Shown here: positions 1 through 32,473 of the stretch, piece after piece | Layout: every line of letters begins with the position of its first letter | Numbering within the stretch: the first letter of the stretch is position 1 | NCBI GenBank assembly: GCA_938034385.1 | Contig: CALHLC010000020.1 | Coordinates: forward strand, 1-32,473 | Length of the DNA: 32,473 nucleotides | Origin: an uncultured Bacteriovoracaceae bacterium | GTDB taxonomy: Bacteria > Bdellovibrionota > Bacteriovoracia > Bacteriovoracales > Bacteriovoracaceae | Direction: 5' to 3' | Position numbers and translations under genes: made by a program | Notes under the pieces: model-generated | Told to the model about the DNA's origin: nothing | Database searches by the model: none | The model's input: only the letters and a program-made list of their open reading frames with translations

Positions 1-304
1 TTCTCCTTGGTTGATTTTTTACAGCAATTTAATTTTGAATAAGTTGAAGACTATGTCTGTTTTTTTATGAATTTATCTATGAATTACGAGATGTGTTATA
101 GAGATTTATTGAGAAGTTTCCACTATTAACCGAGAAGACCGATTAGTGGACTTGTTCTCTCCACAAGAGAAAAGAATCAATGTAAATAATATGTAAAAAA
201 TAGAAAATCTACTCACCGAGTTATTTTGTCTTCTTTTCTTCCTTATTACAAGAGTAATTTTTAGATAATTTTCGAATTTGAAATAATTTCATGAAAGATC
301 ATAT
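1..304. other. gene-free left edge
   Basis: I see no convincing coding sequence here; the ORFs starting near 67 (+) and 292 (-) are about 20-24 codons with no ribosome binding site or recognisable peptide. Two short inverted repeats lie side by side: CCACTA (120-125) with TAGTGG (144-149), and TTCTCT (155-160) with AGAGAA (166-171). Neither is followed by a T-run on either strand, so they are not clear intrinsic terminators. The stretch is the 3' flank of the transaldolase gene, which reads leftwards. Confidence 0.5.
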
Positions 305-949
305 TTATTTGAGATTTTTATTATGATCAGCTAAAAACTTCTCCAAGCCAATATCAGTCAATGGATGCTTAATAAGTTGTTTGATTAACTTTGGAGGAAT
401 AGTAGCAACATCAGAACCAGCTAGCGCCACTTCTTTGACATGTTGAGTACTACGAATCGAAGCTGCTAAAATCTTAGTATCCATAGCAAAGTTTTCAAAA
501 ATTGTCTTAATTTCAAGGATTAGCTCAACTCCTGTATGACCAATATCATCTAATCTACCAATAAATGGACTTACATAAGTAGCACCATTTTTTGCTGCTA
601 ATAATGCTTGATTAGCAGAGAAAACTAAGGTGACATTTGTTCGAATTTGATTTGCACTAAACCAATGAGTGGCCTTAAGTCCATCAACAGTCATAGGAAC
701 TTTAATAACAACATTTTCATGAATCTTTGCTAGCTCTTTTCCTTCAGCTATCATTCCTTCAAAATCAGTAGCTATTACTTCTGCTGATATTGGCCCATCA
801 ATTATAGATGTAATTTCTTTAATAATATCTTTTTGATCTCCCCCCATTTTAGCAATGAGGCTAGGATTAGTAGTAACTCCATCAACAACTCCCCAACTTT
901 TCATTTCTCGAATCTCATCAATGTTTGCAGTGTCTATAAAGAATATCAT
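305..949 (-). CDS. tal: transaldolase (short TalC/MipB-type)
   Basis: Transaldolase of the non-oxidative pentose phosphate pathway, moving a dihydroxyacetone unit from sedoheptulose-7-P to glyceraldehyde-3-P in the cytosol. The 214-residue length is typical of the short single-barrel subfamily. The Schiff-base lysine is K83 in VVIKVPMT, and TTNPSLIAK (about 26-34) and TNVTLVFS (about 104-111) are family motifs. The subfamily also contains fructose-6-phosphate aldolases, which carry Gln and Tyr at two active-site positions. Here they are Glu57 (in ISAEV) and Phe129 (in [11 protein letters not shown]), which favours true transaldolase. The ATG is preceded by AGGAG at good spacing. A possible promoter, TTGCCA-17-TAAATT, lies upstream on the minus strand. 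The gene is monocistronic and diverges from the next gene. Confidence 0.95.
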
Positions 950-1118
950 TTTGGTCTCCTATTTTTATTTTAATTTATGTAAATCAAAAGAGAGTGGCAA
1001 ACCTATGAAGTATTTATTTAATGTTAGAAGCTTTAAGAGTTTTAGAGCGTTTCAATCAGTCTATCCTCACTCATACTAATTAAAGTTATTACTTTAAGCA
1101 CGAATCAAGGAGATAAAG

Positions 1119-2375
1119 ATGAAGCTTATATTCTTTCTATTACTTTCGATTAATTTAGTTGGTCATGCATCACCAATTGAAAAGTTTAACAAAAGATTTG
1201 TTATGGTCAAAAATGATGCCGGTCAATTGCAGTATATTAAAGCAAGAGGTGTGACTAATTCATTTAATTTGAATTTGTATATTCAAAATTTAAAAGAAGA
1301 AATTATTTCATTAAGAGATGATTTATTTGCTACCCCTGTTGGAATGACAAACTCTAAAAACGCAAAATTTATGATTGATCAAAGAATTAACTCATTTTTA
1401 GATGAGGTTGAAATTCAAGATGAGTATACTTTTGGAGCGACTAAAAGTTATGAAGAAAGTGTCAAGAGAAGATCAACATTGCAAAAGGCTTTAAAAAATC
1501 TCATAAAAGTGAATCTAAAAAAGGCGTTCGCTGAGTTAGATAAGAAAGAGATTATTTCTAATTTTATTAAAGAAATGAAGAATTATTATCAATTTCTAGA
1601 TGTCTCAGTTGTTGCTCAGCCTAATCGGAACCAGTTCTATTATAAGAAAAAAATTGCAAATAAAGTGTTTAAAACAGCTATCAATTTTGCGAAGAAAAAG
1701 CTTAATAATATACCTTATATAGACCTTGCAACTTTTATCTTTTTTGAAGCAGAAAAGAGAGTAATAGAGCAAAGAATTATTTCTCAAAATATTCTTCTAT
1801 ACTATTTATCAAATCATGAATCAGAATTAGGACTAAGTGCTATAGAAGTAGATAATGTAGTCTCTTCTATCTATGAATCTAGAATAGGATTTGATGGTTA
1901 CATGGAATCTAAAAAAGCTCAAAAAACTTGGGGCGATTATGGATGGAAAATCTTTGATTCTATGGCAAGGGGAGCTAAAGCAAAGGCTAAGAAATTTGAA
2001 CAACTTAGTAATGATTTCTCAAATTTAGATTTTATTTTTTATAACGGATACACTCAAAAAGAAGAGAAAGTTATTTATAATTTAGCAGTAAATGCACATC
2101 AATTTTCGGCAAAACCATCAATTGCTTTTTACTACGATAAGCCTAACAAAGTAAGATCACTACGAGCAATGGTTAAACTAGGACAAATTGGTCTTGGATT
2201 TTTACCAAGAGTTCCTTCGGTTATAAAAAGACAAATTCATAACTTTGCAAACTCGTGGCATGTAAAGCAGGGATTATCGGATGCGTTTTTATATGCATAC
2301 TTTGAAGCAGCTGATGATAAAGACGAGAAAAAAGCTATCAAAGCTCAAATTTCAAATCCATATCTGAAGTTATAA
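1119..2375 (+). CDS. secreted protein of unknown function
   Basis: I do not recognise this 418-residue protein. It begins with a short Sec signal peptide (about residues 1-17, hydrophobic core IFFLLLSINLVG, likely cleaved near HAS). The rest is soluble, rich in Lys, Glu and Phe, and probably largely helical, with no transmembrane segment, haem motif or Cys pattern. Two basic stretches (KKKIANKVFKTAINFAKKKL near 176-195 and the GAKAKAKKFEQL region near 285-296) stand out. The start is well supported by CAAGGAGATAAAGATG. The gene stands alone: the upstream gene diverges and a strong hairpin terminator follows the stop. A periplasmic or exported lineage-specific role is inference only. Confidence 0.8.
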   Translation: MKLIFFLLLSINLVGHASPIEKFNKRFVMVKNDAGQLQYIKARGVTNSFNLNLYIQNLKEEIISLRDDLFATPVGMTNSKNAKFMIDQRINSFLDEVEIQDEYTFGATKSYEESVKRRSTLQKALKNLIKVNLKKAFAELDKKEIISNFIKEMKNYYQFLDVSVVAQPNRNQFYYKKKIANKVFKTAINFAKKKLNNIPYIDLATFIFFEAEKRVIEQRIISQNILLYYLSNHESELGLSAIEVDNVVSSIYESRIGFDGYMESKKAQKTWGDYGWKIFDSMARGAKAKAKKFEQLSNDFSNLDFIFYNGYTQKEEKVIYNLAVNAHQFSAKPSIAFYYDKPNKVRSLRAMVKLGQIGLGFLPRVPSVIKRQIHNFANSWHVKQGLSDAFLYAYFEAADDKDEKKAIKAQISNPYLKL

Positions 2376-2389
2376 TAGAAATATTTATT

Positions 2390-2423
2390 AATAGGAGTAC
2401 TTGAAAATAGTACTTCTATTTTT
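2390..2423 (+). terminator. intrinsic terminator after the secreted orphan
   Basis: A 12-bp stem, AATAGGAGTACT (2390-2401) against AGTACTTCTATT (2409-2420) with one G-T pair, encloses the 7-nt loop TGAAAAT and runs into TTTTT ending at 2423. It ends the plus-strand gene stopping at 2375. The opposing cytochrome gene stops at 2422-2424, directly against it. Confidence 0.85.
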
Positions 2424-2808
2424 AGAACGAATCTATGTGAGCAGCGATATCTTGAATAAGACAAGAATCAAGATTCTTCAAATCCTCCATCTGACTTGGC
2501 GGATTTATTTTAATTGTTTCAAAAATCGTTTCATCACTTGATCCAATAATTGATCCATATAAGGCTCCTGAACCATCAGCTCCATGGCAAGAAATACAAT
2601 TATTATCAAAGTAGTATTTAGCACCCTTTGTTGCATCTCCTAAATGTCTATCAATTGGCTCACAATCTCCTGTTGGTCTAGTGGTCGAAGTAGTTGTTGA
2701 TCCTACCACTATAGGAGGTGTAGCATTAATAGGTTTTTTTCCAATAAGTGACGAGGAAAGAAAAGACTTACAAGAAAATAGAGTAAATACAAGGATTAAA
2801 AATTTCAT
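2422..2808 (-). CDS. lipid-anchored monohaem cytochrome c
   Basis: Small class I c-type cytochrome, a periplasmic electron carrier tethered by a lipid. The 128-residue product has an n-region and hydrophobic core ending in the lipobox LFSC (Cys13). A Ser/Thr/Pro-rich linker follows to about residue 46, then one haem-binding motif CISCH at 71-75. The likely distal Met ligand is in PPSQMEDL near residue 106. The cytochrome domain is short (about 75 residues). It is the second gene of a pair: its ATG overlaps the stop of the upstream cytochrome by one base (TAATG), which implies translational coupling. The redox partner cannot be read from sequence; the ccsA/resB maturation genes lie about 3.3 kb away. 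Confidence 0.9.
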   Translation of the reverse strand: MKFLILVFTLFSCKSFLSSSLIGKKPINATPPIVVGSTTTSTTRPTGDCEPIDRHLGDATKGAKYYFDNNCISCHGADGSGALYGSIIGSSDETIFETIKINPPSQMEDLKNLDSCLIQDIAAHIDSF

Positions 2809-3170
2809 TATAAAGTCCTAATGTAAGAGATGATATCTGTAATTTCTTGAGGAGAATAAGAAAAATCTGGCATTGTTATACCGCCAGAGCTTCTACCATT
2901 TGTTATAGCATTTTCAATTTGGGCATTTGACTTTGATTTTAAATCAACTGAAGTTACGGCAGTGGATGTTGCACCAGTTCCCGCTCCATCAGTTCCATGG
3001 CATTTAATACAAGCATCTTGACCTGCAAGTCCGTTAATATAGATAGTATTACCATTTGAAATATCTCCAGTTAAAGTTGTATCTGGAGTACCATTGCTAC
3101 TAGAAGTAGAAGGTGATTTACTTCCACAAGAAAGTAAAAATAAAGATAATATTATAAATAAAATTTTCAT
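2808..3170 (-). CDS. lipid-anchored monohaem cytochrome c
   Basis: First gene of a two-cytochrome operon. The 120-residue product has a lipoprotein signal peptide ending in LLSC (Cys15) and a low-complexity Ser/Thr/Gly linker (about 16-36). A class I cytochrome c domain follows, with CIKCH at 54-58 and a likely Met ligand in GGITMPDF near residue 100. The C-terminal helix SPQEITDIISYIRTL is typical of this fold. It is similar in plan to the gene just downstream, and the two were probably produced by duplication, although the linkers differ. Both are predicted to be maturated by the System II proteins of this window. Confidence 0.92.
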   Translation of the reverse strand: MKILFIILSLFLLSCGSKSPSTSSSNGTPDTTLTGDISNGNTIYINGLAGQDACIKCHGTDGAGTGATSTAVTSVDLKSKSNAQIENAITNGRSSGGITMPDFSYSPQEITDIISYIRTL

Positions 3171-3336
3171 AGTTTATTTTAATTTAAGTTAGTTATAGTT
3201 GTATATAGGGTATAATTTTCTGTTTTTAGTCCAAAACTCTTTTCATATTTCATTTATGCAATATTCTGCAGTCCTTTCAATAATTATCAATTTTAAACTG
3301 TAGATTCTGGAAATACTTTTCAACAAAGGAGTTTAA

Positions 3337-4308
3337 ATGAAAGGTTTTTTATTTATAGTGATTTATATATTTTGGTCATTAAACTTACAAGCAAGGCCAG
3401 TTCTATCCAGTCCAATTGGGAGTCGAAGTACTGATGTGAGAGTACAATTATATCCAGATCATCAAGATAGAAATTTATTTTATTATTTCTCTGATAGTTC
3501 AGCTCTTGTTAAAGATGATTATGGTTATCCAAAGTTTTCTTATACTTTTACTCCTGAATTTGGATATTTTTCTGCAACAGTCAAACGACAAAATTCTGCT
3601 TCATTTCAACAAAAATTAAAAATTTTTCTAGAAAAAAATAATAAAAGAAGAATTGCTCATTTGCCTATTTATACATCTTCACTTGAATCACAAAGAGGAG
3701 GATTGATAGATTCCTATTATCATGCCCCTTTTGGAGCTCCAGTTGGAGCTGAAATGGGTTTTTCAGGCGAGGCAAAGGGTAGCAAGGCTCTCATTTTAGC
3801 TCGTTCGTTAAAGAATAGAAATAGTCTAAGGTTACAAAATTGTTACAACACTCTAGGACTTTCAGATCACCTTGATGGTCAGATCACAATTAATATGAAG
3901 GAAACTTATAAAGAGTTTAACGCTAGATTGAAAGCGAAAGCTTGGTTTCTAGGTGCAGATATTAAAGGGATAGTTAGAAAGCTTGTTCAAAATCATACCA
4001 TTCAGATTCAGACTAATGGCGGCAATGGTGAAGATGAAGGATATATCAGAGAAGTCTCTAATAGATTAGTAGAAAAGTTCATGACTCCTCTTGATTATAA
4101 GAATACATCACTTGACATGAAAGATAAAAAGAAAAAAAGTTTTTTAGATCTAAAGTTTAAAATGAATATTCAAGATATTTCAAAGCTAGTGAATATTAAA
4201 TATAGAATTCAAAAAAGAGTAGAGATGGAACTAAAAAGATGTTCACCTATAGAAACAGGGTCAATAACAAAGTTTTATGATGAAGTTGTACAAAAAGTAG
4301 AACTATAA
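3337..4308 (+). CDS. secreted protein, first paralogue of a four-gene cassette
   Basis: A 323-residue exported protein of unknown function. A signal peptide spans about residues 1-19 (cleavage likely after LQA). The mature N-terminus contains the pattern YPDHQDRNLFYYFS followed by a D-x-x-G-Y-P-x-F-S stretch, then mixed strand-rich sequence and a Lys-rich C-terminal third. The same pattern (YPDHENVNLFYATP, then PLFSY) occurs in the last gene of the cassette. Further similarity, SLxSxLPxxxSxLxxE-like and an NC-x(14)-I-x-ET/KET segment, runs over most of their length, so the two are paralogues. ATG is preceded by AAAGGAG. The next gene starts 9 bases after the stop with its own GGAG. Location is probably periplasm or outer-membrane surface; function is not identifiable. 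Confidence 0.82.
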   Translation: MKGFLFIVIYIFWSLNLQARPVLSSPIGSRSTDVRVQLYPDHQDRNLFYYFSDSSALVKDDYGYPKFSYTFTPEFGYFSATVKRQNSASFQQKLKIFLEKNNKRRIAHLPIYTSSLESQRGGLIDSYYHAPFGAPVGAEMGFSGEAKGSKALILARSLKNRNSLRLQNCYNTLGLSDHLDGQITINMKETYKEFNARLKAKAWFLGADIKGIVRKLVQNHTIQIQTNGGNGEDEGYIREVSNRLVEKFMTPLDYKNTSLDMKDKKKKSFLDLKFKMNIQDISKLVNIKYRIQKRVEMELKRCSPIETGSITKFYDEVVQKVEL

Positions 4309-4317
4309 GGAGTAAAG

Positions 4318-5139
4318 ATGAAGTTTTTATATTTAATTATTTTTTCAAGTATTAGTTTTTCTCAAAATATGGATTATTGGGTCGATGAGTTTCAAGAAAG
4401 AATTTATTTCGTTCCTAGAGTAGAGATGAATATTTCTTTAATACTTACCAAAGTATCTTCACAAAAGTGGGGACGTTTAGTGATAGATACCCAGTACACC
4501 GATGAAGGTTTAAATAATGATCCCGAATATTTAAAGTTAAAAGAAAAATATTCTGACTTTTCATTCCAAGCAATCAATTCAGAATTAAACTTTTCCGAAA
4601 TAGCAGAGATTAGATTATCTGTTTTAGGTAAGAAAAAGAAAGTTCAATTGAGACCAGGTGTTTTGGGACCATATTTTCATGCTTGGTTTGATCTAAATAA
4701 GAATGAAACACAAAAAATAAGAGAAATGGCCTTAGGGAAAAAGAAACTTGTCGAAATAAATGCTGAACTATTTGCACAATTCAAGATCAATATGATTTTG
4801 GAGAAATATGAAATCTCTAATGCTATATGTGAGAAATTATTTTCTCAAGGTTCAAGTACATATGAAGTCTTTCAGCAGTATTTTTTAGCTGTCGATAAAA
4901 TAAAAGAAACAAGTTTTAAATATTTATCAACGTATAAGGATCTAAAAAATCAGATTCTTAATCGGTGTTTAATGCAAGACTTAAATATTCAAATAAATTC
5001 TTTCGATGACTTGTTAAAATTAAAGCTATATCAAAATGATGAGAGCGAAACTATTGAAGGGAGAACAATAGAGATTCAAAGAAGAAGAGAGAGAATTAAG
5101 CTAAAATTAATGGAAGTTAGTTATGAGGAGTTAGATTAG
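4318..5139 (+). CDS. secreted protein, cassette gene 2
   Basis: A 273-residue exported protein that I cannot assign. The signal peptide MKFLYLIIFSSISFSQ is probably cleaved near SFS/SQN. The mature part starts with an aromatic, strand-rich stretch (YWVDEFQERIYFVPRVEMN) and ends in a charged helical region with Arg/Lys/Glu repeats. A middle segment (GPYFHAWFDLNKNETQKIRE, about 121-140) loosely resembles the corresponding region of the two flanking paralogues, so it may be a distant third member; this needs profile comparison. It is preceded by TAAGGAGTAAAGATG, and its stop overlaps the next start by one base (TAGTG), so translation is coupled. Confidence 0.8.
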   Translation: MKFLYLIIFSSISFSQNMDYWVDEFQERIYFVPRVEMNISLILTKVSSQKWGRLVIDTQYTDEGLNNDPEYLKLKEKYSDFSFQAINSELNFSEIAEIRLSVLGKKKKVQLRPGVLGPYFHAWFDLNKNETQKIREMALGKKKLVEINAELFAQFKINMILEKYEISNAICEKLFSQGSSTYEVFQQYFLAVDKIKETSFKYLSTYKDLKNQILNRCLMQDLNIQINSFDDLLKLKLYQNDESETIEGRTIEIQRRRERIKLKLMEVSYEELD

Positions 5140-5435
5140 TGAAATATTTATTTTTATTTCTAACCATGTTTTCTTGTAACCAAGCTGAAATAACAACTAA
5201 GGATAAAGGCTCAAAAGAATTTTCAGATGGACAGACATTCTCAAATAAATTTGAAAAAGACTCCTTCAAATTTTTGGAAAATCAATCAATGGATCAATTG
5301 GAGCTATCTTTAATACTAGTTAAAGATTTATCTTCTAGAAACCCAGATGATGATTATTTAAAAACCCTTGATGAAAGTTTAGATTTGGAGTGTATTAATG
5401 GAATTTGTAAGATCTCAAAAAAGGAACATTTATGA
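5139..5435 (+). CDS. small lipoprotein, cassette gene 3
   Basis: A 98-residue lipoprotein of unknown function. The N-terminus MKYLFLFLTMFSCNQ holds a lipobox (MFSC, Cys13). Position +2 is Asn rather than Asp, so outer-membrane sorting would be expected if Lol rules of enterobacteria apply. The rest is acidic and polar, with a C-terminal LECINGICKISKKEHL carrying two cysteines that could pair. The start is GTG, placed by the TAGTG overlap with the stop of gene 2. The end overlaps the next ATG by four bases (ATGA). This tight packing argues that the product works with the flanking secreted proteins, perhaps as their membrane anchor. Confidence 0.78.
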   Translation: MKYLFLFLTMFSCNQAEITTKDKGSKEFSDGQTFSNKFEKDSFKFLENQSMDQLELSLILVKDLSSRNPDDDYLKTLDESLDLECINGICKISKKEHL

Positions 5436-6118
5436 AATATATATTATTAATGCTTTTTAATTTTGCTTATGCCCTTCCAATACTTGATCAATCAGCTGGA
5501 AGTGGACATTTGGTATTTGTTTATCCAGACCATGAAAATGTAAACCTGTTTTATGCAACGCCCACAAGTGTAGAAATTGCTAAGGATAATGTGACCAATA
5601 CTCCACTTTTTTCCTATCAAGAGTATAGAAATCATTGTTCCAAGATTAGATTAAAAAAATGCCATTCTAGAGCAATTATTAGGGTTTTACTAAAGCCAAA
5701 GTTTGAAAAGTTATCACTTGATAAAATTAGAAAGAATTTATTAGAAATATCTAATGATCCGGTAATTACTTCACTGCCTTTTATTGAGTCAGAGTTAAAT
5801 CTTGAAAAATCTTTTAGAGAAATTAACCATGATTTAACATTTTGTAATCATAGAGCAGGGCAAGCGGGGAGCTATCAAGCTTGCGTTATCCACCTAACAG
5901 AGACAGGTGTTAAATTAAAAAGGAAGTTTTTAACAAAAGCAATGACCTTAATGGTTCATTTTGATTTTAAAGTAAGAGGGGTCCTTTCTAATCTTGACAA
6001 GAGTTTTAATATATCACAAAAAAGTTTTGGCGTTGGAGGAAGTTTAGGAGGTAGTATTTTAAAGTACTATCCTCATTTATTTAAAGATGCTGATGGCAAT
6101 ATTATTAAAGATCTTTAG
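5432..6118 (+). CDS. secreted protein, second paralogue of the cassette
   Basis: A 228-residue exported protein related to the first gene of the operon. A short signal peptide (MKYILLMLFNFAYA) leads into LPILDQSAGSGHLVFV and the shared YPDHENVNLFYATP motif, then PLFSY. It lacks about 95 residues of the longer paralogue, mostly the C-terminal Lys-rich part, and ends with a Gly-rich GVGGSLGGS and a short acidic tail. Four cysteines in the central part (NHCSKIRLKKCHS, TFCNH, QACVIH) suggest disulfides in an oxidising compartment. The ATG overlaps the lipoprotein gene by ATGA. The cassette ends at a strong hairpin just downstream. Confidence 0.8.
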   Translation: MKYILLMLFNFAYALPILDQSAGSGHLVFVYPDHENVNLFYATPTSVEIAKDNVTNTPLFSYQEYRNHCSKIRLKKCHSRAIIRVLLKPKFEKLSLDKIRKNLLEISNDPVITSLPFIESELNLEKSFREINHDLTFCNHRAGQAGSYQACVIHLTETGVKLKRKFLTKAMTLMVHFDFKVRGVLSNLDKSFNISQKSFGVGGSLGGSILKYYPHLFKDADGNIIKDL

Positions 6119-6124
6119 CTATAA

Positions 6125-6154
6125 AAACTAAGCTTACCTAGGTGAGCTTAGTTT
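6125..6154. terminator. bidirectional intrinsic terminator
   Basis: Perfect 10-bp arms AAACTAAGCT (6125-6134) and AGCTTAGTTT (6145-6154), extendable inwards to about 13 pairs around a CTAG loop. On the minus strand the stem is followed by TTTTTAT, ideal for ending the ccsA operon; on the plus strand by TTTCATTT, ending the secreted cassette. It sits between convergent stop codons at 6118 and 6154. Confidence 0.85.
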
Positions 6155-7611
6155 CATTTAAGATTTTGAGGACTTTTATGTGGAAGGTAGTACAGAACTA
6201 TTATAATAGTCTGAACAAGAAATAATGAACCTATAAAAATAGCTCCTCCTTCACTAAATCCATAAGAATGTAGTCCAGAAGCTAGTATATAATTCACGCC
6301 AAACCAGGCCATAATAATGCTCATAAAAGCTGCAGCAATCATAGGAATAAAGTTTTTATTATTAATCCATGAAGAATACTTTCCATGTAAAATTGCCATA
6401 TAGATAAGTAAAGCAATCAAGCTCCATGTTTCTTTAGGGTCCCAGCCCCAGAATCTTCCCCATGAATAATCGGCCCAAATTCCACCTAGGATAATTCCAG
6501 CAGCTAGCATGACGACACCAATTTGAACACATTGATAGATAATTTTTGTCTGTCTGAGAGGTGATTCTACTTTTATGCCAAGACGTCTTTTTAGAATAAA
6601 AATATTTGCCAATATCCAACTTATAGCAAGTGCAGCGTAAGATAAAATGATAGTTGTAACATGGGTACTTAACCAAAAGTTATCTCTTAATACTGGAACT
6701 AAAGGTGAGATAGATGGCTCAAGCATATTATTAGCAAAGTTCATCATAAATAAACATAAAATGTTATAACTAATTCCTGCCAGTAAAAAGATTTTATCTT
6801 TTTTTACAATGGTCAAAATCAATGCAATCAATGCTGCTCCAAATCCAGAAAACATAACTGTTTCATACATATTGGTAATAGGAGCTCTCCCGGAAATGTA
6901 AACTCTTAAGCCAATAGTTAAGACTTGTATTGCAAGAGCAATAATTGATAAAAAAATTCCAAGGTTTGGTTTTTTTAATATAGATAAAGCAAAAATAGCA
7001 AAAATAATAAACAGTATTGCTATGCTAAATGGATGATACATAAAAAGGTAATGCTCTAGAATGTGAGCATTTCCTATTTGTTCATTTTCTATAAAGTGCC
7101 CTTTGAATGTTTCAAAGTCTAGGTCTTTTAATTCAAACCACTTGCCATTGGTATCGATCACTGAGAACAAAGACCCATTTTTTAAAGATTGAAAAAGATT
7201 CATTCTGCTGGATATTTTATTTAATTCTTTTTTATATGAATTGTTTTCTTTAATACCGGCCCAGGCCGAACGAATCTCCATTTCTTGCCCTTCTAATTCA
7301 CTAAAGACAAGTGATGTTTTTGAAGTATCCATTTTTAAAAGTTCTTTAGCGTCAATGTATTCAACCCTTAAAGGTACATCAAGATGTTGACCTTGATTAA
7401 AAACATTTAAAGCTAAGAGGCAGGTTGCTTTTACGCGACTCATACCTAAAGGTTTCTTCTCAGGAGTCAAAAATTTCATCGTTTCAAGAGCGAAGACTGA
7501 AAAAGGTTTAATTCTTCCTTGAGACAGAACAGGGATTTTGTCTATGTCTTGATCACAAAGACTATTTGCATGAGAAAATAGAGAAAATAAAATTATCGCT
7601 AAAAACTTCAT
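6154..7611 (-). CDS. ccsA: cytochrome c biogenesis protein CcsA
   Basis: Haem-handling half of the System II cytochrome c synthase, which delivers haem to apocytochromes on the outer face of the inner membrane. I place the start at the ATG at 7611, which forms an ATGA overlap with the stop of resB and gives a 485-residue protein with a hydrophobic leader. An upstream in-frame extension of 32 residues is a basic stretch within resB and is unlikely. The N-terminal third (about 17-190) is a soluble domain containing IPVLSQGRIKPF, followed by about eight membrane segments. The signature WGWDPKETW is at about 388-396, with candidate haem-ligand histidines H317 (STHV) and H448 (GLHSYG). RAPITNMYE near 242 is also conserved in the family. 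Confidence 0.95.
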   Translation of the reverse strand: MKFLAIILFSLFSHANSLCDQDIDKIPVLSQGRIKPFSVFALETMKFLTPEKKPLGMSRVKATCLLALNVFNQGQHLDVPLRVEYIDAKELLKMDTSKTSLVFSELEGQEMEIRSAWAGIKENNSYKKELNKISSRMNLFQSLKNGSLFSVIDTNGKWFELKDLDFETFKGHFIENEQIGNAHILEHYLFMYHPFSIAILFIIFAIFALSILKKPNLGIFLSIIALAIQVLTIGLRVYISGRAPITNMYETVMFSGFGAALIALILTIVKKDKIFLLAGISYNILCLFMMNFANNMLEPSISPLVPVLRDNFWLSTHVTTIILSYAALAISWILANIFILKRRLGIKVESPLRQTKIIYQCVQIGVVMLAAGIILGGIWADYSWGRFWGWDPKETWSLIALLIYMAILHGKYSSWINNKNFIPMIAAAFMSIIMAWFGVNYILASGLHSYGFSEGGAIFIGSLFLVQTIIIVLYYLPHKSPQNLK

Positions 7612-9266
7612 AGACTTTTTCCTTTTAAAGATACAATTTTTCTTCGTAAAACGAAGTGATAAAATGAACCTAATACTAGTAATAATGAACCTAGATATTT
7701 TAACCATCGTCCTGGATCAAAATTTACTGTTAGTCCTGATAAAGTTTCGCCTGTTTTAGGATTTTTCTGAAAAGTTGATTGGTAAAACGTGAGGTCTTTA
7801 TATTTGAGAGGATTGTTCATATAGATGTGATGCTTAGAGGTGTCACCATCAACAAGAGTTACAAAACTCTCATAAGATGCATCTCGATTTGTTCCAGGGT
7901 CTTTTTGTGCCCGAAACTTATCTAGTATAAGTTGAAAAGGGAGTTTTTTAGATTTACTTTTAAAATAGAAATTATATTCTCCATCACTTAGGTTAATCTT
8001 TAAAGGTTTAAACGATTTTAACCAATGGGATTTAGTAGAACCCTTGTCATTTATTTCAATTTTTAATGCTTTAGTCGCTCCGGCGATTAACTTATTATTA
8101 TCCTGAATAGGTGTTACATAATGAGGGACGAGTATTGGATATTTATTTTCATAATGATTTTTTAATTCAAGTTGGAAACCCATCCATGGTAGTTCAATAA
8201 ACTTCTTTTCCTTATCAAAAGATTGTCCAATCCATTTCTCTGTATCTCTATCAAAATAAGCAATGTTTTTTCCAAATAGAAATAAATGCGGTTTGTCTTG
8301 AAAGGCCGCTCTATTTAGGAGTCTCAGAGGAGATTCTTGTTTGATAACCAATTTTTTTTCTTCACTAATATAAACTGGTAGTGGCGAAAGTCTTGGAATA
8401 AAAATTTCCTCGGCTTGAGCATAATTAGATTTAATGACATCCATTCCATTTGGAGCTTTAGAACTTTGGAAGGTCGCTGAATCAATACATGCTTGTTTAG
8501 CTGAGTCCCATAAGACAAATGTAGAAGTATTTTTTTTGAAACATTCAAAAAAACCTGAAGGTAGATAGTGTAAACTTAGAGGTCCAAGGTTAGCACCGGC
8601 TTCGAATTCTGATTTTCTATACAAAGAAAGAGTAATTTTTTCTGAAAACATTTTATTAACTAAAAGATAAGTTGAGGAGTGATTTGAAGAGTTCGCTGCA
8701 TCATGGTCAACCCATTCTAGCTTTTCATCTGCAAAAGGGAGATATTCTTTTAAAGTAACTTTACCAATAGTTTGATTAATCATTTTTTTTGAAGCACTAA
8801 ATGGCATAGGGATAGTTGCTTGTTTAGTGGGAGAAGTAAAAACTAACTCATCTTCTTGTTGGCTTAGAATATGTTGAGAAGGAGTGTTGGGAGATAACAA
8901 AATACTTGAGTCTATCCCGGCATGATAAGAGACAAATGAGCCTATGAATAATAATAAGAGGCCAAGATGTAAGACATAAAAGCCACGCAAATTTTTTTTA
9001 AAAGGGAGTCTAAAAAGAGTGGCGGTAAAAATACTTATAAACATGAGAAATTGGACTAACATGAATCCAATAGATTTATAAACAGCTCGATTAGCATACT
9101 CGGCTCCATGATAACTTTCTTGAAAAGTTCCATAAATTAAGTAAATTGCAAAAACCAAAATAATAATGACAGCAAATTTTACTTGTCCTATAAACCTTTC
9201 AATTTTTTGTAATGTCTTCACTGAGTCATATTGTATCAGGAGAGTATTTAAAAGGTAATTAAACAA
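7608..9266 (-). CDS. resB: cytochrome c biogenesis protein ResB/Ccs1
   Basis: Partner of CcsA in System II, thought to hold apocytochrome c and pass reductant. The predicted 552-residue protein has three N-terminal membrane segments (about 31-46, 67-84, 96-113), a large periplasmic domain, and a fourth segment near the C-terminus (about 524-541). Its end resembles other ResB proteins: PLKYKDLTFYQSTF then GRWLKYLGSLLLVLG. H100 in GFYVLHLGLL is a candidate haem ligand. The start is uncertain: the TTG at 9266 overlaps the upstream stop by 8 bases but has no clear Shine-Dalgarno; GTG at 9221 (residue 16) is an alternative. The downstream ccsA overlaps by ATGA, so the two are translated together. 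Confidence 0.9.
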   Translation of the reverse strand: MFNYLLNTLLIQYDSVKTLQKIERFIGQVKFAVIIILVFAIYLIYGTFQESYHGAEYANRAVYKSIGFMLVQFLMFISIFTATLFRLPFKKNLRGFYVLHLGLLLLFIGSFVSYHAGIDSSILLSPNTPSQHILSQQEDELVFTSPTKQATIPMPFSASKKMINQTIGKVTLKEYLPFADEKLEWVDHDAANSSNHSSTYLLVNKMFSEKITLSLYRKSEFEAGANLGPLSLHYLPSGFFECFKKNTSTFVLWDSAKQACIDSATFQSSKAPNGMDVIKSNYAQAEEIFIPRLSPLPVYISEEKKLVIKQESPLRLLNRAAFQDKPHLFLFGKNIAYFDRDTEKWIGQSFDKEKKFIELPWMGFQLELKNHYENKYPILVPHYVTPIQDNNKLIAGATKALKIEINDKGSTKSHWLKSFKPLKINLSDGEYNFYFKSKSKKLPFQLILDKFRAQKDPGTNRDASYESFVTLVDGDTSKHHIYMNNPLKYKDLTFYQSTFQKNPKTGETLSGLTVNFDPGRWLKYLGSLLLVLGSFYHFVLRRKIVSLKGKSL

Positions 9267-10002
9267 GTTTTGAAATTACAAAAAGAAGACCAAAAATAAT
9301 GATTTGATGGAGTAAATAGATCGGAAGGGATTTTTGGGAAATAAAGCTTATAAATCTGAAAGAAGATGGACATTTAAAGTGCTCTAGGTTTTTTATAAGA
9401 AAAGTAGAAAGCCCCATACCTATTAAAAAAACACCGGACCAGGGATAAAGAGAAATGTAGTCAATAGATTTTATGGGAATAGAGTCCATTGGGTCCGAGA
9501 ATGGAATGATATTTAAAAAATAATTTAGTTGGATGCTCAGTCCCAAAATAAGTGGTTGCCATGTTAGGCCATAAAAAAGGCAAGCAATTAATGAACAACT
9601 AGAGATACAATGAAGAGTACCAAAGAAAACCCAGTTCTTTGGAAAGAGGGTGTAGGTAGTAATTGAAATTAAAAGTGCATAGAAAGCAATTTTAAAGATC
9701 CTAAATCTTAATTTAGAAAAATTTTCTCCAATAGATCCTCTTTTAGCTTTATAATTAAGGCTAATTCCACTTGAAAATAAAAATAGAGGAACAATTATCC
9801 TTGGGAGGTAATACCAAAAAGGGGCTCGTAAATTAATAGGCAAAAGTCTAAAGAAATTAATATCATAACCGGTATGATAAATAACCATTAAGACTATAGC
9901 GCTAAAGCGAAGTAGGTCTATAAAAAATATCCTTTGACTCTCACTTTTAAGGGGACTATAGAATTCATAAAACAATTTGTTAATTATTTTCACTGTACAC
10001 AT
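9259..10002 (-). CDS. DUF1624/HGSNAT-like membrane acyltransferase
   Basis: Integral membrane protein with about seven helices, resembling the DUF1624 (heparan-alpha-glucosaminide N-acetyltransferase-like) family. The N-terminus carries the family pattern RIFFIDLLRFSAIVLMVIYH, with a helix-embedded His, and FLFSSGISL follows near residue 82. Such proteins are predicted to move acyl groups across the membrane; the acceptor here is unknown. I chose the ATG at 10002 (247 residues); a GTG at 10038 would overlap the divergent gene, and GTG at 9993 is also possible. No ribosome binding site is visible; TATAAT lies immediately before the ATG. It is the first gene of an operon with resB and ccsA, overlapping resB by 8 bases. 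Confidence 0.78.
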   Translation of the reverse strand: MCTVKIINKLFYEFYSPLKSESQRIFFIDLLRFSAIVLMVIYHTGYDINFFRLLPINLRAPFWYYLPRIIVPLFLFSSGISLNYKAKRGSIGENFSKLRFRIFKIAFYALLISITTYTLFPKNWVFFGTLHCISSCSLIACLFYGLTWQPLILGLSIQLNYFLNIIPFSDPMDSIPIKSIDYISLYPWSGVFLIGMGLSTFLIKNLEHFKCPSSFRFISFISQKSLPIYLLHQIIIFGLLFVISKLV

Positions 10003-10010
10003 ATTATAAA

Positions 10011-11213
10011 ATGAAAGAAGTTTTAAAGAAACAACCACAATTTATTCTTTTTACTATTATCCTTGGGTTTTTCTCAGGTTTTGGTCAAACTTATTGTGTT
10101 TCCATATTCAATGGTGCTCTTGAGCGATTACTTAAAATTAACATTGAAGAAATCGCAAAAATTTATGGACTTGCAACTCTTTTTGCTTCATTTCTTCTTC
10201 CTTTTATTGGAAAACTTTTAGATAAATCAAAATTAGGCATCTTTACTTTAATAACTGTTGTGTTCTTGTCTTTAAGCTTTTTATTGTTTTCTCAAGTTTC
10301 TAACATCTATATGCTTTTTATTGCTTACTTTTTGATCAGATTATTAGGCCAATCAACGATCCCATTGATTGGTTCTACCGCAATCTCAAAGAGTTTTGGA
10401 AAATATCGAGGAAGTGTCCTTAGTTTAAAAAGTATAGGAAAGTCACTTGGAGAGGGGATAATACCTTTATTTGTAATATACCTTCTAACTAGCTTTGGCT
10501 TCAAAGAATCCAATCAAATAATTGGTTTCTTATTGGCCGTTTTTCTTATCCCTACAGCTATTTTTCTTGTGAAATCTTTTACGATGAAGCCTCTTTATGA
10601 AGAGAATGTAAATGTTAATGAAATAAGATCTGATCAATCAAGCTTTGATAAAATAAAAAAAGACTTCCGATTATATCTTTTAATCCTAGCAAACGTTGCT
10701 CTTGGTTTTATTTTAACGGGTGTCTTTTTTCATAACCAATATTTTATAAGTCATCAAAAGATCTCAATTGCAATTTGGGGTAGTGCTTTTATTATTTATT
10801 CTATTGTGCAGCTAATAAGTACTTTTATCTTTGGATACCTAGTTGATAAGATCGGCTCTTATAAACTAGTGATGTTTAAATATATCCCATTAATTGTAGG
10901 GTTTTTAGTTTATCAAAACTTTATACATCAAAGCTCAATTCACATTATGTTTGCTTGTTTTGGTTTATCTGTGGGAATTTCCAGTGCAACTTCTGGATCT
11001 TTAATGGCTGAAATTTTTGGAGAGAAAAGTCTAGGGAAAATTAATGGAATTAACATGATGTTCATTGTTTTATCTACTTCCATTGCTCCTTATATTTTCT
11101 CTGTTACTTTAAAATCATTTGGAGTCAGTCAGGCCATTAATGGTATAAACTTGATATTAATTATTTCTACAGGATTATTATTTTTAACTCTTAAGTTATA
11201 TAAAAGAAAATAA
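10011..11213 (+). CDS. major facilitator superfamily transporter
   Basis: A 400-residue polytopic protein with about 12 membrane helices and a polar central loop (about 193-220, KPLYEENVNVNEIRSDQSS), the usual MFS layout of two six-helix halves. The loop between helices 2 and 3 has GKLLDKSKLG, and the corresponding loop in the second half has GYLVDKIGSYK, the MFS motif A positions. Substrate is not predictable; the general look fits oxalate/monocarboxylate-type members, but that is weak. The ATG lies only 8 bases from the divergent acyltransferase start and has no obvious Shine-Dalgarno. The 3' end overlaps the opposing thiamine pyrophosphokinase-like gene by 23 bases. Confidence 0.88.
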   Translation: MKEVLKKQPQFILFTIILGFFSGFGQTYCVSIFNGALERLLKINIEEIAKIYGLATLFASFLLPFIGKLLDKSKLGIFTLITVVFLSLSFLLFSQVSNIYMLFIAYFLIRLLGQSTIPLIGSTAISKSFGKYRGSVLSLKSIGKSLGEGIIPLFVIYLLTSFGFKESNQIIGFLLAVFLIPTAIFLVKSFTMKPLYEENVNVNEIRSDQSSFDKIKKDFRLYLLILANVALGFILTGVFFHNQYFISHQKISIAIWGSAFIIYSIVQLISTFIFGYLVDKIGSYKLVMFKYIPLIVGFLVYQNFIHQSSIHIMFACFGLSVGISSATSGSLMAEIFGEKSLGKINGINMMFIVLSTSIAPYIFSVTLKSFGVSQAINGINLILIISTGLLFLTLKLYKRK

Positions 11214-11781
11214 TTGGCTGATCTGAAGTAATTTTGAATTCTCCGTATGAAATATTACTCAGTCCTTGACTAGATAAGGGGATTAAATTTCTTGTCCCTG
11301 TATACTTAATATTTCCAGTGAGCTCAATTGAGCACTCATCAATTGAAGAGAGTGAGAATTGTCCTTCGTGAAATATTTTGTTTTCACCAATCTGTAGAAC
11401 TGATAGGTATTTTTTTTCTTTAAGGTAGAAATTGATACGTTGAATTTTCTCTAATTGCTTGAGAACTTGATAAGCTTCTCCTATATTAAAAAGTTGATGA
11501 TCAAGTCTCCCTCCAATAAAACCATATAAATCAAGTTCTCTCGGTCGGTCATCTAACTTAGCTAAAGCAAAAGCATGGTATAGATCACTCCTATCCTTGT
11601 TTTTATCTAAAACTGTATTAAGGCTAGAGGTTGTAGAATCTTGGTCTCCAATACTATCGAAATCTTTAACTTTTATATTATTTTTAAAATTAATGCCCCC
11701 ATCAACAAAAATCACTTTTTCATCAAATTCATATGTTTGATCATTATCTAGAAGAGGTCCAATAAGAATTAGTTTAGTCAC
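11191..11781 (-). CDS. thiamine pyrophosphokinase-like protein
   Basis: Resembles thiamine diphosphokinase, which makes TDP from thiamine and ATP in the cytosol. The 196-residue length is near the family norm. Motifs appear in order: FVDGGINF (about 24-31), IGDQDST (about 44-50, normally GDFDS), KDRSDLYHAFA (about 62-72, normally KDxTDxxxAL), GFIGGRLDHQLFNI (about 87-100), and the late GLSNISYGEFKI. The Phe-to-Gln change in the second motif and Ser in place of Thr in the third are departures from the common pattern, but the acidic residues are kept. The start is GTG, preceded by a weak AAGAAG. I see no TPP riboswitch upstream. Activity is probable, not shown. Confidence 0.8.
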   Translation of the reverse strand: MTKLILIGPLLDNDQTYEFDEKVIFVDGGINFKNNIKVKDFDSIGDQDSTTSSLNTVLDKNKDRSDLYHAFALAKLDDRPRELDLYGFIGGRLDHQLFNIGEAYQVLKQLEKIQRINFYLKEKKYLSVLQIGENKIFHEGQFSLSSIDECSIELTGNIKYTGTRNLIPLSSQGLSNISYGEFKITSDQPIIFFYIT

Positions 11782-11861
11782 AACTTCTTATCTATCAGAA
11801 AAAATTGCAATATTTAAGAATATTCAATACATTTTAAGTCATACTATTTAGGAGAGATCAA

Positions 11862-12173
11862 TTGATTAAAGTATTATTTTTTATCGCTATATGCTCTATG
11901 GCCTCTTTTAGCGCTGATTCTGAAAATGGTGCCAAATTATATAAAAAATGTATTGCTTGTCATGGGGCAGATGGGATGGGTAAGAAGTCTCAGAAAGCAC
12001 CAATGGTGGCAGGGCAATTTGAATGGTATATTCAAGAGCAAATTTTAAATATCAAAACTGGTAAGAGAGAAAATAACAACTCAAAAAAGATGATTCCATA
12101 CGTGAAGAACCTAAGTGATAGTGATATTGCAGATTTGAGTCTGTATATAAGTCAATTACCTAAAAGGAAATAG
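11862..12173 (+). CDS. periplasmic monohaem cytochrome c (c553/c4-like)
   Basis: A 103-residue exported cytochrome. The signal peptide (residues 1-17, cleavage near SFSA) is followed by the haem motif CIACH at 30-34. The pattern APMVAGQFEWYIQEQILNIKTGKR matches one half of cytochrome c4 or c553-type carriers. The distal ligand is probably the Met in KKMIPYVKNLS (about residue 77), and the domain ends with the usual helix DSDIADLSLYISQLP. The start is TTG at 11862, supported by GGAGAG at 11851-11856. Unlike the two lipid-anchored cytochromes it has no lipobox and should be soluble in the periplasm. A GNAT gene begins six bases after its stop. Confidence 0.93.
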   Translation: MIKVLFFIAICSMASFSADSENGAKLYKKCIACHGADGMGKKSQKAPMVAGQFEWYIQEQILNIKTGKRENNNSKKMIPYVKNLSDSDIADLSLYISQLPKRK

Positions 12174-12179
12174 ATCTTT

Positions 12180-12632
12180 ATGAGCAAGGATGCCAAATTA
12201 TTAATTGAAATGTGCAATACTGAAGAAGACCTTAAAAGAGTCTATGATTATGATGCTGATGTCTTTGCTGAAGCAGGTGATTTTGAATGGTCATTGAAAA
12301 ATCTTAAAAAAGAGCAAAAAGATGGCTGGGATATCTATTCAGTCAGTTTAAAAACAGAAAAAGAAATCATTGCAGCTTTATTTATGAAGAAAGAAGACGA
12401 CAAACTTTTGACAAAAAATACATCTGTAAAAATGAGTCATAAAGGGATGGGAGTTTCTCATAAAATTAAAGAGTTTTTTGAAAATAGAGCTCGTGAACAA
12501 AAGTATTCTGCAATTGTTCACTTTTGTGCTGTAGATAACTTTCGAAACATTGGCTTGAATGAATCATATGGATACGACAAGGTTGACACCCGTAAAAATG
12601 GTGAAGTTTTACAGTGGGAAAAGAAGATTTAA
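12180..12632 (+). CDS. GNAT-family N-acetyltransferase
   Basis: A 150-residue cytosolic protein with the GNAT fold pattern: an N-terminal strand-helix part, a central strand (KEIIAALFMKKEDDKLL, about 60-76), then a short variant of the acetyl-CoA loop (KMSHKGMGVSHKIKEFF, about 84-100) where the usual Q/RxxGxG/A is represented by HKGMGVS. The C-terminal part, VHFCAVDNFRNIGLNESYGYDKV, matches the motif B region, with Asn and the gene-typical Y-G-Y. The acceptor substrate is unknown. It starts six bases after the cytochrome c gene with AAGGA somewhat far upstream, so the two probably share a transcript, though no functional link is evident. Confidence 0.82.
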   Translation: MSKDAKLLIEMCNTEEDLKRVYDYDADVFAEAGDFEWSLKNLKKEQKDGWDIYSVSLKTEKEIIAALFMKKEDDKLLTKNTSVKMSHKGMGVSHKIKEFFENRAREQKYSAIVHFCAVDNFRNIGLNESYGYDKVDTRKNGEVLQWEKKI

Positions 12633-12687
12633 TCTCGGATCAAAATAAATTTTATTAACAGGCATAATTGTCAATCTGAATTCTTAG

Positions 12688-12716
12688 TTGACGCATTTAC
12701 CAATATTCATGATCAT
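12688..12716 (+). promoter_or_regulatory. candidate sigma70-type promoter for the OmpA-like gene
   Basis: TTGACG (12688-12693), 17-bp spacer, GATCAT (12711-12716). The -35 is good (five of six) and the -10 moderate (four of six). Transcription would start near 12724, leaving about 40 nt before the GTG at 12767. Given the AT-rich background this is a candidate only. Confidence 0.4.
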
Positions 12717-12766
12717 TTAGATATATATTTTTATATAATTGAAATTACTAAAACAAAGGAACTTAA

Positions 12767-14638
12767 GTGAAAAAGAAAAATTTCTTATTACTAATTTTTG
12801 CAACTTTGTTCATGACGACAAATTCATGGGCAATTAATTTACAAAATTATTACTTTTCCGATGCGTATAAATATGCGGTTATCGAAGATTCAGGTTTATT
12901 ACGTCATCCTGGTAAATGGGTTGTTCATTTAAGTGGAGCTTATGTTAAGCAACCACTTGTTATTGCTAAAGATGTAAACTCTGGAGATAAAGTTGGAGTT
13001 GTAGTTGATAATCATCTTATTGGAACCCTAGGTGCTACATATTATCTATTAGATAATCTAGCTCTTGGTGGTGATATTAGTTATGTGAAGCAATCAATGA
13101 GTGATGAGTTGGGAGCTTTAGGATCTACTGATGGTTCTATCGCAAGAGCTCAAGCAGGGATTGATTGTTCTGCGGGTATTCCTGGTCCTGGTGGCTTACA
13201 TAACAACCCGGCCTGTGCAAATAACTCTAATACTGCTTATTCAATTTTTAGTAATGGTAGTGCCGCTAATGGTGAAGTTGGAGCAATTGGTGATGCTAGA
13301 GCAAGGTTAAAATGGCGTGCTCTTAGAAATACAAAAAGTCGTTTAGGTTTAGCTGTTATTGGTGCCGTTGATTTTCCTACTGGTAAGTTAGAAGCATTTA
13401 ATACTAGTGATGCTTTACGATATAATCTTATGGTGGTTTTTGAGAAGATGTTTAGAAGGGCTGCTTTTCAAGTAGCTGGTGGGTATTCCCATGGTGATAA
13501 ATCAGAATTAGATGTTATTGATTATGATAAGCACATAAAAATCCAAGGTGGTTTTAGTTATAGATTTACTAAAGCATTTAATGCAAACATTGAGGTTGAT
13601 TACAGACATACTATGAGTGAGGACTCTAATCCGGCCAGTACACAAAATATTGGTGATATAACTCAAAACTCTATGGATATTTATCTTACAGGTAAAGCCA
13701 AGCTAGCAAGAATGTTTGATTTATATGGTGGTGTTGGTGTTGCAGGTTTTAATGATGTTGATCTTGGTAACTTAACTGTTTTCTTAGGTGCAAAGATTCA
13801 CCCAGGAAGAAAGGTTAGGGCTAAAGAAGTTAAAATTATTGAAGAAGAGCCGGCTCCTGTAGTTGAAGCTCCTGCTGTAGTTAGATCTGAGTTAAGTGCT
13901 GTTGCTGATGAGTCAGTAATGGTTGGTCAGTCTATTTCAGCAATTGATATTAATGATTTTAATTCAGGAATGGATGCTAATGCTGCTGGTTCAGCAATCA
14001 AGTATGTTTGTACATATGACAAATCAATTGATGATTCAGTTTCTGGCGGACTTCCATGTACAAGCTTACCAGGATTTCAGTTTAGTGAATCAACAGGTAG
14101 GGCGTCTTGGACACCATCAAGTGGTTACGAAGGTGAATACGAATTTAATGTTGATGGATTTGTTGATGGATCTAAATTTGATAACGAGATGTGGGTAATT
14201 AGAGTTAATAATGCTGCTCCAGCTGCACCAGTTGTTGCTGCTCCAGAAGTTATTACAGACAGATCTCAAGAATCAAGTCTAGGTACATTATTTAGAGCAG
14301 AGAGAGTTTATTTTAATAATAATAAAACTAATATTAGAAACAGTACTAGAAACGTTTCAGGACAAAATGATAAACTTAATGAAGTTGCTGATTACCTAAT
14401 TTCAAATGAAGGTTCAGTAAGTAGAGTAATCATTGAAGGCTATGCTTCTAAAGTTGGTACTTCTGCAGCAAACCAAAGATTATCAGTTGGTAGATCTGAA
14501 AATGTTAAGCAATACTTAATTCAAAGAGGAGTTAATCCATCTCTTCTTCAGACAGTTGCTTACGGGGATGATTACTTAAATGAAGAACCAGAGCATTGGC
14601 AAAACAGAAGAGTAGAATTTAGAATTTATAATTACTAG
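12767..14638 (+). CDS. OmpA-family outer membrane beta-barrel protein
   Basis: A 623-residue outer-membrane protein. Signal peptide about 1-22 (SWA cleavage). Residues about 30-345 are strand-rich with alternating aromatics and Gly, as in a beta-barrel. A Pro/Glu/Ala linker (EEEPAPVVEAPAVV) leads to an Ig-like putative domain (about 370-475, with FQFSESTGRASWTPSSGYEGEY, as in He_PIG/cadherin-like repeats). A second Ala/Pro linker (AAPAAPVVAAPEV) precedes an OmpA C-terminal domain (about 505-623: VIIEGYASKVG, NQRLSVGRSENVKQYL, NRRVEFRI). The usual GHTD is GYAS here, so the Asp that contacts diaminopimelate is absent, while the partner Arg (VGRSE) is kept. The start is GTG with AAGGAA upstream. 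A strong terminator follows. Confidence 0.9.
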   Translation: MKKKNFLLLIFATLFMTTNSWAINLQNYYFSDAYKYAVIEDSGLLRHPGKWVVHLSGAYVKQPLVIAKDVNSGDKVGVVVDNHLIGTLGATYYLLDNLALGGDISYVKQSMSDELGALGSTDGSIARAQAGIDCSAGIPGPGGLHNNPACANNSNTAYSIFSNGSAANGEVGAIGDARARLKWRALRNTKSRLGLAVIGAVDFPTGKLEAFNTSDALRYNLMVVFEKMFRRAAFQVAGGYSHGDKSELDVIDYDKHIKIQGGFSYRFTKAFNANIEVDYRHTMSEDSNPASTQNIGDITQNSMDIYLTGKAKLARMFDLYGGVGVAGFNDVDLGNLTVFLGAKIHPGRKVRAKEVKIIEEEPAPVVEAPAVVRSELSAVADESVMVGQSISAIDINDFNSGMDANAAGSAIKYVCTYDKSIDDSVSGGLPCTSLPGFQFSESTGRASWTPSSGYEGEYEFNVDGFVDGSKFDNEMWVIRVNNAAPAAPVVAAPEVITDRSQESSLGTLFRAERVYFNNNKTNIRNSTRNVSGQNDKLNEVADYLISNEGSVSRVIIEGYASKVGTSAANQRLSVGRSENVKQYLIQRGVNPSLLQTVAYGDDYLNEEPEHWQNRRVEFRIYNY

Positions 14639-14655
14639 GTTTTAAGTAAAATTAT

Positions 14656-14694
14656 AAAAAAAGAGGGGAGGCCATATGCTTTCCCTTTTTTTTT
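14656..14694. terminator. bidirectional intrinsic terminator
   Basis: A long stem of about 17 pairs with three G-T wobbles joins A7-GAGGGGAGGC (from 14656) to GCTTTCCC plus a run of nine Ts (to 14694), around the loop CATAT. The T-run serves the plus-strand OmpA-like gene; the A-run gives Ts on the minus strand for the TauE/SafE gene, whose stop codon overlaps the end of the T-run. Confidence 0.88.
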
Positions 14695-15445
14695 ATAAAG
14701 TTGAATATAAAAGTCTCATTGCTGCTAGAGAAAGACTTGTTTTGAAAATGATTGTAAACATTTTTTTATCTAGTTTTTTTAGTACTTTTATTCCAAGATA
14801 GTTTCCAATTAAAACTCCTATAACTAAAAACAAAATGATGAAAGTATATTTTGAGTAATTAAATTGTAGATATAAAAAAGATGGAATTTTCGAGGTATGA
14901 ACTATCATTTGCATTGAAGACTTTGTTGCTACTAATTGCTCTTTACTTATATCATCTCGTAAGAAAAATAGAGCAAGAAAAGGGCCGACTGATCCAATTA
15001 ATAGGCCTAGAGTTGAAGCAGCTATTCCTACAAAGAAAAACTGCCAATCTTTTATTTTTAGTTGAGGCATTTTTTTTGGTTTAAAAACAGTAAATAGAAT
15101 AAAAGCTGAGATGATAATCTTTAGGTGATTTTCTGAAATATCTTGAGAGAGAAGTTTAACTCCCAGAAATACTCCAATAGGCATTCCCAGTAAAAATGAT
15201 AAGCTCATTTTTTTTATAATGAACTTTCTTAAAATATAACTTCTTGATATATTGGCTCCCATTTGGACTACACCATGAATCGGAACTACAGTCCTTATTG
15301 GGAATATAGTAGTAAGTATGGCCAATAATATGGCTCCACCACCCATACCTGAGACGGATGAGATAAATCCGGTGATAATAGAAGGGATCATATATAGAAT
15401 AGTTATTGCTGACATGGTCAATAAAATTACTTTTCCAATGTTCAT
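14693..15445 (-). CDS. TauE/SafE family permease
   Basis: A 250-residue membrane protein of the TauE/SafE (formerly DUF81) family of anion or sulfur-compound permeases. The N-terminal repeat carries GFISSVSGMGGGAILLAIL (about 26-44) and the second half the equivalent IGSVGPFLALFFLRDD (about 149-164), the paired Gly-rich signatures of the two inverted halves. About seven to eight helices are visible. The substrate cannot be assigned, and no sulfur-metabolism neighbour is present. The start ATG is at 15445; the MscS gene diverges 53 bases away, so both promoters must lie in or beside that gap. Confidence 0.88.
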   Translation of the reverse strand: MNIGKVILLTMSAITILYMIPSIITGFISSVSGMGGGAILLAILTTIFPIRTVVPIHGVVQMGANISRSYILRKFIIKKMSLSFLLGMPIGVFLGVKLLSQDISENHLKIIISAFILFTVFKPKKMPQLKIKDWQFFFVGIAASTLGLLIGSVGPFLALFFLRDDISKEQLVATKSSMQMIVHTSKIPSFLYLQFNYSKYTFIILFLVIGVLIGNYLGIKVLKKLDKKMFTIIFKTSLSLAAMRLLYSTL

Positions 15446-15498
15446 TTAGCAAGCACTATTTTCTTTATGATCTGAGATTAATTAAATATCATCATAGA

Positions 15499-16365
15499 AT
15501 GCAATCAAGTGTAATAAATCATTATGTGAGACTTATCTCTCTGAAGCTAGAGCGTTGGGTTGAAGCATCTGTAAAAATGCTTCCTAATATTATTGTTGCA
15601 CTAATTATCTTTTTTGTTTTTTATTGGATAGGAAGGCTTTTTAGAGATTCGTATAAGTCTATCACTAATAGATTCTCGGATAATAGAAGTATTAACTCTA
15701 TTATTGGGACAACTATTTTTGTGACTATCGTAGGAATAGGACTTTTTTCAGCTCTAGAGATTTTAAAACTTGATAAGGCAGTTACTTCGCTACTGGCTGG
15801 AGCCGGGGTTATTGGTTTAGCATTAGGTTTTGCTTTCCAAGAAATTGCTTCCAATTTTTTAGCTGGATCTATGATTGCAGTCGAGAGGCCTTATGAAATA
15901 GGTGACATTATTGAAATCAATAATCAAATAGGAACGGTTAGACAGATAAACTTAAGAACAACTCATGTGGAGACTTATCAAGGCCTTGAGATTATTATTC
16001 CAAATAAAATGATGTTTACCAGTACTATGATTAATTATACTTCTACACCTAGAAGAAGAATTGATTTAGAAGTTGGTATTGCATATGAGTCAGATTTAGA
16101 TAAAGTTAAAGCTGTTTTAAAAGATGCTCTAGAGAATCTTTATGGAAGAATTGAATCCGAGCCAGTTGAAGTCTTTTTTAATAAATTTGATCAATATTCT
16201 GTGAATCTAAATGTGCAAGTATGGGTTAAATTCCCAGGAAATAAGGGATATTTTAAGGCCTATGATGAAGCTATTTGTTTGATTAAAGATGCTTTTGAAA
16301 ATAATAAAATTGAAATTCCTTTTCCTGTTCAAAGGATTGAAATCATTAATAGACCTTCAGTTTAA
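15499..16365 (+). CDS. mscS: MscS-family mechanosensitive channel
   Basis: Small-conductance mechanosensitive channel homologue, releasing solutes upon hypo-osmotic shock through a homoheptameric pore in the inner membrane. Predicted 288 residues, the size of E. coli-like MscS. Two helices precede the pore-lining third helix, recognisable as LLAGAGVIGLALGFAFQ with alternating Gly/Ala, followed by EIASNFLAGSMIAVERPYEIGD, the most conserved part of the family. The beta domain (IGTVRQINLRTTHVETYQG, then IIPNKMMF) and C-terminal alpha/beta domain follow. I chose the ATG at 15499; an upstream in-frame ATG at 15406 would add 31 residues and lie inside the divergent permease gene. No clear Shine-Dalgarno is present. 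Confidence 0.9.
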   Translation: MQSSVINHYVRLISLKLERWVEASVKMLPNIIVALIIFFVFYWIGRLFRDSYKSITNRFSDNRSINSIIGTTIFVTIVGIGLFSALEILKLDKAVTSLLAGAGVIGLALGFAFQEIASNFLAGSMIAVERPYEIGDIIEINNQIGTVRQINLRTTHVETYQGLEIIIPNKMMFTSTMINYTSTPRRRIDLEVGIAYESDLDKVKAVLKDALENLYGRIESEPVEVFFNKFDQYSVNLNVQVWVKFPGNKGYFKAYDEAICLIKDAFENNKIEIPFPVQRIEIINRPSV

Positions 16366-16484
16366 TTTTTATATAAAAAAAAATCTTCCATAATACGTAT
16401 TTGTGCGGCATGTCATTTTTTCACACTTTAACATTTATCAAAATTATAAGTGTATTGTCTCTTAAAATTTAGCAGGAGACTTAT

Positions 16485-17231
16485 ATGAAGATTTTATCAA
16501 TTTTAGTAATCTTACTAACTTTCATGAGCTGTGGAAAAGAAGAATCAGCAGACACAGCACAGAGATTTGTAGATCAAAAACCACAAGGTTATACAGAGCT
16601 CCATGGTGGTGCAACAAATGGTGTCTATGTTTCAAGTGGGTTTCATTGTATTGATAAAGCCGGGAAGAAGATTGATCTAGATAAGCAAAGTGCTTTAAAA
16701 AGAGTTCTTTTATTCACTAATGATGAGATCCAGATGTTGAGTTATGTAAATACTAATTATGCTATGAAACAACACCTCGAAGATTCTGAAAAGTATTCTA
16801 ATGATAGTCATTTGATTGTTAGGTCTAGAACCTATGAATTTAATCAATATATCAAAGAAAATAGTGTTAAGGATGAGATGGTTTTAAAAGTTGCTAAACA
16901 TGATGAAGGTTCAGAGAGTTATAACGGAAGCATAGGAGATATTCCTTCGACAAGCTTGAATATACCTAGACACTTTTATGTAAGTTCTCAAATGGAAAGA
17001 GAAACTTTAAAGTTAGAATCAGATTATAAAGATGGAGAAACATCTCTAATTCTAACTTTAAAAAACACAGAATTAAATGATGAACTTTGTGGAGATAGAA
17101 CTCATAAATATTCAGTAACTTATAAAAATGTTTCTATGGAAGAAATCATGAAAATTGGTGAAAATACTGAGTCAAGAGAAGATCTTGAAGCAAAGGTAGA
17201 AACTGCTAATTTAGTAGATCCAGTATTATAG
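16485..17231 (+). CDS. lipoprotein of unknown function
   Basis: A 248-residue lipoprotein: MKILSILVILLTFMSC ends in a lipobox (FMSC, Cys16), followed by GKEES. The mature part is polar and probably mixed alpha/beta, with two further cysteines (GFHCID near 54 and DELCGDRTH near 206) that could form a disulfide. The region EEIMKIGENTESREDLEAKVE near the C-terminus looks helical. I do not recognise the family. The start is supported by AGCAGGAGACTTATATG. It is a single-gene unit between the MscS gene and a hairpin just after its stop. Confidence 0.8.
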   Translation: MKILSILVILLTFMSCGKEESADTAQRFVDQKPQGYTELHGGATNGVYVSSGFHCIDKAGKKIDLDKQSALKRVLLFTNDEIQMLSYVNTNYAMKQHLEDSEKYSNDSHLIVRSRTYEFNQYIKENSVKDEMVLKVAKHDEGSESYNGSIGDIPSTSLNIPRHFYVSSQMERETLKLESDYKDGETSLILTLKNTELNDELCGDRTHKYSVTYKNVSMEEIMKIGENTESREDLEAKVETANLVDPVL

Positions 17232-17243
17232 GAATTTTTATAA

Positions 17244-17272
17244 TTAGGCCTAGTCAAATAGTCTAGGCCTAA
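17244..17272 (+). terminator. probable intrinsic terminator
   Basis: Ten-base perfect arms TTAGGCCTAG (17244-17253) and CTAGGCCTAA (17263-17272) around a 9-nt loop. The downstream ATTATAAAATATATTT is T-poor for a classic terminator on the plus strand, but the position 12 bases after the lipoprotein stop and the GC-rich core fit. Confidence 0.6.
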
Positions 17273-17420
17273 ATTATAAAATATATTTCTCTTTCAAATC
17301 TTCCTTGAAGAATTGAAAATATTCAAATTTTTCTAATCTAGACCCTGTTAATTTTTCATAGTTTCTTTAAATTTTTTTGTTTTCTTGTACTGTAAGCCTT
17401 CTTATAAAAGGAGAAGTGAA

Positions 17421-17849
17421 ATGAACAAATTATTACTAGGAATGTTGATACTTGGGAGTTCAACCGTTTATTCTTTTTCTGCATTAGAAAAGTTTTCAAG
17501 CTCGTTTAATGCTGCAGAATGTGTTGATGAATCAATAGTTGAAAATACTGTGATCTCGCCAGAAGACTTTTTAGATGATTCTTACGATGAAGCTTATAAT
17601 AATGCAGGAGAAAACACCCTTGTAACCGATGGAGTTAAGAATGTAATAAGCTACTTAGAGTCTTCAATTGAGGGGTATTGTAATAATCCTAGAAAGGCTT
17701 TGAAAGCATTATCAAACTTAATAAAAAACTTTGATGAGATTGAAGGTATGATGGTTGAATTTTATGAAACTGGTGATGATGATTCAACTCAAAATTTTCT
17801 AATCGTTATGAAGGATGGAACTTATACTTCTATATATTTTGGGAATTAG
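17421..17849 (+). CDS. small secreted acidic protein
   Basis: A 142-residue exported protein with no family that I recognise. The start ATG at 17421 is fixed by AAGGAG at 17408-17413 and gives the signal peptide MNKLLLGMLILGSSTVYS, cleaved near YSFS/A. The mature part is strongly acidic, with Asp/Glu-rich stretches around residues 37-55 and 115-125 (EFYETGDDDST), and has two cysteines (AECVDE and GYCNNP) that may pair. It ends in a strand-like IVMKDGTYTSIYFGN. It is transcribed alone, between two hairpin terminators. Confidence 0.82.
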   Translation: MNKLLLGMLILGSSTVYSFSALEKFSSSFNAAECVDESIVENTVISPEDFLDDSYDEAYNNAGENTLVTDGVKNVISYLESSIEGYCNNPRKALKALSNLIKNFDEIEGMMVEFYETGDDDSTQNFLIVMKDGTYTSIYFGN

Positions 17850-17880
17850 TAGACAATTATTTTTCTAGATTTATGCATAT

Positions 17881-17911
17881 AAAGAGGGCCTAAAGTTTTG
17901 GGCCCTTTTTT
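17881..17911 (+). terminator. intrinsic terminator
   Basis: Stem AAAGAGGGCCT (17881-17891) with GGGCCCTTTTT (17900-17910), including two G-T pairs, loop AAAGTTTT, and a six-T run ending at 17911. It lies 31 bases after the stop of the small secreted protein gene. Confidence 0.88.
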
Positions 17912-18026
17912 ATGGAGTTATTTAAACGATGAATTCAAATAGTAGTAATATTAATGACTTAGTCTCTCTATAAAGTTTACTCAATGCGTTATAGGGTTGG
18001 TTTTTTTGCGCTATTATCTTCCCACT

Positions 18027-19247
18027 ATGAAACTAATTTTTACAACGATCTTATTGTTTTCTCTACATTCCTCATCTCAAGAATTTTTTAAGCCAGATTC
18101 TGAATATCTGACAAGGCAGAAAGATTTTTGGAAAAGTATTTATACTGAGTATACATCTGATCAAACTATTATTCACGATAAGTCAGAACCATCTATTATT
18201 TATAAGGTCATAGATCATGAAGGTTTTACTCATCCTGCACGAAGAAGTTTTGTCAAAAAGAAATTTAAGAAATTAAGAAATACATTAAAAAGAATAAAGG
18301 CCAAAAGAGGTAAAAGACTTAATGTAAGAGAGCAGGAGATTTATTCTCAGCTTCCTGCTAAATATAGAAAAAACTTATCAAAAAGAATTAAAAACCTTAG
18401 ATATCAACAAGGAATGAGAGATCGTTTTTTAGTTGGTCTTGAGAGATCAAATAAGTATTTGCATATAATTAAAGAGATCTTTGCAGAGTATAACCTTCCT
18501 GAGGAGCTTGCTTACCTTCCACATGTGGAGAGTTCGTTTAATTATAAAGCATATTCTAGTGTTGGTGCAGCCGGGATTTGGCAGTTTATGAGAAGTTCGG
18601 CAAAGCTTTTTAAGCTAGAAATTAATAACTATGTTGATGAAAGATTAGATATAACTAAAGCTACTCATGCCGCTGCAAGGCATTTTAAAGAAAATTATCA
18701 GATATTGAAACAATCATGGCCGATTGCAATTACGGCCTATAATCACGGTCCTTCCGGTTTAAGAAAAGCGATGAGGAAACTTAAGACTAAAAATTTCACA
18801 AAAATTATTACTAAGTATCAGACAAGAAACTTTAGTTTTGCTTCAAAAAATTTTTATGGGTCATTTTTAGCTGCAATTGAAGTTGCAGAGAATTATTGGG
18901 TGCACTTCCCAGAAGTTGATTTAATGCCTGAGAAGTATTTAGTTACTGAAAAATTAAAAAAAGCAAAGAAAATACCAGACTTATTAACAGAGCATCAATT
19001 AACTTTAGAGAAATTCAAGGATTATAATCCGGCAATTAAAAAAAGAGTTTATGCAAACAATTTAAAACTCCCTAAAAATACTGAGATTTATTTACCAGCT
19101 GCTGTTTATGAAATGCCTGAAGTTCAAGAGAAAACAAAGAATATGTGGGAGAAGCTTAAAGATTACGTTCTTAGCTTTTTAAACACTTCAGACTCAAAAG
19201 TAGCCAAGAAGCGACAAAGCTTAGACCTCCCAAAGGGACGATCATAG
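18027..19247 (+). CDS. MltD-like lytic murein transglycosylase
   Basis: Periplasmic lytic transglycosylase that cleaves the MurNAc-GlcNAc bond of peptidoglycan. The ATG at 18027 begins a good signal peptide (MKLIFTTILLFSLHSSSQ), giving 406 residues; an upstream TTG would add ten residues without benefit. A basic, helical region (about 70-130, rich in KK and RR) precedes the SLT domain. This carries LAYLPHVESSFNYKAYSSVGAAGIWQF with catalytic Glu168, the later AITAYNHGPSGL, and FASKNFYGSFLAAIEVAE, as in family 1D enzymes. The C-terminal part (LTEHQLTLEKFKDYNP, LKLPKNTEIYLP) resembles the region after the SLT domain in MltD; a clear LysM repeat is not visible. The last 77 bases overlap the opposing DUF423 gene. 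Confidence 0.9.
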   Translation: MKLIFTTILLFSLHSSSQEFFKPDSEYLTRQKDFWKSIYTEYTSDQTIIHDKSEPSIIYKVIDHEGFTHPARRSFVKKKFKKLRNTLKRIKAKRGKRLNVREQEIYSQLPAKYRKNLSKRIKNLRYQQGMRDRFLVGLERSNKYLHIIKEIFAEYNLPEELAYLPHVESSFNYKAYSSVGAAGIWQFMRSSAKLFKLEINNYVDERLDITKATHAAARHFKENYQILKQSWPIAITAYNHGPSGLRKAMRKLKTKNFTKIITKYQTRNFSFASKNFYGSFLAAIEVAENYWVHFPEVDLMPEKYLVTEKLKKAKKIPDLLTEHQLTLEKFKDYNPAIKKRVYANNLKLPKNTEIYLPAAVYEMPEVQEKTKNMWEKLKDYVLSFLNTSDSKVAKKRQSLDLPKGRS

Positions 19248-19530
19248 CTAAAAATTTGATTCCAGTGAGTGCATAAAAATAGCAACCACCGCTAAAAATA
19301 CAAATCCCCAAGACCATTAAGAGCTTTTCTAGCTTTAGGCTTTTAGAAGATTTTTCTTCAATCAATAATAAAAATCCAAGTCCAAGTGCATGTATGAAAT
19401 GATAGAAGTTTCCCGTTTCATATGTAGCTAAGGCTTTTTCACTTACTGACTTTTCTATACCGTGAGCTCCGAATGCTCCAATTAAAACAGCCAGGGCTAA
19501 TAGAAAACTTGGAAGAAAAAACTTTTTCAT
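19171..19530 (-). CDS. DUF423 small membrane protein
   Basis: A 119-residue membrane protein of the DUF423 (YgdD-like) family. The signature GAFGAHGIEKSVSEKALATYETGNFYHFIHALGL occupies about residues 18-51 and includes the family's two His-containing stretches. There are about four helices. Molecular function is unknown in the family. Its ATG overlaps the stop of the M48 peptidase gene by four bases (ATGA), so the two are co-translated. The 3' end overlaps the transglycosylase gene on the other strand by 77 bases, which is coding on both strands. Confidence 0.9.
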   Translation of the reverse strand: MKKFFLPSFLLALAVLIGAFGAHGIEKSVSEKALATYETGNFYHFIHALGLGFLLLIEEKSSKSLKLEKLLMVLGICIFSGGCYFYALTGIKFLAMIVPLGGLSFVASWLLLSLKCLKS

Positions 19531-20363
19531 AAGTTTCTATATTTTTTTATTGATTCTCTTATCTTTTCAACTCTATTTTCTGGATTAGGGTGAGTGCTGA
19601 AAAAATCAGATTTTTTAGAATCGCCACCACCACTGGCTTTTTTTAAGATCGCCATCACTCCAATCATCTCTTCTGGATTATACCCAGATTTGATCATCAT
19701 TTTTATCCCAAGATCATCTGATTCTAACTCTTGGCCTCGACCATATTTCATCCCAACAACAGATCCAATCATTGCAGCCATTTGTCCGGCACTATAATCA
19801 CCAGTTACTAAAACAGCTGCATTGGTTAGGCCTTTTGTAAGTTGGTCCTTTGCAATCCTTTGAGCACCATGACGAGCAAGAACGTGTCCTATCTCGTGAC
19901 CTAATACACCTGCTAATTGATCTTCATTTTGTAGTTGAGAAAATAAGGCTTGAGTAATATAAACCTGACCGCCAGGAAGAGCAAAAGCATTGACTGTTTG
20001 AGGATCTGCTAAAAGATGAAAATCAAACTTGTATCCAGATTGAGCGGCAATTGAATTTTGAACTAATTTATTTCCAACGGTATCTACATAGGCCTGTGCC
20101 TTGGTGTCTGGATGTTGACCACCATGCTGTTTTTCCATATGAGGAGCACTTTGTAGACCAAGTGCTATTTCTTGATCTTGATTTATACCAATTCTTTGCT
20201 TTACGCCTGTATAAGGATTCATTTCTGTTTTAGAGTAATATGATAATACATGGTATCCAGCATAGATTAAGCCTAAAACAAGCATAATCTTTAATCGACC
20301 GCCACCCATTCTTCGACGTCCCATTGATCCATAGCCACTACTTCTTCTTCCAAATATCCCCAT
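19527..20363 (-). CDS. M48-family zinc metallopeptidase
   Basis: Membrane-anchored M48 peptidase, 278 residues, probably acting in envelope protein quality control. An unusual Arg/Gly-rich N-terminus (about 1-24, FGRRSSGYGSMGRRRMGGGR) precedes one membrane helix (about 25-43). The peptidase domain has HEIGH at 156-160 and the glutamate ligand in ELESD (about 212-216). Family landmarks NAFALPGGQVYIT and STHPNPENRVEKI are intact, so it should be active. A perfect -35 TTGACA lies on the minus strand (20402-20407 in plus coordinates), with TAATAT 15 bp downstream as a short-spaced -10. GGATTAAT precedes the ATG. It is the first gene of an operon with DUF423. Confidence 0.93.
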   Translation of the reverse strand: MGIFGRRSSGYGSMGRRRMGGGRLKIMLVLGLIYAGYHVLSYYSKTEMNPYTGVKQRIGINQDQEIALGLQSAPHMEKQHGGQHPDTKAQAYVDTVGNKLVQNSIAAQSGYKFDFHLLADPQTVNAFALPGGQVYITQALFSQLQNEDQLAGVLGHEIGHVLARHGAQRIAKDQLTKGLTNAAVLVTGDYSAGQMAAMIGSVVGMKYGRGQELESDDLGIKMMIKSGYNPEEMIGVMAILKKASGGGDSKKSDFFSTHPNPENRVEKIRESIKKYRNL

Positions 20364-20580
20364 ATTAATCCTTTTTATTGATATTAAACTTATACTTAAT
20401 TTGTCAAAAACTATCCAGGATATTTGATAAAAAAATGATGAAAGGAATAGATGTTTTTGTCTATTTTGACATATTTTAGAACTAGAAAGTTGTTTTGGGT
20501 TTTAACTTACGTGTAAATATAATGCTAATACTAAGTGTTAGGAGTTTCTCATAGAAGTTGATCGTTTATATTATTAGACA

Positions 20581-21645
20581 TTATGTAAGATAAGAATGCT
20601 TTTTGAAGTTGGTATTAAAAGATTTACCGCTATTAAATCCAATAGACTCTGCTTTTGAATTTGATTTTGCTGAAGTTCCAATTTTACTTGTGTTACCGTA
20701 AATGATTTGGGTTGCATCTCTTATTAGTAATTCTAGTTTAATGAGAGCACTTTTTTGCTCATCTGAGTATCTTTTCTTTTTGTCTTGAAGGTTTGAGAGA
20801 ACTCCTTTTGAAAACCCGTAGAAAAAAGAATTTTTGGCCACTAGGCCTTTGAGCTTAGTTTCTTTTTTTTTCGATTTCCAGATTTCATCTAATGAACAAT
20901 TAAGAAAGTTGAAAACTTCAATGGATTGCTTAATCAACTGCCTTGTCCCAAATGTTTCTAGATTATGAAATTCATTTCCATAATGAAAAATTAGACCGAA
21001 ATTCATCTCTTGCATAATATGATAAATTGAATCAATTTTTGAATTCTTTCTCTTGAATTTGCACAGTGATTTAACAAAATATTCTTGTTCTGTTTCAGTA
21101 TTTAGAAAATCATGTTTAAGTATTAATTCATTTGCTTTTTCTAAAGCGAGAGTTGCCTCATGGATATTGTCGCTTTTTGATAAGGCAATAAGCTTTTTAT
21201 ATATTTGTTGGGCCTTGTCCTGCTTTTTTGAATCAATTTTCTTTAGTTCTATAGTTGCATTAGAAACTTCTTTGTCCCAATTGTATTTAGTGCAGGTTTG
21301 ATGGAATTCAACACCGTGAGGTTTTATAGAATTACCATATTTTAAATACGTTAAGTAATGAGCAAATTCATGTCTTAGTAGATTTAAATAATCTTCTTTC
21401 GATATTTGAGAACAATAAGTGTAATTAAGTTCGATCGTATAAGTATTACTATTAAATCGCCCTAATGTTTTAGAAGATAAATTTTGTGTATCTATGAATG
21501 ATTCTACACTAATAGGGTAGAGGTACTTATTATATTTAAATCTTTTAGTTTTTACATCAAGTTCTGTTTCGTTGCGGATGATTTCCTTTAAATCTATTAT
21601 TGCTTGAGTGTTAAATTGTAAAATATTTTTAGAAAAGTGTCTCAT
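20581..21645 (-). CDS. SprT-like metalloprotease domain fused to DUF2786
   Basis: A 354-residue cytosolic protein with no signal peptide. Residues about 10-125 are SprT/zincin-like: HEFAH at 92-96 provides two zinc histidines and the catalytic Glu, and PHGVEFHQ (His110) is the likely third ligand. Residues about 143-182 (QQIYKKLIALSKSDNIHEAT, then ALEKANELILKHD) match the short helical DUF2786 domain, and the following region could be its usual C-terminal companion. The tail is Ser/Lys-rich and low-complexity. SprT-like proteases act on DNA-protein crosslinks in other systems; that role here is inference. The ATG lacks a clear Shine-Dalgarno and lies 8 bases after a 29-codon ORF, so coupling is possible. 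Confidence 0.82.
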   Translation of the reverse strand: MRHFSKNILQFNTQAIIDLKEIIRNETELDVKTKRFKYNKYLYPISVESFIDTQNLSSKTLGRFNSNTYTIELNYTYCSQISKEDYLNLLRHEFAHYLTYLKYGNSIKPHGVEFHQTCTKYNWDKEVSNATIELKKIDSKKQDKAQQIYKKLIALSKSDNIHEATLALEKANELILKHDFLNTETEQEYFVKSLCKFKRKNSKIDSIYHIMQEMNFGLIFHYGNEFHNLETFGTRQLIKQSIEVFNFLNCSLDEIWKSKKKETKLKGLVAKNSFFYGFSKGVLSNLQDKKKRYSDEQKSALIKLELLIRDATQIIYGNTSKIGTSAKSNSKAESIGFNSGKSFNTNFKKHSYLT

Positions 21646-21653
21646 TTGTTTTT

Positions 21654-21743
21654 TTATTGTCGATGTATCAACTTTAATAATTTATCACAAATTACTTTGT
21701 TTTGCTTAGATTCAGCGAAAAATTTCTTACCTCCTAAGAACAT
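21654..21743 (-). CDS. very small basic ORF, possible frame-shifted tail
   Basis: A 29-codon ORF whose ATG overlaps the stop of the small secreted peptide gene by one base (TAATG) and whose stop lies 8 bases before the SprT-like gene. The product is basic (GGKKFFAESKQNK, then DKLLKLIHRQ). It has no Shine-Dalgarno of its own. It would be read continuously with the upstream ORF if the seven-T run at the junction (minus strand) had one more T, giving a 76-residue secreted protein. It could be a coupled ORF, a slippage product or a decayed tail; I cannot decide. Confidence 0.35.
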   Translation of the reverse strand: MFLGGKKFFAESKQNKVICDKLLKLIHRQ

Positions 21744-21883
21744 TAAAAAAAGTAGTTTCTCTTTATAGATGGACTATGGTTTCTAAGAATATATAAAAGC
21801 TCTTTCATTAATTGCGAGTTTGATGAGGAGGCCATTAAGTTTGATGTAATTAAAAGTGCCATTAATCCAATAATAAATTTCAT
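21743..21883 (-). CDS. 46-residue secreted peptide
   Basis: A small gene with strong local support. AAGGA sits 5 bases before the ATG at 21883, and a sigma70-like promoter lies about 40 bases further upstream. The 46-residue product starts with a signal peptide (MKFIIGLMALLITSNLMA) with likely cleavage after MA or MAS. The mature peptide is short, about 28 residues (SSNSQLMKELLYILRNHSPS, then a basic and aromatic end). It is encoded ahead of the SprT-like protease gene on the same strand, with a 29-codon ORF between. Function is unknown. The stop codon lies directly after a homopolymer of seven Ts, so the frame should be checked. Confidence 0.65.
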   Translation of the reverse strand: MKFIIGLMALLITSNLMASSSNSQLMKELLYILRNHSPSIKRNYFF

Positions 21884-21921
21884 GTTTTCCTTATTATATC
21901 TTTGATAAGTTGAGCTTGAAT

Positions 21922-21950
21922 ATTAGATAAGGAAAATGATGTTTAGTCAA
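21922..21950 (-). promoter_or_regulatory. sigma70-type promoter for the small secreted peptide
   Basis: On the minus strand TTGACT (21950-21945), 17-bp spacer, TCTAAT (21927-21922): five of six matches in both boxes with ideal spacing. Transcription would begin near 21915, giving a leader of about 30 nt that contains the AAGGA before the ATG at 21883. Confidence 0.6.
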
Positions 21951-22169
21951 AGAAATCTCGATACTATTATGAAGTACCCATATTTTGATTTGGTATTCTA
22001 AAAACAAGATTATTGGGCAGAGATCACAAGTGAATAATTATCTTAATATTGTGTCTTTATTTTGGCACTCTTGAGGTTTAAAACAAAGAATTAGTAGTAG
22101 CTATGAGATGAGCAATATGTAAGTTCTTTGCTCAAGAAAAATATGCCTATTGCCGATATTATAAGAACT

Positions 22170-24371
22170 ATGAACAGATTAACTACAATTTTATTTCTTA
22201 TTTTTTTCCTAACTGGATGTATGGAGGGTGATACAAATGTTGGGGTAAATTATGCTAACTATAGAAAAGCATTTGAGCCTATTATGGGTTGTATGAATAA
22301 AAATGCAATAAATTATAAGAAAGATTTTGAAATAGAAGATGGAAGCTGTAATTTTGTTTGGTGTGAGCAGGAGGGATTTGATGAGACAAATACTGAGTAT
22401 GAAAAATCAATAGTTATTCCTTATTTAGAATCCTTAAAGTCAGTAGTTCATCATCATACAGGTGAAGGTGTTGAGAAACATTCTGGAGAATTAGTAAAAG
22501 ATGCTTGCTTTACTATTCTTGGTTGTATGAATAGAAAAGCATCGAATTTTAATTCATTGGCCAATAAAGAAAATGGGAAATGTGAATTCAAAGGTTGTCC
22601 TCTTTTGGATACTGAATTAGAAGCTGAGTTTGCAAAGTATAAAGAAGAATTTCCAGAAGTTGAATTAGATAATAACTGTCCTAGCTTTAGAGGGTGTATA
22701 GAGAAAAAAGCGATAAATTTCCAAAAGAATAAAAAACTTCCTAATAATACCTGTGTTTTTAAAGGTTGTCCTCAACTGGATGAAGCTTTAAAAAATGATT
22801 ATGCACGATATATTCTTGAGTTTCCTGATGCTAAGAAATTAAGAAATACATGTCCAAGTGTTACAGGTTGTATGAATAAATTGGCCTATAACTTTGATGA
22901 GAAAAATAAGATTGCAGATCATACATGTAAGTTTAAAGGGTGTCCGGCTTTAAATGAAGCTCTAGGTGAGGCATTTAAAGAGTATAAAACTGAATTCCCT
23001 AAGGCAGCAGAGCTTGAAAATACTTGTGACAAATTTACAGGATGTCTGGAGCCATTGGCGATGAACTTTGAAAAAGATAAAAAAATAGCTGATAAAAGCT
23101 GTGAGTTTAAAGGATGTACTCTTTTAGATAATAAGTTGAAAGTTGCTTATAATAAGTACAGAAAAAAGTTTCCTGCATCTAAAAAGATAATAAATACTTG
23201 TCCTTCTTTTAGAGGATGTTTAGATAAAAATGCCGTTAACTTTGAAAAGGATCAAAAACTTGAAAGTGGTAAATGCGATTTTTCTTGGTGCTCCAAGGTA
23301 GGGTTTGAACAAACAAATCAATTAATGCAACCCAAAGTTGATAAATATCTTGAGACTTTAAAGAATTTAAAAATTAATTATACCGGTACAATCAACAATG
23401 AGTTTAATTGTGGGAAAAAATTAGGTTGTATGATCTCAGAAGCCAAAAACTTTGATGCTATAGCACAAAAAGAAAATGGAACCTGTGGCTTTGAAGGCTG
23501 CCCTGTCTTTGATCTTGACTTAAGAGATGCTTATGAAGATTATAAAAAGAGATTTACAAAAGCAAAACTTCAAAATACATGCCCAGGTGAAAAAACGGAA
23601 ACATTTACTCAAAATGAGAGACCACATCTTGGAGTTTTATGGGTAATAGATAATTCAGGATCGATGGGAGATAATCAAGATAACCTTGCTAACAATTTTG
23701 ATTCATTTATTCGAGGATTCCTAGATAAAAACTTTAATTTCACAATGGGAATTACAACAACAGATAGTAAGCATAATACTCTCTCTATGATTAAGTTAAC
23801 CTCAAAAAAAGCTAGTGAAAATAAAGCACAGTTTATCAGTGATTTTAAATCTATGATTAAAGTAAAAATTGATGGAAGTGCAACTGAAAGGGGCTTACAA
23901 GGAGCTCATAATTTCTTGGCCACTCATGAGGATAGTTTACTCTCGACTCCTGAGTCACCTTTAGCAGTTATTTATGTTAGTGATGAATTTGATCAATCCT
24001 TAGGTAGTGTTGGCAGTCACCATGCTTCATTACTTACTAGAGTAAATAAGGCCTCTCATCTTCATGTAAGTTCAATTGTGGGAAGAACCTTTGCTAGATA
24101 TAATGAAATGGCAGATTTAACAAATGGATTAAAGTTAAATATTTTCGATACTGATTTTGCTAGTCATTTAAGTAAAATCTCTCAGGATCTAGTTAAACTT
24201 GTTGATTTATTTAAGTTAAAAAATAGACCATTTGAGCCTTCTTTAAAAGTATTGATTGATGGTCAAGAAGTTTCAAATTGGACATATAATAGTGTTAATA
24301 ACGCAATTGAGTTTCCAAATGCTCCTGCATTTAATTCAATTGTTGAAGTTAAATATTTGGTTAAAGAATAA
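22170..24371 (+). CDS. Cys-repeat and VWA-domain lipoprotein
   Basis: A large surface or periplasmic lipoprotein, 733 residues from the ATG at 22170 (MNRLTTILFLIFFLTGC, lipid Cys17); an in-frame ATG at 22143 is possible. Seven Cys-rich units follow, each starting GC(M/I/L) with a conserved A-x-N-[FY] and closing with C-x-F-x-[GW]C. They are separated by about 57-58 residues in the middle and by longer linkers after units 1 and 6. A VWA domain follows with the MIDAS motif DNSGSM and later IYVSDEFDQS. The VWA part (LGVLWVIDNSGSMGDNQDNL) matches a lipoprotein family frequent in myxobacteria and bdellovibrios. The Cys units resemble degenerate GCT-D-x-x-A-x-N-Y-type repeats. A role in adhesion or surface binding is inference. 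Its stop is one base from the opposing sdhB stop. Confidence 0.88.
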   Translation: MNRLTTILFLIFFLTGCMEGDTNVGVNYANYRKAFEPIMGCMNKNAINYKKDFEIEDGSCNFVWCEQEGFDETNTEYEKSIVIPYLESLKSVVHHHTGEGVEKHSGELVKDACFTILGCMNRKASNFNSLANKENGKCEFKGCPLLDTELEAEFAKYKEEFPEVELDNNCPSFRGCIEKKAINFQKNKKLPNNTCVFKGCPQLDEALKNDYARYILEFPDAKKLRNTCPSVTGCMNKLAYNFDEKNKIADHTCKFKGCPALNEALGEAFKEYKTEFPKAAELENTCDKFTGCLEPLAMNFEKDKKIADKSCEFKGCTLLDNKLKVAYNKYRKKFPASKKIINTCPSFRGCLDKNAVNFEKDQKLESGKCDFSWCSKVGFEQTNQLMQPKVDKYLETLKNLKINYTGTINNEFNCGKKLGCMISEAKNFDAIAQKENGTCGFEGCPVFDLDLRDAYEDYKKRFTKAKLQNTCPGEKTETFTQNERPHLGVLWVIDNSGSMGDNQDNLANNFDSFIRGFLDKNFNFTMGITTTDSKHNTLSMIKLTSKKASENKAQFISDFKSMIKVKIDGSATERGLQGAHNFLATHEDSLLSTPESPLAVIYVSDEFDQSLGSVGSHHASLLTRVNKASHLHVSSIVGRTFARYNEMADLTNGLKLNIFDTDFASHLSKISQDLVKLVDLFKLKNRPFEPSLKVLIDGQEVSNWTYNSVNNAIEFPNAPAFNSIVEVKYLVKE
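22287..23588 (+). repeat. seven-unit Cys-rich protein repeat
   Basis: Protein-level repeat inside the VWA lipoprotein gene. The second Cys of the GC start in each unit falls at residues 55, 133, 190, 248, 306, 364 and 434 (counted from 22128), so spacings are 78, 57, 58, 58, 58 and 70. Linkers after units 2, 3, 4, 5 and 7 share GC(P/T)-x-L/F-(D/N)...Y...FP...NTC. Linkers after units 1 and 6 are a different type starting WC-x(3)-GF-(D/E)-x-TN. The DNA has diverged, so this is an old duplication and not a recent tandem array. Confidence 0.85.
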
Positions 24372-24372
24372 A

Positions 24373-25131
24373 TTATTTAGATAAAGCAGATTTAAAAAAC
24401 TCTCTATTCATTCTTGCAATATTAGAGAGTTCTATCCCTTTAGGACAACTTGCTTCGCATTCAGCTGCGTTTGTACAATTCCCAAACCCAAGCTCATCCA
24501 TCTTTTTTACCATACTAATAGCTCGCTCTTTAGCTTCTGCTTGCCCTTGAGGAAGAAGAGCTAGTTGAGATAGCTTGGCAGAGGTAAAAAGCATAGCTGA
24601 AGCGTTCTCACAGCTCGCAACACATGCTCCACATCCAATACAAGCAGCAGCATCCATGGCCAGCTCAGCAGTAGCTTTTCCAATAGGAATTGCATTACCA
24701 TCAGGAGCATTACCGGCATTCATAGAAACAAACCCACCTGCAGCAATGATTTCATCAAAAGCTGTTCTATCAACCATTAAATCTTTATGAACTGGAAAGG
24801 CCTTTGCTCTAAATGGTTCGATTACTATAGTGTCACCATCTTTAAAGCTTCTCATATGTAACTGGCAGGTTGTTGTGAGTTTTTGAGGGCCATGAGCTTC
24901 ACCATTAATCATGAGTGAGCACATTCCACAAATTCCTTCCCTGCAATCGTGATCAAAAGCAATAGCATCTGAGCCGGAATTAATAAGATTTTCATTGAGA
25001 AGATCTAGCATTTCAAGAAAGCTCATATCAGGACTTACGTTTTCAAGATCATAATCTTGCATAGATCCTTTAGATTTGTGATCTGCTTGTCGCCAAATTT
25101 TTAATTTTAATTTCATCATATTTGTACTCAT
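24373..25131 (-). CDS. sdhB: succinate dehydrogenase iron-sulfur subunit
   Basis: Electron-transfer subunit of succinate:quinone oxidoreductase (complex II, TCA cycle and respiration), on the cytoplasmic face of the inner membrane. The 252-residue protein has all cluster ligands: [2Fe-2S] at C63, C68, C71 and C89 (CREGICGMC); [4Fe-4S] at C164, C167, C170 with C229 ([11 protein letters not shown] and EASCP); and [3Fe-4S] from C174, C219 and C225. The spacing and the sequence CENASAMLF are of the type-B group shared by Bacteroidetes, epsilon- and deltaproteobacteria. A strong GAGGAAG precedes the ATG. It is the last gene of sdhCAB. Confidence 0.96.
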
Positions 25132-25141
25132 AAGTCTTCCT

Positions 25142-27061
25142 CTACTTATAACTTCTAGTTGTTAATTTTACATTTTCAAAAGTTAGACTTTCTACATTTC
25201 TAATTGGATCTTTCCCTTCTCCATTGTATTCCCAAGCAGCAACGTGAGTGAAGTTTTCATCATCTCGTCTAGCTTCATTTTCAGGAGTTTGGTATTCATC
25301 TCTAAAGTGACCACCACAAGATTCTTTTCTTGTAAGAGCATCTCTTGCCATGAGCTCACCAATTTCTAAAAAGTCACTTACTCGAATGGCCTTTTCTAAT
25401 TCAGTATTAATTCCTTTATTTGAACCGGGAACATTTACATCTTGTTTGAATTCTTCTTGAAGGTTTTTGATCTTATCTATTCCTTTTTGAAGAGATTCAG
25501 CATTTCTACTCATTCCCACATGTTCCCACATAATCTTCCCAAGTTTTTTATGAATTGATTCAACTGATTGAGATCCTTTTGTATCTAAGAGACCACCAAG
25601 CCTAGCTTTTGTGCTAGCAAGTGCGTCTTTATAGGCACTATGGTCAGTAGTAATACTTTGATCAATCACATTTGAAGCAAAATAATTTCCTATTGTATAA
25701 GGGATAACAAAATATCCATCAGCAAGTCCTTGCATGAGTGCACTAGCACCTAATCTATTTGCACCATGATCAGAAAAATTGGCTTCACCAAGGACATGTA
25801 GCCCCGGAACCGTTGTCATTAAATTATAATCAACCCATACTCCTCCCATTGTATAATGAACAGCTGGATAAATTTTCATAGGAACTTTATAAGGAGATTC
25901 ATCTGTAATTCTTTGATACATTTCAAATAAATTTCCATAACGACCTCGAATAGTATCTTCTCCATCTCTGGCAATAGCATCGGCAAAGTCCAGATATACC
26001 GCAACTCCAGTTGATCCAACTCCACGTCCACCATCAACTTGCATCTTAGCATTTCTACTAGCAACATCTCTTGGAACAAGGTTTCCAAAACTTGGATATA
26101 TTCTTTCTAGATAATAATCTCTTTCTGATTCAGGAATATCATTTGGTGCTCTATTATCACCTTCTTTTTTCGGAACCCAAACTCGTCCATCGTTTCTCAA
26201 TGACTCACTCATTAATGTGAGTTTTGATTGATTATCTCCATGAACAGGAATACATGTCGGGTGGATTTGAGTGAAACAAGCATTGGCAAACATGGCACCT
26301 TTTTTATAGGCCTGCCAAGCTCCTGAACTATTTGAAGCCATTGCATTTGTAGATAGGTAATAAGTATTCCCGTAACCACCTGTTGCTAAAATTACAGCAT
26401 CAGCATGATAAGTTTCTAATTCACCTGTAATAATATTTCTTACAACTATCCCTCGTGCCTGACCATTAATGACTACTAGTTCGGTCATTTCTCTTCTTGT
26501 ATAAAGTTTAATTTTTCCTTTGGCGACCATTCTCATCATTGATGAGTAAGCTCCAAGTAATAATTGTTGTCCTGTTTGACCTCTAGCATAGAAAGTTCTT
26601 GAAACTTGTGCTCCACCAAAAGATCTATTTGCTAGGTAACCACCATATTCTCTTGCAAAAGGAACTCCTTGAGCAACACATTGATCAATAATATTATTAG
26701 CAACTTGAGCTAGCCTATAAACGTTTGCTTCTCTTGATCTATAATCTCCACCCTTAATAGTGTCATAAAATAACCTCCAAACACTATCACCATCGTTGGG
26801 GTAATTCTTAGCTGCATTGATTCCACCTTGAGCTGCAATTGAGTGGGCCCTTCTTGGTGAATCTTGTATACAAAAACTTTGAACATTATATCCAAGCTCG
26901 GCCATAGTACTAGCGGCACTTGCTCCAGCTAGACCAGTTCCAACAACAATGACATTAAATTTTCTTTTATTAGAGGGGTTCACAAGTTTCATATCAAACT
27001 TGTACTGTTCCCACTTATCTTCTAATTTCCCACCTGGTACTTTTGAATCTAATTTACTCAT
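25142..27061 (-). CDS. sdhA: succinate dehydrogenase flavoprotein subunit
   Basis: Catalytic FAD subunit, oxidising succinate to fumarate. 639 residues, full length for the type-B group. The Rossmann motif [12 protein letters not shown] (about 39-50) is followed by [15 protein letters not shown], where His73 is the expected covalent flavin attachment site. Active-site elements [18 protein letters not shown] (catalytic Arg) and [11 protein letters not shown], plus the C-terminal [22 protein letters not shown], are all intact. It lies between sdhC (16 bases upstream) and sdhB (10 bases downstream) in one operon. The GGTGG-like internal sequence is AT-poor compared with neighbours, as usual for a highly conserved gene. 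Confidence 0.97.
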
Positions 27062-27077
27062 TTATATATATCCTTAA

Positions 27078-27776
27078 TTAATTTAATGTTGTGGAAATGT
27101 AGTAACCATAAATTGATAGTCCAGCAAAACCAACTGTTAAGAAGAAGCTTAAAATACATCCTAATTTTTTAATGATTGGAGTATACCTAGCATGTCTAAA
27201 TCCTACTGATTGAAAAGCCGATTGAACTCCGTGAGATAAGTGAATCCCCATCGCTATCATGGCAATGACATACCAAGCTGTATACAGAGGGTTAGAAAAG
27301 TATTCTATTACTGTTTGATAAAGGTCTCGGACAATAATTCCATTTAATTCATATTCATAATATGAACCGTACTTAAAACTCCATAGGTGTAAGCAGATAA
27401 AAATTAAAATAATGATTCCTGTATAAGGCATAGTATCAGAAGCAAAAGTTGCTCCTCGACCAGTTCGTTTTTTTGAATAATATTTTACCGGTCTAGCTGC
27501 CTTGTTTTGCCATACCAATGAGATAGCTAGAACTAAGTGAGTGAGAAAAATTGCTAATAAAATAATTTCAGCCACTATTAACATTGGTCCCAAGCTCATA
27601 AGTCTATAGCAATACTCATTAAAAGCATCTCGTCCGAATATAATAAGAAAGTTTCCAAGGAGATGAGTTTTTAAGAATCCAATAAGTAAAAAAGCAGTAA
27701 CACCCATTAATTGTTTTTTACCAATTGATGAACATAAATAACCACAAATTCCAGATGAGCAAGCTTGCGAGGCCAT
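27078..27776 (-). CDS. sdhC: succinate dehydrogenase cytochrome b subunit (type B)
   Basis: Single membrane anchor of the type-B complex II, which carries two b haems and needs no SdhD; none is present here. The 232-residue protein has five membrane helices. Histidines within helices at 38 (LKTHLLGN), 80 (IFLTHLVLAI), 130 (FICLHLWSF) and 179/182 (MGIHLSHGVQ) are candidates for the four axial haem ligands. A Cys-rich N-terminus (ACSSGICGYLC) precedes the first helix. AGGATACCTTATG supports the start. In type-B enzymes electron flow can be reversed (fumarate reduction); direction cannot be read from sequence. Confidence 0.93.
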   Translation of the reverse strand: MASQACSSGICGYLCSSIGKKQLMGVTAFLLIGFLKTHLLGNFLIIFGRDAFNEYCYRLMSLGPMLIVAEIILLAIFLTHLVLAISLVWQNKAARPVKYYSKKRTGRGATFASDTMPYTGIIILIFICLHLWSFKYGSYYEYELNGIIVRDLYQTVIEYFSNPLYTAWYVIAMIAMGIHLSHGVQSAFQSVGFRHARYTPIIKKLGCILSFFLTVGFAGLSIYGYYISTTLN

Positions 27777-28077
27777 AAGGTATCCTAATAATTTTAAAAG
27801 TTTATTGATTATATTTTAGGGGAGAGTGAGATTAATGTATAGATCATCTAAAAAGTGTTTAATAAGGCTAGACAGAGAAGTGGCAAGAATAGTTGTAGAA
27901 TTTTGAACTTTTATATTCCATTGGATATCACTCGAAGCTCAGTTTAAAGTCAATTATTCCAATTAGTTACGTTGTTTTTAGAATTATTTTCACTTTTTTT
28001 TAGAAACATCATTCTGAAAAAACTGAGTAAGCAATTAAACTATAAAAGAGTAAAGAACTTTTATATAGGAGGGAAAC
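27777..28077. other. intergenic region between sdh and the flp pilin genes
   Basis: Holds the divergent control regions of sdhCAB (-) and flp (+). On the minus strand TTGACT (27953-27948) is followed at 17 bp by TGATAT, a weak -10, about 170 bases from sdhC. Strong AGGAGGG precedes flp at 28067-28073. A 23-codon plus-strand ORF (27835-27906) is preceded by AGGGGAG (27818-27824) at 10-base spacing; it encodes a basic peptide beginning MYRSSKKCLIRL, without known relatives to me. No terminator or structured RNA was recognised. Confidence 0.5.
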
Positions 28078-28275
28078 ATGAAAGGGCTTATTAATTTTTT
28101 TAAATCGTACTTAAAAGATGAAGACGGTCAAACCGCAGTTGAGTACGTACTTTTATTAGCTGTTGCTGCTTTAGTTATTTTTAAGATTAAAGATCAAGTT
28201 GGTGGTGGATTAGAAAAGGTTATTGGAAAAGTTTTCAATAAAATTGAAGGTATTACAGAACAGTTTGAAAATTAA
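28078..28275 (+). CDS. flp: Flp-type (type IVb) pilin
   Basis: A 65-residue prepilin of the Flp/Tad class. The leader (about 1-17) ends DEDG, and the processed chain would begin QTAVEYVLLLAV with Glu at +5 and Tyr at +6, the Flp signature; cleavage is expected after Gly17. The hydrophobic helix (about 18-38) forms the pilus core, and the remainder is a short amphipathic tail. Strong AGGAGGGAAACATG precedes it. The prepilin peptidase gene follows 31 bases later. The other tad genes (ATPase, secretin, TadB/C) are not within this window. Confidence 0.92.
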   Translation: MKGLINFFKSYLKDEDGQTAVEYVLLLAVAALVIFKIKDQVGGGLEKVIGKVFNKIEGITEQFEN

Positions 28276-28306
28276 GAAACTTTAATTTTATTGTAAAGAG
28301 GTTTGT

Positions 28307-28810
28307 ATGAGTAACGTTTTAACTTTTGTCTATGCATTTATGTTTATTCAAATATTTATGGTAGCTATAAATGATGTAAAATATCGAAAGATTTCCAATC
28401 AGTGGATGATCTTGAATATGACTTTATTTGTAGCTCTATTGTTTATTGCACCTGAGCACTATCAATTAACTACTGAAACGTTTTTTTATAGCTTAACCTT
28501 TTTACTAGTTGGCTTTGTTGGTTTTTTTCTAAAAATCATGGGACCAGGTGATTCTAAATATCTCTTCTCACTTTTTTTAGTCACTCCTTTAGTATGGCAT
28601 AACTCATTCTTTAGTGTACTTTTATACTCAACATGTATAATTGGTGGTTTTAGTATACTAACTCAATTAGCCCAAAATTATGAGAAAATAGCAGACTATG
28701 CGAAGGTAGGATATTCTAAAGGAATTAGAGAGTGCATGGGATCAAAATTTCCTTATGCTCCAGTGATTTTAATGTCATGGGCATGGATGGGACATCACCT
28801 GTATTTCTAG
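28307..28810 (+). CDS. cpaA: A24-family prepilin peptidase (CpaA/TadV-like)
   Basis: Inner-membrane aspartic protease that cleaves Flp prepilin leaders. The 167-residue size and about five to six helices fit TadV/CpaA, which lack the N-methylase domain of PilD. Catalytic aspartates are D23 (AINDVKYRKISN) and D82 in MGPGDSKYLF, the GxGD motif. The C-terminal KFPYAPVILMSW corresponds to the usual lPYG-A region, with Ala in place of Gly. GTAAAGAGGTTTGT precedes the ATG. It follows the pilin gene directly, and the protease gene begins 24 bases after its stop. Confidence 0.9.
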   Translation: MSNVLTFVYAFMFIQIFMVAINDVKYRKISNQWMILNMTLFVALLFIAPEHYQLTTETFFYSLTFLLVGFVGFFLKIMGPGDSKYLFSLFLVTPLVWHNSFFSVLLYSTCIIGGFSILTQLAQNYEKIADYAKVGYSKGIRECMGSKFPYAPVILMSWAWMGHHLYF

Positions 28811-28834
28811 AAGATATCATTTAAAATAGAATAT

Positions 28835-29026
28835 GTGATTCATATATTCTTGATTTCTTTAATAACTATTAATCTTTACGGGATTGATCATCCCTTAAAA
28901 AACTGTAATAAAACAACATTATTAGATACTTCAAGTAAGATTGGTGAAGATAAAAATACTATCGATCCTAGGGTGCGCCAAGTAATTGAAACCATTCATA
29001 GCCAAAAATCTTATGGAACTTGCTAA
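28835..29026 (+). CDS. N-terminal fragment of the C1-type peptidase
   Basis: The part upstream of the stop: 63 residues with a signal peptide (about 1-16) and the motif QKSYGTC at the very end, so the catalytic Cys is the last residue. GTG start without a good Shine-Dalgarno, 24 bases after cpaA. As a stand-alone exported peptide it would lack His and Asn and could not be a protease. Confidence 0.4.
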   Translation: MIHIFLISLITINLYGIDHPLKNCNKTTLLDTSSKIGEDKNTIDPRVRQVIETIHSQKSYGTC

Positions 29027-30232
29027 TTGGCCTCTTTCTCAACAGAGCTAAATTATTTAATTCGTCGGAAATACAAAGAGTCTCAAGAAGTTTTATCATT
29101 TAATTATTTGCAATATATTTCAAAACAATGTGGGGTAAAAAGCTGTAGCTTAAAAGAGATGGATGAAGTCTTGCATGAAGGAAATTATTTAGATGATACG
29201 TTTAAAAAACTCGTCAAAATTGAAGATACTAATTTCAAGAAAACTGGCAGAGGCTTGTGTTATCAGCATTATTTAAAAGAAGTTGAGATGAATTCTCTTA
29301 GTACCAATGATCCAAGTCTATATTTTGCTCCGATTAAGATTATAAATTATTACCTTGAAAATGATAAAAATATTTCAAAAGTATTAGAGCAGTTTCCCTT
29401 TTTGAATACTCATAAATGTAAACAAGAGGAAAATAATAAGCTTTTAGCTTGTGCTTTAGATGATTATATAAGCTATTTTAATCCCCAAGCTCTTAAGGTT
29501 TGCTCTAGTGGAGCTATTTCAGAATTAATTAGTCGTGTTGATGAAATATTAGAAAATAAAAGTGATGAAAATATGTTTGATGTCTTTCAACCATTAATGG
29601 AAAAGTCACTTAATTGTGATGGAAATTTAAGTAAAGAGCCAATTTTAAGTGAAATGAAAAGTCATCATGGGGTTTTAAAGAAAATTAATGGTGAAGAAGT
29701 CATAGTAAAACCGAAGTTATTAAAAGAAATCGATAAACAATGTAGAGCAGCTTTTAAAGATAATTTTGATAAAGCTGACGCCTGCTCAAGTAAATTAAAA
29801 GAGCAAGCCTGTAGAGAGAAAAAAGGCTGTAGACCGATGTGGGACTTTTACGAAAATGCACTTTCTCACCCTAATGTTAATGCAAGAAGACCAATTACTA
29901 TCGGAGCAAGTATGAAGATCTTTAGACCTGTAGCCGATATTTTTGGATTTGTACGTGACCCGTTGGATGGTCATCACGCAATGGTTGCAATAGGAACAGC
30001 TACTTGTGAAAAGAAAAAGTGCTTATTATTACAAAATTCTTGGGGAAGTGATGTAATAAGTGAAGATAAGAATAAATGGGAAGATAGTTATAAACTAAGA
30101 AGTGTTTATCCTTATAAAATAGACTCAAATGGTAAAATGGACTATTCAAGAATGTGGGTATGTGGAGACGAGTTAATCAAGGAAAGCATAAAACAAATAA
30201 ATTATATTCAGAGCTACAGACCCTTACTTTAA
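29027..30232 (+). CDS. C-terminal fragment of the C1-type peptidase
   Basis: The part downstream of the stop, readable from a TTG at 29027. Residues 2-8 (ASFSTEL) continue the active-site helix of a papain fold. The catalytic His is in DGHHAMVAIG (about 315-323) and Asn337 in LLLQNSWG. Twelve or more cysteines are spread through the large insertion between them. Alone it has no signal peptide and no catalytic Cys, and no ribosome binding site before the TTG, so separate expression is unlikely. Confidence 0.4.
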   Translation: MASFSTELNYLIRRKYKESQEVLSFNYLQYISKQCGVKSCSLKEMDEVLHEGNYLDDTFKKLVKIEDTNFKKTGRGLCYQHYLKEVEMNSLSTNDPSLYFAPIKIINYYLENDKNISKVLEQFPFLNTHKCKQEENNKLLACALDDYISYFNPQALKVCSSGAISELISRVDEILENKSDENMFDVFQPLMEKSLNCDGNLSKEPILSEMKSHHGVLKKINGEEVIVKPKLLKEIDKQCRAAFKDNFDKADACSSKLKEQACREKKGCRPMWDFYENALSHPNVNARRPITIGASMKIFRPVADIFGFVRDPLDGHHAMVAIGTATCEKKKCLLLQNSWGSDVISEDKNKWEDSYKLRSVYPYKIDSNGKMDYSRMWVCGDELIKESIKQINYIQSYRPLL

Positions 30233-30283
30233 GTTAGACTAAGTTATTAGACACTACAAATAGCTATTTCATACAATAATAGT

Positions 30284-31972
30284 ATGAAATGTATGTTGAT
30301 ATTAATGCTTCTTCCATATCTCTGTTTTTCCTTATCAATTGAAAAGCAATGGAGTGAAGATTTTGAATTCTCATCAGAGGGTAAATGGGCAATAGAAAAT
30401 AGAAACAATCCATTTAAGTTTAACAATGCAGAATTAAGAGATACGATTTTAAAAGGAAAATTTCATGCTCTGAAATATCCTGTGAATGTTACACCGCTTC
30501 TTTTCCCTTATAGTGTTTTTGAAAAGGCCTTTGATGAAGCTCCTGTGAATTCTCCAGCTAGAAAATTAATCTATAAAATTTTGAAGCTAGGTAGCGGCTA
30601 TAAAACCAAAGAAGAGTTTTTTGAATATTCAGGACATATTCATTATCCAAAAAACGAAAATCAAAATTATTCTAAAATCCCTTTTCCTTCTGAAAAAAAA
30701 CGTGGACTTCCTATGGGGGGAACATTGATTCACAGGTATCAAGCCGAAGGTTTAACCTTTGGATGTGCTAGTTGTCACTCTGCAGATTTATTTGGGAAAA
30801 AAGTATTGGGATTAAGTGCTAGATTTCCAAAGGGCAATGACTTGTTCTTAGATGCAAAGAAAATGAAGAAAAATTATCGTCGATCAATTGGAAAATATAT
30901 CCTGGGAATGAGTGATGGAGAGTTGAAAATGATGGCCGATACACTTGAGACTCTTGATTGGGTACGAGCTAAAAAACCAGTAGTTTTAGGACTTGATACA
31001 TCTTTATCACAAGTAGGAGCGAGTCTTCATTATAGGCAAAAAGATGAATATGCTAGTAAGATAAAGCGTGAGGTCGCTGGTCCACATATTTTAGAAACTA
31101 AAGCTGCTGATAGTAAACCTGCTGTTTGGTGGAACTTAAAATATAAAACACGTTGGTTATCTGATGGTTCATTAGTAAGCGGAAATCCTGTTTACACGAA
31201 TTTCTTATGGAATGAAATTGGGAGAGGAACAGATCTTAAAGAGCTAGAAACTTGGATCGATCAAAATCAGTCTACGATTAAAGAGCTCACGACATCTGTT
31301 TTTTCAACTAAAGCTCCTAATTATCTAGATTTTTTTGATGAAAAAGAATTGAATTTGCATAAGGCCATGAGAGGTGAGGTGCAATATAAGAAATATTGTG
31401 AACGTTGCCATGGACAATATATTAAGAATTGGAGTGTTGATAAGGATTTAGAGTTTAAAAAACTAGTAAAAACAAAAGAAGTTCGTTATCACAAAAAAAC
31501 ACCTGTCGTGAATGTTGGGACAGACCCAGGACGTTTTGAAGGGATGAAGTATTTCTCGGATGATTTAAATCGCTTGGCAATACAAAAAAATAAATCAATT
31601 AAAGTACTTCCTCAAGTGGGATATGTTCCACCACCTTTGGTTGGAATTTGGGCTAGGTGGCCGTATTTTCATAATAATTCAGCTCCAAGCTTATGTGTCG
31701 TTTTGACCCAAAGTAGTAAGAGACCTAAGACGTATTGGGCAGTGAAAGCAAATGATCCTGATAAGGATTTCGATAAAGAATGTAATGGCTATCCTCTGCC
31801 GGCAAAAATTAGCAAAAAATGGAAGAAAAATAAAAAGTATTATTACGACACAGCTAAGGCCGGTATGAGAAATACAGGTCATGATAAGAAAATATTCGTT
31901 GATAAGTCAGGCAAGGAATATATGACAAAGTCACAAAAACTTGATTTAATCGAATTTCTCAAAACTTTATAA
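30284..31972 (+). CDS. dihaem cytochrome c, RoxA-like
   Basis: A 562-residue periplasmic protein with signal peptide (about 1-18) and two haem-binding motifs, CASCH at 161-165 and CERCH at 372-376. The C-terminal sequence GYVPPPLVGIWARWPYFHNNSAPSL (His463) follows the pattern Y-x-x-PPL-x-GIW-x-x-x-PY-x-HN-x-S-x-PSL of the rubber-oxygenase RoxA/dihaem peroxidase-like family, with a later R-P-x-x-Y/F. The large N-terminal part (to about 150) has no match that I can name. Family members include peroxidases and oxygenases, so the reaction is not predictable. No Shine-Dalgarno is obvious. The stop is only 11 bases before the tRNA gene. Confidence 0.82.
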   Translation: MKCMLILMLLPYLCFSLSIEKQWSEDFEFSSEGKWAIENRNNPFKFNNAELRDTILKGKFHALKYPVNVTPLLFPYSVFEKAFDEAPVNSPARKLIYKILKLGSGYKTKEEFFEYSGHIHYPKNENQNYSKIPFPSEKKRGLPMGGTLIHRYQAEGLTFGCASCHSADLFGKKVLGLSARFPKGNDLFLDAKKMKKNYRRSIGKYILGMSDGELKMMADTLETLDWVRAKKPVVLGLDTSLSQVGASLHYRQKDEYASKIKREVAGPHILETKAADSKPAVWWNLKYKTRWLSDGSLVSGNPVYTNFLWNEIGRGTDLKELETWIDQNQSTIKELTTSVFSTKAPNYLDFFDEKELNLHKAMRGEVQYKKYCERCHGQYIKNWSVDKDLEFKKLVKTKEVRYHKKTPVVNVGTDPGRFEGMKYFSDDLNRLAIQKNKSIKVLPQVGYVPPPLVGIWARWPYFHNNSAPSLCVVLTQSSKRPKTYWAVKANDPDKDFDKECNGYPLPAKISKKWKKNKKYYYDTAKAGMRNTGHDKKIFVDKSGKEYMTKSQKLDLIEFLKTL

Positions 31973-31983
31973 AGTTACAAAAC

Positions 31984-32067
31984 GCGGATGTGGTGAAATG
32001 GTAAACACGCGGGCTTGAGGGGCTCGTGACTTCGGTCTTGGAGGTTCAAGTCCTCTCATCCGCACCA
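31984..32067 (+). tRNA. tRNA-Leu (anticodon GAG)
   Basis: Class II tRNA of 84 nt with encoded CCA. Acceptor arms GCGGATG and CATCCGC pair perfectly, and the discriminator is A. The D arm is GTG/CAC around AAATGGTAAA. The anticodon stem CGGGC/GCTCG (one G-T pair) encloses TTGAGGG with anticodon GAG, reading CUC and CUU. A long variable arm GAC-TTCG-GTC follows, and the T arm is GGAGG/CCTCT around TTCAAGT. It starts 11 bases after the dihaem cytochrome stop, so it may be part of the same transcript. Confidence 0.97.
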
Positions 32068-32092
32068 TTTAATAAGAATTTGTTTTTCAATC

Positions 32093-32371
32093 TCACTGTT
32101 GCGAAAGAAATATTGCACAAGCAGAAAAGACACTTAAAAAGTCTTTAAATCCATCAATTGGAGCTTTGTTTGAACCATAGTGAAGTTCTACGTCTTCTAA
32201 AACTTCACGAGTATATTCAATAAAGTCATTCTCACTCATAACTTCTTCGGCAAATAAGACCTTACTTCTTGATGAGTTAATCTTGGTTGATCCCATTCTA
32301 TCCAACTTATCTAAAATCTTTAAGACTACTTCAGAATATACTCGCTTAGTAGTGGAACTTAACTCTAACAT
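32093..32371 (-). CDS. small hypothetical protein
   Basis: A 92-residue, probably helical, acidic cytosolic protein with no signal peptide; a hydrophobic end (FKDFLSVFSACAIFLSQQ) could be an amphipathic helix. I do not recognise it. ATG is preceded by no strong ribosome binding site, but a perfect 15-base palindrome lies 11-25 bases upstream of it. The gene converges on the tRNA with 25 bases between. Coding status rests on length and codon use alone. Confidence 0.6.
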   Translation of the reverse strand: MLELSSTTKRVYSEVVLKILDKLDRMGSTKINSSRSKVLFAEEVMSENDFIEYTREVLEDVELHYGSNKAPIDGFKDFLSVFSACAIFLSQQ

Positions 32372-32376
32372 TTCGT

Positions 32377-32396
32377 AATCATTGATGATTCATCAA
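32377..32396. promoter_or_regulatory. overlapping palindromes upstream of the small hypothetical gene
   Basis: TTGATGA-T-TCATCAA (32382-32396) is a perfect palindrome around one central base. It overlaps AATCAT-TG-ATGATT (32377-32390), another perfect inverted repeat. Together these give three alternating ATCAT/ATGAT half-sites at 7-base intervals, directly upstream of the gene that starts at 32371. This resembles an operator or a 5' mRNA hairpin; no protein can be named. Confidence 0.4.
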
Positions 32397-32473
32397 CTTT
32401 TTTAAAACCAAATTTTCAGTTAGTAATGTAAGTACCTAAAACTTTATACCTTAACGCCCACTTTAGGCAAGCC

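What the first reader, a model, noticed from the sequence alone, without database searches (positions are those of the whole stretch)
28835..30232. Papain-like protease gene stopped by TAA immediately after its catalytic Cys codon
The TAA at 29024-29026 falls exactly between the catalytic Cys (TGC, 29021-29023) and the rest of the active-site helix, in one unbroken frame. Signal peptide, oxyanion Gln, Cys, His and NSWG are otherwise all intact across 465 codons with no other damage. A nonsense change at the one most telling position, with no decay elsewhere, suggests a very recent mutation, a sequencing error, or controlled stop readthrough that would make active enzyme rare. TAA is used as a normal stop by its neighbours, so general reassignment is excluded.
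Basis: partly seen in the sequence, partly recalled or inferred. Interest (0 to 1): 0.8.

Follow-up and report, generated by a model that had tools for sequence, protein, structure and literature searches.

The report
Protease gene with lone nonsense stop
A papain-like protease gene in a Bacteriovoracaceae-family bacterium carries one premature stop codon just after its active-site cysteine; three close relatives have an ordinary amino acid there, so this is most likely a recent inactivating mutation (or a sequence error), not a hidden control switch.

Summary
In detail: frame 28835-30232 is open except for one TAA at 29024-29026, directly after the Cys codon TGC. The gene is single-copy in its genome. 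All three congeneric genomes searched carry it at the same place, between an A24-type peptidase gene and a RoxA-like cytochrome gene, as an uninterrupted frame. The codon after the Cys there is Leu, Leu and Val. The stop is therefore private to this sequence, which speaks against conserved programmed readthrough. No tRNA with a stop-reading anticodon was found, TAA is the commonest ordinary stop, and no structure follows the stop. Of about 58 other orthologues checked, none has an interior stop. The gene shows no relaxed constraint (24 versus 33 private changes), so the stop is young. Most likely it is a recent nonsense allele yielding only a 63-residue fragment; a consensus error is the main rival and cannot be excluded without reads. 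The papain-like assignment is plausible (invariant Q, C, H, N; weak C1/C47 matches) but below curated cut-offs. Ordinary finding.

The parts
28835..30232 (+). Interrupted papain-like cysteine protease gene (single copy), 466 codons including both stops
   Evidence: intact orthologues in three congeneric genomes
28835..29026 (+). Upstream fragment expected to be translated: 63 residues with hydrophobic signal-like N terminus, ends at the catalytic Cys, then TAA
29021..29023 (+). Putative catalytic Cys codon TGC
   Evidence: Cys of the G-A/T-C motif is invariant in the four sequences
29024..29026 (+). Premature TAA; relatives have Leu (CTA), Leu (TTG), Val (GTG) at this codon
29027..30232 (+). 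Downstream 401-codon remnant frame with conserved His and Asn (NSWG), no further stop or frameshift; begins with a TTG codon directly behind the stop
28307..28810 (+). Conserved upstream neighbour, Peptidase_A24 (prepilin-peptidase-like)
   Evidence: Pfam; synteny
30284..31972 (+). Conserved downstream neighbour, RoxA-like / di-haem cytochrome c protein
   Evidence: Pfam, NCBIfam (below family cut-offs), synteny

Best explanation
This is a chromosomal gene for a probably exported papain-like cysteine protease of an uncharacterised subfamily seen mainly in one Bacteriovoracaceae-family genus. In the sequenced lineage it has acquired a single, recent point nonsense change in the codon after the catalytic Cys. 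Translation ends after 63 residues, so no active enzyme is made; the gene is a very young pseudogene or a null allele segregating in the population. Shown: the stop, its absence from relatives, single copy, no sign of decay, no suppressor tRNA found. Inferred: that the base is real and that loss of the protease is tolerated.
For: Intact orthologues at the same locus in all three congeneric genomes searched, with Leu/Leu/Val after the Cys. TAA lies a single substitution from several sense codons. A relative-rate count shows no excess of private changes in the window copy (24 against 33 in its sister with one outgroup; 6 against 8 at columns conserved in two outgroups). dN to G003 (0.22) is like that of other fast neighbours. 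A further stop would be expected after about 15 neutral substitutions in the remnant, so its absence fits a young stop. No stop-reading tRNA. Other orthologues checked are uninterrupted.
Against: No reads or second strain could be examined, so a consensus error is not excluded. The absence of decay is equally what an error would give. The relative-rate test has low power for very recent loss.
Confidence: 0.64

Rival explanations
1. The TAA is a consensus or assembly error, or a minority strain's base built into a composite assembly; the real population encodes an intact protease.
For: The genome is a 66-contig assembly whose named congeners are MAGs; the frame is otherwise intact and under undiminished constraint. 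The syntenic upstream neighbour gene in relative G001 has an apparent one-base frameshift, so base-level flaws may occur in such assemblies.
Against: It is a substitution, not an indel, and not in a homopolymer; none of about 58 other orthologues checked is interrupted, so the assembly is not generally error-ridden.
Confidence: 0.3
2. Programmed or leaky stop readthrough inserts a residue at TAA and makes a small amount of active protease.
For: The full frame remains open and constrained after the stop.
Against: Stop absent from all three relatives; no suppressor tRNA among the tRNAs found; no stable downstream RNA structure (z +1.47); TAA is the commonest normal stop here; no comparable case found in the sampled genome.
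Confidence: 0.03
3. The downstream frame is translated on its own by re-initiation at the TTG right behind the stop, giving a Cys-less protein with a non-catalytic role.
For: A TTG codon follows the stop directly and a 401-codon frame follows.
Against: Such a product would lack the export signal and the catalytic Cys while keeping the His and Asn; in relatives the two halves are always one frame and this position is an ordinary internal codon.
Confidence: 0.03

Closest known systems
Papain family cysteine peptidases (MEROPS C1, Pfam PF00112; cathepsins, ficin) and staphopains (C47, PF05543)
   Same: Order Q...C...H...NSWG conserved in four sequences; weak matches of the His/Asn half to C1/C47 profiles and to ficin/cathepsin K chains; low-confidence model matches mainly staphopain and cathepsins.
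   Different: All profile scores are below Pfam's curated cut-offs; about 320 residues, many of them Cys-bearing, separate Cys and His; no NCBIfam family.
Point-nonsense pseudogenes / null alleles in bacterial genomes
   Same: Single premature stop, intact remainder, stop private to one lineage.
   Different: Nothing distinctive except that the stop happens to lie next to the active-site Cys.

Membership tests
Papain-like cysteine peptidase (C1/C47-like) | Catalytic Cys, His, Asn and oxyanion Gln in order Q-C-H-N | tested here: met
   Codons checked in the window; Q, C, H and N columns conserved in three intact orthologues
Papain-like cysteine peptidase (C1/C47-like) | Profile score above the family's curated cut-off | tested here: not met
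   PF00112 best 18.8 bits against cut-off 20.7; PF05543 13.8 against 22.6
Papain-like cysteine peptidase (C1/C47-like) | Papain fold | tested here: inconclusive
   AlphaFold model pLDDT 48.8; best Foldseek hits are staphopain and cathepsins but at E 0.03 or worse
Nonsense pseudogene / null allele | Relatives have an intact frame with a sense codon at the site | tested here: met
   Three of three congeners
Nonsense pseudogene / null allele | Stop present in reads of the source population | not testable with these tools
   No reads available
Programmed stop readthrough | Stop conserved across related species with constrained downstream frame | tested here: not met
   Stop absent from all relatives
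Stop codon reassignment / suppression | tRNA with anticodon for UAA, or repeated in-frame TAA in conserved genes | tested here: not met
   No such tRNA; no interior TAA in about 58 other orthologues

The most novel reading that the evidence does not exclude
A lineage-specific leaky UAA placed between the catalytic Cys and the rest of the active-site helix keeps an exported protease nearly off, with rare readthrough giving active enzyme.
Probability: 0.02. Interest if true: 0.7.

Novelty: new member of a known kind. Interest (0 to 1): 0.12.

Why it matters
Mostly as a caution: a stop at a striking position in one genome assembly is not recoding unless relatives share it. The useful by-product is a small, uncharacterised family of probably exported papain-like proteases, found full-length here only in one Bacteriovoracaceae-family genus, in a conserved gene trio with an A24 peptidase and a RoxA-like cytochrome; this lineage may be a natural loss of it.

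Tried and rejected
Readthrough/recoding (no conservation, no suppressor tRNA, no downstream structure). General reassignment of TAA. Genome-wide decay: an intrinsic coding-potential scan was too weak in this AT-rich genome (it scored the window's own upstream fragment below zero), so same-frame neighbours were screened by Pfam (no domain spans a stop) and by orthology with G003 (the one other hit, L056/L093, is an antisense shadow frame). A backup copy in the genome (none). Viral relatives (none). Structure prediction gave a poor model, so its fold matches are only suggestive. A first genome-contig scan with the window protein alone found nothing; the alignment query named the relatives. A paper search returned nothing specific to this case.

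Full report
Observation. The frame 28835-30232 (+) is exactly as described: GTG start, hydrophobic signal-like N terminus...SQKSYGTC, TAA at 29024-29026, then LASFSTELNYLIRR... to NSWG and a terminal TAA, with no other stop. The finding is therefore real as sequence.

It is one gene. A search of the window's own genome (2.67 Mb, 66 contigs, 99.3% complete) finds a single copy. Among 59 close and more distant genomes and 129 genomes of the family, full-length relatives occur only in the three other members of the same genus: G003 (69% identity over the remnant), G002 (44%) and G001 (about 32%); one or two weak C-terminal matches lie in other genera (G016, G029). All three congeners have it as one uninterrupted frame (open frames of 466, 467 and 539 codons). 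Named records for these three are Bacteriovoracaceae MAGs. Gene order is conserved: an A24-type peptidase gene upstream and a RoxA-like cytochrome gene downstream.

The codon after the Cys. In the relatives it is CTA (Leu), TTG (Leu) and GTG (Val). The stop is thus private to the window's lineage and differs from several sense codons by one substitution; 201 of the gene's 465 codons are one step from a stop, so a nonsense change is easy to acquire. Its place next to the Cys is best read as coincidence noticed after the fact: a stop anywhere before the His/Asn half would inactivate the enzyme equally.

Age of the change. Using G002 as outgroup the window copy has 24 private changes and G003 33; with G002 and G001 agreeing, 6 and 8. 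There is no sign of relaxation. dN to G003 in the remnant is 0.22, like other fast genes of the block (0.19-0.21). Neutral drift would be expected to produce another stop after about 15 substitutions, 1.3% divergence. The stop is young, or is not real.

Readthrough and reassignment. The genome shows 33 tRNA matches; ARAGORN on their loci gives no anticodon for a stop codon (the weakest match, C63:3470, is not confirmed as a tRNA by ARAGORN). TAA ends 142 of 220 long frames in 413 kb sampled. The sequence behind the stop is less structured than its shuffles (z +1.47). Ten other same-frame neighbour pairs show no domain spanning their stop (two of the ten have no Pfam match and are uninformative). 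Among 60 orthologue pairs with G003 only the window gene is truly interrupted; the other hit is an antisense shadow frame. Programmed readthrough would have to be specific to this one lineage and gene.

What the protein is. The Q-C-H-NSWG order is conserved in all four sequences, but Pfam scores for C1 and C47 stay below the curated cut-offs and NCBIfam has no match. A profile of the family finds ficin and cathepsin K weakly, aligned over the His/Asn half. A four-sequence AlphaFold model of the intact G003 protein is poor (pLDDT 48.8); its matches are staphopain and cathepsins almost throughout, at E 0.03 or worse. Together this makes a papain-like protease likely, with a long insertion between Cys and His, but formal membership is not proven.

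Verdict. Recent nonsense null allele (0.64) or consensus error (0.30); recoding or functional re-initiation is unlikely. Reads would settle it. The finding is ordinary.

Noticed in passing
L015:1418-1916: The A24-type peptidase gene upstream of the protease appears split by a one-base frameshift in relative G001 (JAHDHG010000080.1), although intact in the window, G002 and G003.
   Followed up: partly
window 30284-31972: Conserved RoxA-like / di-haem cytochrome c protein always follows the protease; it scores well below the NCBIfam cut-offs for rubber dioxygenases, so its function is open.
   Followed up: partly
L037 and L038 (G000:C34:26667-26741 and G000:C37:52238-52312): tRNA-Cys genes with equal scores lie at the ends of two contigs of the own genome, probably one gene shared by overlapping contig ends.
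   Followed up: no
window 22128-24371: Large lipoprotein-like protein with many repeated Cys-rich units and a weak VWA-like domain, syntenic in G003 at 75% identity; function unknown.
   Followed up: no
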